This document shows positions 1 to 64,000 of a DNA stretch of 64,000 nt, in pieces; within the stretch, counting starts at the first letter, position 1, and every line of letters begins with the position of its first letter. A program made the position numbers and the translations under genes. Origin of the DNA: Micromonospora sp. NBC_01813 (lineage in GTDB: Bacteria; Actinomycetota; Actinomycetes; Mycobacteriales; Micromonosporaceae); contig NZ_CP109067.1 in assembly GCF_035917335.1 (NCBI RefSeq), positions 3,223,001 to 3,287,000 on the forward strand, in the 5' to 3' direction. The notes below the pieces were generated by a model, which saw only the letters and a program-made list of their open reading frames with translations, was not told the origin of the DNA and did no database searches.

Positions 1-225
1 GGCCGTCGGGTGGGTACCCGGCTGCTCGACGCGTTGATCTCGTCCACCGAGGCGGCCGGGATCTGGACCGTGCAGGCCGGGATCTTCCCGGAGAACTCCG
101 CCAGCCTCGCGTTGCACGCCCGCGCCGGGTTCCGCACCGTGGGCACCCGTCAGCGGATCGGCCGCCGCGACGGCCGGTGGCGTGACGTGGTGCTGCTGGA
201 GCGGCGCAGCCCGGTGGTGGACTGA
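1..225 (+). CDS. GNAT N-acetyltransferase, 3' fragment
   Basis: This is the C-terminal part of a GNAT acetyltransferase whose start lies before the window. The visible 74 residues include the stretch PENSASLALHARAGFRTVG, which matches the acetyl-CoA-binding and final beta-strand region of phosphinothricin/MddA-type N-acetyltransferases (N-x-ASLALH-x-x-GF). It ends with a short strand RDVVLLERRS typical of that subgroup. The family transfers acetyl from acetyl-CoA to the amino group of small molecules such as phosphinothricin or methionine sulfone. The substrate cannot be judged from this fragment. The stop is TGA at 223-225. Confidence 0.85.
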   Translation, partial: GRRVGTRLLDALISSTEAAGIWTVQAGIFPENSASLALHARAGFRTVGTRQRIGRRDGRWRDVVLLERRSPVVD

Positions 226-301
226 TCCGGGGTCGGACCGCTGCCGACGCGGGCGGCTACGCGCGTCCCGCCGGCTCAGGCCGGCTCGTGAACGGCGCGG
301 C

Positions 302-601
302 TCAGGCCGGCTCGTAGGTCATGCAGTCGGCCATCTCCCGGCTCGGCCCGACCCGGATCGACGGCGCCCGGCACTCCAGCTCGGCGTTGAACCGGCAGTC
401 GGCCCGCTTGCAGGCTCCGACCTGGGCGATCACCGCGTCGAGGCCGCCCTTGGTGGAGATGTCGAAGAAGGTGCTGCAGCTGGCGCTGTCCGCTTCGCTG
501 CCGATGGTGATGGCGAAGGCGTGGCAGCCTTCGTGCTGGTTGTACGCGCATTCGACGGCGGTGCACTCCTGCACCCGCGGCATCTCCATCATCGCGGTCA
601 T
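302..601 (-). CDS. DUF1540 small cysteine-rich protein
   Basis: This is a 99-residue protein with two copies of a cysteine-rich DUF1540 motif: VQECTAVECAYNQHEGCHAFAI and a second set around CKRADCRFNAELECRAPS. DUF1540 proteins are small, soluble and presumed to bind metal through these cysteines; no reaction is known. The ATG at 601 was chosen because GAGGAGG lies six bases upstream; a longer open frame runs to 709 but has no such site. The upstream AT-rich spacer holds a DtxR/IdeR-like iron box at 711-729, so iron control is an inference. The gene is divergent from the sugar dehydrogenase lipoprotein. Confidence 0.85.
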   Translation of the reverse strand: MTAMMEMPRVQECTAVECAYNQHEGCHAFAITIGSEADSASCSTFFDISTKGGLDAVIAQVGACKRADCRFNAELECRAPSIRVGPSREMADCMTYEPA

Positions 602-710
602 GGTGGTCCTCCTCGATCGACAACATCGGTGTCGGCGACGGGCCCCGCCGCCATGCAGGAACTGTATTCCGAATCGCGGTTTTAGTAGGCTTTTATTCAA
701 TTTGTACAAT

Positions 711-729
711 TTTGGGTATGCTTACCTAA
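711..729. promoter_or_regulatory. Candidate DtxR/IdeR/DmdR iron box
   Basis: The minus strand reads TTAGGTAAGCATACCCAAA. It matches the actinobacterial iron-box consensus TTAGGTTAGGCTAACCTAA at 14 of 19 positions, with the strongest agreement in the TTAGGT half. It lies in an AT-rich island (about 660-740) between the divergent DUF1540 and sugar dehydrogenase genes. Binding is inferred. Confidence 0.5.
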
Positions 730-786
730 CTTTCCAATTGGATGGTGTTCCGTGCGGCTCCACCCCGGCGGGCTAGTCTGTTGCGG

Positions 787-1968
787 GTGAACGCTCGCCC
801 CCCGTACCGCCGCCGTCTGTCGCGCCGCGCGACCACCGTGACCGCCGCCGCCAGCCTGACCGCCGTGCTGCTCGCCGGCGGCTGCACGTTCGGCGATCCG
901 GAGCCGGACCAGGCCGGAGCGCCCCCCACCTTCCCGGCCCCCACCGCGACACCGACCGGCGGCGGCATCGACCAGCAGATCGCGGTCACCGTCCTGGCCA
1001 GCGGCCTGCAGGTGCCCTGGGGGGTGGCCTTCCTGCCCGACGGCGGCGCGCTGGTCACCGAGCGGGACAGCGCCAAAATCCTGCAGGTCGGGCCGGGCTC
1101 CGACACCGACGGACTGGCCGTCGAAGAGGTCCAGACCATCGACGAGGTCGACGGCGGCGGCGAGGGCGGGCTGCTCGGCATCGCTGTCTCCCCCGAGTAC
1201 GCCACCGACCAGACGATCTTCATCTACTACTCGACCGCGCAGGACAACCGCGTCGCCCGGCTGACCCTGGGCGGCGAGCCGGAGCCGATCGTCACCGGCA
1301 TCCCGCTGTCCGGCATCCACAACGGCGGCCGGCTAGCGTTCGGACCCGACGGATTCCTCTACGCCACCACCGGCGACGCCTCCGACACCGGACTCTCCCA
1401 GGACCAGGAAAGCCTCGGCGGCAAGATCCTGCGGATGACCCCGGACGGCGAGCCGGCACCCGGAAACCCGTTTCCTGAGTCACTGGTCTGGTCGCTCGGC
1501 CACCGCAACGTGCAGGGCATCGCCTGGGACGCCGAGGACCGGCTCTACGCCACCGAGTTCGGCCAGAGCACCTGGGACGAGATCAACGTGATCGAGCCGG
1601 GCAGCAACTACGGCTGGCCCCAGGTCGAGGGTCAGGGCGACGACGATCGCTTCGTCGACCCCCTCGTCGTCTGGCCGACCGACGAGTCATCCTGCTCGGG
1701 CGCGGCCGTGGTCGACCGGATCCTCGCCGCCGCCTGCCTGCGCGGCGAACGCCTCTGGCTGGTCGAGCTGACCGAGGCCGGCACCGTCTTCGGTCAGCCC
1801 CGCGCGCTGCTCACCGAGGAGTACGGTCGGCTGCGGACCGTCGTCGCGGCACCGGACGGATCGGTCTGGGTGACCACATCGAACCAGGACGGCCGGGGCG
1901 AACCGGCGCCGGAGGATGACCGCATCCTGCGACTGGTCTTCGCCGACGGCGGGGCCGGTCGCAGTTGA
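787..1968 (+). CDS. PQQ-type glucose/sorbosone dehydrogenase lipoprotein
   Basis: This is a 393-residue secreted lipoprotein of the glucose/sorbosone dehydrogenase (GSDH, soluble aldose dehydrogenase) beta-propeller family. The N-terminus has an arginine-rich start, a hydrophobic stretch and the lipobox LAGGC, so it is anchored outside the membrane. Family landmarks include QVPWGVAFLPDG, GEGGLLGIAVSP, GGRLAFGPDG, WSLGHRNVQGIAWD and GSNYGWP. The family oxidises sugars with PQQ, although many actinobacterial members have no proven substrate. GTG 787 is preferred because TAGTCT (774-779) lies seven bases upstream, the pattern of a leaderless transcript; ATG 742 is the alternative. Confidence 0.85.
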   Translation: MNARPPYRRRLSRRATTVTAAASLTAVLLAGGCTFGDPEPDQAGAPPTFPAPTATPTGGGIDQQIAVTVLASGLQVPWGVAFLPDGGALVTERDSAKILQVGPGSDTDGLAVEEVQTIDEVDGGGEGGLLGIAVSPEYATDQTIFIYYSTAQDNRVARLTLGGEPEPIVTGIPLSGIHNGGRLAFGPDGFLYATTGDASDTGLSQDQESLGGKILRMTPDGEPAPGNPFPESLVWSLGHRNVQGIAWDAEDRLYATEFGQSTWDEINVIEPGSNYGWPQVEGQGDDDRFVDPLVVWPTDESSCSGAAVVDRILAAACLRGERLWLVELTEAGTVFGQPRALLTEEYGRLRTVVAAPDGSVWVTTSNQDGRGEPAPEDDRILRLVFADGGAGRS

Positions 1969-2011
1969 CCCGCCGCACCTCCCCCACCCCTCAGGCAGGC
2001 ATGATCTCGAC

Positions 2012-3661
2012 ATGAGCGACGAGCAGACAGTTGACCGGAAGGGCTCCGGTCGACGACTGACCCACGCCGGGCGGCGGATCGGCTCCGCCGCCCGCGTCAC
2101 CGGTCGCGGGCTCGGACGGGCCGCCCGGTCGCGAGCGACCCGACGGATCGGCGTCGCACTGGCCGTTGTCGCGGTGAGCCTGGCCGGCGTCGTCCTCGGG
2201 CTACTGCTCGGTGCCCGTGCCGATGTCGAGATCGGCCCGTTCAGCGCAGAAATGTCAGTGACACCAGCGGTCAATGGCGGCACCACCGTCGCCATCCCGC
2301 CGCTCGGATCGCTACACGTGGACAGCCACCAGGGCCCCATCCAGCTCTCCATCCAGCTCGGCTCCCTCGACCAGGTCCGCACCCTCGCGCTGCTCGACGA
2401 CCCGGCCGCGATCACCCGGGCCAGCCAGACCGTGGTCGGCGACGTCACCGACGGGGTGCTGCGACTCGGCATCCGTACCATCGCGGTCGCCGTGCTGACC
2501 ACGCTGATCCTCGCCGCGCTGGTCTTCCGCGACACCCGCCGGGTCGCCTGGTCCGGCACCCTCGCGCTGCTGATCACCGGCGGCAGCATCGGCGTCGCCG
2601 CGCTGACCATCCGCCCCGAGGCGATCGAGGAGCCACGCTACGAAGGACTGCTGGTCAACGCGCCGGCCGTGGTCGGCGACGTGCAGCAGATCGCCAGCAA
2701 CTACAACCGGTACGCCGAGCAGCTGCAGCACATCGTGACCAACGTCAGCCGGATCTACACGACGGTCTCCACGCTGCCGGTGTACGAGGCGGCCGAAGGC
2801 ACCACCCGGGTGTTGCACGTGTCGGACATGCACCTCAACCCGACCGGCTGGCCGATGATCCGGACCGTGGTCGAGCAGTTCGACATCGACCTGGTGATCG
2901 ACACCGGGGACATGACCGACTGGGGCAGCGAACCGGAAGCCACCTACGTCGCCTCGATCGCGCAGTTGGACGTGCCGTACGTCTTCATCCGGGGCAACCA
3001 CGACTCGATCCGCACCCAGGAGGCGGTGGCCGGTCAGCCGAACGCGATCGTGCTGGACAACGAGATCACCACGGTCGCCGGACTGACCATCGCCGGCATC
3101 GGCGACCCCCGGTTCACTCCGGACAAGCAGACCAGCCCGGCCGACGGCGGGCTGTCCAGGCCGGTCGCCGAGCAGGTCATCGGGGTCGGCGAGCAGCTCG
3201 CGGCGACGGTCCGCGGCTCCGCCGAGCCGGTCGACATCGCCCTGGTGCACGACCCGGTGTCGGCCGGGCCGCTGTCCGGCACCACCCCACTGGTGCTTGC
3301 CGGGCACACCCACAACCGGGAGGTCCGCCAGCTCGCTCAGATACCGGGCGAGCAGTCGACCCTGCTGATGGTGGAGGGCTCGACCGGCGGCGCCGGACTG
3401 CGCGGCCTCGAAGGCGAGGAGCCGACCCCGCTGGCCATGTCGGTGCTGTACTTCGACGCCGAGCAGCGCCTGCAGGCACATGACGACATCAAGGTCGGCG
3501 GCACCGGCCAGGCACAGGTCACCCTGGAGCGGCACGTGATCGCCGGCCCGGTCGAGCCGGACCCGGTGGACCCGTCGGCGACCCCGATACCCGACCCGGC
3601 CGACCCCGGGGCCGAACCGGGCAGCCCGGTCCCCGGCCCACCGGCACCCAGCCCTTCCTGA
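2012..3661 (+). CDS. Membrane-anchored metallophosphoesterase
   Basis: This 549-residue protein carries a calcineurin-like metallophosphoesterase domain in its second half. The metal ligands are visible in order: SDMH (D-x-H), GDMTD, GNHD, LVHDP and GHTHN, so the dinuclear metal site looks intact. The N-terminal part has one membrane segment near residues 45-65 and two more around 155-205, with an extracytoplasmic-looking region between. The C-terminus is a proline-rich tail. The substrate is unknown. ATG 2012 is six bases after CATGAT, which resembles the leaderless promoters in this window. It is 43 bases downstream of the sugar dehydrogenase stop. Confidence 0.85.
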   Translation: MSDEQTVDRKGSGRRLTHAGRRIGSAARVTGRGLGRAARSRATRRIGVALAVVAVSLAGVVLGLLLGARADVEIGPFSAEMSVTPAVNGGTTVAIPPLGSLHVDSHQGPIQLSIQLGSLDQVRTLALLDDPAAITRASQTVVGDVTDGVLRLGIRTIAVAVLTTLILAALVFRDTRRVAWSGTLALLITGGSIGVAALTIRPEAIEEPRYEGLLVNAPAVVGDVQQIASNYNRYAEQLQHIVTNVSRIYTTVSTLPVYEAAEGTTRVLHVSDMHLNPTGWPMIRTVVEQFDIDLVIDTGDMTDWGSEPEATYVASIAQLDVPYVFIRGNHDSIRTQEAVAGQPNAIVLDNEITTVAGLTIAGIGDPRFTPDKQTSPADGGLSRPVAEQVIGVGEQLAATVRGSAEPVDIALVHDPVSAGPLSGTTPLVLAGHTHNREVRQLAQIPGEQSTLLMVEGSTGGAGLRGLEGEEPTPLAMSVLYFDAEQRLQAHDDIKVGGTGQAQVTLERHVIAGPVEPDPVDPSATPIPDPADPGAEPGSPVPGPPAPSPS

Positions 3662-3668
3662 CCCGTCC

Positions 3669-4100
3669 TCAGGGGTGCATCCGGGCACCCTTGGTCGTCT
3701 TGTCCACCGCGTTGCGCGGGCCGTACACCGCCAGGCCGACCAGGTCGAGCTGATCTGCGGGTACGGCCCGCACCGCCGCCCGGTTCGCCTCGTCGTGGCC
3801 GGTGGCGAAGAGGTCACTGGTGAACACCGACATCGTCAACCCCCGGTCGATCCCCCGCCGGTGCGCGGCGGTCAGCAACTCCTTGCCGCCGCAGAAGACC
3901 AGCACCGGTTGGCGGAACATCGGCAGGTACGCGGTGCCGTCGGCATCGGCGTACGGCTCGCCGATCACCTCGGGCGCGGCGGTGCTGATCCCGCTGACCA
4001 GGAATGCCGTGGCGTTGAGCCGCTGCCAGGTGGCGAGATCGTCGCGGATCAGCACCGCGATCTTGGTGTCGAACCGTACCGGTGGGATCGTGTCGTCCAT
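3669..4100 (-). CDS. DUF2000 family protein
   Basis: This 143-residue protein matches the DUF2000 family, which has a peptidyl-tRNA hydrolase II-like fold. Typical elements are KIAVLIRDDLATWQRLNATAFL near the N-terminus, a central LPMFRQPVLVF and the end of the domain around VGLAVYGPRNAVDK. No enzymatic role is established. It is divergent from an AraC regulator, an arrangement that suggests shared control by that regulator. Its end lies only seven bases from the stop of the convergent phosphoesterase gene. ATG 4100 gives the usual family length. Confidence 0.8.
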   Translation of the reverse strand: MDDTIPPVRFDTKIAVLIRDDLATWQRLNATAFLVSGISTAAPEVIGEPYADADGTAYLPMFRQPVLVFCGGKELLTAAHRRGIDRGLTMSVFTSDLFATGHDEANRAAVRAVPADQLDLVGLAVYGPRNAVDKTTKGARMHP

Positions 4101-4151
4101 GCCGCCCAGCGTCACCCGGGCCGCACGGCCCGGTCTTGTACGATCCTGACC

Positions 4152-4991
4152 ATGTCGGCTGGTCGAGCCGAATCGGTGCGGGCCTGGCGGCCAGCGGTGC
4201 CCGGGGTCGCCGAGGTCTTCCACGCCCGGTTCACCGCCCACCAGTACCCGATGCACACGCACAGCGCCTGGACGCTGCTGATCATCGACGACGGCGCGGT
4301 CCGCTACGACCTGGACCGACACGCACGCGACGCGCTGACCGACCTGGTCACCCTGCTGCCGCCGGACGTGCCGCACAACGGGGCGGCGGCCACCACCGCA
4401 GGTTTCCGCAAACGGGTCCTCTACCTCGACGACAGTCAGCTGCCGGCGGACCTGGTCGGCGCGGCGGTGGACGCGCCGGGTGTGCCGGACCCCCGACTAC
4501 GGCGGTTCATCCATCGGGCACATCTGGCGCTGGATCAGCGGGGCGACGAGTTCGCCGCCGAGAGCTACCTCAAGCTGGCGTTGGAACGGCTGCGCCGGCA
4601 TCTCGGGCAGGCGGTGCCGTCGTCGGCGCGGGGCGGCGAGGATGCCGGGCCACGGCGGGGCGCGCCACGACGGGTCGGGCCCGCGTACCGGTTGCGGGAG
4701 TTGTTGGATGCGCGGATCACCGCCGGGCTCACCCTCGACGAGGCCGCCGCGCTGCTGCATTTCGATCCGGCATATCTGGTACGCGTGTTCAGCCGCGAGT
4801 TCGGCATGCCGCCGCACCGCTACCTGACCGCCTGCCGGGTCGACCGGGCCCGGCGGCTGCTGCTCGACGGGGCTCCGGTCGGCGTCGCGGCGACCGAGGC
4901 GGGTTTCTTCGACCAGTCCCACCTGACCCGGCATTTCACCAGGATCGTCGGCCTCCCACCGGGTCGTTTCGCCCGATCATCAAGATCATAA
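4152..4991 (+). CDS. AraC family transcriptional regulator
   Basis: This 279-residue regulator has an N-terminal cupin-like sensor (HTHSAWTLLIIDDGAVRY, followed by LLPPDVPHNG) and a C-terminal AraC double helix-turn-helix. The first helix pair is in LTLDEAAALLHFDPAYLVRVFSREFG and the second in VAATEAGFFDQSHLTRHFTRIVGLPPGRF. The ligand is unknown. The gene is divergent from the DUF2000 gene, its likely target. TACGAT at 4139-4144 is followed by seven bases and ATG 4152, so the transcript is probably leaderless. There is no good Shine-Dalgarno site. Confidence 0.9.
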   Translation: MSAGRAESVRAWRPAVPGVAEVFHARFTAHQYPMHTHSAWTLLIIDDGAVRYDLDRHARDALTDLVTLLPPDVPHNGAAATTAGFRKRVLYLDDSQLPADLVGAAVDAPGVPDPRLRRFIHRAHLALDQRGDEFAAESYLKLALERLRRHLGQAVPSSARGGEDAGPRRGAPRRVGPAYRLRELLDARITAGLTLDEAAALLHFDPAYLVRVFSREFGMPPHRYLTACRVDRARRLLLDGAPVGVAATEAGFFDQSHLTRHFTRIVGLPPGRFARSSRS

Positions 4992-5056
4992 GATTGCAAC
5001 CCCGCAGCGACGCTCTGGTGAACGCCCGCGCGACCGACAAACCCAGCGATCTCCGT

Positions 5057-5065
5057 TGATATAAT
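5057..5065 (+). promoter_or_regulatory. Extended -10 promoter for the 5108 gene
   Basis: The sequence TGATATAAT gives a perfect TATAAT hexamer at 5060-5065 preceded by TGN. It lies 42 bases before the ATG at 5108, which has AGGAG just upstream. A TATAAT this good is rare in such GC-rich DNA. No clear -35 element was seen. Confidence 0.55.
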
Positions 5066-5107
5066 CCAGGCGTCCTGCGCCATCTTGCCCGGCACAGTCA
5101 GGAGCCC

Positions 5108-5755
5108 ATGAGCATCCGCACAGTCGATCTACTCGACGGCAGGGGCTACAACGGGGCCACTCTGCTGCTGGCGGTCGCCGCCCTGATCTGCGCCATCGCT
5201 GCGGCGTACTTCGCGCGCGAAGCGCTCTTCCCACCGCGGCGAAGGCTTGTCGTTCGCGTCCTTCCGCCAGTCCCGCTTTCTCAAGAGGGTGGTCTTGGTG
5301 TCGCCGTCTCTCACGAAGGACGGTCGCTCCCCGATCCGCATGTCGTCACGGTGTTGTTGCGAAACACCGGGCGGCATGCCATCGCCACCACGCATTTTGA
5401 TCGAGATAGACCGATCAGCGTGGACATCAATGCCACCATTGAGGCCATCCTGAGCCCAACTGACCTGCCTGCGGCGTCCGGGGTGCGCTTCGAGAGAACG
5501 ACCGCCCTGTTCGACCCCGAACTCATCCGGCCCAAACAAGAGATAGCAGTCCAACTGCTCACCTCGGGCAAGCCCGATCCCGGGTTCACCGTCACCGAGT
5601 ACCTGGTGGACACCAGGGTCGACGTCGAAGGCGGCGGACCCGACCCGCAGCCGGCCGTAGCCCTCGAACAGGGCCTGCCGGTCGCGTTCGCCGTGGCCGG
5701 GACGGTTTTCGCCCTGGTCACGCTGATCATCGCCAACCTTCCATGGGGCGGGTGA
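5108..5755 (+). CDS. Hypothetical membrane protein with two terminal anchors
   Basis: I do not recognise this 215-residue protein. It has one membrane segment near residues 17-37 (LLLAVAALICAIAAAYFA), a soluble beta-rich central region of about 145 residues, and a second membrane segment near 190-210 (VAFAVAGTVFALVTLIIANL). The central part may face outward. The start has AGGAG four bases upstream and a strong extended -10 at 5057-5065. Base use is a little less GC-biased than its neighbours, which could mean recent acquisition. Its 3' end overlaps the convergent small gene by 29 bases. Confidence 0.65.
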   Translation: MSIRTVDLLDGRGYNGATLLLAVAALICAIAAAYFAREALFPPRRRLVVRVLPPVPLSQEGGLGVAVSHEGRSLPDPHVVTVLLRNTGRHAIATTHFDRDRPISVDINATIEAILSPTDLPAASGVRFERTTALFDPELIRPKQEIAVQLLTSGKPDPGFTVTEYLVDTRVDVEGGGPDPQPAVALEQGLPVAFAVAGTVFALVTLIIANLPWGG

Positions 5756-5993
5756 CCGCGCCGGGGCGACGTAGGGCCGCCGCGCGCACCATCACCATCA
5801 TCATCTGACCTTCCCGGCGGCCGTGCAGCCTGGTGCCGAGCAGGTTGATCCATTCGATGTTCGGATGGGCCGCCTCCGCGCGGACGTGGATAACGCGCAT
5901 TCGCAGTACGCCGTCGCCATTCAGATAGTCGCTCACACCGATTTCGATGATGTCCCACGCCTGCACCAGCGGCGGCGTCTGCGGCTCAGTCAT
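5727..5993 (-). CDS. Hypothetical small protein
   Basis: This is an 88-residue protein of unknown function. It begins MTEPQTPPLVQAWDIIEIG and has the basic stretch LHGRREGQMMMVMVRAAALRRP near its end. ATG 5993 was preferred over GTG 5999 because its first bases, ATGACTGA, contain the stop of an upstream small frame, as in translational coupling, and AGGTGG lies just before it. It sits next to an XRE/DUF397 pair. Its 3' end overlaps the opposite membrane-protein gene by 29 bases. Confidence 0.55.
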   Translation of the reverse strand: MTEPQTPPLVQAWDIIEIGVSDYLNGDGVLRMRVIHVRAEAAHPNIEWINLLGTRLHGRREGQMMMVMVRAAALRRPGAVTRPMEGWR

Positions 5994-6114
5994 CGCCACC
6001 TGTCCCGGCCATCGGACCGCCGGCGAGAAGCAGCCCTGGGCAGATGATGGTGCCGCAGCACGGGCAACCCGTCACCGGATCGCCGGCCACTCGCAATTGA
6101 TCTTCACCATTCAT
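5986..6114 (-). CDS. Possible small cysteine-motif peptide (42 aa)
   Basis: This short frame encodes a peptide with the striking motif GCPCCGTIICPG, which looks like a metal knuckle. It ends inside the start of the next gene (ATGACTGA), so the two could be coupled. The ribosome site is weak. A second start four bases upstream, ATG 6110 in another frame, reads MVKINCEWPAIR before a stop, and that sequence also looks protein-like. A natural frameshift or a one-base error could join the two frames. Function is unknown. Confidence 0.35.
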   Translation of the reverse strand: MNGEDQLRVAGDPVTGCPCCGTIICPGLLLAGGPMAGTGGDD

Positions 6115-6297
6115 TCTTGCGCCATGATCACCCTGTCGGGGCAATGATGGACGCCTTCTAAAATTCGCCACCCTTCCACCCTGGACTCCTCCCCCTCCCC
6201 ATTGGAAGATGGGCACCACACCCGTAACACCCGCATCCCGGCCTGGGTGAGCCCTGCCCACCGCAGGCCGATTCTGTAGCGAAGATGGAGGAGACGA

Positions 6298-7089
6298 ATG
6301 TCTGGATCCGCAAGTGCTTATCTGGTATCGGAGCTGCGTCGGCGACGCGAGTTGGCCGGGCTCAGCCAGGATCAGTGGGGTGCCACCCTGCACTGGTCGG
6401 GCCAGCACGTCGGCGCGGTCGAGCGCGGCGAGCGCCCGATCCGGCTCGACTATCTGACCGCCATCGACAAGGTCTTCAACTGCGACTACTCGACCCTCTA
6501 CACGCTGCTGCTGCGGGCCGAGCGGGCACCGGTCTGGCTGCGCCCGTGGCTGGAGCACGAACGCGAGGCGATCATGCTGCGCTGGTTCGAGCCGCTGCTG
6601 GTGCCCGGTCTGTTGCAGACCGAGGCGTACGCCCGCGCGATCCTCGCCCAGGCCGGCGTGATGATCGACGACGTCGACACCACCGTCGCCGACCGACTCA
6701 GCCGTCAGGAGATCCTGCACCGCGACGAGCGACCGACCCGCTTCGTCGGGGTGATCGACGAGGCTGTGCTGACCCGGGCGGTCGGCGGACCGGCGGTGAT
6801 GCGCGAGCAGATCCTGGCGCTGATCGCGGCCTGTGCCCGGCCGAACATCTCGATCCAGGTGGTGCCGGCCCAGGTCGGCGCCTACCCGGGGCTCAACGGC
6901 CCGTTCATCCTGGCCAGTCTGGAGGGCCGGTCGGCGGGCTTCGTCGACGGGCCGCTGGAGGGCCAGACCATCGAGTTGGAGGCCGATCTGACCAAACTGG
7001 AGCACACCTGGGAGTCGCTGCGGGAGTACGCTCTGCCCGGTGACCAATCCGTGGCGTTGATGCAGGAGGCGGCAGAAAGATGGGCATGA
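6298..7089 (+). CDS. XRE family regulator with DUF5753 domain
   Basis: This 263-residue protein has an N-terminal XRE helix-turn-helix (ELRRRRELAGLSQDQWGATLHWSGQHVGAVERGERP, roughly residues 12-47) and a C-terminal DUF5753 domain that begins near LRPWLEHEREAIMLRWFEPLLVPGLLQTEAYARA. Such proteins are common in Streptomyces and Micromonospora and are almost always followed by a DUF397 gene, as here; the pairs behave like regulator/antagonist modules and resemble toxin-antitoxin loci. ATG 6298 has GGAGGAG five to six bases upstream. The stop overlaps the DUF397 gene. Confidence 0.92.
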   Translation: MSGSASAYLVSELRRRRELAGLSQDQWGATLHWSGQHVGAVERGERPIRLDYLTAIDKVFNCDYSTLYTLLLRAERAPVWLRPWLEHEREAIMLRWFEPLLVPGLLQTEAYARAILAQAGVMIDDVDTTVADRLSRQEILHRDERPTRFVGVIDEAVLTRAVGGPAVMREQILALIAACARPNISIQVVPAQVGAYPGLNGPFILASLEGRSAGFVDGPLEGQTIELEADLTKLEHTWESLREYALPGDQSVALMQEAAERWA

Positions 7090-7274
7090 CGAGCGATCCA
7101 CGACCGGCCTGGCGGACCAGCAGTCGCAGCAACGGCACCGGCGGCGCGTGCGTCGAAGTCGCCGACAACCTGCCCGGCCGAATCCTGGTCCGCGACAGCA
7201 AGGACCGCACCGGCGGCACCCTCACCTTCTCCCCCACCGCCTGGCAAACTTTCGTCACCCACACCGGCCAGTAG
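7080..7274 (+). CDS. DUF397 domain protein
   Basis: This is a 64-residue DUF397 protein with the family pattern WRTSSRSNGTGGACVEVADN, VRDSKDRTGGTLTFSPTAWQTFV. It is the usual partner of the XRE/DUF5753 regulator just upstream, and the two overlap by ten bases. ATG 7080 follows AGGAGG at a ten-base distance; ATG 7086, in an ATGA overlap with the upstream stop, is an equally possible start. Work on the Streptomyces BldB/WhiJ-type systems suggests such small proteins modulate the XRE partner; here that is inference. Confidence 0.88.
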   Translation: MGMTSDPRPAWRTSSRSNGTGGACVEVADNLPGRILVRDSKDRTGGTLTFSPTAWQTFVTHTGQ

Positions 7275-7331
7275 CCCGGTCACCCGGCGGCCAGGCTGCG
7301 CAGCAGCCGGTGCGACCACTGACAGCCGAAC

Positions 7332-7379
7332 GACACAGGAGGTACCTCCCCGCAGACGCGGTGAGGTACCTCCTGTGTC
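7332..7379. terminator. Bidirectional terminator, 17-bp perfect stem
   Basis: GACACAGGAGGTACCTC at 7332-7348 is repeated as a perfect inverted copy at 7363-7379 with a 14-base loop. It lies between the convergent DUF397 and gatB genes. Confidence 0.85.
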
Positions 7380-7404
7380 ACTGAGCAGCGGGCAGCGCCA
7401 GCTG

Positions 7405-8910
7405 TCAGGCCTGCGCGCCGAGGCGGGACAGGATCAACTCCCGCACGGTACGCGCGTCCGCCTGCCCCTTGGTCGTCTTCATCACCGCGCCGACCAGCGC
7501 CCCGGCCGCCGCCACCTTGCCGTCACGGACCTTCGCCGCGATGTCCGGGTTGGCGGCGATCGCCTCGTCGACGGCCGCGGTCAACGCACCCGTGTCGGAG
7601 ACCACGCCGAGACCACGAGCGGTCATCACCTCGGTCGGGGTGCCTTCCCCGGCGACCACCGCTTCCAGCACAGTACGGGCCAGCTTGTCGTTGAGCTTGC
7701 CTGCGTCGACCAGCCCCTGCAGCTCGGCCACGTGCCCCGGGGTGACCCCGAGGGCGGCCAGGTCGGTGCCGGTCTCGTTGGCCCGCCGGGCCAGCTCACC
7801 CAGCCACCACTTGCGGGCCCCGGCCGGGGTGGTGCCGGCGGCGATGGTCTGCTCGATCAGCTCGACCGCACCGGCGTTCACCACCGACTGCATGTCGTGG
7901 TCGGTCAGCCCCCACTGCTCCTGCAGCCGCTTGCGGTGCAGCCGGGGCAGCTCCGGCAGAGCGGCCTTCAACTCGGCCACCCAGTCTGCGTCCGGGGCGA
8001 GCGGCACCAGGTCCGGCTCCGGGAAGTAGCGGTAGTCGGTGGCGGTCTCCTTGGACCGGCCCGACGTGGTGTCGCCGCTGTCCTCGTGGAAGTGCCGGGT
8101 CTCCTGCACGATCCGGCCACCGGTGTCGAGCACCGACGCCTGGCGCAGCATCTCCGCACGTACCGCCCGCTCCACCGACCGCAGCGAGTTGACGTTCTTG
8201 GTCTCGGTGCGGGTGCCCCACTCGGTCTGGCCGACCGGGGTGAGCGACGTGTTGACGTCGCAGCGCAACGAGCCCTGCTCCATCCGTACGTCGGAGACGT
8301 GCAGCGAACGAATCACGTCCCGCAGTTCGGTGACGTACGCGCGGGCCACCTGCGGCGCCCGGTCCCCGGTGCCCGGGATCGGCTTCGTGACGATTTCCAC
8401 CAGCGGGATGCCGGCCCGGTTGAAGTCGACCAACGACTCGGTCGCCCCCTGGATCCGCCCGGTCGCGCCACCGACGTGCAGCGTCTTACCGGTGTCCTCC
8501 TCCAGGTGCACCCGTTCGATGCCGATGCGCACCAGTTCGCCGTCCACCTCGACGTCCAGCCAGCCGTCCACGCACAGCGGCTCGTCGTACTGGCTGATCT
8601 GATAGTTCTTCGGCATGTCCGGGTAGAAGTAGTTCTTCCGGGCGAACCGGCACCAGCTGGCGATCGAGCAGTTCAGCGCCAGCCCGATCTGGATCGTCGC
8701 CTCGATCGCCGCCTTGTTTGCCACCGGCAGCGAGCCGGGCAGCCCGAGGCAGACCGGGCAGACCTGGGTGTTCGGCTCAGCGCCGAACTCGGTCGGGCAG
8801 CCGCAGAACATCTTGGTGTTGGTGCCCAGCTCGACGTGCGTCTCCAGGCCGATCACCGGCTCGTAGCGGGCGACGACATCCTCGTACGTGGGCAACGCGG
8901 TCGTGCTCAT
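7405..8910 (-). CDS. gatB: Asp-tRNA(Asn)/Glu-tRNA(Gln) amidotransferase subunit B
   Basis: This 501-residue protein is the GatB subunit of the heterotrimeric amidotransferase that converts misacylated Asp-tRNA(Asn) and Glu-tRNA(Gln) into the correct amide forms in the cytoplasm. The N-terminal kinase-like domain has [14 protein letters not shown], the zinc ligands CGCP and CPVC, and [15 protein letters not shown]; the C-terminal YqeY-type tRNA-binding domain ends the protein. ATG 8910 has GGAG six bases upstream. Unusually, two accessory genes (an AAA ATPase and a DUF4276 protein) separate it from gatA, and a 67-base gap precedes it. Confidence 0.97.
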
Positions 8911-8977
8911 CACATACTCCAACTCTGGGCGCAGCACCGAAGTGACCGCACCAGCCTAGTAGCCACCATCGTCGGGC

Positions 8978-9610
8978 TCATCGGTCCGCCCGGTAACCAA
9001 GCGCGGTCAGCGCATCCCGGGTGTCGTCCCACCACCGCCGGTACGCCGGCACCTGCTGCAGCCTTTCCATATCTACCCGCTCGCCGAGTTGGCCGAGGTG
9101 GTCCCCGACGGACCTACTGACCCGACGCATGACGTCGTTCAGCACCCTTTTCGGGTCAGCGATCTGCTCGACCTGACGTGGGCTGCCCGGCAGCCCCATT
9201 TCGACATCAGACCACCGGACACCGAGGGCGTCGCGCAGTGCCTGCCCGTCGGCGAGTAGCCAGGCCTCTGTCTCCCGGACCGGGACCACCGCGACGAGTT
9301 GCTCCCGGCGGTCGGCCCAACGCTTCCGGAGCGGTTCCAACCACTCCCGGCGCACCCGTTCGGCGTTCGCACCCTGGTCACGGTGAAAGAAGACAATTGT
9401 GAAGGCGCCGTCGCTGCGGTCGGCCAAGCTGATCACGTCGTCGATGCCGACCGGGCCAGGCCGGGCCCGCAGCGGTTGTACGTCGGCGACGTACACCGTC
9501 TCGTCGAACTCGGTCAGGCACAGTTCTTCCAGCGAGCGCGCCAGCAGCCGGGGCAGGAAGCGGTCATCGCTGAGGCCTTCGGAGATCAGTGCGGTTGAGA
9601 GGTAGCGCAT
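8978..9610 (-). CDS. DUF4276 family protein, Toprim-like candidate nuclease
   Basis: This 210-residue protein matches DUF4276. Conserved acidic positions are visible: SEGLSDDRF near residue 11 (E11-G12), HRDQGAN near 76 (D78), and VRETEAWLLAD near 112 (E115, D121). These are arranged as in Toprim/RloB-like folds, which suggests a metal-dependent nuclease or effector, but no activity is proven. The ATG overlaps the ATPase stop in TGATG, so the two are coupled. Pairs of an SMC/ABC-type ATPase with a Toprim-like protein occur in anti-phage systems such as PARIS, OLD and AbiL; membership here is inference. Confidence 0.8.
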   Translation of the reverse strand: MRYLSTALISEGLSDDRFLPRLLARSLEELCLTEFDETVYVADVQPLRARPGPVGIDDVISLADRSDGAFTIVFFHRDQGANAERVRREWLEPLRKRWADRREQLVAVVPVRETEAWLLADGQALRDALGVRWSDVEMGLPGSPRQVEQIADPKRVLNDVMRRVSRSVGDHLGQLGERVDMERLQQVPAYRRWWDDTRDALTALGYRADR

Positions 9611-11001
9611 CAGCGATCCAGCGTCTCCAGGACCTCGAATTCGGCAATCTCTGCCTTGGTGACCACGCCGCTGGGTCCTTCGAGATCCAACGCAAGCTGA
9701 TCACCACCGATCAGGCGGCTCCGGGTGATCCGGCTACGCGGTTCACCCTTGCGGACCCGGGTCACCACGTCCAGGTAGACCGCATCGAGCCGTCCCCCGT
9801 CCTGGCCACGTTTCAACGCCCGCAGGATCGCAGGCGAATGACTGCTCAGGATCAGTTGGGTCAATCGCTTGCCGTCCGTTTCGTCCCGCTGCTCCAGCGA
9901 CCGTTCGACAAGCGCCCGCAGGTATAGAACGAACTGGGCCAGCCGCTGCGGGAAAATGCCGTTCTCTGGCTCCTCGAAACAGATCAGCCCGGCACCACGC
10001 GGATCGTAGAGCGCGGCGAGCAGCGCGATCGCGCGCAGCGTTCCATCGGAGGCAACCCGGGCCGAGAACGGCGCCTCGTCTCGGGTGACCACTTCGACCT
10101 GACGCTGCCGGCGCGCCTCGTCCTCGGCGAGGCGGACCCCGACCACTCCCGGTATCACTTCGGACACATCGGCAGAGAGGTCGTTCAACGCGCCCTCGGG
10201 CCGGTCCTCGGTGCCCGTCTCCGCCGCCAGGTAGCGCAACGTGTTGGCTAGGTGTGCGCCATTGGGTGCGAGGCTGTCCGGATCGTCGTATGAGTCCGGG
10301 GTTCGCAACGCGCTCGGGTCGAGATGCAGCAACCGCCACGACTGCAGCTCCCGTTTCAGCGCGTACAACAGCGGGAAGTCGGTGGCGGTGGTCAGGCTGG
10401 ACAGCACGGTCGCGGTCGCCGCCGTCGCCGGCAACTTCCGCTTACGGCCCTGGTTGCCCTGCTGCCGGATGCTGAAGACCGCGCGCCCTTGCTCGTCCTG
10501 CTCGGTCTCCAGCAGCTCCCGACCACCGCCGCGATAGCTGGCCACCTGCTTCCATCGCGGGATCGATGCCCGCAACGCGGCATCATCGGACTTGGGGATC
10601 CGGTAGGCGGCCTCCCGTACCACGTACGGCCGACGGGTGCCGCTGCTACTAGTGAGCCGTAGCTCGATCGCCAGTTCGTAACGCAGCCGGGAGTGGTTGA
10701 CCTCGGCGGTGTCGCCGAACGCGTCGGTCACCGATGATCCCAGCAGCACCTCGACCGCGAAGGTCATCACCGGCATCTGGCTGCTGTCGGTGTGCCGATG
10801 GAACAGATCGGGGACTTCCCCACGCATCTGCTGGGCGGCTTCCAGCAGCGGATCGTCGGCGAGCCGGGACAGGAACTGGATCGCATCGAACAGGTTCGAC
10901 TTGCCGGCCGCGTTCCGCCCGATGATCACGAGAAACGGCGGCACGTCCAGCGTGAAGTCGCGGAACGACTTGAAGCCGTCGATCTCGATCCGGGTCAGCA
11001 C
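9610..11001 (-). CDS. AAA (OLD/RecF-type) ATPase
   Basis: This 463-residue protein is an AAA_15/AAA_21 type ATPase. It shows LTRIEIDGFKSF at the start, Walker A GRNAAGKS (28-35), an ABC-like signature ASDGTLR (317-323), Walker B GLICFEEPENG (338-348) and the switch histidine in ILSSHSP (H388). No nuclease domain is fused; that role could belong to the coupled DUF4276 product. GTG 11001 begins eight bases after the gatA stop, with GGAG inside the gatA end, so it is probably cotranscribed with gatCA. The position inside the gat cluster suggests an accessory insertion. Confidence 0.85.
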   Translation of the reverse strand: MLTRIEIDGFKSFRDFTLDVPPFLVIIGRNAAGKSNLFDAIQFLSRLADDPLLEAAQQMRGEVPDLFHRHTDSSQMPVMTFAVEVLLGSSVTDAFGDTAEVNHSRLRYELAIELRLTSSSGTRRPYVVREAAYRIPKSDDAALRASIPRWKQVASYRGGGRELLETEQDEQGRAVFSIRQQGNQGRKRKLPATAATATVLSSLTTATDFPLLYALKRELQSWRLLHLDPSALRTPDSYDDPDSLAPNGAHLANTLRYLAAETGTEDRPEGALNDLSADVSEVIPGVVGVRLAEDEARRQRQVEVVTRDEAPFSARVASDGTLRAIALLAALYDPRGAGLICFEEPENGIFPQRLAQFVLYLRALVERSLEQRDETDGKRLTQLILSSHSPAILRALKRGQDGGRLDAVYLDVVTRVRKGEPRSRITRSRLIGGDQLALDLEGPSGVVTKAEIAEFEVLETLDR

Positions 11002-11009
11002 GTCTCGGC

Positions 11010-12488
11010 TCAGAGCTCCGGCGGGGTGAGGGTGCCGACCGCCGACTCCAGGGCAGCGGCGACCCGGTACATCCGGTCGTCGGCCATCGTCGGCGCCATC
11101 ACCTGCAGCCCGACCGGCAGCCCGTCGGCCAGCCCGCACGGCACCGAGATCGCCGGGCCGCCGTACAGGTTGGTCGGGATGGTGAACAGGTCGGCCAGAT
11201 ACATCTGGTACGGGTCGGCGGTACGCGCCCCGAGCGGGAACGCCACGAACGGCGTGGTCGGCGAGATCAGCACGTCGACCTGCTCGAACGCGGCGGTGAA
11301 GTCGCGGGTGATCAGGGTCCGGACCTTCTGCGCCTGCCCGTAGTAGGCGTCGTAGTAGCCGCTGGACAGCGCGTACGTGCCGAGCATGATCCGCCGCTTG
11401 ACCTCGGGGCCGAAGCCCTGGTCGCGGGTCAGCGACATGACCTCCTCCAGCGACCGGTTGCCGTCGTCGCCGCTGCGCAGCCCGTACCGGACGCCGTCGT
11501 AGCGGGCCAGGTTGGACGAGCACTCGCTCGGCGCGATCAGGTAGTACGCCGGCAGCGCGTAGCTGAAGTGCGGGCAGGAGACCTCGACGATCTCGGCGCC
11601 CAGCTTGGTCAGCGCGTCGACGGCGTCGCGGAACGCCGCCTGCACGCCCGGCTCGACGCCGTCACCGGTGGCGAACTGGGTGACCAGGCCGAGGCGTACT
11701 CCGGTCAGGTCGCCGGAGGCGCCGGCGCGGGCGGCGTCGACGACCGGTGGCACGGCGGCCGGGATGGAGGTGGAGTCACGCGGGTCGTGCCCGGCGATCG
11801 CCTCGTGCAGCAGGGCCGCGTCGAGTACGGTCCGGGCGCACGGGCCGGGGGTGTCCAGCGAGGAGGAGAAGGCGATCAGCCCGTACCGGGAGGTGCCGCC
11901 GTAGGTCGGCTTGGCGCCGACGGTGCCGGTGACCGCGCCGGGCTGGCGGATCGACCCGCCGGTGTCGGTGCCGATCGCCAGCGGAGCCTCGAACGCGGCG
12001 ACCGCGGCCGCGCTGCCGCCGCCGGATCCGCCGGGGATCCGGGTCAGGTCCCACGGGTTGTACGTCGGCCCGTACGCCGAATACTCCGTCGACGAGCCCA
12101 TCGCGAACTCGTCCATGTTGGTCTTGCCGAGGATCGGCATGCCGGCTGCGCGCAGCCGGGCGACGATCGTCGCGTCGTACGGCGGGTGCCAGCCCTCGAG
12201 GATCCGGGAGCCGGCGGTGGTCGGCACGCCTCTGGTGGTGACGACGTCCTTGACTGCGATCGGCACGCCGGCCAGTGGGCCGAGTGGCTGCCCGGCGGCG
12301 CGGGCGGCGTCGACGGCCCCGGCGGCGGCGAGCGCGCCGTCGGCGTCAACGTGCAGGTACGCGTGGACCCGCTCGTCGACGCCGGCGATCCGGTCGAGGT
12401 GGGCGCGGGTGACCTCGACGGCGGAGGTGCTGCCGTCGGCGATCAACCCGGCGAGCTGCGCGGCGGACATCCCGGTGAGTTCGGACAT
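11010..12488 (-). CDS. gatA: Asp-tRNA(Asn)/Glu-tRNA(Gln) amidotransferase subunit A
   Basis: This 492-residue amidase-signature protein is the glutaminase subunit GatA, which releases ammonia from glutamine for transfer by GatB. The Ser-cisSer-Lys triad is visible: the lysine in [12 protein letters not shown], the cis-serine in [14 protein letters not shown] and the nucleophile in [16 protein letters not shown]. Length is normal. GAGGAGG lies seven bases before ATG 12488, and the gene starts two bases after the gatC stop. Confidence 0.97.
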
Positions 12489-12490
12489 GG

Positions 12491-12790
12491 TCAGACCTCC
12501 TCGTCCAGGATGCGCGGCACCCGGAACCGGCCGTCTTCGGCGTCGGGTGCGGCGGCGAGCGCGTCGGCACGGCTGAGACCGGGTACGACGACGTCCTCGC
12601 GCAGCACGTTGGTCAGCGGCACCGAGTGCGAGGTGGGCGGAATGTCTTCGGCGGCGACCTCACCGACCCGGGCCACGGACTGGAGGATGACGTCGAGCTG
12701 GCCGGCGAACGTGGCCAGTTCGTCCTCGGTCACGGCCAGCCGCGACAGTCGCGCCAGGTGCGCGACGTCCTCGCGGGAGATGGCGGCCAT
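12491..12790 (-). CDS. gatC: Asp-tRNA(Asn)/Glu-tRNA(Gln) amidotransferase subunit C
   Basis: This 99-residue protein is GatC, the small subunit that wraps around GatA and stabilises the complex. It has the family pattern [20 protein letters not shown] and the C-terminal [26 protein letters not shown]. It is the first gene of the gatC-gatA-ATPase-DUF4276-gatB run. AAGGGGG lies upstream of ATG 12790. Confidence 0.95.
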
Positions 12791-12871
12791 CTACGCCCCC
12801 TTCGTACGGTGATTGGACGGTTGTCCCGACACCTCGCGCAGCGTGGCACGCCGGTGCCGGACCAGACGAGT

Positions 12872-15088
12872 CTATTTCTCGGCCGGGCCGGGCGGCTCAT
12901 CGGGCGGGCCGGGCGGGTCGTCCGACGTGCCAGCCGACTCTTCGGGCTGGCCAGGCACGACGCCGGGCGGGTCGTCCGAGGTGCCGGGCGGGTCGTGCGG
13001 CCGGCCCGGGGCCAGTGGGCGGTAGCGGGCCAGCCAGCTGGCCAACTCGTCGGCCGGCATCGGCCGCGCGTAGAACCAGCCCTGGGCGACGTGGCAGCCG
13101 AGCGCATGCAACCGCCGCCAGGATGCCTCGTCCTCGACCCCTTCGGCGACCACCCGCATCCCGAGTGCCCGGGCCAGCTCGATCACCGACTGGACGATCG
13201 CCGCGTCGTCGGTGTCGGCGGACATGCCGAGCACGAACGAACGGTCGATCTTCACCTCGGACAGCGGCAGCCGGCGCAGGTGCTGCATCGACGAGTAGCC
13301 GGTGCCGAAGTCGTCCAGGGCGATCGCCACCCCGATGGTGTCGAGCCGAGAGATGGTGGCCAGCACCCGACGCGGGTCGGCCATCAGCGCACCTTCGGTG
13401 ATCTCCAACTGGAGCTGGTCGGGCGAGAGGTTGTAGCGGTTGAGCCGGTCGGCGATCTGGTCGACGATCTCCCCGGTGTGCAGGTCACGGACACTGACGT
13501 TGACGGCGGCCCGGAGCTTGATCCCGGTCGCCGCCCACTTGGCGAGCTGCTCGACGACGTCGTCGACGACCCGGCGGGTGAGCAGGCGCATCACCGCGCT
13601 CTGTTCGGCGACCTTGATCAGCTCTTCCGGGTCGACCATGCCCCGGCGTGGGTGCCGCCAGCGCAGCAGCGCCTCCACTCCGACCACCTCGCCGGTCGCG
13701 ATCTCGACCTGCGGCTGGTAGTACATGGTGATCTCGCCGACGTCGTCGACCTCCCGGCCCGGGTCGGCGGCGTGGGCACCGTTGACGTCGAGCACCCGGC
13801 GCAGGTCGGCGAGGAGGCTGAGCCGTTCCGGCGAGTTGTGGTCGGACTCGGCGGCGTAGACCGCCGTACCGTCGCCGGTGTCCTTCGCGTCGTACATCGC
13901 CACGTCGGCGTGCTGCAGCAGGGTGGCGAAGTCCTCGCCGTGTTCGGGGTAGAGCGCGATGCCGACCGAGCCGCCCACGTCCAGTGGCAGCCCGTCCAGG
14001 GCGACCGGCTCGGCCAACGCGGTCACCACCTGGTCGGCGATGTCGCGGGCCTGGTCGGCACCGGTCAGCCGGGTGGCCAGGATGGCGAACTCGTCACCGC
14101 CGAGGCGGACCACCAGGTCCTGCGGACGGACCACCATGGCCAGCCGCAACCCGACCTCGACGAGCAGCCGGTCGCCCACCAGATGGCCGAGCGCGTCGTT
14201 GACGTGTTTGAAGCGGTCCAGGTCGAGCAGCAGCAACGCCATTCGTCCGTCGGACGCGCCATGCTGCAACGCGTCGGCGTGCACCGGCACCTGGTCGGCG
14301 ATCTCGACGATCAGTGCCTTGCGGTTGGCCAGCCCGGTCAGTGGATCGAGTCGCGCCGACCGTTCCTGCTCGCTGGCCAGCGCGGCCATCCGGTAGACGG
14401 CGTAGATCGGCACCAGGACCAGCGGAATCAACGCCGAATCGGCCTGCGCGGCGACCACCAGCACCGGCCCGAGCAGCAGAAGTGACCCGGTGGAGAGCAG
14501 CTCGAAATCGAGCCCGCGCCGGGCAGACCGCCACCACCGGCCGCCGAACCGCAACCGGATCGCCATCGTGACGGTGCTGTAGTTGACCACCGACCAGGCG
14601 GCCGCAGCCCCGACCGCCGCCGCCACGTCGCTCCAGCGCAGGTCGGTGGTGCCGGCGAAGGCGCCCTGGCCGGCCAGGCCGGCGACCAATGAGGCGGCGG
14701 CGAGCGCCAGGGCGTACTGCGAACTGTTGAACAGCGCCCGCCACGGTGCGTGCCGGGCCCGCCAGGCGAAGACCCCGACCGCGACCGCCTGGACGGCGAC
14801 CGCTGGGCCGAGGCCCCAGGCGAGCAGGATCGCGAAGGTGAAGCAGACCGACGGGAAGACCTCGGAGCGTCGGCGCCGGCCCGGTGGGGTGAACGGTCGG
14901 GCGTCGGCGACCACTGCGAGCAGGGCCATCAGCCAGAACGCGACCGGCAGCTGCGGCACCTGGGCAGGCAGATCGACCAGCGGTACGGCGCACACGGTGA
15001 CGGCCGCCGCGGTGACGCCGCCGACGTATCCGAAGAACACGGGCGCACGCTCAGGAGGAACGGAGTTCCGCAATGCCGCGGCCTCCAT
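12872..15088 (-). CDS. Membrane GGDEF-EAL cyclic-di-GMP enzyme
   Basis: This 738-residue protein has an N-terminal membrane region of roughly six to eight segments (residues 15-235), a GGDEF domain and an EAL domain. The active-site motif GGDEF (330-334) and the inhibitory I-site RPQD (321-324), exactly five residues before it, are intact. The EAL domain has VEALLRW (EAL at 472-474), LEITEGAL, LDDFGTGYSS and KIDRSFV, so both synthesis and breakdown of cyclic-di-GMP are possible. The last 40 residues are a Pro/Gly/Asp-rich repetitive tail (DPPGTSDDPPG). ATG 15088 is chosen over the frame extension to 15145 by homology to the membrane domain start. Confidence 0.92.
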   Translation of the reverse strand: MEAAALRNSVPPERAPVFFGYVGGVTAAAVTVCAVPLVDLPAQVPQLPVAFWLMALLAVVADARPFTPPGRRRRSEVFPSVCFTFAILLAWGLGPAVAVQAVAVGVFAWRARHAPWRALFNSSQYALALAAASLVAGLAGQGAFAGTTDLRWSDVAAAVGAAAAWSVVNYSTVTMAIRLRFGGRWWRSARRGLDFELLSTGSLLLLGPVLVVAAQADSALIPLVLVPIYAVYRMAALASEQERSARLDPLTGLANRKALIVEIADQVPVHADALQHGASDGRMALLLLDLDRFKHVNDALGHLVGDRLLVEVGLRLAMVVRPQDLVVRLGGDEFAILATRLTGADQARDIADQVVTALAEPVALDGLPLDVGGSVGIALYPEHGEDFATLLQHADVAMYDAKDTGDGTAVYAAESDHNSPERLSLLADLRRVLDVNGAHAADPGREVDDVGEITMYYQPQVEIATGEVVGVEALLRWRHPRRGMVDPEELIKVAEQSAVMRLLTRRVVDDVVEQLAKWAATGIKLRAAVNVSVRDLHTGEIVDQIADRLNRYNLSPDQLQLEITEGALMADPRRVLATISRLDTIGVAIALDDFGTGYSSMQHLRRLPLSEVKIDRSFVLGMSADTDDAAIVQSVIELARALGMRVVAEGVEDEASWRRLHALGCHVAQGWFYARPMPADELASWLARYRPLAPGRPHDPPGTSDDPPGVVPGQPEESAGTSDDPPGPPDEPPGPAEK

Positions 15089-15131
15089 GTGCCCTCCCGT
15101 CGCGCTCCTGTGGCCAACTGCCGGCTCGCTG

Positions 15132-15183
15132 CGCCGGCCGGGCATCCCGCCGACGGTTACACCTTAGGGATGCCCGGCCGGCG
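15132..15183. terminator. Terminator, 17-bp perfect stem
   Basis: CGCCGGCCGGGCATCCC at 15132-15148 pairs perfectly with its inverted copy at 15167-15183 around an 18-base loop. It follows ligA and precedes the GGDEF-EAL gene on the same strand. Confidence 0.75.
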
Positions 15184-15274
15184 GGTCAGTGCCGAAGCGC
15201 GGTCGTGATTGATTTGAGACGCGGCCGGGCGGACGACCGGAGGATTTCCGCCGGCCGCCAATGTCGTACGCCAA

Positions 15275-17709
<2,435 letters not shown>

Positions 17710-17758
17710 CACCACCAACCGTAACGGCTGTATCGCCGCAGCGCGACAAACCGTCGGG

Positions 17759-18868
17759 CTACTGCTCGAACAGGCGGCGGCCGGCGTCGCGGCAGGCGGC
17801 GAGTGCGGCACGGGCGTACTCCGGGGTGGCCCCGGCCAGTCCGCAGGCCGGGGTCACCACGACCTGCGCGGCGGCCTGCTCGGCCGGGAAGCCGAGCTTC
17901 GACCAGAGGGTACGGATCGCGTCGCTCGCCTGCGCCGCGGTCGGCGTCGGGTCGCCGGGTCGCGGCCGGGTGTTCGGGTCGCCGGGTCGCGGCCGGGTGT
18001 TCGGGTCGGCCTGTCGTGCGGCGGTCGGGCCGGCCGGCGGCGCCGCGGTGGCCGCGACCGCCCCGGCGAACAGCCCGAGCCCGGCGTCGATCGCCTCACC
18101 CAGCGGATCCAGGTCGGTCAGCAGGGTGAGGTCGGCGGCGACTGCAGTGGCGCCGGCCGCCCGCAGCAGCGCCAACGGCACCCCCGGTGCGCAGCAGTGC
18201 ACCACCACCGGCACACCGAGCCGGTCGATCATCGCAGCGAGCAGGTCCCGGGCGGTGCTGGCCGCGATCGACCGGTAGGTGTGCAGGCCACTGTCGGTGC
18301 GGACCATCCCGGCGAGCACCGCCGGCAGGGACGGTTCGTCGAGCTGGAGCAGCAGCCGAGCGCCGGGCACCCGGCGGGACACGTCGGCGATGTGACCGCG
18401 CAGGCCTTCGGTGAGCGAGTCGGCGAGATCACGGACCGCCCCGTGGTCACGCAGCAGTCGGCCGCCGAGCCCGACGTCGAGGTTCGCGGCGAGGGTGAAC
18501 GCCCCGGCCGCCTGCAGTTTCAGCGGTCCGACGTACCTGTCGGCCTGTTCGGTCAACTGGTCGAGGTCGCGTTCTCGCAGGTCCAGAGCGTGCCGCAGGT
18601 CGCGTCCCGACCGGGCGGCGACCCGCCAGCGGCCGGCGTACAGCTCCACCGGCAGGTCCACCAGGAAGGTCGCGCCTCGACCGATGATCTCCGCGCCCGC
18701 ACCCCGGTCGGGCAGCTCCGGCAGGTGCGGCAACGCGGGCAACTCGCCGAGCACGATCCGTTGTGCTTCGGCGATGTCGGTGCCGGGCAGCGATCCGATG
18801 CCGGTGGCGGCACCCACCGGCCACGGCCACGCACCATTGGGCTCGCTCTGCTCACTCGGGTCGGTCAC
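17759..18868 (-). CDS. MetE-like cobalamin-independent methionine synthase
   Basis: This 369-residue protein matches the short, single-domain cobalamin-independent methionine synthases. The family moves a methyl group to homocysteine through a zinc-bound thiolate. Zinc-ligand candidates are H224 and C226 in VVVHCCAPGVP and C342 in VVVTPACGLAG; GATGIGSLPGTD marks the N-terminus. The methyl donor is unknown for such short forms. Residues about 288-308 hold a tandem repeat (NTRPRPGDP twice) absent from the fold core. GTG 18868 was chosen from the position of the conserved start and a TAGAGT hexamer eight bases before it; GTG 18874 is possible. Confidence 0.85.
   Translation of the reverse strand: MTDPSEQSEPNGAWPWPVGAATGIGSLPGTDIAEAQRIVLGELPALPHLPELPDRGAGAEIIGRGATFLVDLPVELYAGRWRVAARSGRDLRHALDLRERDLDQLTEQADRYVGPLKLQAAGAFTLAANLDVGLGGRLLRDHGAVRDLADSLTEGLRGHIADVSRRVPGARLLLQLDEPSLPAVLAGMVRTDSGLHTYRSIAASTARDLLAAMIDRLGVPVVVHCCAPGVPLALLRAAGATAVAADLTLLTDLDPLGEAIDAGLGLFAGAVAATAAPPAGPTAARQADPNTRPRPGDPNTRPRPGDPTPTAAQASDAIRTLWSKLGFPAEQAAAQVVVTPACGLAGATPEYARAALAACRDAGRRLFEQ
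17951..18004. repeat. 27-bp in-frame tandem duplication
   Basis: Two identical 27-base units (17951-17977 and 17978-18004) lie head to tail inside the MetE-like gene and code for nine repeated residues, NTRPRPGDP. A further GTCGG begins a third partial unit. Confidence 0.9.
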
Positions 18869-18927
18869 GGCCACGGACTCTACCCACTCGCACCCACCCA
18901 CCGCCCAAGATCGCGACCCCACCGCCC

Positions 18928-19005
18928 AAGATCGCGACGATCTTGCACTTATCGATGGACAATTCGCGCAAATACTCTCGATAACTGCAAGATCGTCGCG
19001 ATCTT
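18928..19005. repeat. Palindromic repeat element, copy A
   Basis: Two 28-base arms (18928-18955 and 18978-19005) match as inverted repeats at 27 of 28 positions around a 22-base AT-rich loop. The arm core CGATCTTGCACTTATCGA recurs at 43438. A 20-base direct repeat, CCACCGCCCAAGATCGCGA, precedes the left arm. The element follows the mnmA stop, so it can also end mnmA transcription. Confidence 0.85.
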
Positions 19006-19013
19006 GAAGGGGG

Positions 19014-20087
19014 TCAGGTGGTGATGGTGGCTGAGCCGAGGACGACGTCACCGGCCGGGTCCGGGCGGTAGACCACCATCGCCTGGCCGGCGGCCACCCC
19101 ACGGACCGGCTGATGCAGCTCGGCACGCATCCCGTCGTCGGTCACCTCGACCACCGCCGGCACCACCGACCCGTGCGCCCGCACCTGCAGCAGCACCTCG
19201 ATCGGCCCAGCCGGCAACTCACCGCCGATCCACACCGGACGCTTCCCGGCAACCGTGGTCACGTCGAGCGCCTCGGCCGGACCGACCGTCACCGTGTTAC
19301 TGGTCGGCGTGATCGACAGCACGTAGCGGGGCCGCCCGTCCGGTGCCGGCACCCCGAGCGCGAGACCCCGACGCTGACCGACGGTGTACGCGTACGCCCC
19401 GTCGTGGTTGCCCACCACGGCGCCGGTCGTCGCGTCGACCACGTCGCCCGGGGCGCTGCCGAGGCGGTCGGCCAGGAACCGGCGGGTGTCCCCGTCGGCG
19501 ATGAAGCAGATGTCGTGCGAGTCTGGCTTGTCGGCCACCGCCAACCCGCGCTGCGCGGCCTCGACCCGCACCTGTGCCTTGGTCGCGTCGCCCAGCGGGA
19601 ACATCGCCCGATCCAGCTGCGCCCGGTTGAGCACCGCCAGCACGTACGACTGGTCCTTGGCCAAATCGACGCTACGCCGCAGCAGACCGTCGGGCCCCAG
19701 CCGGGCGTGGTGGCCGGTCACCACCGCGTCGAAACCCAACGCCACCGCTCGGTCCAGCACCGCCGCGAACTTGATCTTCTCGTTGCAGCGCAGGCAGGGA
19801 TTCGGGGTACGCCCGGCGGCGTACTCGGCGACGAAGTCGTCCACCACCTCGGCGTGGAACTGCTCAGCCATGTCCCACACGTAGAACGGGATGCCGATCA
19901 CGTCGGCGGCCCGCCGAGCGTCCCGGGCATCCTCGATCGTGCAGCAGCCCCGGGCACCGGTGCGGTACGTCTGTGGGTTGCGCGACAGCGCCAGATGCAC
20001 ACCGGTCACCTCGTGCCCGGCAGCCACCGCCCGCGCGGCGGCCACCGCCGAGTCGACCCCGCCGGACATCGCCGCCAGCACCCGCAC
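19014..20087 (-). CDS. mnmA: tRNA 2-thiouridylase
   Basis: This 357-residue protein is MnmA, which adds sulfur to uridine 34 of tRNA for Lys, Glu and Gln. The PP-loop SGGVDS (8-13) binds ATP, and the two catalytic cysteines are C98 in NPCLRCN and C194 in SHDICFI. The gene is downstream of a cysteine desulfurase, the likely sulfur donor, about 70 bases away on the same strand. GTG 20087 has AGGAG eight bases upstream; the in-frame GTG 20096 is too close to that site. Confidence 0.96.
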
Positions 20088-20156
20088 CCCGCACACTCCT
20101 GCCCGTCGTCGGATCGGCCGATGCCGAGATCCACGCCTAAGTCGTTCCTGTCGAGG

Positions 20157-21365
20157 TTAGCCCGTGCCCGTCCGGCTGACCGCCGACGCCGACCGGGCGC
20201 CCCGGACCGAGCCGGCCCGACGGGCCCGTTCCACCGCACCGGGCAGGGCCGCCGCCAACGCGTCGACCTCGACGGCTGTCGAACTGTGACCCAGGCTGAA
20301 CCGCAACGACGACCGGGCCCGATCGTCGTCGGCGGCCATCGCCAGCAGCACGTGCGACGGCTGCGCAACGCCCGCCGAGCAGGCCGACCCGGTGGAACAG
20401 GCGATCCCCTGTGCATCGAGCAGCAGCAACAACGCGTCGCCTTCGCAGCCGGGGAAGGAAAAGTGGGCGTTGCCCGGCAGCCGGTCGACCGGGTCGCCGT
20501 TGTAGACCGCGTCCGGCACCAGCTGACGTACCCGTCCGACCAGGTCGTCGCGCAACGCGCCCACCCGGGCGGCGTGCTCGGCCTGACGCTTGACCGCGAC
20601 CTCGACGGCGACCGAGAAGGCGGCGATACCGGCGGTGTCCAGGGTGCCGGAGCGGACGTCCCGCTCCTGGCCGCCGCCGTGCAGCAGCGGGGTGCAGCCG
20701 ACGTCCCGGCCGAGCAGCAGCGCGCCCACGCCAGCTGGGCCACCGACCTTGTGACCGCTGATCGTCAGCGCCGCCGCGCCGCTCGCCGCGAAGTCGACCG
20801 GCACCTGGCCCAGCGCCTGGACGGCATCGGTGTGCAGCGGTACGCCGGACCGGGCGGCCACCGCCGCGAAGTCGGCCACCGGCTGGATCGTGCCGACCTC
20901 GTTGTTCGCCCACATCACGGTGACCAGGGCGAGCTCGTCGGCGGCGGTGTCGATGGCGGTCCGCAGCGTGTCGGCGAGGACCCGGCCGGTGGAATCCACC
21001 GGCAGCCAGGTCACCTCGGCCCGCTCATGGTCGGCGAGCCACTGCACGGCGTCGAGCACGGCGTGGTGCTCGACCGCGCTGGCCAGAACCCGGCGGCGCC
21101 GCGAATCGGCGGCGGTACGCGACCAGAAGATTCCCTTGACCGCGAGGTTGTCGCTCTCGGTGCCCCCGGCGGTGAAGACGACCTCTGACGGGCGTGCCCC
21201 GAGGGCCGCGGCGACCCGCTCGCGGGCCTCCTCGACCGTGCGCCGGGCCGCCCGGCCGGGAGCGTGCAGCGACGACGCGTTGCCGACCTGACGGGCGGTG
21301 GCGACGTAGGTCTCCACCGCCTCGTCGAGCATCGGCGTGGTCGCGGCGTGATCGAGGTAGGCCAT
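20157..21365 (-). CDS. Cysteine desulfurase (IscS/NifS family)
   Basis: This 402-residue PLP enzyme takes sulfur from cysteine as an enzyme persulfide. It begins [10 protein letters not shown], has the PLP lysine in [10 protein letters not shown] (K206) and the active cysteine in STGSACSAG (C329). Its place before mnmA suggests that it supplies sulfur for tRNA thiolation, although a role in iron-sulfur assembly is also possible. On the minus strand TAGGCT lies eight bases before ATG 21365, with no Shine-Dalgarno site, so translation is probably leaderless. Confidence 0.94.
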
Positions 21366-21420
21366 CAGCAGCAAGCCTATCCGCCGGGTCCGCCTGAGCC
21401 AGCGCGGGCAGCCACCAACG

Positions 21421-21495
21421 CAGACACCGGGCGGCGCGGGCAACGCAGACACCGGGCAACGCGGGCAACCCATACGCCAGGCGGCGCGGGCAACC
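21421..21495. repeat. Three 25-bp tandem repeats
   Basis: Three units (21421-21445, 21446-21470, 21471-21495) share the pattern CAGACACCGGGCRRCGCGGG followed by CAACS, with a few changes in the last unit. They begin four bases beyond the sortase stop codon and lie upstream of the cysteine desulfurase. Confidence 0.8.
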
Positions 21496-21498
21496 GGA

Positions 21499-22161
21499 TC
21501 AGGCCGGCACCGCGGTGACGACGATGTTGTCGCGGTAGCGGCGTGCGGCCGCGTCGAACGGGCCGCCGCAGGTGATCAGGGTGAGACGCGGCTCGCCGTC
21601 GCGGGCGAAGTACCGGTCCAACGGGATCTCCGACTTGTCGTACTCCTCCCGGCCGACCACCCGGAACTCGCGTACCTGGTCGCCGGCCACGACCTCGATC
21701 CGGTCGCCCTGGCTCAGTTCCCGCAGCCGGAAGAAGGCTCCCGGGCCCTGACCGGCACCATCGACGTGGCCGGCGATCACCAACGAGCCGGCCCCGGTGT
21801 CCAGTCCGGGGCCGAACCGGTACCAGCCGACCCGGTCGACGCTGGGCGGCACGTCGAACTCGCCGCTGTCCGGGTCGATGCCGACCGGGTCGACCCGCGC
21901 CACGACGTCGATGGCCGGGATCGCCAGGCGGGTCGGCGCGAGCGCGGCGGCCGCCTCCGGCAGCGCACCGGGCCGGACCGGCACCGCGGCGGCCGCGCTG
22001 GGAGCCGGGCCGGCCGGCGCCGACGGGCTGGCCAGTTCCCGGACCTCGTCGGCGCCGACGTCGTCGGGCGCACCGGCGCCACAGGCGGCGAGTGCGACCG
22101 TGAGCAGGACGGCGGCGCCGGCGGCCGTGGCCGCCAGCGCCCCCTTGCCGACCACCGTCAC
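21499..22161 (-). CDS. Class F sortase
   Basis: This 220-residue protein has an N-terminal signal/anchor with a lipobox-like ALAAC, a low-complexity linker, and a sortase barrel. The catalytic residues are H132 in AGHVD, C198 in TLITCGG and an arginine in [11 protein letters not shown] (R208). Class F sortases of actinobacteria cleave surface proteins at a sorting signal. The GTG start overlaps the stop of the DUF4397 gene (GTGA), so the two are translated together and the DUF4397 product is a candidate substrate. Confidence 0.9.
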
Positions 22162-23003
22162 CGGCGGCCCGCCGAACTGGTCGCGACCCGGGTGCGGGCC
22201 AGCAGGCCACCACCGCCGACGAGCAGGAGTACGCCGAACCCGGCGAGCAGGTACCAGCCGAGGCTCAGCCCGTTGTCGGCCATCCCACCGGTGCCGCTGG
22301 GCACCCCGTCCGGCGACGAGTGCAGGCCGGAAATGGTCTGCGCGACCACGGCCAGGCTCTCGTCCTGCGCCGAGCCGATCGCGTACACGATCGTCGCGGT
22401 GCCTTCGTTGAGGTTGAGGTCGGTGGGCCCGAGCACCACCGTGTCGGTGCCGGTCAGCACCACGTCCGCGGTGACGGTGCCGGCGGGCAGGTCGGCCGAC
22501 TCCTCGTTGGGGTTGGTCAGGTTGGTGAACACCGGCTCGCCACCGGCGCGTACGTCGACTCCTGGTGCCGCGGCGGTGTGCCGCACGATCAGCCGGGCCT
22601 GCCCGGCGGCGGTCGCCGAGACGTCGTTGGCGAACGGGGTGATCGTCGGCTCGCCGGTGGCGCTCAGATGCGCGACGATGCTGACGTTCGCACCACCGGG
22701 CACCGCCGCGTCGTCCGCGGTCAGGATCGCGCTGTCGACCGGCTCACCCGGACGGGTCAACGCCAGGTCGTACGAGCCCTCTTCCAGCTCCAGCGGTCCG
22801 GCGACGTCGCCCGGCTGGAAGTTCTCCAGGGTCCGCTCCCCGTTGACGTACACGTCGACCGGGGTGCCCGGGATGCCGTGCACCACCGAGACCTGTGACG
22901 TGGCGGCAAACGCCGGGGTGGCGGTCACCGCGCTCATACCGATGAACGCGACGCCAGCGGCTGCTGCGCCGGCGATGAACCGTCGAGGGTACATAATTCG
23001 CAT
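22158..23003 (-). CDS. DUF4397 surface protein
   Basis: This 281-residue protein has a signal peptide (cleavage likely after TPAFA), two DUF4397 repeats (SQVSVVHGIPGTPVDVYVNG and ARLIVRHTAAAPGVDVRAGG), and a C-terminal Gly-rich linker, membrane segment and basic tail (LARTR). This is the layout of a sorted cell-wall protein, but no LPxTG or LAxTG motif is seen; MADNG lies just before the membrane helix. AGGAGGAG precedes ATG 23003. It is cotranscribed with the sortase. Confidence 0.88.
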   Translation of the reverse strand: MRIMYPRRFIAGAAAAGVAFIGMSAVTATPAFAATSQVSVVHGIPGTPVDVYVNGERTLENFQPGDVAGPLELEEGSYDLALTRPGEPVDSAILTADDAAVPGGANVSIVAHLSATGEPTITPFANDVSATAAGQARLIVRHTAAAPGVDVRAGGEPVFTNLTNPNEESADLPAGTVTADVVLTGTDTVVLGPTDLNLNEGTATIVYAIGSAQDESLAVVAQTISGLHSSPDGVPSGTGGMADNGLSLGWYLLAGFGVLLLVGGGGLLARTRVATSSAGRR

Positions 23004-23144
23004 TTCTCCTCCTGGAAGGGTGCGGCGACTCCACCGCCGTGGCCATCGGCGATCGGGCCCTGTGACTGGTGATTCGCCGGGTAGGCGCCGGCCGGATGCA
23101 GCGGCGGGGAAATCTCTCTGCCGGCCCGGTGCGTCACCCGGGCA

Positions 23145-23195
23145 CGCATCCGACAGGATCTGCGCATCCGGCAGGATTCGGCGCATCCGGCAGGG
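23145..23195. promoter_or_regulatory. Three direct repeats in divergent promoter region
   Basis: CGCATCCGRCAGGR occurs at 23145-23158, 23163-23176 and 23182-23195, spaced 18 and 19 bases. They lie between the divergent DUF4397/sortase and ECF sigma genes and could bind a regulator. The rest of the 287-base spacer holds no gene that I can support. Confidence 0.5.
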
Positions 23196-23290
23196 GCAGC
23201 GCCGCCGAACCCTTACCGAACCGGCGTCCGGGGCCGGGCGGAAAGTTCGGAGCGACGGCGGTGGGAGTTACAGTCAGGCATGCCCCACAG

Positions 23291-23905
23291 ATGGCGACGT
23301 CCCGGGTGAGCGGCGACAACGCCAGCAGCGACGACGACCTGCTGGCGCAGCGGTTCACCGCCGGGGACGAGACCGCACTACGTGAGATCTACGACCGGTA
23401 CGGCCGCGCCGTGTTGCACCTGGCGACGAGCACGCTCGGCACCCGCGCGGACGCCGAGGACGTCGTCCAGACCACGTTCGTCGCCGCCTGGCTGGGCCGC
23501 GACGGATTCGACGCGCAGCGGGGCTCGCTGCTCGGCTGGCTCCTCGGCATCGCCCGCCGCAAGGTCGTCGACCGGATCCGGGCGATGGCCCGGGAAAACA
23601 AGGTCACCGAGTCGGTGCGGCAGGCGAGCGTGGCGGCCCCGGCCACGGTGGCGAATCCGGACCGGGTGGTCGAGCAGTTGGTGGTCGCCGACGAGCTGGC
23701 CCAGCTCCCCCGCGAGCAGCGCCGCATGCTCGAGCTGGCGTTCTTCGACGATCTGACCCACCAGCAGATCGCCGCGATCACCGGTGTCCCACTCGGCACC
23801 GTGAAGAGCCACATCCGCCGTGGCATGGCAAGCCTGCGACAACGATGGGAGGTGGACGGTGCCGCATCTGGAACACGACCGGCTGGTCTTTCTGGCGCTC
23901 GGTGA
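23291..23905 (+). CDS. ECF RNA polymerase sigma factor (SigK-like)
   Basis: This 204-residue sigma-70 family factor has region 2 (LREIYDRYGRAVLHLATSTLGTRADAEDVVQTTFVAAW) and region 4 (LPREQRRMLELAFFDDLTHQQIAAITGVPLGTVKSHIRRGMASLRQRW). It directs RNA polymerase to a stress regulon. ATG 23291 gives the usual length; TACAGT (23269-23274) is a likely -10. The anti-sigma gene starts 47 bases before its stop. The divergent DUF4397/sortase operon is a candidate target. Confidence 0.92.
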   Translation: MATSRVSGDNASSDDDLLAQRFTAGDETALREIYDRYGRAVLHLATSTLGTRADAEDVVQTTFVAAWLGRDGFDAQRGSLLGWLLGIARRKVVDRIRAMARENKVTESVRQASVAAPATVANPDRVVEQLVVADELAQLPREQRRMLELAFFDDLTHQQIAAITGVPLGTVKSHIRRGMASLRQRWEVDGAASGTRPAGLSGAR

Positions 23906-24638
23906 GACCGAGCCGGACGTCGGCGAGTCCGATCACCTGACCGCGTGTCCGCTCTGCCGCGCCGAGGTGGAGACGCTGCGCCACATCGGCACGATCGGTG
24001 CGCAGACCCAGGGTCTGGCCGATCTGCCCGAACCCGACGATCGCGTCTGGCAGGGCATCGTGTCCGGGATCGAATCCGCGGCGGCGGCCCCGGCTACCAA
24101 CGGACGCGGTGCCGCCGTGCCGCTCGCGCGCGAGTCGTCACGGCCGACTGCGCCACCCGTTCCGCCCACGCCGGCCGCGCCGCCCGTACAACTGCGACGG
24201 CGACGCCGGTGGGGTGCGGCCGTGACCGCGGTCGCCGCCGCGACCGCCGGGGTGGTGGCCACGATCGCTGTCGTACGGGCCGTAGCACCGGATCCGGCCG
24301 CCGATCCGACCGTGGTGGCCAGCGCGGCGCTCGCCGCGTTCGGCAGTACCCCACAAGGTGCCGGCGGTGAGGCCCGGGTGTTCGCCGACGGCCGGCTGCA
24401 CCTGCACACCGCCGGGTTGCCCCGGGTCCCCGGGTACTACCAGGTCTGGCTGATCGACCCGGACACGATGCGGATGGTCCCGGTCGGCACCCTCGGCGAC
24501 GCCGCCGACGTGCTGATGCCCCTGCCGACCAACGTCGATCTTGACACCTACCGGCTGGTCGACGTGTCGGCCGAGGAGTACGACGACGATCCGACGCACT
24601 CCGGGGACAGCCTGCTGCGGGGCACCCTGTCCGGCTGA
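23859..24638 (+). CDS. Zinc anti-sigma factor with RskA domain
   Basis: This 259-residue protein has an N-terminal zinc anti-sigma motif ([18 protein letters not shown]-x3-C-x2-C), a proline-rich linker, one membrane segment ([22 protein letters not shown]) and an outer RskA (anti-sigma-K) domain ending with YYQVWLIDP and GDSLLRGTL. It should hold the upstream sigma factor at the membrane until a signal triggers proteolysis. GTG 23859 has GGAGG six bases upstream and overlaps the sigma gene. Confidence 0.9.
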
Positions 24639-24651
24639 GCACCCGTGGTAC

Positions 24652-24696
24652 GCCGCCCGGGCCGGGACCCTTGCACAGGGTCCCGGCCCGGGCGGC
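24652..24696. terminator. Bidirectional terminator, 20-bp perfect stem
   Basis: The arms 24652-24671 and 24677-24696 are perfect inverted repeats with a 5-base loop TGCAC. The hairpin sits between the convergent anti-sigma and etfA genes. Confidence 0.9.
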
Positions 24697-24708
24697 GGCA
24701 CGGTCGGG

Positions 24709-25671
24709 TCACTTACGCTTGCGGATCTCCTCGGCGGCCTGCGGGACCACCTTGAACAGGTCACCGACGACACCGAAGTCGGCGAGTTCGAAGATCGGTG
24801 CCTCGCCGTCCTTGTTCACCGCGACGATGGTCTTCGAGGTCTGCATGCCGGCCCGGTGCTGGATCGCCCCGGAGATGCCCAACGCCACGTAGAGCTGCGG
24901 CGAGACGGTCTTGCCGGTCTGCCCGACCTGGAACTGGTGCGGGTAGAAGCCGGAGTCGACCGCTGCCCGGGAAGCGCCGACCGCGCCGCCGAGCAGGTCG
25001 GCCAGCTCCTCGACCAGTTTGAAGTTGTCGCCGCTGCCCACGCCACGCCCGCCGGAGACGACCACCGACGCCTCGGTCAGCTCGGGGCGGGAACCGGACT
25101 GCTCGGTGACCCGCTCGACGACCTTGGCGAGCTTGTCGGAGTCGGCTACCTGCACCTGCAGCTGCTCCACCTGCGCGGTGACCGGCGCTGGCTCGGGCGT
25201 CACCGAGTTGGGCCGCAGGGTCACCAGCGGCAACCCGCGGGTCACCCGGGACGTCACGATCGTGGATCCGGCGAACGCGATCTGCGTCGCGGCACCGTCG
25301 GCGGCCAGGTCGACCACGTCGGTGAGCAGGCCGTTGTCCAGCCGTACGGCGAGCCGTCCGGCGATCTCCTTGCCCTCCTGGGAGGAGGCGAGCAGCACCG
25401 CGCCGGGCTGGACCCGGCCGATCAGCTCGGCCAGCACGGTCACCTTCGGGGCGACCAGGTAACCGTCGATCTCCTCGCTTTCGGCGACGTACACCTTGGT
25501 GGCGCCGTACTCGCCGAGCTTGTCGGTCATCGCGGCGGCCGCGCCGGGCCCCCCGAGCACCACCGCGGCGACCTCGCCGCCCAGCTTGCGGGCCAGGGTC
25601 AGCAACTCGAGGGTGACCTTCTTGACCCCGAACTCACTGGTTGCCTCGACGACAACGAGAACTTCCGCCAT
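24709..25671 (-). CDS. etfA: Electron transfer flavoprotein alpha subunit
   Basis: This 320-residue protein is the FAD-binding alpha subunit of ETF, which takes electrons from acyl-CoA and other dehydrogenases. The C-terminal FAD domain shows [56 protein letters not shown] and [21 protein letters not shown]. The ATG at 25671 follows the etfB stop by 14 bases, with GGTGGA in front. Confidence 0.96.
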
Positions 25672-25685
25672 TTCATCCACCCCGC

Positions 25686-26465
25686 TCACACGAACTTCTC
25701 GGATGCCAGGTACTGGACCAGCCGGGCGCCGGCGTCACCGTCGTCGACGACCTTCTCGCCGGCCGAACGTGGCGGGCGCTTGTGGTGCTCGACGACCTCG
25801 CTGGTGGCACCATCGAAGCCGACTTCGGCCGGGGCGACCCCCAGGTCGGCCAGGGACAGGCTCTGCACCGGCTTCTTCTTCGCGGCCATGATCCCCTTGA
25901 ACGAGGGGTATCGGGGCTCGTTGATGGTGTCCCATACCGAGACCACCGCCGGGGTGGCCGCGGTGACCACCTCGTAGCCCTCTTCGTTCTGCCGTTCCAC
26001 CGTCAGCGTGGTGCCGTCGACGGTGAGCTTGCGGGCGCCGGTCAGCGCGGCGATGCCGAGCCGTTCGGCGAGCATGTGCGGCAGGACCTGGACCCGGCCG
26101 TCGGTGGACTCGGCGCCGCAGAGGACGAGGTCGGCGTCGAGGGTACGCAGTGCCGCGGCGAGGACCTTGGAGGTGGCGACCGCGCAGGATCCGCGCAACG
26201 CGTCGTCGACCACGTGCACGGCCTTGTCGGGACCCATCGACAACGCCTTGCGGATCGATTCGGCGGCCCGGTCCGGCCCCATGGTGAGGACGGTCACTTC
26301 GCCGCCGTTGGCCTCCCGCAGCCGCAGCGCCTCCTCGATCGCGTACTCGTCCATCTCATTGATCACGTTGTTGGCCGACCCACGGTCGACGGTGTTGTCC
26401 GCATCGCTCAGCGCGCGTTCCGCGCCGGAATCGGGCACCTGCTTGACGAGTACGACGATGTTCAT
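25686..26465 (-). CDS. etfB: Electron transfer flavoprotein beta subunit
   Basis: This 259-residue protein is the AMP-binding beta subunit of ETF. It begins MNIVVLVKQVPDS and contains NEMDEYAIEEALRL, the recognition segment LCGAESTDG and TPAVVSVWDTINEPRYPSFKGIMAAKKKP. It forms an operon with etfA. The 210-base upstream spacer carries TTGACC and TAACAT elements on the minus strand but no gene. Confidence 0.96.
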   Translation of the reverse strand: MNIVVLVKQVPDSGAERALSDADNTVDRGSANNVINEMDEYAIEEALRLREANGGEVTVLTMGPDRAAESIRKALSMGPDKAVHVVDDALRGSCAVATSKVLAAALRTLDADLVLCGAESTDGRVQVLPHMLAERLGIAALTGARKLTVDGTTLTVERQNEEGYEVVTAATPAVVSVWDTINEPRYPSFKGIMAAKKKPVQSLSLADLGVAPAEVGFDGATSEVVEHHKRPPRSAGEKVVDDGDAGARLVQYLASEKFV

Positions 26466-26675
26466 CGCGCTTCGACACCCCTCCTGTAGGTGGTGCTGCT
26501 TGCCGCTCTCGGCGCAGCCTGCCGCGTTCCTTAACGATCGGTCAACCGAGCAGCGGTGTGGAATGTCCCACGCCCTATGTTACCCACTGGTAGCCAAGGG
26601 CCAAACGGCACCATCCGAGCCGTCGGGCGGACCAGGGCCGCATGCCGTCGCGGACCGCATCCGACCAACCGGATG

Positions 26676-27080
26676 TCAGGACGGCGCTGCCAGCGCCTGC
26701 TTGATCTTGACGATGATCGCCGACTCGGCGGCATCGACGCCGGAGGCGGCCCCCGCGACCCGGTCCGCCGCGCCGGCCACCGTCGCCCGGTAGTGCTCCA
26801 GGTCGTGCGGCGACTTCGCGGTGAGAATCGCCACGGACCTTCGCAGCGCCGGCAGGACCAGAGCCTCCACCGCCTCGGGCGTGTCCCGGGGCAACTTGGG
26901 CAACCCACCGGTGGTCAGGACATTCTTCACCAAACCGGTGGCGCCAGCGAAGGCATCAGATGCGGCGAAGCTCTCCTTGACCATCGAGAAGAGTCCCGGA
27001 TCGGCGTTCGACACCAGGTAGACGGCACCGAAAGCACCGGTCTTCAGCGTGTCTCGCTCGTCATCGGTCAGCTCGGCCAC
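26676..27080 (-). CDS. Hypothetical protein, helical
   Basis: This 134-residue protein is unrecognised. It starts MAELTDDERDTLKTGAFGAVYLVSNADPG and is alanine-rich and probably mostly helical, without signal or membrane segments. Composition and codon use are normal. It is divergent from the DUF202 pair. Confidence 0.7.
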   Translation of the reverse strand: MAELTDDERDTLKTGAFGAVYLVSNADPGLFSMVKESFAASDAFAGATGLVKNVLTTGGLPKLPRDTPEAVEALVLPALRRSVAILTAKSPHDLEHYRATVAGAADRVAGAASGVDAAESAIIVKIKQALAAPS

Positions 27081-27113
27081 AGTCGGTGAGTCTAGCCGTC
27101 GATAATGATCCGC

Positions 27114-27503
27114 GTGTGGAGTGCGCTACGCCAATGGTTCGACCCCCAGGAGCTACGTGGGGTCGGCACCGCCCCCGACTACCGGTTCTCGCTGGCCAAC
27201 GAGCGGACGTTCCTGGCCTGGATCCGGACCGCGCTGGCCCTGGTGGCCGGCGGGCTGGCCATCGCACAGTTCCTGCCCGAGCTCTCCGTCGCCCACCTAC
27301 GGGAAGCACTCGCGGTGGCCCTGCTGCTACTCGGCGGCACCGTCGCGCTGCGGGCGGTGGACCACTGGGCACGCACCGAACGGGCGATGCGACTCGGGCG
27401 TGACCTGCCCACCTCACGCTTTCCGGCGTTCCTCGCCATCGTCGTCGGCGTCGGCGCCACCGTACTGACCGTCGTGGTGCTCGTGGAGGCCGCCCGTGGC
27501 TGA
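27114..27503 (+). CDS. DUF202 (YidH-type) membrane protein
   Basis: This 129-residue protein has the DUF202 pattern: FSLANERTFLAWIRTALALVAGGLAI followed by two more membrane segments. The family is widespread and of unknown function. GTG 27114 is preferred because GATAAT (27101-27106) lies seven bases upstream; ATG 27105 would overlap that -10 element. The next DUF202 gene overlaps its end. Confidence 0.88.
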   Translation: MWSALRQWFDPQELRGVGTAPDYRFSLANERTFLAWIRTALALVAGGLAIAQFLPELSVAHLREALAVALLLLGGTVALRAVDHWARTERAMRLGRDLPTSRFPAFLAIVVGVGATVLTVVVLVEAARG

Positions 27504-27840
27504 CCCGCCGGCGGTGCCGCCCCCGGCGCCCCGGCCGGCGATGGCACCCAGGGACCCCGGGCTGCAGCCGGAGCGGACCCGGCTGGCCTGGCGACGCTCG
27601 GCGCTCTCACTCACCCTGGTGGTGCTGTTGACCGCCCGGTTGGCCGTCGAACGGGGCGGCGCCGCCATCGTCATCGGGCTGCTCGCGGTCGTCGGCTGGG
27701 CCACGCTGATCGGGTACGCGTACCGGCGGGCCACCGGTCCGCGCCGGCCGGCAGCCGGACAGATCAGCGGCGAAGTTCCGCTGTTGGGACTGGTCACCGC
27801 CGGTTACGCCGTCCTCGGAGCCATCCTGATCCTCGGGTGA
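27496..27840 (+). CDS. DUF202 membrane protein
   Basis: This 114-residue protein is a second DUF202 member with PGLQPERTRLAWRRSALSLTLVVLLTARLA and three membrane segments. It overlaps the first DUF202 gene by eight bases and has GGAGG six bases before GTG 27496. The two proteins probably act as a pair; the function is unknown. Confidence 0.87.
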   Translation: MADPPAVPPPAPRPAMAPRDPGLQPERTRLAWRRSALSLTLVVLLTARLAVERGGAAIVIGLLAVVGWATLIGYAYRRATGPRRPAAGQISGEVPLLGLVTAGYAVLGAILILG

Positions 27841-27876
27841 CTAGGCTGATCCCGCCGGGCGGGGCATCATTGCGGG

Positions 27877-28311
27877 ATGGCCCGCGTGTTCATCTTGCTT
27901 TTCATGCTCCACGTCGTGCTCATGGCGGTGGCGCTGATCAGCTGCCTATCGGCGGAGAAAGGTGACGTCCGCGCCCTGCCGCGCTTCCTCTGGGTGCCGG
28001 TCATCATCGCTCTGCCCATCCTCGGACCGGTCGCCTGGTTCCTCAGCCGCCGGCCCGGCTTCGGCAGCACACCACCGCTCGGCGGCACCGCCCGACCGAC
28101 CGGGACTCCGCCCAAACGCAACCGGCCCACCGCCCCCGACGACGACCCTGAGTTTCTGCGCGCCCTCGACTCCGAGCAGTCGAAGCGCGACCGCGAGCTC
28201 TTCGAACGGTGGGAGGAGGATCTGCGCCGTCGGGAGGACGAGATCCGGCGGGAGGACGAGATCCGCCGCCGGGACACCGGCGACCGGGAGGACCGCCGAC
28301 CCGAGCCGTGA
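27877..28311 (+). CDS. PLDc_N domain membrane protein
   Basis: This 144-residue protein has two N-terminal membrane helices in the PLDc_N arrangement (LLFMLHVVLMAVALISCLSAEKGDVRALPRFLWVPVIIALPILGPVAWFL). The C-terminal half is charged and probably a coiled coil, with a repeated RREDEI segment coded by an 18-base tandem repeat (28231-28265). CATCAT lies six bases before ATG 27877, a likely leaderless promoter. Function is unknown. Confidence 0.82.
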   Translation: MARVFILLFMLHVVLMAVALISCLSAEKGDVRALPRFLWVPVIIALPILGPVAWFLSRRPGFGSTPPLGGTARPTGTPPKRNRPTAPDDDPEFLRALDSEQSKRDRELFERWEEDLRRREDEIRREDEIRRRDTGDREDRRPEP

Positions 28312-28322
28312 TCCGATGGTGA

Positions 28323-29135
28323 TCACACTCGGCGCTTCAGCCGGGCCAACGCCACCGGGGCGAAGACCAGCGCGATCCCGGCGGCCCAGAGCAACGAGTA
28401 GCCGACCGGCCCCGCCGCTGCGGTGCCAGCGAGCAGGCCGCGCAACGCGTCGGCGAGGATCGTGACCGGGTTGACCTCGACCCATGCCTGCAGCCAGCCC
28501 GGCATCGTCTCGGCCGGGACGAAGGCGTTGCTGGTGAAGCTGAGCGGAAAGATCACCATGAAGCCGAAGATCTGCACCTTCTCCGGCTCGCTGACCATGA
28601 GCCCGACCAGGACCGAGATCCACGACACGGCCAGGGTGAAGACCAGGATCAGCGCGAACGCACCGAGCAGCCCGAGCAGTCCACCGCCGATCCGGAAACC
28701 GAGGATCATCCCGACGCCGAGCAGGAGCGAAACGGACCAGGCCTGCTTGACCGTGTCGGCGAGAATCCGGCCGGCGAGCGGTGCCCACCGGGCGATCGGC
28801 AACGACCGTAGTCGGTCGAAAACGCCCTTGGTCAGGTCGGTGTTCAGCCCGAAACCCGTGGTCATCGTGGCGAAGAGGGCGTTCTGCACGATGATGCCGG
28901 GCAGGGCGAAGGTCAGATAATCCCCCGGCGACCCGGCGATCGCCCCACCGAAGACGTAGGTGAACAGCAGCACGAACATCAGCGGCTGGATGCTGAGGTC
29001 CAGCAGCTCCATCGGGTTGTGCTTGATCTGCACCAGGCTGCGCCACGCCAGGGTGCCGGTGTGCCGCAGCCCGGCGACCGGGCTGACCCACGTCTGCCGG
29101 CCCGGCACCTCGGATGCGGTGGTGACGGCGGTCAC
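28323..29135 (-). CDS. DrrB-type ABC-2 transporter permease
   Basis: This 270-residue permease has six membrane segments and the ABC-2 signature in LRSLPIARWAPLAGRILADT and SFTSNAFVPAETMPGWLQAW, as in DrrB/daunorubicin-type exporters. It forms the membrane part of an exporter with the upstream ATPase, whose stop overlaps its GTG start (GTGA). The substrate may be a lipid, antibiotic or other hydrophobic compound and cannot be told from sequence. Confidence 0.9.
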   Translation of the reverse strand: MTAVTTASEVPGRQTWVSPVAGLRHTGTLAWRSLVQIKHNPMELLDLSIQPLMFVLLFTYVFGGAIAGSPGDYLTFALPGIIVQNALFATMTTGFGLNTDLTKGVFDRLRSLPIARWAPLAGRILADTVKQAWSVSLLLGVGMILGFRIGGGLLGLLGAFALILVFTLAVSWISVLVGLMVSEPEKVQIFGFMVIFPLSFTSNAFVPAETMPGWLQAWVEVNPVTILADALRGLLAGTAAAGPVGYSLLWAAGIALVFAPVALARLKRRV

Positions 29136-30160
29136 GATTTGGTCCCTTCCATCGTGGTGGCGGTGGGCCGCGTCGCGGAGCCGGCCGGCGGCCGCTGCCC
29201 GGTGGTGGTCTCCGGGCCGACGCCGCTCGGCTCGGCCCGGTGGCCGGTGAGCGACAGGAACACCTCGTCCAGGCTGGAACTGCGCAGCGCCAGCTCACCC
29301 ACCTTGACGCCGGAGTCGTCGAGCCGGCGCACCACCGCCGGCAGCAACTCCGGATCGGCGGTACTGACCGTCACGGTGGTCTGCGCCAACGCCGGCTCAT
29401 GACCGGACAACTCCCGCAGCGTCGCCAGCACGATCGGCAGCTGCGTCGGATCCGTCGGCCGTACGGCCAGCACCTGCGCGCCGGTCTTGGCCTTCAGCTC
29501 CTCCGGGGTGCCCCCGGCGATCACCTGGCCGTGGTCCACCACGGCGAGCTCGTCGGCGAGCTGGTCCGCCTCTTCGAGGTACTGGGTGGTCAGCAGCACC
29601 GTGACGCCGGTCGCGACCAGCCCGCGGACCAGCTCCCACAGCTCGTTGCGGCTACGCGGGTCCAGGCCGGTGGTCGGCTCGTCGAGAAACAGCACCTGAG
29701 GCCGACCGACCAGGCTGGCGGCCAGGTCGAGTCGCCGGCGCATACCGCCGGAGTACGTCTTCGCTGCCCGGTCGGCGGCGTCGGTCAGGTGGAACTCGGC
29801 CAGCAGCTGGCGGGCCCTGGACCGGGCGTCCGCCCGGGACAGATCGAGCAGCCGGCCGATCATCACCAGGTTCTCGACACCGGTCAACGTCTCGTCGACC
29901 GACGCGTACTGCCCGGTCAGACCGATCAGCTGGCGAACCTGATGTGCTTGGCGGACCACGTCGAAACCCTGGACGCGGGCATGCCCGGCGTCCGGGTGCA
30001 GCAATGTGGCGAGCACCCGGACCGCGGTGGTCTTGCCCGCGCCGTTGGGCCCGAGCAGCCCGAACACGGTGCCGGGGCGTACCGCGAGATCCACCCCGGC
30101 CAGCGCGGTGGTGGAACCGAAGCGCTTGACCAGCCCTTCGGCCCAGATCGCGTGCGACAT
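29132..30160 (-). CDS. DrrA-type ABC transporter ATPase
   Basis: This 342-residue protein is the ATPase of a DrrAB exporter. It shows Walker A GPNGAGKT (37-44), signature YSGGMRRRLDLAASL, Walker B VLFLDEPTTGLD and the C-terminal DUF4162-type domain (ELALRSSSLDEVFLSLTGH). GGAG precedes ATG 30160. It is coupled to the permease. The upstream spacer has an inverted repeat at 30171-30202. Confidence 0.93.
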   Translation of the reverse strand: MSHAIWAEGLVKRFGSTTALAGVDLAVRPGTVFGLLGPNGAGKTTAVRVLATLLHPDAGHARVQGFDVVRQAHQVRQLIGLTGQYASVDETLTGVENLVMIGRLLDLSRADARSRARQLLAEFHLTDAADRAAKTYSGGMRRRLDLAASLVGRPQVLFLDEPTTGLDPRSRNELWELVRGLVATGVTVLLTTQYLEEADQLADELAVVDHGQVIAGGTPEELKAKTGAQVLAVRPTDPTQLPIVLATLRELSGHEPALAQTTVTVSTADPELLPAVVRRLDDSGVKVGELALRSSSLDEVFLSLTGHRAEPSGVGPETTTGQRPPAGSATRPTATTMEGTKS

Positions 30161-30170
30161 CCTCGCTCCT

Positions 30171-30202
30171 GTCGTTCGTCTAGGTACATCACAATGAACG
30201 AC
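30171..30202. promoter_or_regulatory. Possible operator upstream of the DrrAB genes
   Basis: GTCGTTC (30171-30177) and its inverted copy GAACGAC (30196-30202) flank an 18-base spacer just before the exporter operon. A TetR-type operator is possible but unproven, and no regulator gene is adjacent. Confidence 0.3.
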
Positions 30203-30227
30203 GGGGCCGACATTTCGCCAAGCAATT

Positions 30228-30247
30228 GCCGACCCGGCCGGGTCGGC
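30228..30247. terminator. Palindrome, probable terminator
   Basis: GCCGACCCGG and CCGGGTCGGC form a perfect 20-base palindrome. It lies after the stop of the thiamine-diphosphate enzyme and before the exporter operon on the same strand. Confidence 0.45.
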
Positions 30248-30316
30248 GACCCGACAACCCGCGGGTCGGACCAGGCCCGAGGCCGCGACGGCGACACCCA
30301 GGTCGTGGCCTGCGGC

Positions 30317-31939
30317 TCAGGCCAGGTTCGACGAACGCGGGTAGGCGTCGTCGGGGTCGGTCAGCACGTTGACCAGGTACGGAACCCCGGCGTCGAAAGC
30401 CCGTCGCAACGCGGCACCGATGTCCCCGGCCCGCCGGACGGTCTCCCCGGCACCGCCGAGCGCACCGACGATCTCGTCGTAACGCAGTCCCGGCTGCAGA
30501 TCGGCGGCGACGTCGTAGCCGTACATGGCACGCATCGGGTGCTTCTCCAGGCCCCAGATGCCGTTGTTGCCGACCACGATCACCACCGGCAACTTCTGCC
30601 GGGCCAGCGACTCGACGTCCATCAACGAGAACCCGGCCGCGCCGTCGCCCATCAGGACGCAGACCTGCCGGTCAGGGTAGGTCAGTCGGGCACCCATCGC
30701 GTAGCCCATACCGGTGCCGAGACAGCCGTACGGCCCGGGGTCGAGCCAACTGCCGGGCACCGCCGGCTCCAGGTAGCGGCCGGCGTAGGACACGAAATCG
30801 CCGCCATCACCGATCGTCACGGCGTCCGGGTCCAGCACCGCCCGCAGCTCGCCGTAGATCCGCCCCGGGCGGATCGGGTCGGTGTCGGCAGCCAGTTCGA
30901 CCGCGTCCCGGGCCTTGGCCTTGTCCTCGGCGACGCGCAGCTCCGCCAGCCAGTCGGCGTGGTCGTTACGCTCACCCGGGTGGTCGGCCAACGCGGACAG
31001 GATCAACCGCAGGTCACCGGCGGGTGAGACGGCCGGCTGTACGTGCGTCGCCCGCTGGCTCGGCGCGTCGACGACGTGCACCACCTGGGCGGCACCGAAG
31101 TCACCGAAGCCGAGGCGGAAGTCCAGCGGCGTGCCGATCACCACGACCACGTCCGCACCGCCGAGGGCGGCCCGGCGGGCCTTCGCGAACGACAGCGGAT
31201 GGCCCGGCGGAAGCGCGCCCCGCCCCATTCCGTTGGTGAAGACCGGCACCCGCAACGTCTCCGCGGCCTCGCGCAGTGCGGCGATGGCGTCGGCCGCGTA
31301 CACGTCGGATCCGGCGATGATCACCGGACGTTCGGCGGCGGCGATCAGCCGGGCCGCCGCGACGACGTCGTCCGGGTCGGGTTCGATCACCGGGACCGCG
31401 TCGGGCGTGGGCGCGACGACCTCCGCCGTCGAGAAGATCACTTCCAGCGGCAGATCGAGGAAGGCCGGGCCCCGGTGTGGGGTGAGCGCGGCGGTCAACG
31501 CGGCGGCGACCGCCGCCGGCACGTCGTCGGTCGAGGTCACCGTGGCCGCGTGTTTGGTGACCGGTGCGACCAGCGGCACGTGGTCGATCTCCTGCAGACT
31601 GCCCGAACCCCACCGGAACGCCGGTGCCCGCCCGCCCACCACCAGCACCGGCGCGGCGTTGAAGAAGGCGCTGGTCAATCCGGAGATGCCGTTGGTGACG
31701 CCGGGTCCGGCGGTCAGTGCTGCCAGCCCTGGGCGGCGCTGCAGCTTGGCGACCGCCTCGGCGGCGAACACGGCGGTCTGTTCGTGCCGGACGTCGTAGA
31801 TCGGGAAGCCGGTGGCGTGCGCCGCGTCGTAGAGCGGGAAGAGGTGCCCGCCGGAGAGGGTGAACAGCTCACGTACGCCGTACGCCTGCGCGGCGGCCAG
31901 GGTGAGCGCTCCGCCGTGGCCCTCGATCCGCTCCGTCAT
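30317..31939 (-). CDS. Thiamine-diphosphate enzyme, acetolactate synthase-like
   Basis: This 540-residue protein belongs to the acetolactate synthase/oxalyl-CoA decarboxylase family. The catalytic glutamate is in VRHEQTAVFAAEA, GPGVTN follows, and the ThDP-Mg motif spans GDGAAGFSLMDVESLARQKLPVVIVVGNN. It is not next to ilvN or other branched-chain genes, and no regulatory subunit is present, so it is more likely catabolic. Neighbours (enoyl-CoA hydratase) hint at acyl-CoA or 2-oxoacid metabolism. ATG 31939 gives normal length. Confidence 0.88.
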   Translation of the reverse strand: MTERIEGHGGALTLAAAQAYGVRELFTLSGGHLFPLYDAAHATGFPIYDVRHEQTAVFAAEAVAKLQRRPGLAALTAGPGVTNGISGLTSAFFNAAPVLVVGGRAPAFRWGSGSLQEIDHVPLVAPVTKHAATVTSTDDVPAAVAAALTAALTPHRGPAFLDLPLEVIFSTAEVVAPTPDAVPVIEPDPDDVVAAARLIAAAERPVIIAGSDVYAADAIAALREAAETLRVPVFTNGMGRGALPPGHPLSFAKARRAALGGADVVVVIGTPLDFRLGFGDFGAAQVVHVVDAPSQRATHVQPAVSPAGDLRLILSALADHPGERNDHADWLAELRVAEDKAKARDAVELAADTDPIRPGRIYGELRAVLDPDAVTIGDGGDFVSYAGRYLEPAVPGSWLDPGPYGCLGTGMGYAMGARLTYPDRQVCVLMGDGAAGFSLMDVESLARQKLPVVIVVGNNGIWGLEKHPMRAMYGYDVAADLQPGLRYDEIVGALGGAGETVRRAGDIGAALRRAFDAGVPYLVNVLTDPDDAYPRSSNLA

Positions 31940-32017
31940 CGTCGGTCTCCTCCATCGAGCAGGCCGCCGGTCGGCCCGACCCCGAGCAGGTTACCGCCCA
32001 GTCACTTAGCCGTGGTG

Positions 32018-32791
32018 TCAGCGGCCGGTGAAGTCGGGTTTGCGCTTGGCGACGAAGGCTGCCATCCCCTCGGTACGGTCGTCGGTGGCGAACAGGCCGG
32101 CGAACAGCTGGCTCTCCCAGGCCAACCCGGACGCGAGGTCCATCTCCAGGCCACCGTCGATAGCCAGCTTCGCCGCCTTCACCGCCTGCGCCGGGCCGCC
32201 GACGAACGGGCGGACGAGATCGAGCGCCGCCGCGTACACCTGGTCGGCCGGCACGACGAGGTCGGCCAGGCCGATCCGCTGCGCCTCGCCGGCGTCGACC
32301 ATCCGGCCGCTCAGAATGATGTCCTTGGCCCGGGCCGGACCGACCAGCCGAGCCAGCCGCTGGGTGCCGCCGGCGCCGGGGATGACGCCGAGCTTGATCT
32401 CCGGCTGGCCGAGCTTCGCGTCCTCGGCGACGACCCGCCAGTCGCAGGCCAGGGCCAGCTCGCAGCCGCCGCCAAGGGCGTAACCGGTGATCGCGGCGAC
32501 CACCGGCTTCGGGATCCGGGCGATCGCGTCGAAGGCGCTGGAGAGTTGCGCCGCCCGAGCAGCCATGTCCACGTACGACATGTCGGCCATCTCTTTGATG
32601 TCGGCGCCGGCGGCGAAGACCTTCTCTCCGCCGTAGACCACCACGGCGCGGACCCGCTCGTCGTCGGAGACGGTACGGGCGGCCGATCGCAGCCCTTCCT
32701 GCACCTCGGCGTTGAGCGCGTTCATCGGCGGTCGGGAGAGCCGGATGGTGGCGATGCCACCGTCGACCTCGACCAGCACCAGCTCGGACAC
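32018..32791 (-). CDS. Enoyl-CoA hydratase/isomerase family protein
   Basis: This 257-residue crotonase-fold protein has the oxyanion-hole region FAAGADIKEM and both candidate catalytic glutamates, in GGGCELALACD and QPEIKLGVIPGAGGTQRLARLVG, as in true enoyl-CoA hydratases. It would hydrate trans-2-enoyl-CoA in fatty acid oxidation. GTG 32791 has GGGGAGG six bases upstream; the frame extends to 32806 without support. Confidence 0.92.
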   Translation of the reverse strand: MSELVLVEVDGGIATIRLSRPPMNALNAEVQEGLRSAARTVSDDERVRAVVVYGGEKVFAAGADIKEMADMSYVDMAARAAQLSSAFDAIARIPKPVVAAITGYALGGGCELALACDWRVVAEDAKLGQPEIKLGVIPGAGGTQRLARLVGPARAKDIILSGRMVDAGEAQRIGLADLVVPADQVYAAALDLVRPFVGGPAQAVKAAKLAIDGGLEMDLASGLAWESQLFAGLFATDDRTEGMAAFVAKRKPDFTGR

Positions 32792-32884
32792 GGCAGACCT
32801 CCCCATTGAGTCGCGTTGTGGGACAGCCTACGGCCAACGCCGGAGAGTGGGTAACGTGATCCACAACGTGAGGAGGGCAGCCGG

Positions 32885-33526
32885 GTGACCACCTACTACG
32901 ACGACAAATCGGTACACATAACCTCTGCTGAGATCCGGGTGGACCAGCAGCGACATCGACTCACCGACCTGCACCGGATCTGGCAGCGGCGCGGTGCCCG
33001 ATCGTGGAGCGCCCTGGCCGGCCGGGGGATGGTCGGGGTTGCCTTCCTCGCGCCGGTGGTCACCGCGATCCTGGGCCTCGTCACGGCGTTGACCATCCGC
33101 GCCTCGCCGACGGTCACGATCGCGCTGATCGGCGGTTCCATCCTCGTCGGACTGGTCATCGTGCCCCTGGCCGACCTGCTGCTCGGCCTGCTCGACGACT
33201 CGTACGACCGGGGCGCACACCTGCTCGAACTCTGGGCGGAGGTGCGGGGCACTCCGGTGCTGCTGGTGTCCAGCCGTGACGCGCTGCGGGTGGGCCGCAT
33301 CCACCGGGCGCTACGGCGCGCGGTCGAGGCCGCGCTGGACGCCGAGGCACTCGCCGAGACGAGCGCACCGGCGCGCGACCGTGCCCGGCTACCCGCCGCC
33401 GCCTCAGAACTCGTGCGCGAACAACGCCACGGCCAGCAGGCTCGCCGACCACAGGTGCAGACTGGCCACGGCTACGGCGGTGGCCGCCAGATCGACCGGG
33501 CGCACCGCCCGGCCCGTAACCCGTGA
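32885..33526 (+). CDS. DUF6232 family membrane protein
   Basis: This 213-residue protein matches DUF6232: it begins TTYYDDKSVHITSAEIRVD and has two membrane segments (GMVGVAFLAPVVTAILGLVTAL and VTIALIGGSILVGLVIVPLADLLLGLL), then a soluble part ending near residue 155. GAGGAGG precedes GTG 32885. The last 41 codons overlap the opposite PrsW gene by 123 bases and look like read-through rather than a conserved tail. Function is unknown. Confidence 0.82.
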   Translation: MTTYYDDKSVHITSAEIRVDQQRHRLTDLHRIWQRRGARSWSALAGRGMVGVAFLAPVVTAILGLVTALTIRASPTVTIALIGGSILVGLVIVPLADLLLGLLDDSYDRGAHLLELWAEVRGTPVLLVSSRDALRVGRIHRALRRAVEAALDAEALAETSAPARDRARLPAAASELVREQRHGQQARRPQVQTGHGYGGGRQIDRAHRPARNP

Positions 33527-35065
33527 CCTGACCAACCAGCCCAGGGCGAGCGCGGCCGCCGCCAGCGCGGCCGCCCAGTGGAACACGCCGGCCGCCCCGA
33601 GCAGCAGCACGACCACGAGAGCGACCGGGCGCAGGCCGGTGTCGGACCGGGGTGGCATCCCCGGCAGTTGGTCGTCCCCGGCGACCTCGCGTAGGGCCGT
33701 GCGGGCCCGCTCCAGCCTGGCGTGCGCCTGCTCCAGCGGGCTCGGCCGGGCAGGCGGCGGCGCGACCGGCGGGTATCCCGGGTACCAGCCGGGATGAGCC
33801 GGGTACGCCGGCATCGTTGGCGCAGCGGCTGGCTGACCGGTCAGCGGCGTCGGCCACTCGGCCGGCCCTGCCGGATAGACCGGCGGCCCGCCCGGATAGA
33901 CCAGCGGCGCGGCTGGGTAGGGCGGCAGAGCCGGGTACGACAGCAGTGCGGCCGGATAGGGCGGCACAGCCGGGGCCACGGCGGGTGCCGCAGCAGGGGC
34001 GGGGCGGGTCATCTCGTCGGCGAGCGCCAGCAACGCACGCTGCACGTCGCGTACCGCCCGAACGGCCGCTGCTTGGGCCGCTGGCGCCACCGCACCGCGG
34101 ACCAGCCGACGCACCCGAGCCCGATCAACGTAGCCGGTCAGCGCCTGCGCCTCGGATTCCGTCGCCGCCGGTGGCTCGGCGCTCACCAGCCGTCGTACTG
34201 CCTGACGGATCTCGACCCGGCGCAGCCGGGCCAGCCACCACACCGCCGCCGCGGTCGGCACCCAGACGATCAGCAGATAGCCGGCGAGGTCACCGGCGGG
34301 CTGCGGCCACGTCGGGACGGCCAGCGCGAACGGCGCGTTCACCGCGGCGTGCGTCAGCCAGGAGAGCCCGATCGCGGCGACCAGCACGCCGACCCGCCGC
34401 GCCATGCTCCGGTCGGTCCGCAGCAGCAGGTAGGTGATGCCGGCGCCGAAGGTCGCGGTGAACAGCGCGTGGCCGGCCACTCCGGGCACCAGTGCTCGCA
34501 GTACCACCATCGAGGCGGCGGCGGACACGTCGTCGGGCAGCGGATCGTCGGCCGCGATCAGGGCGTAGCCGAGGTCCTCGACGGCGGCGAACCCGACCCC
34601 GATGATCGCGCCGTAGACAGCGCCGGCGAAGACGGTCCGCAGGTGTGGGCGGGCGGCGAGGAAGAGCAGCAGCACACCCGCGCCCTTGGCCAACTCCTCG
34701 GCGGTCGGGGCGACCAGCGCCGCGCCCCACAGCGCGGCGAACCACGGCGAGACGGTCTTGGCGAGGATGTCGTCCAGGAACCAGCTCGAACCGGCGCCGA
34801 CGGCCACCGAGACGGTGGCACCCCAGCCGAAGGCCAGCACCACCAGCCACCAGGGTCGCCGGGCCAGCTGATCGATCGACCGGACGACCAGCAGCACAGC
34901 CACCGTGTACGCGGTGACCAGCGGGACCGCCACCAGCGCCGACAGCGGTGTGGTGAACGCCAGGAACAGCAGGAACACGATCAGCCCGAGGCTGGTGAAC
35001 CCGACGGTGCCGGTCAGCAGCCAGAAGCTGGGGACCCGCACCGGGGTCCAGGCCGGGTTCGTCAC
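33404..35065 (-). CDS. PrsW-like intramembrane metalloprotease
   Basis: This 553-residue membrane protein has the PrsW/CPBP-type protease motifs: PTAEELAKG (Glu-Glu), FAAVEDLGYA, VAGHALFTATFGAG and LTHAAVN. In Bacillus, PrsW cleaves an anti-sigma factor. After the protease domain (about residue 265) comes a linker, a Pro/Tyr-rich stretch (about 340-430) and two more membrane helices at the C-terminus, which is longer than usual. GTG 35065 has GAGGAG upstream and overlaps the previous stop (GTGA). Confidence 0.88.
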   Translation of the reverse strand: MTNPAWTPVRVPSFWLLTGTVGFTSLGLIVFLLFLAFTTPLSALVAVPLVTAYTVAVLLVVRSIDQLARRPWWLVVLAFGWGATVSVAVGAGSSWFLDDILAKTVSPWFAALWGAALVAPTAEELAKGAGVLLLFLAARPHLRTVFAGAVYGAIIGVGFAAVEDLGYALIAADDPLPDDVSAAASMVVLRALVPGVAGHALFTATFGAGITYLLLRTDRSMARRVGVLVAAIGLSWLTHAAVNAPFALAVPTWPQPAGDLAGYLLIVWVPTAAAVWWLARLRRVEIRQAVRRLVSAEPPAATESEAQALTGYVDRARVRRLVRGAVAPAAQAAAVRAVRDVQRALLALADEMTRPAPAAAPAVAPAVPPYPAALLSYPALPPYPAAPLVYPGGPPVYPAGPAEWPTPLTGQPAAAPTMPAYPAHPGWYPGYPPVAPPPARPSPLEQAHARLERARTALREVAGDDQLPGMPPRSDTGLRPVALVVVLLLGAAGVFHWAAALAAAALALGWLVRSRVTGRAVRPVDLAATAVAVASLHLWSASLLAVALFAHEF

Positions 35066-35622
35066 GGCGACTCCTCGATGCGCAGACTGTCGATCGCGCG
35101 CTGTACCGCGGCTGGCACGGCGGTGCAGTCGGCCACCCCAACGACCGTGGCGGTCACGCCGGTTCTCCCGCCCGCCGGACCGGCGGTGACGACGGTGAGG
35201 CAGCCGCCGAACCCGTCGTCGAACCAGTCGGGAAGATCCTGCCGTACCCCGACGAAGCCGGAGCCGGGCAACCGCACCCGCTCGAGTTCGGCGGACGGGT
35301 CGAGCACGTCCCAGCTCAGCCGTTCGATGGCGTGGTCGATGAAGGTCTGTGGCTCGCCCACGAACCGCCGGGCGGTCAGGGCCAGCTCCACGCCGTCGCC
35401 GACGTCGATGGTGACGTCCCCGGAACCGGGCCGGGATTCGATGGTGAGGCGCGCGTCGGTGGGCGGGTCGATGGACACCCCGTAGCCGACGTCGAGCCGG
35501 TCGGTCAGTCGCGGACCGTCGTCGGGCAGGGCGAACGCGACGAACCCGGGCACGCACAGCATCATGACCAGCCCGACCAGCACACCGACCCCGGCGAGGG
35601 CGTTCCGCCAGCCCTTGTCCAC
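35062..35622 (-). CDS. Hypothetical membrane-anchored protein
   Basis: This 186-residue protein has one N-terminal membrane segment (ALAGVGVLVGLVMMLCVPGFVAFAL) and an extracytoplasmic domain with two cysteines (GGCLTVV and ADCTAVP) that may form a disulfide. It is coupled to the PrsW gene by a GTGA overlap, so the two may work together. GTG 35622 has AGGAG ten bases upstream; ATG 35664 is possible but overlaps a likely CATGAT -10. It is divergent from the next gene. Function is unknown. Confidence 0.7.
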   Translation of the reverse strand: MDKGWRNALAGVGVLVGLVMMLCVPGFVAFALPDDGPRLTDRLDVGYGVSIDPPTDARLTIESRPGSGDVTIDVGDGVELALTARRFVGEPQTFIDHAIERLSWDVLDPSAELERVRLPGSGFVGVRQDLPDWFDDGFGGCLTVVTAGPAGGRTGVTATVVGVADCTAVPAAVQRAIDSLRIEESP

Positions 35623-35749
35623 CTGACCATGGCTCCTCTCGGCCGACCGCCCGAGTCGGATCATGTCGTCGGGGGTGTTCCACAGTGCCAGACCGGTGCC
35701 AGCGGCGGGGAACCGGGCGGCGGTGGCCGAAGGGCCGCACAATGAGGGA

Positions 35750-36520
35750 ATGCCACTTCCGCTGCCGACTCCGGCAAACCTCCTCGCGTTCACCCGGTCG
35801 GCGGCCGGGCAGGTCACCGACACCGTCACCGGGGTAGCCGGCCGGGCGACCGGTCAGGCCGGCCAGGTCACGTCGCAGCTGGGTCGGATGGCCGCCGGGT
35901 ACGCGGCGGTGCCGGCGCGGGCGTTCGCCGTACTGGACGAGATCGAGGCGTTGGTGCAGCGGGTCGGCACGGTGGTGGACCGGGTCGAGGTGCTGCTCGA
36001 CCGTAGTGCGCGGGTGGTCGACGAGACGGAGGAGGCGACCCGCCGGGTGGAGACGATCGCCACGGCTGCCACCACGGCGGTGGCGGCGGCGACCCGGGTT
36101 GCGGCGGCCGCGGAGACGTTGCTGACCGACGCCGACCGGGTGGCGCTCGGCGCGAGCCGGGTGGTCGAGCGCAGCGAGCAGATCGCCGAGCGATCGGCCG
36201 AACTCCTCGGTGAGTACGAGCCGACGCTGCGACGCGGTGCGCCGATGGCCCGGCATTTCGTCGAGCAGCTCAGCGAGGACGAGGTCGACGCCGCGGTCAA
36301 GCTGGTGGACGAGTTGCCCCGGCTGACCCGGCACATGCAGTCCGACGTACTGCCGATCCTGGCCACTCTGGACCGGGTCGGCCCGGACATCCACAGCCTG
36401 CTGGAGGTGACCCGGGATCTGAAGCTGGCGGTCGCCGGGATCCCCGGGCTGCGCATGCTGCGTCGGCGCGGAGCCGACCGGCTCGGCGAGGACGAGCAGA
36501 GTCCGCCGACGGCGGATTGA
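35750..36520 (+). CDS. Hypothetical coiled-coil protein
   Basis: This 256-residue protein is dominated by long amphipathic helices (residues 60-190 rich in Ala, Glu, Val and Arg heptads), with no signal or clear membrane segment. It resembles actinobacterial coiled-coil proteins annotated only as hypothetical. CACAAT lies six bases before ATG 35750, the leaderless pattern. Function is unknown. Confidence 0.75.
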   Translation: MPLPLPTPANLLAFTRSAAGQVTDTVTGVAGRATGQAGQVTSQLGRMAAGYAAVPARAFAVLDEIEALVQRVGTVVDRVEVLLDRSARVVDETEEATRRVETIATAATTAVAAATRVAAAAETLLTDADRVALGASRVVERSEQIAERSAELLGEYEPTLRRGAPMARHFVEQLSEDEVDAAVKLVDELPRLTRHMQSDVLPILATLDRVGPDIHSLLEVTRDLKLAVAGIPGLRMLRRRGADRLGEDEQSPPTAD

Positions 36521-36543
36521 CCGAACGGCCTACCCTACGCGGC

Positions 36544-37053
36544 ATGCGTACCAGAAGATCAAGGCTTGTCGCGGTGGTGGTCGCCGCGCTGACGGCGGTG
36601 TTGGCGCTCGGTGGGTGCGGCGCGGTGGCGGGCGGCGCGGCCGGGCAGGCCGTCGAGCGCGGCGGTGACCCCGCCGCCGACCGGGCGGTGCGGACGTTGA
36701 GCGCCGCCGAGGTCGAGGCCAATGCCAAGGTACGGCTGCCGCCGGGAACGGTGCTGCTGTCGACATCGTTCCAGAGCGCACTGGACTGGCATCTGACGGC
36801 GATGTTCCGGTTCCCGGCCGATGAGCTCCCCCAGTTCCTGGCCGACAGCGGTTTTCCACAGCCGGAGCCGGGCCTGCGGGCGGTTCGCGACACCGCCCAT
36901 TCGACAAGTGACACCTGGCGCCCTGACCGTGCGGTGACGGTGTCCGGCGTCGAGCAGCTGTCCGAGCCGGTCGATGGAGTGTTCCGCAGCCTGCTGCTGG
37001 ATCTCGACCGGCCGGACGAGGTGACCGGCTACCTGGTGGCGTTCACGACCTGA
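36544..37053 (+). CDS. Hypothetical lipoprotein
   Basis: This 169-residue protein starts with MRTRRSRLVAVVVAALTAVL and the lipobox LALGGC, so it is a secreted lipoprotein. The mature part is not recognised. TACCCT (36531-36536) lies seven bases before ATG 36544, a clear leaderless promoter. It follows the coiled-coil gene by 23 bases. Confidence 0.82.
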   Translation: MRTRRSRLVAVVVAALTAVLALGGCGAVAGGAAGQAVERGGDPAADRAVRTLSAAEVEANAKVRLPPGTVLLSTSFQSALDWHLTAMFRFPADELPQFLADSGFPQPEPGLRAVRDTAHSTSDTWRPDRAVTVSGVEQLSEPVDGVFRSLLLDLDRPDEVTGYLVAFTT

Positions 37054-37059
37054 CAAGTC

Positions 37060-37087
37060 CAGCAGCATCTTATATAAGATGCTGCTG
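37060..37087. promoter_or_regulatory. 28-bp perfect palindrome over the SRPBCC promoter
   Basis: CAGCAGCATCTTAT is followed directly by its inverted copy. A TATAGT hexamer (37089-37094) begins two bases later, so the palindrome covers the -35 region of the downstream promoter and looks like an operator, for instance for an ArsR-type repressor. It could also end transcription of the lipoprotein gene. Confidence 0.65.
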
Positions 37088-37148
37088 ATATAGTGCCCAC
37101 TGGTCGGACGTCCCGGCCGGCGGACACCACCTTGCCAGGGAGGCAGCG

Positions 37149-37784
37149 ATGATCAATATTGGCCAGCAGATCAGCAGCGTCGAACGCCGGATGGGCAGCC
37201 GCGTGCTCGAGGCCGGCACCGCCCGCGTACAGACCATCTCGCGTACCTACCAGGCGAGCCTCGACGAGCTGTGGGACGCCTGCACGAATCCCGAACGGCT
37301 CCCCCGCTGGTTCGCGCCCGTCTCCGGCGATCTCACCCTGCACGGCCGCTACCAGTTGGAAGGCAACGCCGGCGGCGTCGTGCAACGGTGCGACCCACCA
37401 AAGAGCTTCGCGGCCACCTGGGAGTTTGGCGGCGAGGTGAGCTGGATCGAGGTACGGCTGACCCCACAGTCCGACAGCGAGACCCGGTTCGAGTTGGAGC
37501 ACGTAGCGCACATCGACGACGAGCGGTGGGCCCAGTTCGGCCCGGGTGCCACCGGGGTCGGCTGGGACCTGGCCCTACTCGGGCTGGATCTGCACCTGTC
37601 CGACCCGCAGACGGCGATGGACCCGCAGGCCGCCGAGGAGTGGAGCACGTCCGCTGAGGGCCGCGAGTTCATCACCCGCAGCAGCGAGCAGTGGCGCCAG
37701 GCGAGCATCGCTGAGGGCACCGATCCGGCGTTGGCGAGTGAAGCGGCGGCTCGAACCACCGCCTTCTACACCGGCACCGCGTAA
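37149..37784 (+). CDS. SRPBCC (AHSA1-like) domain protein
   Basis: This 211-residue protein has an AHSA1/START-type domain: TISRTYQASLDELWDACTNPERLPRWFAPVSGDLTLHGRYQLEGNAGG, then FAATWEF and a long C-terminal helix. The domain binds hydrophobic ligands. Such genes usually sit beside an ArsR regulator, which is missing here. GGGAGG lies five bases before ATG 37149. The 28-bp palindrome upstream probably controls it. Confidence 0.88.
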   Translation: MINIGQQISSVERRMGSRVLEAGTARVQTISRTYQASLDELWDACTNPERLPRWFAPVSGDLTLHGRYQLEGNAGGVVQRCDPPKSFAATWEFGGEVSWIEVRLTPQSDSETRFELEHVAHIDDERWAQFGPGATGVGWDLALLGLDLHLSDPQTAMDPQAAEEWSTSAEGREFITRSSEQWRQASIAEGTDPALASEAAARTTAFYTGTA

Positions 37785-37803
37785 CACTTAAACAGTTTGT
37801 TGA

Positions 37804-38246
37804 AAACAACAGGTTGCGCACCGCGCCCACGCCGCGCTGGCGCGGATCGCCGAGCGGCACGCTGACACCCCCAGCCGGCGGCACCGTCATCTGCACTCCG
37901 AGATGGTCGATCCGTACGAAGCCATCCGGCTGGTGCTGGCCCTGGCCGTCGGCGGCGCGGCGCCGGATGCGGACGAGCCGGCGCTCGACCAGACCGACCT
38001 GGTCGCGGCACTGACCCTGGTCGCGCCGGTCCGTGCCGACCTCGACGTGGTCGAGTTGGGTTTGCTGGAGACCGCCCGGCAACGGGTCTCACCTGGCAGG
38101 CAATCGCCTTCGGGCTCGGCCTGGGCACCGCCCAGGCCGCCCGGCAACGCTACGAACGACTCTCCGGTCGCGGCCTCCCGCCCGCCACACTCGGCGCGCG
38201 GGAGGCCGCGCCCAGGTCAGGCGCGGACCAGACCGGGACGGCGTAG
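37804..38246 (+). pseudogene. Frameshifted DNA-binding protein remnant
   Basis: Reading from 37804 gives AHAALARIAERHADTPSRRHRHLHSEMVDPYEAIRLVLALAVGG and continues to VVELGLLETARQR near 38085. The sense sequence then carries on in the next frame: GLTWQAIAFGLGLGTAQAARQRYERLSGR, stopping at 38246. The second part is a helix-turn-helix of a known actinobacterial DNA-binding protein pattern. One base appears to be missing near 38083-38087, and no ATG or GTG opens the first frame. It is a decayed gene or a sequencing error. The 3' end overlaps the YccF gene by 30 bases. Confidence 0.6.
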
Positions 38247-38624
38247 GTCCTCGACGTCGACCACCTCGCGGCCCAGCGGCCAGAACGCCGCCGGGACCAG
38301 CTTGAAGTTGGCGATGCCGAACGGGATACCGATGATCGTCAGACAGAGGGTGACGCCGGTGACGATGTGGGTGAGCGCCAGCCACCAACCGGCCAGCACC
38401 ACCCAGAGGATGTTCGCCAACCCGGAGCCGATCCCCGACCCGGACTTGGCCACCAGCGTCCGACCGAACGGCCACAGGGAGTAGTAGGCCAACCGCAACG
38501 ACGCCACCCCGAACGGGATCGTGATGATCAGCGCGAAGCAGATCAGCGCCGCCAACCCGTACGCGAGGCCGAGCACGATGCCGCCGCCGAAGATGAGCCA
38601 GAGCAGGTTGAGGATTACTCGCAT
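38217..38624 (-). CDS. YccF domain membrane protein
   Basis: This 135-residue protein has two YccF repeats, each a pair of membrane helices with the IPFG motif (ITIPFGVASLRLAYYSLWPFGR and IGIPFGIANFKLVPAAFWPLGR). The family is widespread and of unknown function. On the minus strand GATCAT lies six bases before ATG 38624. Confidence 0.9.
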   Translation of the reverse strand: MRVILNLLWLIFGGGIVLGLAYGLAALICFALIITIPFGVASLRLAYYSLWPFGRTLVAKSGSGIGSGLANILWVVLAGWWLALTHIVTGVTLCLTIIGIPFGIANFKLVPAAFWPLGREVVDVEDLRRPGLVRA

Positions 38625-38679
38625 GTCTCGATGATCGCGCACCCGCGCCACTGCCCGCCGGGCAACCGGCTAAACGTGG

Positions 38680-38750
38680 TGACCCGGCTCAGCCGGTCGA
38701 CACGGTTGACCCGGCTCAGCCGGTCGACACGGTTGACCCGGCTCAGCCGG
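38680..38750. repeat. 27-bp tandem repeats at the ribokinase 3' end
   Basis: Units at 38680-38706 and 38707-38733 are identical, and a third, partial unit covers 38734-38750. Each contains the palindrome CCGGCTCAGCCGG. The ribokinase stop codon lies inside the third unit, so the stop is repeated downstream. Confidence 0.9.
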
Positions 38751-39633
38751 CCAACGCGTCGATCTCGGCCCGGTCGGGCAGGGACACCGACGCGCCCAAC
38801 CGGCGTACGCACGCTGCCCCGGCGGCCGACGCCCAGCGGACCGCTTCGACCAGCTCCCGGCCCTCCCCCCAGGCCACCGCCAGCGCCCCGGTGAACGCGT
38901 CCCCCGCCGCGGTCGTGTCCACCGTCTCCACCGCGAACGCCGGCGCGTGGTGCACCGTACCGTCGCGGTCGACGAACCAGGCACCCTCCGCCCCCAGGGT
39001 GAGCACCGCTCGGCGCACCACCGACAGCAGCGCCGCCGGGTTCTCCCGCCCGGCACCGACGATCGCCCGCGCCTCCACCTCGTTGACCACCAGCAGGTCC
39101 ACCGCGTCCAGCAACTCGGCCGGCAGCTGACGGGCGGGCGCGGCGTTGAGGACCACCCGGGTGCCCGCCTCGCGGGCAGCCGACGCGGCCGCCTGCACCG
39201 TCGCCAACGGGATCTCCAGCTGCGCCACCAGTACGTCAGCCGCCCGGATCGCCGCCAGGTCCGGCTCGGTGAGCCCGAGGAACGCCGCGTTGGCGCCCGG
39301 CGTCACGACGATCGCGTTCTCCCCGGCCGTGTTGACCATCACGACCGCGACACCGGACGACCCGTACACCACCCGCAGTTGGCCGGTGTCCACGCCGGAC
39401 CGGGCGATCCGCCCGGTGAGGGTGACCCCGAACGCGTCCGACCCGACCGCACCGAGGAAGACGCAGTCCCCGCCGGCGCGGGCCGCGGCGATCGCCTGGT
39501 TGGCGCCCTTGCCGCCGGGAACCATGACGAAGTCGCTGCCGAGCAGGGTCTCCCCCGGCAACGGCAGGCGCGGCGTGGTCGCCACCAGGTCCATGTTCGC
39601 GCTGCCCACCACCGCGATCCGCGGGCGTGTCAC
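38743..39633 (-). CDS. rbsK: Ribokinase family sugar kinase
   Basis: This 296-residue PfkB-family kinase phosphorylates ribose or a related sugar with ATP. Family signatures are VPGGKGANQAIAAARAGG near the N-terminus and DTTAAGDAFTGALAVAW near the C-terminus, with the catalytic aspartate in the latter. LVVNEVEA marks the middle. GTG 39633 has GGAGG four bases upstream. No ribose transporter is adjacent. The 3' end lies in tandem repeats. Confidence 0.9.
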   Translation of the reverse strand: MTRPRIAVVGSANMDLVATTPRLPLPGETLLGSDFVMVPGGKGANQAIAAARAGGDCVFLGAVGSDAFGVTLTGRIARSGVDTGQLRVVYGSSGVAVVMVNTAGENAIVVTPGANAAFLGLTEPDLAAIRAADVLVAQLEIPLATVQAAASAAREAGTRVVLNAAPARQLPAELLDAVDLLVVNEVEARAIVGAGRENPAALLSVVRRAVLTLGAEGAWFVDRDGTVHHAPAFAVETVDTTAAGDAFTGALAVAWGEGRELVEAVRWASAAGAACVRRLGASVSLPDRAEIDALAG

Positions 39634-39679
39634 GGTGCCTCCATTCCACCCGCCCCGTTCCGGCGGGCGCGGGCGGTCG

Positions 39680-40477
39680 TCAGACGGCGCGGGCGGTGTA
39701 GCGGTCGCCGACCCGGTCGACCACCAACGGCAGGCCGAACGTCTTCGACAGGTGATCCCCGGTGATCGTCGCGGCCAGCTCGCCGGCGGCCACGACCACG
39801 CCTTCGCGCAGCAGCAGGGCATGGCTGAAGCCCGGCGGGATCTCCTCGACATGGTGGGTGACCAGCACCAGCGCCGGCGCGTCCGGGTCCTGGGCCAGGG
39901 TGCCCAGCCGGGCGACCAGTTCCTCGCGCGCGCCGAGATCGAGCCCGGCCGCCGGCTCGTCGAGCAGCAGCAGCTCCGGGTCGGTCATCAACGCCCGGGC
40001 GATCTGCACCCGCTTGCGTTCCCCTTCGGACAGGGTGCCGTAGTCGCGTTGGGTGAACCCACCGACGCCCAACTGCCCGAGCAGCTCCTGGGCCCGGTCG
40101 ACGTCCATCGCGTCGTAGCGCTCCCGCCAGCGGCCGACCACCGACCAGGCCGCGGTGAGGACCACGTCGAGGACCCGCTCGGTGCCGGGGATCCGCTCGG
40201 CGAGCGCCGCCGTGGTCAGCCCGATCCGGGTACGAAGCTCGGCCAGGTCGGTGCGGCCCAGCTGCTCGCCGAGGACCCGCACGACGCCGGTCGTGGGGTG
40301 CAGCCGGCCGGCGGCGAGGCTCAGCAGGGTGGTCTTGCCCGCGCCGTTGGGGCCGAGCACCACCCAGCGCTGCTCGGGGCGCACCCGCAGGGTGACGTCC
40401 TGCAGCAGAGCCGCGCCGGAGCGGGTCACGCCCACGGAGTCGAACTCGATCACCAAGTCGTCAGCAACGGTAGGCAC
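39680..40477 (-). CDS. ABC transporter ATP-binding protein (YlmA-like)
   Basis: This 265-residue ATPase has Walker A GPNGAGKT, signature LSEGERKRVQIARAL, Walker B LLLLDEPAAGLD and the H-loop histidine in LVTHHVEE. It resembles stand-alone actinobacterial ATPases; no permease gene is next to it. GTG 40477 was chosen as the last in-frame start before the domain; TTGGAT lies six bases upstream on the minus strand, a weak leaderless pattern. Confidence 0.88.
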   Translation of the reverse strand: MPTVADDLVIEFDSVGVTRSGAALLQDVTLRVRPEQRWVVLGPNGAGKTTLLSLAAGRLHPTTGVVRVLGEQLGRTDLAELRTRIGLTTAALAERIPGTERVLDVVLTAAWSVVGRWRERYDAMDVDRAQELLGQLGVGGFTQRDYGTLSEGERKRVQIARALMTDPELLLLDEPAAGLDLGAREELVARLGTLAQDPDAPALVLVTHHVEEIPPGFSHALLLREGVVVAAGELAATITGDHLSKTFGLPLVVDRVGDRYTARAV

Positions 40478-40569
40478 CCGACCATCCAACCACGCCAACA
40501 GGCCGCTCACCGCACCCGGCCGGACGGAGGTGGCCGGCGCCACGCACCAGCCGCCCGGGCCCCGGCGGT

Positions 40570-40611
40570 CACCCCGCCGGGTCGCCTGTTCACCCTGCCG
40601 GGTCGCCTGTT
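40570..40611. repeat. 21-bp tandem repeats at the ROK 3' end
   Basis: Units at 40570-40590 and 40591-40611 differ by one base, and CACCCC begins a third. On the minus strand each carries GGGTGA, so the ROK stop codon is repeated downstream. Confidence 0.85.
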
Positions 40612-41786
40612 CACCCCACCGTGGAGCCGAAGACCTCGTCACGGACCGCGTCCAGGGCGATCCGCAACGCTCCCTGCAGCACCGGCTCGTCCTCCACCTC
40701 GGTGACCGTGACCCGGGGCGCGACGAGGGTGATCGCGGCGACCTCGTGCTGCACCCGCTCGGCCAGAGCGCTGCCGCCGGCCCGGCCGACCTCTCCGGTG
40801 AGCACGACGAGCGGTGGATCGAGCACGACGCAGCTGCTGGCGACGCCGAGCGCCAGCCGGCGGGCCAGTTCGTCGAGCAGCGGCCCGCCCCGGGTGCCGG
40901 CGGCGATCGCGGCCTGCACCGCCTCCCCGGCGCTGGCCGCCCGGAAGCCGTGCTCGCGGGCCACCGCGCGGACCGCGTCGGCCCCGGCGACCTGCTGGAA
41001 CGCCGGTTTGGCCCGACGGGACAGGTCACGTGGGATGGGCGCGCCGGGCACCGGCAGGTAGCCGATCTCGCCAGCCGCGCCGGTGCTGCCGTGGTGCAGC
41101 CGGCCACCGAGCATGATCGCCAGGCCGACTCCGACACCGGCCCAGACCAACACGAAGTCCGGCACGTCGCGGGCTGCTCCGGCGTGTGCTTCGGCTACCG
41201 CCGCGAGGTTGACGTCGTTCTCGAACACCACTGTGGTGGCCAGGTCCTCGCGCAGGGCGGCCAGCAGGCCACGGTGCCAGCGCGGCAGGTTGTACGCGAA
41301 GGTGATGTCGCCGGTGCCCGGATCGACCAGGCCGGGGGTGCCCAGCACCACCCGCCGCACCCCGGCCAGCTGCGCGTCGGCGCTGCTGACGGCCTGCACC
41401 ACCGCGTTGTGCACCACGCCGACCGGATCGTCGGTGTCCTTCGTGGACAGCTCAACCCGGCCGGTCACCGTACCGGCGATGTCGGCGCAGGCGGCGACCA
41501 CCCGGTCCGGGCCGACGTCGACGCCGACCACGTGCGCGCTGCCCGGCTGCACCGCGTACAGCTGGGCGTTGGGCCCTCGCCCGCCGGCCTGCTCGCCGAC
41601 CCGGGTGACCAGGCCGCGGCCTTCGAGGCGTTCGACCAGTTGCGACGCGGTCACCTTGGACAGGCCGGTCAGTTCGCCGAGCTGCGCACGGGTGAGTGGA
41701 CCCCGGGCGATGAGCAGCTCCAGCGCGGCCCGGTCATTGAGCGCTCGCAGCAGGCGGGGCGTGCCGGGCAGGCGCGGGGAACCCAT
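40611..41786 (-). CDS. ROK family transcriptional regulator
   Basis: This 391-residue protein has an N-terminal winged helix (LTRAQLGELTGLSKVTASQLVERLEGRGLVTRVG) and a C-terminal ROK sugar-kinase-like domain (VVGVDVGPDRVVAACADIAG, AGEIGYLPVPG). The zinc-type cysteine cluster of glucokinases (CxCGxxGC) is absent, which fits a repressor rather than a kinase. It is divergent from a family 3 glycosidase, its likely target. AGAGGA lies upstream of ATG 41786. Confidence 0.9.
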   Translation of the reverse strand: MGSPRLPGTPRLLRALNDRAALELLIARGPLTRAQLGELTGLSKVTASQLVERLEGRGLVTRVGEQAGGRGPNAQLYAVQPGSAHVVGVDVGPDRVVAACADIAGTVTGRVELSTKDTDDPVGVVHNAVVQAVSSADAQLAGVRRVVLGTPGLVDPGTGDITFAYNLPRWHRGLLAALREDLATTVVFENDVNLAAVAEAHAGAARDVPDFVLVWAGVGVGLAIMLGGRLHHGSTGAAGEIGYLPVPGAPIPRDLSRRAKPAFQQVAGADAVRAVAREHGFRAASAGEAVQAAIAAGTRGGPLLDELARRLALGVASSCVVLDPPLVVLTGEVGRAGGSALAERVQHEVAAITLVAPRVTVTEVEDEPVLQGALRIALDAVRDEVFGSTVG

Positions 41787-41803
41787 GTGTCGTCCTCTAG
41801 TAT

Positions 41804-41819
41804 TTAGGAAAGTTAACTA
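41804..41819. promoter_or_regulatory. Candidate ROK operator
   Basis: TTAGGAAAGTTAACTA lies in an AT-rich island between the ROK gene and the divergent glycosidase. It resembles the TTAG-AAAGTT-CTAA type sites of actinobacterial sugar regulators. It sits 18 bases upstream of the ROK start. Confidence 0.45.
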
Positions 41820-41968
41820 TTATCTTGTGAACCTCAGCGGGAGTAGCCGTAGCGTAGTCGCCGCCGACACCCACGGGAGTCGGACGACCCGGCAATCGCC
41901 CGCAACGACAGTGCCGTCGCGGTGCGACACTCGGACCGCGCGCAACGGTGTCACGGAGGGAAAGACGC

Positions 41969-43420
41969 ATGTCGAACGACCCGGGTCTGCGCCGGCTGGC
42001 GCTGCGTACCCTGCTCGCCGCGTTCGCCGGCACCACCGTCCCGCAGTGGGCGATCGACCTGGTCGACGACGGCCTCGCCGGGCACACCCTGTTCGGCGGC
42101 AACGTCGTCGACCCCGATCAGGTCCGGGCAGCCACCACCGCGCTACGCGCCGCCCGCCCGGACGTGCTGATCGCCATCGACGAGGAAGGCGGCGACGTCA
42201 CCCGGCTGGCCCACGCCACCGGCAGCCCGTACCCGGGCAACGCCGCACTCGGCGCGGTCGACGACCCGGCGCTGACCCGGCAGGTCTACCACGCGATCGG
42301 CGGCGACCTCGCCGCCTGCGGCGCGAACCTCAACCTCGCACCGACCGTCGACGTGAACACCGCCGACGACAACCCGATCATCGGCACCCGGTCGTTCGGC
42401 GCGGACCCAGCCAGGGTCGCCGCGCACGCCGCGGCGGCCGTCGTCGGGCTCGCCGACGCCGGGATCGCCGCCTGCGCCAAGCATTTCCCCGGCCACGGCG
42501 CGACCGTCACCGACTCGCACCTCGAGCTGCCCACTGTCGACGTACCGCTGTCCGTGCTCCGCGAGCGGGACCTGCCACCGTTCGCGGCGGTGATCTCGGC
42601 CGGCGTCGCCGCGATCATGACCGCGCACATCCGGGTCCCTGCCCTCACCGGCGACACGCCTGCCACCCTGAGCCACGCCGCGTTGACCGGACTGCTCCGC
42701 CAGGAGTACGCGTACCAGGGGGTGATCGTGACCGACGCGTTGGAGATGCGCGGCGCCACCCTGGCCGCCGGCGGGATCGCGCCGGCCGCCGTCGCCGCTC
42801 TGGCCGCCGGTGCCGACCTGCTCTGCATCGGCGCCCGGGTCGATCAGGCCCTGGTGGAGCTGATCGCGTCGGCGATCGCCGATGCGATCGTCGACGGCAC
42901 CCTGCCGCGCGACCGGGTCGAGCAGGCCGCCGACCGGGTCGGCGTGCTCGCCACGGCGGTCGGACCGGCTGCGGGTGGGACCCGGTCGGCGATCGATCTG
43001 GGGTACGCCGCGGCCCGGCGGGCGATCCGGGTGGAGGGAGTCCTCGACGGGCTGGACACCGCGCTGGTGGTGCAGCTGACCGCCGGCTCGACGATCGCCG
43101 AGGGACGGGTGCCCTGGGGACTCGGCCCACACCTGGGCGGCGTCGAGCAGCTACGGGTGGCACCGGCCGAGATCTCGGTCGCCGAGGTGGCGGCCGCCGC
43201 CGGGGGCCGGCCGCTGGTGCTGGTCGGCCGGCATCTGCACCGGGTGCCCGGCGCCCCGGAGCTGATCGAGCAATTGGCCGCCCGGCACCCGGTCTCGGTG
43301 GTCGAGATGGGCTGGCCGTCGGCGTGGCGCCCGGCCGGGGTGCGGGCGTTCGTCACCACGTACGGTGCCAGCCACGCCAACGGCCGGGCCGCCGCCGAAG
43401 CGCTCGGCCTGGCCGCCTGA
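41969..43420 (+). CDS. Glycoside hydrolase family 3 (NagZ-like)
   Basis: This 483-residue protein is a family 3 beta-N-acetylglucosaminidase-like enzyme. It has the NagZ loop KHFPGHGATVTDSHLELP with the catalytic His, and the nucleophile aspartate in GVIVTDALEM. A C-terminal domain of about 150 residues follows. No signal peptide is seen, so it likely works in the cytoplasm on imported amino sugars or cell-wall fragments. GGAGGG lies upstream of ATG 41969. It is probably controlled by the divergent ROK protein. Confidence 0.9.
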   Translation: MSNDPGLRRLALRTLLAAFAGTTVPQWAIDLVDDGLAGHTLFGGNVVDPDQVRAATTALRAARPDVLIAIDEEGGDVTRLAHATGSPYPGNAALGAVDDPALTRQVYHAIGGDLAACGANLNLAPTVDVNTADDNPIIGTRSFGADPARVAAHAAAAVVGLADAGIAACAKHFPGHGATVTDSHLELPTVDVPLSVLRERDLPPFAAVISAGVAAIMTAHIRVPALTGDTPATLSHAALTGLLRQEYAYQGVIVTDALEMRGATLAAGGIAPAAVAALAAGADLLCIGARVDQALVELIASAIADAIVDGTLPRDRVEQAADRVGVLATAVGPAAGGTRSAIDLGYAAARRAIRVEGVLDGLDTALVVQLTAGSTIAEGRVPWGLGPHLGGVEQLRVAPAEISVAEVAAAAGGRPLVLVGRHLHRVPGAPELIEQLAARHPVSVVEMGWPSAWRPAGVRAFVTTYGASHANGRAAAEALGLAA

Positions 43421-43437
43421 CCCTGCTCCCGCCCCAG

Positions 43438-43495
43438 CGATCTTGCACTTATCGAGCGACAATTCGGAAAAATATTCTCGATAAGTGCAAGATCG
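43438..43495. repeat. Palindromic repeat element, copy B
   Basis: CGATCTTGCACTTATCGA (43438-43455) and its perfect inverted copy (43478-43495) flank a 22-base loop. The loop matches that of copy A at 16 of 22 positions, which shows common origin. It lies between the convergent glycosidase and ahcY and probably terminates both. Confidence 0.88.
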
Positions 43496-43516
43496 TCGGG
43501 AGGAAAGGGGTGGGTG

Positions 43517-44986
<1,470 letters not shown>

Positions 44987-45091
44987 TAAAAGCTCCTCGG
45001 GTTTCAACGGATGCGTCCGTCCTGCCGGGTACGGCGCGCACGACTCCCGTCCACCATACGGCCCGGGACGCCGCGTTTCCGATCCGAGGGC

Positions 45092-45130
45092 TGGCTGGGC
45101 GGTGCCGCCATTGGCGGCACCGCCCAGCCA
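45092..45130. terminator. Terminator hairpin, 19-bp perfect stem
   Basis: The arms 45092-45110 and 45112-45130 are perfect inverted repeats separated by one base, giving a tight hairpin. It follows the F420-linked reductase gene and precedes ahcY on the same strand. Confidence 0.85.
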
Positions 45131-45151
45131 GCGACCCCTGAGGCGAGAGTC

Positions 45152-45781
45152 TCAGTCGCGGGCGAGAGCCAAGCCGACCGTCGGTCCGGCCCCACCGCCG
45201 TACGCGACCTGGATCAGCAGCGCGGCCACCGGCTCCAGGTAACGGGCGCTGGACAGCGGGCCGGCGTCGACCGTGTCGAACCCGAGCTGGGTGCCGAGTT
45301 CCTGCACGGACTTCTTGGCGGCCAGGTCGTCGCCGGCCACCGGCACCGACTGCCGGACGCCGCCGAGTACCGGGCGGGCGTGGTTGGGTGCCAGCACGGT
45401 GTTGAACGCCTTGACCACGTGGGCCGCCGGGATCATCGCCGCGACCTGTTCGGCCGCTGACGTGTCGTGCCCGACCAGCAGCGACATGTGGTCGGGACCC
45501 AACGGATTCGTCACGTCGACCACGGTGGTGCCGGCCAGCGCGTCCGCCACCGGGCCGGCGAGAGTGCCGGCGAGTTCGGCGTACGGCACCGCCAGCACGA
45601 CCAGTTCGGCGGCGGCGGCCTGGGACGCGTCGCCGGCGGTGACGCCGGTGGCTGTGGTCGCCTCGGCCAGTCGAGGTGAATCCGGGCTCGACGCGGAGAT
45701 CGTCACCTGGTGGCCGACCTCGGTCAGCCGGCGGGCCAGTGCGGATCCGACGTTTCCAGCCCCGATGATGCCGATGTCCAT
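45152..45781 (-). CDS. NADPH:F420 reductase-like NAD(P)-binding protein
   Basis: This 209-residue protein has an N-terminal Rossmann motif (IGIIGAGNVGSALARRL) and the pattern of NADPH-dependent F420 reductases (VVLAVPYAE, VVDVTNPLG, VKAFNT, LEPVAALLIQ). It would pass hydride between NADPH and coenzyme F420, or reduce another substrate in the same fold family. It is flanked by a strong terminator and is divergent from a PadR gene. Confidence 0.85.
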   Translation of the reverse strand: MDIGIIGAGNVGSALARRLTEVGHQVTISASSPDSPRLAEATTATGVTAGDASQAAAAELVVLAVPYAELAGTLAGPVADALAGTTVVDVTNPLGPDHMSLLVGHDTSAAEQVAAMIPAAHVVKAFNTVLAPNHARPVLGGVRQSVPVAGDDLAAKKSVQELGTQLGFDTVDAGPLSSARYLEPVAALLIQVAYGGGAGPTVGLALARD

Positions 45782-45924
45782 CAGTGTCTCCCTCTCCGGC
45801 GGTTACAGCTCCGGCGGTTACCCCTCAGACGGTTGTGCTCACGACCAGGTACCCCGTCGGTCGAGAGGTACCCCGTCGGTCCGACGAAAAACGGTGGGCG
45901 GGGCCTCGGCGCGTCCCGGATCAA

Positions 45925-45961
45925 CTAGATGGTGGTGCAAGCTAGATAGCAGTGCTACCTT
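45925..45961 (+). promoter_or_regulatory. Promoter and probable PadR operator
   Basis: Two CTAGAT hexamers (45925-45930 and 45942-45947) lie 17 bases apart, followed by the inverted repeat TAGCAGTGCTA (45947-45957). TACCTT (45956-45961) is a likely -10 seven bases before GTG 45969. The layout suits autoregulation by the PadR protein. Confidence 0.5.
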
Positions 45962-45968
45962 CTTCGCC

Positions 45969-46303
45969 GTGGATCAGGAGCGGCGCGGTCAATGGCTACG
46001 GGGGGTGCTGGACCTCTGCGTCCTGGCGGCGCTGCGCCGACACGAGTCGTACGGCTACGAGCTGGCCCAGTCGCTGCAGGCCGCCGGGCTGGGGCCGATC
46101 AAGGGCGGCACGCTCTATCCCGTACTGCTGCGGTTGCAGCGCACCGGCCTGGTGAGCGCCCAGTGGCGCGACGGCACCAGCGGTCCGGCCCGCAAGTACT
46201 ACCAGCTGACCCCGACCGGCGCGCAGGCGCTGCGCCAGGCCACCGCCGACTGGCAGGCCTTCAGCGCCGGTGTCGACACGATCCTGCAGGAGGTGACCGC
46301 CCC

Positions 46304-46307
<4 letters not shown>
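45969..46307 (+). CDS. PadR family transcriptional regulator
   Basis: This 112-residue protein is a PadR winged-helix regulator: LDLCVLAALRRHESYGYELAQSLQAAGLGPIKGGTLYPVLLRLQRTGLV, then GPARKYYQLTPTGAQALRQ. It leads a three-gene operon with an ABC exporter and probably represses it. The GTG is leaderless (TACCTT plus seven bases). It overlaps the next gene by GTGA. Confidence 0.9.
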
Positions 46308-47178
<871 letters not shown>

Positions 47179-47182
<4 letters not shown>

Positions 47183-47862
47183 CCAGGGTGCTCACGGTGG
47201 CGGAGATGACGGTGCGCGAGGCGTCCCGACGACGCGGCGTACTGGTGATTTTGCTGCTCTTTCCGCTCTTTTTCTACCTGGCCCGCCGGGGCGACCACGC
47301 CGGGCAGTCGATCCGGTTCGTCTGTCTCGGGCTGGGTTGGGCGTTGAGCACGGCCGCGCTGTTCGCCGGCAACGCCAACCGCGATCTCGAAGCCCGGCTG
47401 CGGCTGTCCGGCTACCGACCGGCGCAGCTGTGGACCGGCCGGCTGCTGGCGCTCTGGGCGGTCGGCCTGGCGTTGTCCGTTCCGTACTTCCTGTTGGTGC
47501 TCGTCGACCAGGCCGGCGTGCGGCACGGCGCGATCGCGCTGATTATGGTGATCATGGTGGCCGTCTCGGTGCCGTTCGGGCTGGCGATCAGCGCCGTGCT
47601 GCCCCGCGAGTTGGAAGGCACCCTGATCCTGCTGACCATCGTCGGGCTGCAGATGGTGCTGGACCCGTCCAGCCCGGTGGCCCGGGTGATGCCGTTCTGG
47701 TTCAGCCGGGAGATCGCCACCTACGCGATCGACCACACCGACAGCGGCTACCTCAACCGAGGGCTGCTGCACGGTGTGATCGTCGCGGTGACCCTGATCG
47801 CCCTGGTCGCGCTCGCCACCGCGATCCGGCTACGCCGCCGGCCGCACCTACGCTTCGGATAG
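47179..47862 (+). CDS. ABC transporter permease
   Basis: This 227-residue protein has six membrane segments, starting with GVLVILLLFPLFFYLA, and matches small ABC-2 type permeases (ELEGTLILLTIVGLQMVLDPSSPVARVMPFWFSREIA). It completes the PadR-controlled exporter. Its GTG overlaps the ATPase stop. The exported compound is unknown. Confidence 0.82.
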
Positions 47863-47899
47863 CCGACAGGGCGGCCGGAGGCAGTCGCACGGCCTCGGT

Positions 47900-47918
47900 C
47901 GCCCGCCGGCGGCGGGCG
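47900..47918. terminator. Short GC-rich hairpin
   Basis: CGCCCGCC (47900-47907) and GGCGGGCG (47911-47918) pair around a 3-base loop between convergent genes. Confidence 0.5.
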
Positions 47919-47931
47919 GGCGGGCGCAGCC

Positions 47932-49239
47932 TCAGCGGCCCACCGGGTGGAACAGCTCCGGTGACGCGGTGTCCAACGGCACCGCCGACGGCGGCACCAG
48001 GCCGAGCTGCACCCCCTGGCGGGACAGCAACGTCTCCAGCATCCAGTCGGCGACCACCCGCGCCCGGTTTCCCGGCATCGACGCCAGGTGGTAGCCGCGG
48101 GTCACCACCTTGGCCAACGGGCCGGAGATCGGCACGTGCAGCGGGTTCGCCGCCGCCTGCGCGCCGCCGAGGTCGACCACGAAACCAAGATCCTTGTGCC
48201 GGTACGGGCGGAACGAGCCGTGCCCGTACGAGGCGGCCACATTGTGCGCGGCGAGCCGCCCCTGGCGTACGGCGTGCTGTGCGGTCATCGGGGTGACCTC
48301 GCCGGGGTGGCTCGGGTCGGGTACGGCGGCGGCGTCGCCACAGGCGTACACCTCGGGATGCTGCGGTACGGCGAGGAACTCGTCGACCACCAGCCGGCCC
48401 TTGATCGTGGTCAGGCCCAGGTCGCCGACGACCGGGTCGGGGCGTACTCCAACGCACCAGATCAACGACCGGGTGGAGATGAACTCGCCGTCGGACAGGT
48501 GCACCCCGTCGCTGGTCGCCTCCTGCACCGACGTGCCGAATCTGGTCTCGACACCCCGGGAGTCGAGCACCTTCTGTGCGGCGATCGACATCCGCTCGTC
48601 GAGTTCCGGCAGCACCCGGCCGGCGAGGTCGAGCAGCAGCCAGCGCACCTGCTGTCCGGCGAGTCGCGGATGGCGGCGGATCAGCAGGTCGGTGGCGGTG
48701 ACACAGTGCGCGGCGACCTCCGTACCGGTGTATCCGGCGCCGACCACGACGAAGGTGCACCGGGCGGCCCGCTCGGCGGGGTCGTCGGTCAGGTCGGCCA
48801 TCTCGATCTGCCGGGTCAGGTGCTCACGCAGGTAGAGAGCTTCGGGCAGGCCACGGAAGCCGTGCGCGTGCTCGTTGACGCCGGGGATCGGCAGCAGTTT
48901 GTTGACGCTGCCGACCGAGACGATCAGCCGGTCGTAGTGCAGGTCGGCGCGGGAACCGTCGCCGTCGACGTAGCAGACCCGCCGGTCCGGCAGGTCGATC
49001 TGGTCGATCTCCCCGAGCACCACCCGCACGTTCGGCAGGGTGTCCGGCAGCGACACGGCGACCCGGCGCGGCTCCAGCACCCCGGCGGCGACCTCCGGCA
49101 GCAGTGGCACGTACAGGAAGTAGTCGGTCGGGTTGATCAGGACGATCTCGGCCGCACCGCGGGCCAGCCGGGAAAGGGTACGGGCCGCCTGGTATCCGGC
49201 GAAACCGGCACCGACGATCACGATGCGCGGTCGACTCAT
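47932..49239 (-). CDS. NADH dehydrogenase-like FAD oxidoreductase (NDH-2 type)
   Basis: This 435-residue flavoprotein has two nucleotide-binding motifs: FAD at VIVGAGFAG (residues 8-15) and NAD(P)H at VVVGAGYTGTEVAAH. It also has VYACGDAAAVPDP and the middle signature FLYVPLLPEVAAG of type II NADH dehydrogenases. It would pass electrons to quinone at the inner membrane face. The C-terminal part is longer than the minimal family and may dock on the membrane. ATG 49239 gives a normal N-terminus. Confidence 0.9.
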   Translation of the reverse strand: MSRPRIVIVGAGFAGYQAARTLSRLARGAAEIVLINPTDYFLYVPLLPEVAAGVLEPRRVAVSLPDTLPNVRVVLGEIDQIDLPDRRVCYVDGDGSRADLHYDRLIVSVGSVNKLLPIPGVNEHAHGFRGLPEALYLREHLTRQIEMADLTDDPAERAARCTFVVVGAGYTGTEVAAHCVTATDLLIRRHPRLAGQQVRWLLLDLAGRVLPELDERMSIAAQKVLDSRGVETRFGTSVQEATSDGVHLSDGEFISTRSLIWCVGVRPDPVVGDLGLTTIKGRLVVDEFLAVPQHPEVYACGDAAAVPDPSHPGEVTPMTAQHAVRQGRLAAHNVAASYGHGSFRPYRHKDLGFVVDLGGAQAAANPLHVPISGPLAKVVTRGYHLASMPGNRARVVADWMLETLLSRQGVQLGLVPPSAVPLDTASPELFHPVGR

Positions 49240-49278
49240 TGCGGATCTCCGATCGATCTCGACTGTGGATCCGGAAGA

Positions 49279-49341
49279 GGGTGTCCCCGTGCCTGCTGGG
49301 CCCGGGCGCCGGGGAGACCAGCAAACTCTTCGGGGACACCC
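49279..49341. terminator. Nested hairpin downstream of the CBS gene
   Basis: GGGTGTCCCCG (49279-49289) pairs with CGGGGACACCC (49331-49341), and TGCTGG (49294-49299) pairs with CCAGCA (49318-49323) inside it. It lies after the CBS protein stop and before the oxidoreductase gene. Confidence 0.5.
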
Positions 49342-49407
49342 ACCAGAGGGTTCCCGACACCTCTCGCCGGTAAACGGCTCGGCGAGCCGCCCGACGGCGA
49401 GCGGCGC

Positions 49408-49824
49408 TCAGTTGTTCGGTTCGTCGGTGCTGATGTCGGCCAGCACCGAGTCGGGCTCCCATTCGACGGCCAGGTCACCCATGGAGACCACACCGACCAG
49501 GCGCCCGTCGTCGACCACCGGCAGTCGGCGTACCGAGTAGGTCCGCATCAGTTCGGCGGCCGCGACGGCATCGTCGTACGGCGACACGACGACCACGTCC
49601 TCGGTCAGGATCTGGTTCAGCTGGGTGCTGGCCGGGTCCATTTCGGAAGCCACCGCCCTGACCGTGATGTCCCGGTCGGTGACGATTCCTTGGATTTCGC
49701 TGCCATCGGTGACGATGATGTCGCCAATGTCGGCATCACGCATCTGTCGCGCCGCTGCGGTCAGCATGTCGTTCGCGTCCATGGTGAACGGCCGGGCGGT
49801 CATGAACTCTCCAACGGTCGTCAT
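49408..49824 (-). CDS. CBS domain protein
   Basis: This 138-residue protein is two CBS domains: TVGEFMTARPFTMDANDMLTAAARQMRDADIGDIIVTD and LTEDVVVVSPYDDAVAAAELMRTYSVRRLPVVDDGRLVGVVSMGDLA. Such stand-alone proteins bind adenosine ligands and act as energy or stress sensors. ATG 49824 follows AGGAG by six bases; the ATG three bases earlier is less well placed. Confidence 0.92.
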   Translation of the reverse strand: MTTVGEFMTARPFTMDANDMLTAAARQMRDADIGDIIVTDGSEIQGIVTDRDITVRAVASEMDPASTQLNQILTEDVVVVSPYDDAVAAAELMRTYSVRRLPVVDDGRLVGVVSMGDLAVEWEPDSVLADISTDEPNN

Positions 49825-50014
49825 CATGCGCTCCTCTCGGTGTCGGCGCCAGGTCCGGACTACCCGGGGGCGGACCCGAAAAACCAATCCCGGCCGCAGG
49901 TCATCCTGTCCGCGTGGGCAGGCCGGGAAGGGCCGGATCGGCTAGGCTCGGAGACCGGGTACGGCTGCGGCGCTCGGGGCGCACGAAGCGGGCAAGCCGG
50001 GTAGGGAGCACGTC

Positions 50015-51151
50015 GTGTCGGTACGCCGCGTCAGCTGGCGTACGCCTCATTTGCCGGCTTGGCGGCTTCCGCCGCTGGCGGACCGGTCGTGGTGGCAGCG
50101 CACCGAGCGCTGGCGCGGGCTGCCGGCGGCCTTCGCCCTGATCACGGCGATCACCGTGATCGAGCTGCTGACCCAGACCGACGCGGTCGTCCTTGGTTTC
50201 CTGTCGCTCGCCCCACTGCTCGCCGCCGCCGTCGAGGCGACCCGGCGCACGGCGCTGGTCGCCGTCGTCGCCTGCGTCGTGGCACTGGTCGCCGGCCTGC
50301 CCAGCGGCATGTTCGGCAGCCTGGACCATCTGCTGCGGACCAGCGTCGTCTTCGCCGTCGGCATCGTGTCGATCTACGTGGCCCGCTCCCGCAACCTGCG
50401 GGAGGCGCGACTGCGCCGGATGACCGAGATCGCCGAGGTGGCGCAGCGGGCCGTGTTGCGGACCCCGCCGCCGACGCTGGGCGGTCTCGCCCTGGTCGCC
50501 CGCTACCTGTCCGCCTCGGAGGCGGCGAACGTCGGCGGTGACCTGTACGCGGTCGTGGACAGCCAGTACGGAGTACGGCTGATCATCGGGGACGCGTGCG
50601 GCAAGGGACTGCAGGCGGTGCAGATGTCGGCGACCGTGATGGGAGCGTTCCGGCAGTCCGCCTTCGTCCAGCCGGATCTGGCGGCGGTCGCCGCCGACCT
50701 GGACCAGGCGGTCCACCGCGACGGGGTCAGCACCGGGCAGCCGGCCCAGTTCGTGACCGCCGCGCTGGTGGAGTTGACCACGGACACCCTGACGGTGATC
50801 AACTGTGGGCATCCGGCACCGGCCCTGCGGACCGCCGACGGCATCCTGCAGATCCTGGACCCGACGCACCGACACCCGCCGTTGGGGCTACGCCGTGGCG
50901 CACCCGATCCGCAACGGCTGACCCGCCCCTGGCGGGCCGGTGACCGGCTGCTGCTCTACACCGACGGGCTGGTCGAGTCGCGTAACGGCCGGGGTGAGTT
51001 CCTCGCCCCGGCCCGGGTCACCGCCTGCCTCGACCTGCCGCAGCGCGAAGAGGTCCTGGACCGGATCGTCGCCGAGCTGCACCGGCACGCCGGCGGCCAG
51101 ATCGGCGACGACGCCGCCCTGCTGCTCGTCGAGCGCCAGGGCGGCGACTGA
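50015..51151 (+). CDS. PP2C-type (RsbU/SpoIIE) membrane phosphatase
   Basis: This 378-residue protein has three to four N-terminal membrane helices (residues 35-125) and a C-terminal PP2C/SpoIIE phosphatase. Metal ligands sit in NVGGDLYAVVD, IGDACGKGLQA, LYTDGLVESRN and GDDAALLLVE. It would remove phosphate from an anti-anti-sigma factor in a partner-switching pathway, though no such partner is in the window. GGGAG lies six bases before GTG 50015. Confidence 0.92.
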   Translation: MSVRRVSWRTPHLPAWRLPPLADRSWWQRTERWRGLPAAFALITAITVIELLTQTDAVVLGFLSLAPLLAAAVEATRRTALVAVVACVVALVAGLPSGMFGSLDHLLRTSVVFAVGIVSIYVARSRNLREARLRRMTEIAEVAQRAVLRTPPPTLGGLALVARYLSASEAANVGGDLYAVVDSQYGVRLIIGDACGKGLQAVQMSATVMGAFRQSAFVQPDLAAVAADLDQAVHRDGVSTGQPAQFVTAALVELTTDTLTVINCGHPAPALRTADGILQILDPTHRHPPLGLRRGAPDPQRLTRPWRAGDRLLLYTDGLVESRNGRGEFLAPARVTACLDLPQREEVLDRIVAELHRHAGGQIGDDAALLLVERQGGD

Positions 51152-51195
51152 CCGATCGTGCCCGGGCGCTGCGCCGAAGCAGCTTGGACGGCACC

Positions 51196-53019
<1,824 letters not shown>

Positions 53020-53158
53020 CAGCGCTCGCCTCTCTGCGGCACATTTGCGGACACCCGGGTACAACGGACAACACACCCTCAAGGGTTCGAATGTGTTTGC
53101 CCGCCTACTTTCGGCGAGGAAGTAGTCGTTTGGTGACCGCGTTCACAGCAGAAGGATT

Positions 53159-53215
53159 CGAGGGGAGCGCCATTGCCCTGATGCGAGCGCTTTGAGGTCG
53201 ATGACGCTCCCCTCG
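53159..53215. terminator. Hairpin downstream of the DksA-like gene
   Basis: CGAGGGGAGCG (53159-53169) and its inverted copy (53205-53215) form an 11-bp stem with a 35-base loop just after the zinc-finger gene stop. Confidence 0.5.
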
Positions 53216-53223
53216 GCGAGGGT

Positions 53224-53535
53224 TCAGCTGGTGCAGGGCACGCAGTAGCGGGCGTGCGGCAGGATCTCCAGCCGCTCCCGGGGGATGTCGCCGCCGCACT
53301 TGTCGCAGCGGCCGTACCTGCCTTCGGCGATCCGGGCCAACGCCTCGACGGCCTGGTCGTAGCCACGGCGGGCGGCCACGATCAGCGCGGCCTGGGTGTG
53401 CGCGTCCCGTGGGTCGCCGGTGTCGTCGGTGAGTTCGGTCAGTTGGGCCCGGTGCATGTCCAACTGGTCAGCCAGTTGGACCCGTGCCTGCTCGATCCAT
53501 TCGCTGGTGTTCCTGCCCTGCAGTTCGGTGCTCAT
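53224..53535 (-). CDS. TraR/DksA family zinc-finger protein
   Basis: This 103-residue protein has a helical N-terminus and the C4 zinc finger CDKCGGDIPRERLEILPHARYCVPC of the DksA/TraR family, which binds RNA polymerase and alters promoter choice. Actinobacterial members are short. AGGAG lies five bases before ATG 53535. The 343-base spacer upstream (53536-53878) holds no gene; it contains two hairpins (53557-53583, 53652-53674) and the PadR operator. Confidence 0.92.
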   Translation of the reverse strand: MSTELQGRNTSEWIEQARVQLADQLDMHRAQLTELTDDTGDPRDAHTQAALIVAARRGYDQAVEALARIAEGRYGRCDKCGGDIPRERLEILPHARYCVPCTS

Positions 53536-53651
53536 CAGGTCTCCTGAAACAGAAAAAGGGCCGAAGCTGATGTGCTTCGCCCTGGTGGCCGTCGGATGGA
53601 TGTACCCGGCCACCGGGAGGACCTCGACCGGTGGGCACGGGCACGACGATG

Positions 53652-53674
53652 GGAGCCGTGACAGTCACGGCTCC
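53652..53674. promoter_or_regulatory. Near-perfect palindrome in the DksA/PadR spacer
   Basis: GGAGCCGTGAC and its perfect inverted copy flank a single A. It could be an operator for the zinc-finger gene or a hairpin in its leader. A second imperfect stem lies at 53557-53583, near the start of that gene. Confidence 0.4.
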
Positions 53675-53802
53675 GTCGCGCTGCGCTGGGGCACCCATCC
53701 GGCAACCATAGGCCGGCTCTATTGGAAAGCCAACCGGTTACCCACCGGCGCCACGCCCCACCCAGGGACAGTCCACCGCCCAGCCGACCCTTGCACACCC
53801 CC

Positions 53803-53857
53803 ACTAGTCTGAGATACAACTAGTCGAGGATCGAGCTACAACTGGAAGACAACTAGT
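53803..53857 (+). promoter_or_regulatory. ACTAGT repeats, probable PadR operator
   Basis: ACTAGT occurs at 53803-53808, 53819-53824 and 53852-53857, spaced 16 and 33 bases, the last two within the longer repeat ACAACTAGTCG. They precede the PadR gene by 22 to 76 bases. TAGTCT (53805-53810) may be the -10 hexamer. Confidence 0.5.
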
Positions 53858-53878
53858 CGGAGGATGGAGGTGCAACCC

Positions 53879-54280
53879 GTGGGTGCCACGAACGATCCGG
53901 CGGCCGGCTGGATCCGGGCCGGGCTCGGGCTGGCGATCATGGCCGTCCTCACCGAGGGCGACCGGCACGGGTACGCGCTGGCGCAGCGGCTGGCCGAGTT
54001 CGGCCTCGGCCCGATCCGTGGCGGCGCGCTCTATCCGGTGCTCAACCGGCTGGAGGCCGAGGAGACGGTGCGCTCCGACTGGCTACCGGGCGAGGGCGGC
54101 CCCGGGCGGAAGGTCTACTCGATCACCGACGCCGGTCGACGACGGCTGGCGGATGAAAGCGCCAGATGGGGCGATTTCACCGGCGCGTTCGACCGGCTGC
54201 TCGCGGCAACCGGGAGCGACGACAGTGACCACCCGGCAACCGGCAACGGCACTGCACCTGGGGAGGACAAAAGATCATGA
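53879..54280 (+). CDS. PadR family transcriptional regulator
   Basis: This 133-residue PadR protein has LGLAIMAVLTEGDRHGYALAQRLAEFGLGPIRGGALYPVLNRLEAEE and GGPGRKVYSITDAGRRRLADE. It is coupled to a HAAS membrane protein by ATGA overlap. GTG 53879 has GGAGG eight bases upstream; ATG 53864 is too close to that site. ACTAGT repeats upstream probably mediate autoregulation. Confidence 0.92.
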   Translation: MGATNDPAAGWIRAGLGLAIMAVLTEGDRHGYALAQRLAEFGLGPIRGGALYPVLNRLEAEETVRSDWLPGEGGPGRKVYSITDAGRRRLADESARWGDFTGAFDRLLAATGSDDSDHPATGNGTAPGEDKRS

Positions 54281-55305
54281 CGGAACCATTCGAGCAGTGG
54301 GAGCTACCAGCCCGGCTCGCGCTGGGCGACCGGGGCGTCGGGTATCACCTGGCGAACCCGATCATCGCCGACGTGCAGGCGCACTGCGTCTACACCGGCG
54401 AAAGCCCGTACGACGCGTTCGGGTCTCCTGAGGAGTTCGCCACGGTCGCGGCAGCGGAGCAGCCGGCGCACCTGCGGGAGAACCCGGACCGGGCGGGCAT
54501 GACCCCGAGCGACTACCTGTCCGGCGGACTCATCCTCCTGGCGTTGGCCGGGCTGCTGGGCACGGTGGTGTTCGCGATCCTGGAGCGGACGCTCACCTTC
54601 GCTGCCACCCCCGCAGCCCTGACCGGGATGCTCCTCGTCGGCCTGACGGTGTTCGTCACCCGCAGCGTGCCCGACGCGTTGCGCGCCGCTGGCCGGCCAC
54701 GGCTGGCAGCCGGATCGTTCGCCCTCGTCGCGCTGCTGATCGGGCTCGCCGTGACGGCGTTCTTCGCGCTGCCGCGTGAGCCGGTCTTTCCCCTTCCGGC
54801 CCTCGCGATCGTCGGGGTCTCACTGCTGGTGCTGGTGCTGCAGCTGCGCGGGCCGAAGAAGCCGAGTCAGCCGATCGTGCACACCCCGCCGACCCCACGC
54901 TCCGGGGCGCACGACGACGCCGACGCCGCGTGGTTCCGGCAGCTGACCGGCCTGCTGGTCGGCCGCTACGACCTCACCCCGCAGCGCGCCGCCGAGCTGG
55001 CCCGCCAGGCCCGCGACCACCTCGCCGCCAGCGGCGGCGACTCCCCCACAGCCGAGTTCGGACCGATCGAGGAGTACGCCCGGGACCTCGCCGAACACGA
55101 ACCGGCCGGCCGCGACCCGTTCTGGCGGACGCCGCCGGCCATGCTGATCGGCTGCCTCGCCGGGATCAGCCTCGCGACCAGCGCGTTCCTCGCCTGGTCC
55201 GCCGAGGGGCACTACTGGGCGGCGTACGGCATCGCCCTGCCGGCCGGCCTGGGCTCGCTGTGGTACGCGGGCGGCTACCTCCGCACCCTTCTGCGGCGGA
55301 GCTGA
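54277..55305 (+). CDS. HAAS-domain membrane protein
   Basis: This 342-residue protein begins with a HAAS-like helical domain (residues 1-65, GVGYHLANPIIADVQAHCVYTGESPYDAFGSPEEFA), then four membrane helices. A second similar helical domain follows (residues about 210-275, AAWFRQLTGLLVGRYDLTPQRAAELARQARDHLAAS, FGPIEEYARDLAE) and two more helices. Such proteins are partners of PadR regulators. The doubling of the HAAS unit suggests internal duplication. Function is unknown. Confidence 0.78.
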   Translation: MTEPFEQWELPARLALGDRGVGYHLANPIIADVQAHCVYTGESPYDAFGSPEEFATVAAAEQPAHLRENPDRAGMTPSDYLSGGLILLALAGLLGTVVFAILERTLTFAATPAALTGMLLVGLTVFVTRSVPDALRAAGRPRLAAGSFALVALLIGLAVTAFFALPREPVFPLPALAIVGVSLLVLVLQLRGPKKPSQPIVHTPPTPRSGAHDDADAAWFRQLTGLLVGRYDLTPQRAAELARQARDHLAASGGDSPTAEFGPIEEYARDLAEHEPAGRDPFWRTPPAMLIGCLAGISLATSAFLAWSAEGHYWAAYGIALPAGLGSLWYAGGYLRTLLRRS

Positions 55306-55334
55306 GCAGGCGGCGCTGAACTCGACGTGCCCGC

Positions 55335-55372
55335 ACTGCTGGCCGGTCCAGGTAAAGGGACCGGCCAGCAGT
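55335..55372. terminator. Bidirectional terminator, 15-bp perfect stem
   Basis: ACTGCTGGCCGGTCC (55335-55349) and its perfect inverted copy (55358-55372) flank an 8-base loop between the convergent HAAS and M16 genes. Confidence 0.85.
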
Positions 55373-55384
55373 TGTCGCGACAGG

Positions 55385-56728
55385 TCAGGAGGCGTCGACC
55401 AGCTCCCCCAGACCGGACGCAGTCAGCTCGTCGCGGATCTGTGCGGCGTCGCCCTCGACCACCAAGGTGAGCCCCTCGGCCTGCAGGTGGTTCGCGGCGG
55501 CCGCCGAGACCTGCTCCACCGTGGCCGACAGCAACTGCTCCCGCAGCTTGGCGTGGTAGTCGTCGGGCAGCCCGTGTACGACCAGGGTCCCCAGCGCACT
55601 GGCGATCGCGCCCGGGGTCTGCAGCTCGACCGAGAGCTGCCCGGCCCGCCACGACCGGGCCACGGTCAGCTCCTCCTCGGTCACCCCCTCGGCCTGGGTA
55701 CGCGACACCTCGCCGACCGCATCGATCAGGGCGGGCGCGGTGACTCCGGTCTGCACGCTGGAGCTGACCGAGAACCGGCCGAACCGGCGGGACATCCCGA
55801 AATCCGACCGGATGCCGTACGTGTAGCCGCGTACCTCGCGGATCAGATGGTTGAGCCGGGAGGTGAACGCACCACCGAGGACGGTGCTGGCCAGGCTCAT
55901 CGACACGTAGTCGGGGTGCGCCCGGTGCGGCGCGGGGTGGCCGAGCCGCAGGGTGGACTGCACCGCGCCGGGCCGGTCGACCAGGATGATCCGTCGCTGG
56001 TCGCGCAGCACGACCGGCAGCGGCGGGTCGGCCGGCGGCGACTCGCCGGTGGCCGCACCGAAGGCGGCCGTACCGAGCGCGTCCAGGTCGATCAGGTCGA
56101 GGTCACCGGCGACCAGCAGGGTGCCGGGGCGGGTCAACCAGTCGCGGTGGAACTCGACGACGTCGTCCACTGTCACCGCCGCCACCGAGTCCGGGTCGCC
56201 GCCCATCGGCCGGCCGTGTCGCTGGTCGGTGCCGAACAGGTCGGCCCGCAGCGCGGCGTCGGCCCGTGGGCCCGGGTTGGCCCAGTACATCCGCAACGCG
56301 GTCGCCTCGTCGTCGCGTACCCGCTCGACGTCGGCCGGGTCGAGCCGGGGGGTCCGGACCGCTTCGGCGAGCAACTCGACGGCGGCGCCGAGCCGGTCGG
56401 CGCTGACCTGCACGCCGACCCGGAACGAATCCCAGTCGGCGGAGACGAACAGTTCGGTGCCGAGACCTTCCAGGGCCAGCGCGTACGCGGCGGAGTCCCG
56501 GCTGCCGGTGCCCTCCTCCAGCGCCTTGGCGAGCACGCCGGCGAGACCTTCCCGGCCGGCGGGTTCGCGGCCGGCTCCGGCGTCGAGCAGCAGGGTGGCC
56601 ACGGCCAGCCGGTGGCCGGGCAGGTGGGCGGCGACGACCTGGCCGCCGGCCACCGTCCGGCGGATCACGGCCGGGAAGCGGTACGGCCGGGCCGCGCCCG
56701 CCTCGGGACGCTGCGCGATGATCGTCAC
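55385..56728 (-). CDS. M16 peptidase-like, non-catalytic partner
   Basis: This 447-residue protein has the two-domain M16 fold but lacks the zinc motif: the place of HxxEH reads GLAGVLAKALEEG. The C-terminal domain keeps GGAFTSRLNHLIREVRGYTYG, the arginine/tyrosine substrate-binding signature. In bacterial M16B pairs, this subunit completes the active clamp with the catalytic partner. Its GTG overlaps the catalytic gene stop (GTGA). Confidence 0.9.
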   Translation of the reverse strand: MTIIAQRPEAGAARPYRFPAVIRRTVAGGQVVAAHLPGHRLAVATLLLDAGAGREPAGREGLAGVLAKALEEGTGSRDSAAYALALEGLGTELFVSADWDSFRVGVQVSADRLGAAVELLAEAVRTPRLDPADVERVRDDEATALRMYWANPGPRADAALRADLFGTDQRHGRPMGGDPDSVAAVTVDDVVEFHRDWLTRPGTLLVAGDLDLIDLDALGTAAFGAATGESPPADPPLPVVLRDQRRIILVDRPGAVQSTLRLGHPAPHRAHPDYVSMSLASTVLGGAFTSRLNHLIREVRGYTYGIRSDFGMSRRFGRFSVSSSVQTGVTAPALIDAVGEVSRTQAEGVTEEELTVARSWRAGQLSVELQTPGAIASALGTLVVHGLPDDYHAKLREQLLSATVEQVSAAAANHLQAEGLTLVVEGDAAQIRDELTASGLGELVDAS

Positions 56729-58017
56729 TTGTCGCCCTCCGGCAGGTAGCTGAGCTGGACCCGGTTGTCGGCCCGCAGCAGGCGGGCGGCCTCGTCGTTG
56801 ACCGTCTCGGCGGTGACCGACAGCCAGCCGGGCAGCCGCTGCGCGGCACGCGCCGGGTCGCCGAACTGGGTGGTGTAGCGGCCGAGCAGGTCGGCCCGGC
56901 CTTCGAAGGTGGCGACCTGCCGCCACCAGGCGGTGGTCAGCAGCGCCTTGGCCCGGTCCACCTCGACGTCGGTGACGCCGTCGCGGGCGACCTCGTCGAG
57001 GACCCCGATCAGGCCGTCGGCGAGACGCTCGGCGGTCACCTCCGGCTGGGCGGTCGCGGTAATGATCAGCGGCGCGGGTGCGTGCGCCAGGTCGACGCCG
57101 TACGCGCCGAGGTAGTCGGGCTGGGCGATCCGGGCACCGTCGGCGAGCCGCTGGTAGAGCCGGCTGCCCCGGCCGCTGCCCAGCACGGTGCCGAGCACGG
57201 TCGTCACGTCGTAGGCCGGGGTGCCGAACGGCTGGGTCCGGTAGGCGACGTAGTGCCGGATGCCCGGCACCTCGGCGGTGACGGTCTCGGTGACCGGGCC
57301 GTCCAGCGGCGCCGGGTGGTGTCCGTCCGGGGCGGGCGGGATGTCCTCGCGGGTGGCGATGCCGCCGAAGTACTTGTCGGCGAGGCTGAACACCTCGTCG
57401 GCGTCGGTGTCGCCGACGACGGTCAGCACCGCGTTGTTCGGCGCGTAGTACATCTGGTGGAACGCCTGGAAGGTCGCCAGGTCGGCGGCGTTCAGGTCGT
57501 CCATCGAGCCGATGGTGGCGTGGTGGTACGGGTGCCCGACCGGGTAGAGCAGCGGCAGCAGCCGCAGCCAGGCGTCGCCGTACGGCACGTTGTCGTAGCG
57601 CTGTCGGCGCTCGTTCTTGACCACTTCGCGCTGGTTGTCCAGGGTCTCCTGGGTCAGCGCCGGCACCAGCCCGCCCATCCGGTCGGCTTCCAACCACAGG
57701 GCCAGGGCGAGATGCTCGGCCGGGACGGTCTCGAAGTAGTTGGTCCGGTCCGGGTTGGTGGTGGCGTTGAGCGAGCCACCCGCTCCCTGCACCAGTTTCA
57801 TGTGCTCGGTCTTGGCCACGTTGACCGAGCCTTCGAACATCAGGTGCTCGAAGAGGTGGGCGAATCCGGTCCGGCCAGTGGGCTCGTGGCGCGAGCCCAC
57901 GTCGTACCAGAGATTGACCGCGACCACCGGCACGCTGGAGTCGGGGCTGACGACGACCCGCAGGCCGTTGTCCAGCCGGGTGGTCTCGATCGGCCAGGGG
58001 TACCCGTTGGGCGACAT
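56725..58017 (-). CDS. M16 family zinc metallopeptidase, catalytic subunit
   Basis: This 430-residue protein has the inverted zinc motif HLFEH (54-58) in GFAHLFEHLMFEG and a downstream glutamate region. It cuts peptides and forms a heterodimer with the next gene product. ATG 58017 is supported by TAACGT (minus strand 58030-58025) seven bases upstream, a leaderless promoter; the frame extends to 58044 without a signal. The location is probably cytoplasmic. Confidence 0.93.
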   Translation of the reverse strand: MSPNGYPWPIETTRLDNGLRVVVSPDSSVPVVAVNLWYDVGSRHEPTGRTGFAHLFEHLMFEGSVNVAKTEHMKLVQGAGGSLNATTNPDRTNYFETVPAEHLALALWLEADRMGGLVPALTQETLDNQREVVKNERRQRYDNVPYGDAWLRLLPLLYPVGHPYHHATIGSMDDLNAADLATFQAFHQMYYAPNNAVLTVVGDTDADEVFSLADKYFGGIATREDIPPAPDGHHPAPLDGPVTETVTAEVPGIRHYVAYRTQPFGTPAYDVTTVLGTVLGSGRGSRLYQRLADGARIAQPDYLGAYGVDLAHAPAPLIITATAQPEVTAERLADGLIGVLDEVARDGVTDVEVDRAKALLTTAWWRQVATFEGRADLLGRYTTQFGDPARAAQRLPGWLSVTAETVNDEAARLLRADNRVQLSYLPEGDK

Positions 58018-58071
58018 GTGCTCGACGTTAGCTGATCCGGACACAGGGCGACCGCACCGGGCCGAGCCCGG

Positions 58072-58239
58072 TCAGCCCGGTGGTTCCGTACGCCGGTCGG
58101 AGTCGGCGAGGATCGCCGCTGCCTGCCGGATCGGGTCGTCGCTGCCGGCCGCCTCCTCCTCGGGCAGCAGGTGGCCGGCCCGGGATTCGATCCGGTCGGC
58201 CTCGGTCTGCGCGTCCGCTTCGTGGGAGTCAGTACTCAT
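58072..58239 (-). CDS. Small acidic hypothetical protein
   Basis: This 55-residue protein begins MSTDSHEADAQTEADRIESR and ends with a helical ADSDRR region. It is hydrophilic, without signal or membrane segment, and keeps the codon bias of the region. It probably belongs to a group of small conserved actinobacterial proteins of unknown role. No good ribosome site was seen. Confidence 0.55.
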   Translation of the reverse strand: MSTDSHEADAQTEADRIESRAGHLLPEEEAAGSDDPIRQAAAILADSDRRTEPPG

Positions 58240-58297
58240 GGGTTCCGCAGTTACCCAACTGGCTCGCCGGCTACGCCTGGCCGGCCGGCGGGGCGGC

Positions 58298-59452
58298 TCA
58301 GGACCGGAACGGGCCGCGTACCTCGTAGGTGATGCCGCCGGCCGACAAGCCGGCGGTGCCCCGTTGCGAGGAGAAGTAGAACCGGGTGCCGTCCGGGGAG
58401 AACGCCGGGCCGCAGATCTCCGACGACGACTGCCCGCTGATCCGCAGGAACGGCGCGATCCGCTCGTCCGGGGTGATCAGGCAGATCTCCATGTTGCCGC
58501 CGTCCTCGGCGACGTACAGGTCGCCGCCCGGCGTACCGGTGATGTTGTCGACGCCGGTCAGCGGCGGTGTGCCGGTCACCAGCGAGTCGTCGTAGGCCAG
58601 GTCGATTCGCTGGTCGACCGCGTCGTACGCCCAGACCCGGTTGTCGCCCTTGGTGGTGAACCAGCAGACGCCGTCGGCGTAGTGGCAGCCTTCGCCGCCG
58701 TTGAACCGCTTGGCCCCGGAGACCTGGTTACGGGTCAGCGTCGGGCTGCCGTCCGGGTCGGGCACCCGGGCCCAGGTCACCGGGCCGCTGGTGGCGGTGC
58801 CGGCGACCAGCACCTCCAGGGTGCCGGCGGACAGGTTTCCCCAGGTGGTGGGGCGGAAGCGGTAGAAGCAGCCGTTGGTCTCGTCCTCGGTCAGGTAGAT
58901 CACCCGGCGGACCGGGTCGGCGGCGGCGGCCTCGTGGTTGAACCGGCCCATCGCGTCGCGTCGCACCGCGCCGGTGCCACCGAGCGGATAGGTCTCGTAG
59001 ACGAAGCCGCGGTTGACCTCCTCGCAGGACAGCCAGGTGCCCCAGGGCATCGCGCCGCCGGCACAGTTGCGGTTGGTGCCGGCCAGGATCCGGTACGCCG
59101 AGGCGATGCTGCCGTCGGAGTCGAACCGGATCGCCGACGCCCCGCCGGTGCGGGAGATCTCCGAGTTGGAGACGTAGACCCAGCCGGTGCCGGCGGGGAA
59201 GCAGGCGCCGCCGTCCGGGGCGTCGTGCCAGACGTACGAGGTGGTGCCGACCCGCTGCCGGGAGCGGGCGACGACCCGGCTGGTGAATCCGCCGGGTAGC
59301 GCGATGCCGTTGGCGTCGGGGCCGGCGAGTGGGCCGTACGGGCTGACGGCGGGCTGGGCCGGGGCGGCGAACGCGCCGGTCCAGAGGCTGCCGGAGAAGG
59401 CGGCGGCGCCGGCGCCGACCACGGTGGCGCGCAGCACTGTACGACGATCCAT
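58298..59452 (-). CDS. Tat-exported DUF839 (PhoX-like) protein
   Basis: This 384-residue protein has a twin-arginine signal (MDRRTVLRATVVGAGAAAF) and a PhoX/DUF839 beta-propeller (GGAMPWGTWLSCEEVNRGFVYE, GRFNHEAAAADP, TEDETNGCFYRF, GEGCHYADGVCWFTTKGDNRVWAYD). Some relatives are calcium-dependent alkaline phosphatases. It is shorter than PhoX, so phosphatase activity is uncertain. It is released or kept in the cell wall space. Confidence 0.88.
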   Translation of the reverse strand: MDRRTVLRATVVGAGAAAFSGSLWTGAFAAPAQPAVSPYGPLAGPDANGIALPGGFTSRVVARSRQRVGTTSYVWHDAPDGGACFPAGTGWVYVSNSEISRTGGASAIRFDSDGSIASAYRILAGTNRNCAGGAMPWGTWLSCEEVNRGFVYETYPLGGTGAVRRDAMGRFNHEAAAADPVRRVIYLTEDETNGCFYRFRPTTWGNLSAGTLEVLVAGTATSGPVTWARVPDPDGSPTLTRNQVSGAKRFNGGEGCHYADGVCWFTTKGDNRVWAYDAVDQRIDLAYDDSLVTGTPPLTGVDNITGTPGGDLYVAEDGGNMEICLITPDERIAPFLRISGQSSSEICGPAFSPDGTRFYFSSQRGTAGLSAGGITYEVRGPFRS

Positions 59453-59581
59453 CTCGAACCTCCATCGACGCTGGTCGCATCGATGAAGTTAGGCTCCGCC
59501 GGTGGCCGCGGATATCGACTGAGGTTAACGGCGGGCGAGGATCGGCCGAAGTACGGTGGTGGCAGCCACCGCGATTTCCGG

Positions 59582-59587
59582 TACAGT
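59582..59587 (+). promoter_or_regulatory. -10 hexamer of the aroG leader
   Basis: TACAGT lies seven bases before the GTG of the leader peptide, placing transcription start at or next to that GTG. Confidence 0.6.
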
Positions 59588-59594
59588 GTCGGTC

Positions 59595-59654
59595 GTGACG
59601 CGTTCGTATCGATGGTTTAGGCAGCCGGCCCTGATGCCGGTGGCTCAGCCTTGA
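59595..59654 (+). CDS. aroG leader peptide (19 aa)
   Basis: GTG 59595 opens the frame MTRSYRWFRQPALMPVAQP, which ends in TGA at 59652-59654. Residues 5, 7 and 8 are Tyr, Trp and Phe, the three aromatic amino acids made by the downstream pathway. No Shine-Dalgarno site is present, but TACAGT lies seven bases upstream, so the peptide is probably read from a leaderless mRNA. It is followed by alternative stems and then aroG. Confidence 0.75.
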   Translation: MTRSYRWFRQPALMPVAQP

Positions 59655-59712
59655 CCTGACGTCACCCCACCAGAGCCGGCCGAGGGCAGAGGGCATCGAG
59701 CCCCTGCCCTTT
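59624..59712 (+). promoter_or_regulatory. Transcription attenuator upstream of aroG
   Basis: A terminator stem is formed by AGGGCAG plus GGGC (59683-59694, one bulged A) with GCCC plus CTGCCCT (59700-59710), then TT. An antiterminator can form between 59628-59646 and 59673-59687, which uses the left arm of the terminator. An early stem (GCCGGC 59624-59629 with GCCGGT 59636-59641) can block the antiterminator. A ribosome stalled at the Tyr/Trp/Phe codons would favour antitermination. Confidence 0.7.
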
Positions 59713-59787
59713 CGTATGCCAACGAGCAGCCGGCTCGGACCTGGGGGCGCCGGCGCCCCGGGGGGCTGGCGGAAGGAAAGACACCCG

Positions 59788-60870
59788 ATGATCCCCACCG
59801 GACGCGTCACCGATCAACGCATCGACCGGGTCGTGCCACTGACCACCCCCGCACTGCTGCACCACGAATTGCCGCTCGACGATCAACTCGCGGCGCGGGT
59901 GCTGGACGGCCGACGAGCCGTCGCCGGGGTGCTCGACGGGCAGGACGACCGGCTGCTCGTCGTGGTCGGCCCCTGCTCGGTGCACGACCCGGCAGCTGCC
60001 CTCGAGTACGCCCACCTGCTGGCCGGTGCCGCCGAGCGCCACGCCGACGACCTGCTCATCGTGATGCGGGTCTACTTCGAGAAGCCGCGCTCCACCGTCG
60101 GCTGGAAGGGCCTGATCAACGACCCCGGCCTGGACGGGTCCGGGGACGTCAACACGGGGCTGCGGACCGCCCGGTCGCTGCTGCTCGAAGTGCTGCGGAC
60201 CGGGCTGCCGGTGGGTTGCGAGTTCCTCGACCCGATCACCCCGCAGTACATCGCCGACACGGTGGCCTGGGGTGCTATCGGCGCCCGTACGGTGGAGAGC
60301 CAGGTGCACCGTCAACTCGCCTCCGGGCTGTCGATGCCGATCGGGATGAAGAACCGTCCCGACGGCAGCGTCGAGACGGCGGTCGACGCCATCCGGGCCG
60401 CTGCCGTGCCGCATGTCTTCCCCGGCATCGACATGTCCGGCACTCCGGCGATCCTGCACACCCGGGGCAACGCCGACTGCCATCTGGTGCTGCGCGGCGG
60501 TGCCGGCGAGCCGAACTACGACGCCGACTCGGTGACCGCCGCGCTGACCCTGCTACGCGCCGCTGGTCTGCCGCAACGTCTGGTCATCGACGCCAGCCAC
60601 GGCAACAGTGGCAAGGACCACCGCCGCCAGCCGCTGGTGGCCGACGACATCGCCGAGCAGCTCGGCGCGGGCCAACGGGGCATCGCCGGGGTGATGCTGG
60701 AGTCGTTCCTGGTGCCGGGGCGCCAGGACCTGGACCCGACCCGCGAACTCGTGCACGGCCAGTCGGTGACCGACGCCTGTCTCGGCTGGGACCAGACCGC
60801 CGAGGTGCTCGAGCGGTTGGCTGCCGCCGTCGGTGACCGCCGGGCCGCGCTCGCCGCCACCCAGCGGTGA
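59788..60870 (+). CDS. aroG: 3-deoxy-7-phosphoheptulonate synthase (class I)
   Basis: This 360-residue enzyme condenses phosphoenolpyruvate and erythrose 4-phosphate, the first step of the shikimate pathway. Class I signatures are VVGPCSVHDP, YFEKPRSTVGWKGLINDP, the GARTVESQVHRQLASGLSMPIGMKN block and IDASHGNSGKDHRRQ. AAGGAAAG lies seven bases before ATG 59788. It sits behind an aromatic amino acid attenuator and ends at a convergent terminator. Confidence 0.96.
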   Translation: MIPTGRVTDQRIDRVVPLTTPALLHHELPLDDQLAARVLDGRRAVAGVLDGQDDRLLVVVGPCSVHDPAAALEYAHLLAGAAERHADDLLIVMRVYFEKPRSTVGWKGLINDPGLDGSGDVNTGLRTARSLLLEVLRTGLPVGCEFLDPITPQYIADTVAWGAIGARTVESQVHRQLASGLSMPIGMKNRPDGSVETAVDAIRAAAVPHVFPGIDMSGTPAILHTRGNADCHLVLRGGAGEPNYDADSVTAALTLLRAAGLPQRLVIDASHGNSGKDHRRQPLVADDIAEQLGAGQRGIAGVMLESFLVPGRQDLDPTRELVHGQSVTDACLGWDQTAEVLERLAAAVGDRRAALAATQR

Positions 60871-60886
60871 GCTGACGCCGGTACTC

Positions 60887-60922
60887 CGGTCGCCCCCGGG
60901 CCGGGTGGCCTGGGGGCGACCG
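60887..60922. terminator. Bidirectional terminator
   Basis: CGGTCGCCCCC (60887-60897) and GGGGGCGACCG (60912-60922) form an 11-bp stem, extended by inner pairs, between the convergent aroG and GlsB-like genes. Confidence 0.75.
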
Positions 60923-60949
60923 AGTCAGCCGGGCCTGCGCGTCGGCCGG

Positions 60950-61240
60950 TCAGGAGACCGCGCGCCCCCGTGCGTCGGTTGGTCGGTGCCCGGCCACCCG
61001 GGCGGCGATCCACACGAAGAAGACCGCCAGCGCCACCTGGATCGCATGCCGTAGCCAGTCGATCCCGGCGGTCTCCCCGATGCCGAGCCAGGTGGCGATC
61101 ACCCCGCCGAGCAGCGCGGCGGCGATGCCGACTCCGATGGTCAGCCAGATCGAGATGTTCTGGCGTCCGGGCAGCAGCAGCCGACCGAGAGCGCCAATGA
61201 CGGCGCCAGCGACCAGCGCCCACAAAATAGTGCCGATCAT
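60950..61240 (-). CDS. GlsB/YeaQ/YmgE family membrane protein
   Basis: This 96-residue protein has three membrane helices and the family start MIGTILWALVAGAVIGALGRLLLPGRQN, followed by a second GxxGA region. These proteins are induced by stress and have no known reaction. GGAGG lies eight bases before ATG 61240. The 358-base spacer that follows (61241-61598) holds no gene I can support, but it has a 40-bp palindrome. Confidence 0.9.
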   Translation of the reverse strand: MIGTILWALVAGAVIGALGRLLLPGRQNISIWLTIGVGIAAALLGGVIATWLGIGETAGIDWLRHAIQVALAVFFVWIAARVAGHRPTDARGRAVS

Positions 61241-61342
61241 GGATCTCACCTCCGGGACCGAGCCTAGGTGGCCCGGCCACCGCCGGGAGGCGGAACCACG
61301 AGGGTGGGCAGGGTGAACTCCGGTCTCAGCTGCCGGGATACG

Positions 61343-61382
61343 CCGTGGTGCCCCTGGCCCAGCTGGGCCAGGGGCACCACGG
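61343..61382. repeat. 40-bp perfect palindrome
   Basis: CCGTGGTGCCCCTGGCCCAG (61343-61362) is followed at once by its perfect inverted copy (61363-61382). It lies in the divergent spacer between the GlsB-like gene and the small gene at 61599. Confidence 0.9.
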
Positions 61383-61598
61383 TGTCGACGCGCAGGTCGC
61401 CTCTCGGCGAGTGGCACGACGCGGCTCCAGCCGAACGGTATTCCGCGACGGCGTTGTTGGTGAGGCCCGGGGACACTGGACGCGCCGACACTTCAGTGAA
61501 CCACGACCGCTGGCGGGATGTTCCCGGGAGTGGGTGCGCCGGGTCACCCTCACCCGGCCGCCTCGTTTGCTCCGTGCCGCCCGGGGTAGCAGGCGGGG

Positions 61599-61817
61599 GT
61601 GACCGATGAATCGTCCCAAGCCGGGCTCTATGAGCTGCTCGATGACATCTATCTCGGCAAGGAACGGGTGAGCCGGGGCGAGATAGCCCGGCGGGCGGTC
61701 GCCGCCGAACTGCCCGCGCACCTGTTGACCAGGATCAACGCGCTGCCCGAGGGCGAATACGCCCAGGACGAGGCGGAAGAGGTCCTGCACTCCTCGACGG
61801 AAGGCGAACTCCCGTGA
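61599..61817 (+). CDS. Small hypothetical protein
   Basis: This 72-residue protein starts MTDESSQAGLYELLDDIYLG and is helical and acidic, with RGEIARRAVAAELPAHLLTRINALPEGEYAQDEAEEVL. It resembles small actinobacterial proteins of unknown function. GTG 61599 is the first start; GGCGGGG lies just upstream. It overlaps the next gene by GTGA. Confidence 0.65.
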   Translation: MTDESSQAGLYELLDDIYLGKERVSRGEIARRAVAAELPAHLLTRINALPEGEYAQDEAEEVLHSSTEGELP

Positions 61818-62014
61818 ACGACGACCAGACCGACCCGCGTACCGCCCTGGGTCAGACCCCCGACGGCCAGCCGCCCGAGGACGACCCGGACTTCGCCGGT
61901 GAGCACGACGACACCGCCGTGGCCAACGACATCATCGAGGGCACCGACTCGCGGGAGCCGGAGTCCCCGCGTGGCTGGTCCGGGCTGGAAAAGCCCGGCA
62001 TCACCGCCGACTGA
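61814..62014 (+). CDS. Small acidic hypothetical protein
   Basis: This 66-residue protein is acidic and proline-rich (MNDDQTDPRTALGQTPDG, ending GWSGLEKPGITAD) and probably disordered. Its GTG overlaps the stop of the preceding gene, so the two form an operon. Its 3' end overlaps the convergent DUF1360 gene by 14 bases. Function is unknown. Confidence 0.6.
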   Translation: MNDDQTDPRTALGQTPDGQPPEDDPDFAGEHDDTAVANDIIEGTDSREPESPRGWSGLEKPGITAD

Positions 62015-62555
62015 CCCCGGCCGCCGGGGGTGGATTCGCGTCGACGTGACGGGCCGCGGCGTAGGCCATCTGCAGGAAGTCGGAGCCGGCCACCGCTGTG
62101 AAACAGGTGGCGATCAACCGGGTCGCCCGCGGCGCGAACACCAGTCCGCTGGTCATCGCCGTCGCGATCCACACCGCGAGGCAGAACGGGCAGCTGACCA
62201 TCTCGCCGAAGACGTGCCGGGAATCGCCCGCGTCGTCACGCACCTCCTCGGCGATCTCGCCGGCACCCAGCGGCTTCTCGTAGCGGGTGAACGGAGCGCG
62301 TAGCGGGCTGGTCACCGCATCCTTGCTGAGTAGCCGGCTCAACTTGTGGGTGGCCACGGTGATCAGCACGACGTCGCCGACACCGACCCGTGGCGGCAGC
62401 CGGCGGCCGGTCAGCCGGACCGCCGCCGCGATGCCGGCGACTCCGCAGGCGTAGACCGTCAGCGCCCGCGCGTAGGCGCCGAGCGGCCGGTCGCCCGGCG
62501 GCGCGTACGGCCGCGACGACCCGGCGCGGTTGCGAATCCAGTCACGTACCGCCAT
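62001..62555 (-). CDS. DUF1360 membrane protein
   Basis: This 184-residue protein has DUF1360 features: VLITVATHKLSRLLSKDAVTSPLRAPFTRYE and SCPFCLAVWIATAM, with three or four membrane helices. Related Bacillus proteins are sporulation-linked, but the function here is unknown. GAGGGGG lies six bases before ATG 62555. Confidence 0.9.
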   Translation of the reverse strand: MAVRDWIRNRAGSSRPYAPPGDRPLGAYARALTVYACGVAGIAAAVRLTGRRLPPRVGVGDVVLITVATHKLSRLLSKDAVTSPLRAPFTRYEKPLGAGEIAEEVRDDAGDSRHVFGEMVSCPFCLAVWIATAMTSGLVFAPRATRLIATCFTAVAGSDFLQMAYAAARHVDANPPPAAGVSRR

Positions 62556-62570
62556 CTTGCGCCCCCTCGG

Positions 62571-62912
62571 TCAGCCGGCGTTGAGGTTGTCGGTGACGGC
62601 ACCGACCAGGCCGACCAGGGTCTCGTCGGCGATCCGCACCAGTTGCTCGTGCGGCAGGTCGGCGTCCAGTTCCAACCGGAGCGTCGCGCCGCCCGCCTGC
62701 GCCGGATACACCCGCAGGACCGCCGACCACGGCCCGTCGGGTGCCACCCACCGGGCTTGCAGCTCGTCGCCACCGTCGACCGGTCGCGCCGTGGTCTGCC
62801 GCAGCTGTGCCGGCAACCACGCGCTCCGCCGAGCCGGATCCGCCGCCGTGCCGTAGGCCACCTCGGGTGGCGCGGAAACCCCGCGTTCGGCGTACGCCGG
62901 CACGCCCGTCAC
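62571..62912 (-). CDS. SRPBCC-like hypothetical protein
   Basis: This 113-residue protein has a helix-grip-like layout (YAERGVSAPPEVAYGTAADPARRSAWLP, then strands and a C-terminal helix LVRIADETLVGLVGAVTDNLNAG). It is likely a small START/SRPBCC domain protein, with modest certainty. Its start overlaps the stop of the upstream DUF6158 gene. Confidence 0.72.
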   Translation of the reverse strand: MTGVPAYAERGVSAPPEVAYGTAADPARRSAWLPAQLRQTTARPVDGGDELQARWVAPDGPWSAVLRVYPAQAGGATLRLELDADLPHEQLVRIADETLVGLVGAVTDNLNAG

Positions 62913-63277
62913 CGCCCGTCGCGCAGTCGGGCCTGATCGACCTCTCGACCCGGGTGCCGGGTGAGGTACTCGGTCTCCAGGTCGGCGGTGCGCCGCAGAT
63001 GATTGGCCAGTGCCGCGTCGGTGCCGTGCCGCAGCGTCTCCAGCCGGGTCCGGTGCAGGCTGCCCATCTCGCGGAGCAGGTCGTCGTCGGTCAGCTCGAC
63101 AGCGTCGATTCCCGGCCCGCCGCCGATCTCGTCATCGGCGGCCGGCAACCCGTCGTCTGCCTGGTCGCCGTCCCAACCGGCCATCCGCCCGCCGGACGTC
63201 GGCCAGCCGGGCCGGGGCTCGTACGGGGTGCCGGCAGCCGCTGGTGTGTAGTTTCCGTACCGTGCTGAGTCAGTCAT
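62909..63277 (-). CDS. DUF6158 family protein
   Basis: This 122-residue protein has a variable N-terminus and the DUF6158 block ELTDDDLLREMGSLHRTRLETLRHGTDAALANHLRRTADLETEYLTRHPGREVD. It is helical, and its function is unknown. GGAGG lies six bases before ATG 63277. It is cotranscribed with the SRPBCC-like gene. Confidence 0.88.
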   Translation of the reverse strand: MTDSARYGNYTPAAAGTPYEPRPGWPTSGGRMAGWDGDQADDGLPAADDEIGGGPGIDAVELTDDDLLREMGSLHRTRLETLRHGTDAALANHLRRTADLETEYLTRHPGREVDQARLRDGR

Positions 63278-63420
63278 CTCCGGCCTCCGGGGAGTCGACG
63301 AGGCGTCACCTCGGTGGGGTTCCCCCGCGGCAGCCGGTCAAACTTGCCCAGTCCGGGCCGGATCGCTGACTACGACGGCTCGTCGGAGGTGCCGATCCAC
63401 CGGCCGGTACGCTTTCGGGC

Positions 63421-63879
63421 ATGCGGCAGCTGTCGACCCCCGGGTGGATTCTGCGCCACCTCGCGGCGGTGGCGCTGGTCGCCGGTTTCCTCGCCCTTGG
63501 CTGGTGGCAGATCAGCCGGGCCGTCGCCGGCAACACCCTGAGCTGGGCGTACGCGGTCGAATGGCCAGTTTTCGCGGCTTTCGTGGTTTTCATCTGGATT
63601 CGGGAGATGCGCCAAGCGCTGCACCAGGCCGTACCGACCGACCAGGGGCCGCCGCCGGTCGACGTACCGGCGGATTCCGGGCCACCGGCGGACGTCGCGC
63701 CGGCGGAGTCCGCTCCGCGGCCGGTCGGCGCGGTGCGGATCGGTCGACCGGTCCGGGTCCGATCGGTTGCCCGTACGCCCGCCACCCAGCCGGACGACCC
63801 GGAGTTGGCCGCGTACAACCACTACCTGGCCTGGCTCAACGCCAATCCGCATGCCCGGGCCGGCGATTACCCCGGCTGA
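63421..63879 (+). CDS. Hypothetical membrane protein
   Basis: This 152-residue protein has two membrane helices ([19 protein letters not shown] and [20 protein letters not shown]), a proline-rich linker and a C-terminal motif [21 protein letters not shown]. It is found beside DUF3817 genes in actinobacteria, as here. TACGCT (63408-63413) lies seven bases before ATG 63421, a clear leaderless promoter. Confidence 0.85.
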
Positions 63880-63933
63880 CCGACCGGGGCACGGTGACGA
63901 CCGGGTGCGAGCCCGCACGAGAAAGGACGCGCA

Positions 63934-64000
63934 GTGTCTGGCGCACTAACCCGATACCGGCTGATCGCGTACGTGGTCGGTGTGGTGCTGATCCTGTTGA
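63934..64000 (+). CDS. DUF3817 membrane protein, 5' fragment
   Basis: The window ends in the first 22 codons, MSGALTRYRLIAYVVGVVLI, which match the start of DUF3817 integral membrane proteins. GAAAGGA lies six bases before GTG 63934. It follows the membrane protein gene on the same strand. Confidence 0.75.
   Translation, partial: MSGALTRYRLIAYVVGVVLILL

Follow-up and report, generated by a model that had tools for sequence, protein, structure and literature searches.

Class I 3-deoxy-7-phosphoheptulonate (DAHP) synthase catalyses the entry step to phenylalanine, tyrosine and tryptophan synthesis. In the 64,000-nucleotide stretch of Micromonospora sp. NBC_01813 DNA analysed here (the window), the gene for this enzyme is preceded by a short reading frame with aromatic codons, which raises the question of whether this leader senses aromatic amino acids and by which RNA structure it would act on the gene. 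The gene, aroG (59788..60870, + strand, as for all features below), encodes a 360-residue protein that scores above the cut-offs of TIGR00034 (469.8 bits) and NF009395 (492 bits); its start codon is ATG 59788 and its Shine–Dalgarno sequence is GGAAGG, at 59771–59776. A single PF01474 match above cut-off marks a class II DAHP synthase elsewhere in the same genome, making two or more DAHP synthase genes in all, of which this leader serves one.

As claimed in the first-pass annotation of this DNA, a −10-like hexamer, TACAGT (59582..59587), lies 7 nt 5′ of the start codon of a leader open reading frame (ORF), MTRSYRWFRQPALMPVAQP (59595..59654), which begins with GTG 59595, has 19 sense codons and ends at the stop codon TGA 59652–59654. 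Inspection of the frame places its aromatic codons at 59607 (Tyr5), 59613 (Trp7) and 59616 (Phe8). Judged from the sequence, the ORF is probably translated leaderless. A TAnnnT hexamer stands 6 nt (17 leaders) or 7 nt (48 leaders) 5′ of the start codon in all 65 leaders of the close group that includes the window (group A), a count made with a script that favoured start codons preceded by TAnnnT. A pattern scan called no sigma-70 site on this strand. The first 127 nt of the leader fold more stably than shuffled versions (z −3.28), as does the whole 197-nt leader (z −2.13). Just 5′ of the hexamer lies an inverted repeat, GGTGGTGGCAGCCACC (59555–59570), which by eye is absent from the relatives L083 and L087.

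Comparison across loci shows that this arrangement is widespread. DNA 5′ of homologs was collected from 80 named contigs, from Micromonosporaceae, from the class and from the family that includes a Nocardia-like genome, and was searched with a strict rule: TAnnnT 6–8 nt before ATG or GTG, an ORF of 8–40 codons and at least three aromatic residues in eight. Leaders under this rule stand 5′ of class I DAHP synthase at 100 of 116 Micromonosporaceae loci, a set drawn from 113 of the 121 matching genomes. Other actinobacteria have them at 110 of 126 loci, the small-genome genus g148 at 25 of 28 and the named set, made up largely of Proteobacteria and other groups, at 25 of 80; one place bears two handles, L307 and L335, and enters two sets of this tally. 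None was found on the reverse strand of any set, and shuffled sequences gave a mean of 0.2–0.6 (0.2 for Micromonosporaceae). With at least two aromatics instead, the counts are 107/116 for Micromonosporaceae, 28/80 for the named set, 113/126 for other actinobacteria and 26/28 for g148, with 0, 0, 1 and 1 on the respective reverse strands. A leaderless-looking aromatic leader peptide 5′ of class I DAHP synthase, as the annotation had proposed, is thus strongly supported. That annotation had also proposed a search of relatives for conserved aromatic codons and for compensatory changes in its stems. Tyr, Trp and Phe do all occur within the first 16 residues in 99 of 100 Micromonosporaceae leaders, as well as in 98 of 110 other actinobacterial leaders and 11 of 25 from g148; compensatory changes were found in a helix described below (1:3) and none in the antiterminator that it had drawn.

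For the analyses that follow, 242 leaders were kept from 325 loci: 65 in group A, 74 in B, 56 in C (Nocardia/Rhodococcus), 30 in D and 17 in O, with g148 referred to as group K. Those dropped were copies of the window or of other loci, loci outside Actinobacteria and loci where the script found no leader; among the last is L007, where a WYWRFTRALGGAG frame is visible by eye. The leaders favour TTT and TAT, codons shunned by ordinary genes of the window: the 65 group-A leaders contain 72 TTT and 11 TTC, 65 TAT and 0 TAC, against 0 TTT and 41 TTC, 1 TAT and 44 TAC in five long ORFs of the window. Loci missed by the strict rule include eight distant homologs (L183–L190). No recognisable leader was found at two Nocardiopsis loci (L010, L075) or at any of the 12 loci of family f17 (L212, L214, L216, L218, L221, L223 and L225–L230), all with the class I enzyme, which can therefore do without a leader; in these lineages the leader would have been lost or was never present. 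An upstream peptide at L216 is common to Nocardiopsis L075.

RNA models extend the relationship across groups. Searched against the whole genome, model R1 gave six matches at E≤1, of which the aroG leader is the best (1.7e-29); the second (E 0.01) looks by eye like part of another coding sequence, and the remaining four are short and partial. A model built solely from group A found the leaders of 11 of 21 given loci at E<0.001, two of the 21 being loci without a leader. Its matches include Kribbella, Streptomyces, Catellatospora, Rhodococcus and Nocardia (6e-15 to 8e-5), with Rhodococcus L008 (1e-5) and Nocardia L012 (8e-5) from group C, and the group C leaders are accordingly homologous to those of group A. 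L309 (0.024) and L333 (0.22) matched weakly and L149 only at E 3, and the model missed the D leaders L022, L032 and L068 as well as L307 and L353. Rfam covariance models gave 0 matches at E≤1 in window positions 58500–61000 and 0 gathering matches in 16 loci.

The RNA between the leader codons and aroG contains several segments with alternative partners. Element 1, GCCGGCCCUG (59624..59633), can pair with element 2, GCCGGU (59636..59641), in an early stem (59624–59629 with 59636–59641) that is present as first annotated, or with element 3, CAGAGCCGGC (59671..59680), which abuts the stem of a terminator-like hairpin (59683..59710). Helix 2b (59639..59666), formed by GGUGGC 59639–59644 and GUCACC 59661–59666, flanks the stop codon. 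On the 3′ side of the terminator, element 4, GCCGGCUC (59729..59736), can pair with element 3 or with element 6, GGCUGGC 59764–59770, which adjoins the Shine–Dalgarno sequence (together 59764..59776).

These pairings were compared by a swap test, in which the duplex of a leader's own segments is set against partners swapped between species, 0.5 meaning no covariation, and by column covariation in alignments of non-redundant subsets (A1, 28 of the 65 group-A leaders; A2, 46 of the 51 B and D leaders, five being left out; A3, 25 of the 56 group-C leaders). Helix 1:3 scores 0.29–0.31 in A, 0.29 in B and 0.41–0.43 in D, and shows no covariation in group C (0.489), while pairings 1:2, 2:3 and element 2 with the terminator arm give 0.49–0.61 in A, B and D. 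In the columns of helix 1:3, the 46 B and D leaders hold 13 double-change cells, a number reached by none of 500 shuffles, and the 28 group-A leaders hold 6, reached by 1 of 500; counted as pairs rather than cells, double changes are unremarkable (51/500 shuffles for the 46 leaders, 185/500 for the 28), and in group A a slide of +1 gives almost the same covariation score. Since kinship can push covariation above shuffles, non-covarying helices on the same rows provide a better control; one such is the early stem 1:2, whose pairs are conserved in B and D with no double change and no effect in the swap test. Helix 2b in group A exceeds every one of 500 shuffles in covariation score, on just 2 double-change cells, which 37 of 500 shuffles reach. 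For group A, the evidence on helices 3:4 and 4:6 is mixed: in the swap test the own partner of 3:4 beats swapped ones in A, B and D, and 4:6 scores 0.385 in A, but neither shows column covariation in that group. In group C, pairing 1:6 shows no covariation, and 3:4 is almost invariant and hence uninformative.

The position of helix 1:3 is tied to the aromatic codons. In the window, the first base of the last Phe codon is followed 8 nt later by the start of element 1, and this distance is 5–8 nt in 55 of 65 group-A leaders, 4–8 nt in 74 of 74 group-B leaders and 6–8 nt in 30 of 30 leaders of D and 23 of 25 of K; the 23 of 56 group-C leaders with 5–8 nt come from a search that often chose a later stretch there. 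Across A, B, D and K, Phe lies anywhere between 5 and 12 codons from the start codon, whereas the Phe-to-element-1 spacing is near constant, which would fit Phe as the main signal.

The hairpin at 59683–59710 had been taken for a terminator that competes with an antiterminator. The hairpin is present, with only three U in the six bases that follow (UUUCGU), and it was not called by a standard terminator scan of the window strand, so that the U tract of the window is weak. Defined as a hairpin with 6 or more pairs whose six following bases include 3 or more U, situated between the leader stop and the Shine–Dalgarno sequence, a terminator is nevertheless conserved, being present in 63/65 (A), 69/73 (B), 27/28 (D) and 8/17 (O) leaders, against 4, 7, 1 and 0 after shuffling. 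The K counts, 4/25 against 1, are unusable because bulged stems were missed; group C, with 3/56 against 4, has no terminator. The gap between element 3 and the terminator is 0–4 nt (52 group-A leaders), and helix 1:3 adjoins the terminator stem with no shared bases. The competition did not hold up: in a folding model, the probability of the terminator stem is at least 0.91 in the untranslated, stalled and at-stop states in all 65 group-A leaders, and its minimum over all modelled states is 0.93 in 52 A and 60 B leaders; in 25 D leaders the mean is 0.94–0.96 and the minimum 0. A stem formed in every modelled state leaves group A with no equilibrium antiterminator, and base-pair competition at equilibrium would not explain regulation.

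These results bear directly on the classical trp-type scheme inferred in the first-pass annotation, in which element 2 would pair with element 3 and the 5′ arm of the terminator (59628–59646 with 59673–59687) and compete for the same bases. The core pairs of this antiterminator can be drawn and are formed in 95.1% of alignment cells in group A. However, its 2:3 core shows 0 double changes in 8 pairs over 28 group-A leaders, the own partner is no better than a swapped one in A, B or D for either 2:3 or element 2 with the terminator arm, and the terminator stem stays formed throughout in 65/65 leaders. The base-sharing antiterminator was rejected by the swap test, column covariation and folding alike, and we consider this scheme highly improbable. 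Of the annotated classical attenuation there remain the leader peptide with its sensor codons and the terminator; the helix that covaries is a different one. It is more improbable still, to the point of being hardly credible, that the leader is conserved and yet non-sensing, its ORF aiding downstream translation and its aromatic residues being incidental. Leaderless short ORFs are common in actinobacteria, as such an account would expect, but the conserved aromatic cluster, the TTT/TAT bias, the fixed spacing from Phe to the helix, the helix covariation and the known response of the C. glutamicum relative all speak against it.

A third alternative, that control is mainly translational, the leader freeing or blocking the aroG Shine–Dalgarno sequence through elements 3, 4 and 6 and a hairpin at the site, with the terminator secondary, draws support from group C, where the terminator is absent and a hairpin around the Shine–Dalgarno sequence covaries (20 double-change cells, 0/500 shuffles as high; 5 of 7 pairs with a double change; swap test 0.31–0.35 against 0.54 for the control). 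Groups B and D lean the same way (site-hairpin swap test 0.36–0.44, controls about 0.5). On the other side, the number of double-change pairs in the group-C hairpin is unremarkable (147/500 shuffles) and 64.4% of its cells pair, so that it is not universal; the site hairpin is unsupported in the window's group A (0.47 against 0.44 for the control) and in O (0.52–0.57); helices 3:4 and 4:6 lack column covariation in A; and the reports on C. glutamicum deal with transcription. The energy of opening the Shine–Dalgarno sequence was also modelled, in five ribosome states for 230 leaders (12 of the 242, without a usable start codon and Shine–Dalgarno sequence, were omitted) and, with 26 leaders taken from each of groups A to D, at 18 ribosome positions. 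In A, B and D, where the ribosome stands makes little difference to site opening. A translational switch in group A was discarded, the opening effects being small and of mixed sign, with a modest trend only in C. Mainly translational control is judged unlikely. Within group C, the absence of a terminator together with the covarying Shine–Dalgarno hairpin suggests that the output may have moved to translation, and such a shift may be the simplest reading of that group. In two group-C leaders, L249 and L314, inspection by eye shows six or seven T directly behind a hairpin of which element 3 is part, an arrangement closer to the classical overlap of such an element with a terminator; the terminator definition lists L249 only.

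The reading that we prefer, and hold to be quite likely, is that the aroG leader is a ribosome-controlled attenuator of the type of AroR, the leader peptide of C. glutamicum aroF, in which the ribosome very probably turns aroG down when aromatic amino acids are plentiful. Transcription would start at or beside the GTG and a 70S ribosome would begin immediately. With charged aromatic tRNAs in plenty, the ribosome would reach the stop codon and sit on both arms of helix 2b, thereby separating element 1 from element 3; RNA polymerase would then halt at the terminator. When the tRNA for Phe (and Tyr or Trp) is scarce, the ribosome would wait at codons 59607–59618, the 1:3–2b hairpin would form and more transcripts would read through into aroG. 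Elements 3, 4 and 6 may provide a further layer of control, at the level of translation. The modelled probability of helix 1:3 in group A is 0.74 in the untranslated state; a ribosome stalled two codons short of Phe raises it to 0.99, one stalled on Phe gives 0.38 and one at the stop 0.92. The mean of 0.92 at the stop arises because pairing across the ribosome was allowed, whereas the value of 0.38 is a misfit with a simple rule that stalling makes 1:3 in the case of Phe itself. The folding model alone thus does not demonstrate the switch. A broader version of this attenuator reading would have a ribosome paused on aromatic codons act through a helix that abuts, rather than overlaps, the terminator, as a class-wide actinobacterial mode of termination control without a base-sharing antiterminator; the Nocardia/Rhodococcus branch would have lost the terminator and control access to the ribosome-binding site, its output having switched from transcription to translation. 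We put this version forward tentatively, as somewhat doubtful.

AroR itself has the sensor sequence Phe-Tyr-Phe (PMC4046766), and attenuation of aroF via aroR by Phe has been reported (PMC11802643, PMC7356990, PMC11525245); Phe limitation reportedly raises aroF transcription, with Tyr being without effect (PMC11802643). AroR resembles the leader of the window in its aromatic cluster, its spacing of leaderless type, its terminator hairpin and its place 5′ of a class I DAHP synthase, and differs from it by the absence of the Trp codon that is added in Tyr-Arg-Trp-Phe of the window. The abstract of Neshat et al. (2014) on C. glutamicum reportedly calls attenuators leaderless. A link to the window's order of elements comes from locus L353 of g148, which has RFYF codons ending in Phe, GGCUCCGG as element 1, CCGGAG as element 3, a hairpin and a U tract. 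Its connection to C. glutamicum rests on a stretch beside the leader that matches 24 letters of a published aroR primer, the last of which may belong to an inserted promoter; the exact primer pattern occurs in 0 of the 151 genomes of g148. Leaders of g148 differ from that of the window in their Trp content (11 of 25 within the first 16 residues) and in their U tract, which is long in g148 and short in the window, where element 1 contains GCCGGC.

Other actinobacterial attenuators share parts of this design. In Streptomyces lividans, the leaderless TrpL1 and TrpL2 attenuate trpE and trpS and likewise combine leaderless leader peptides with sensor codons, TrpL2 having hairpins and no U-rich stretch, but they have other target genes and respond to Trp only; among the eight leaders listed in the accessible part of that paper, none is for aro (PMC8079986). 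Seliverstov et al. (2005) described trp, ilv and leu attenuators of actinobacteria that are likewise built of leader peptides and terminators; in the available excerpt, aro genes are unnamed, the trp attenuators possess antiterminators, a leuA element pairs leucine codons with the Shine–Dalgarno sequence, and many leader-peptide attenuators have a terminator and miss some classical component (PMC1262725). For C. diphtheriae, the trp, ilvB and leu leaders are the only ones named in the excerpt at hand. The aroG leader makes the known gap in such attenuators testable, and its covarying helix 1:3 would be a concrete candidate for the missing component. The annotated suggestion that this exact form may not be described needs dividing: aroR/aroF of C. 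glutamicum is already described, whereas the Trp codon, the class-wide spread and the covarying helix were not found in the literature searched, in which subscription journals were thinly covered and neither the 1:3 helix nor an aromatic leader at a Micromonosporaceae DAHP synthase gene was reported. On the comparative evidence, the aroG leader is real and conserved, functional-looking and of AroR type; what is new is its Trp codon, its other element sequences and its class-wide spread. The C. glutamicum aroR type of attenuator is thereby extended to much of the actinobacteria, groups known for antibiotics included, as a sequence-defined RNA without an Rfam match.

The sensor cluster is not uniform over this range. 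In family f20 (genera g83 and g105), it contains Tyr and Phe and no Trp, for example RRYPYFAQAPGGAG (L193, L194, L196–L205, L207 and L209), so that the set of sensed residues would vary by lineage. Outside the actinobacteria, class I DAHP synthase genes preceded by short ORFs with 5–7 aromatic residues in seven, such as MSAKFYFYFFWHLRPLADREG, occur in Burkholderiales, Xanthomonadales, Hyphomicrobiales and one Anaerolineae bin (L023, L024, L030, L034, L037–L040, L042, L043, L046, L048, L049, L052, L053, L055, L057, L058, L060, L063, L072, L074 and L078–L080), which suggests that aromatic leader peptides at class I DAHP synthase may extend well beyond the actinobacteria.
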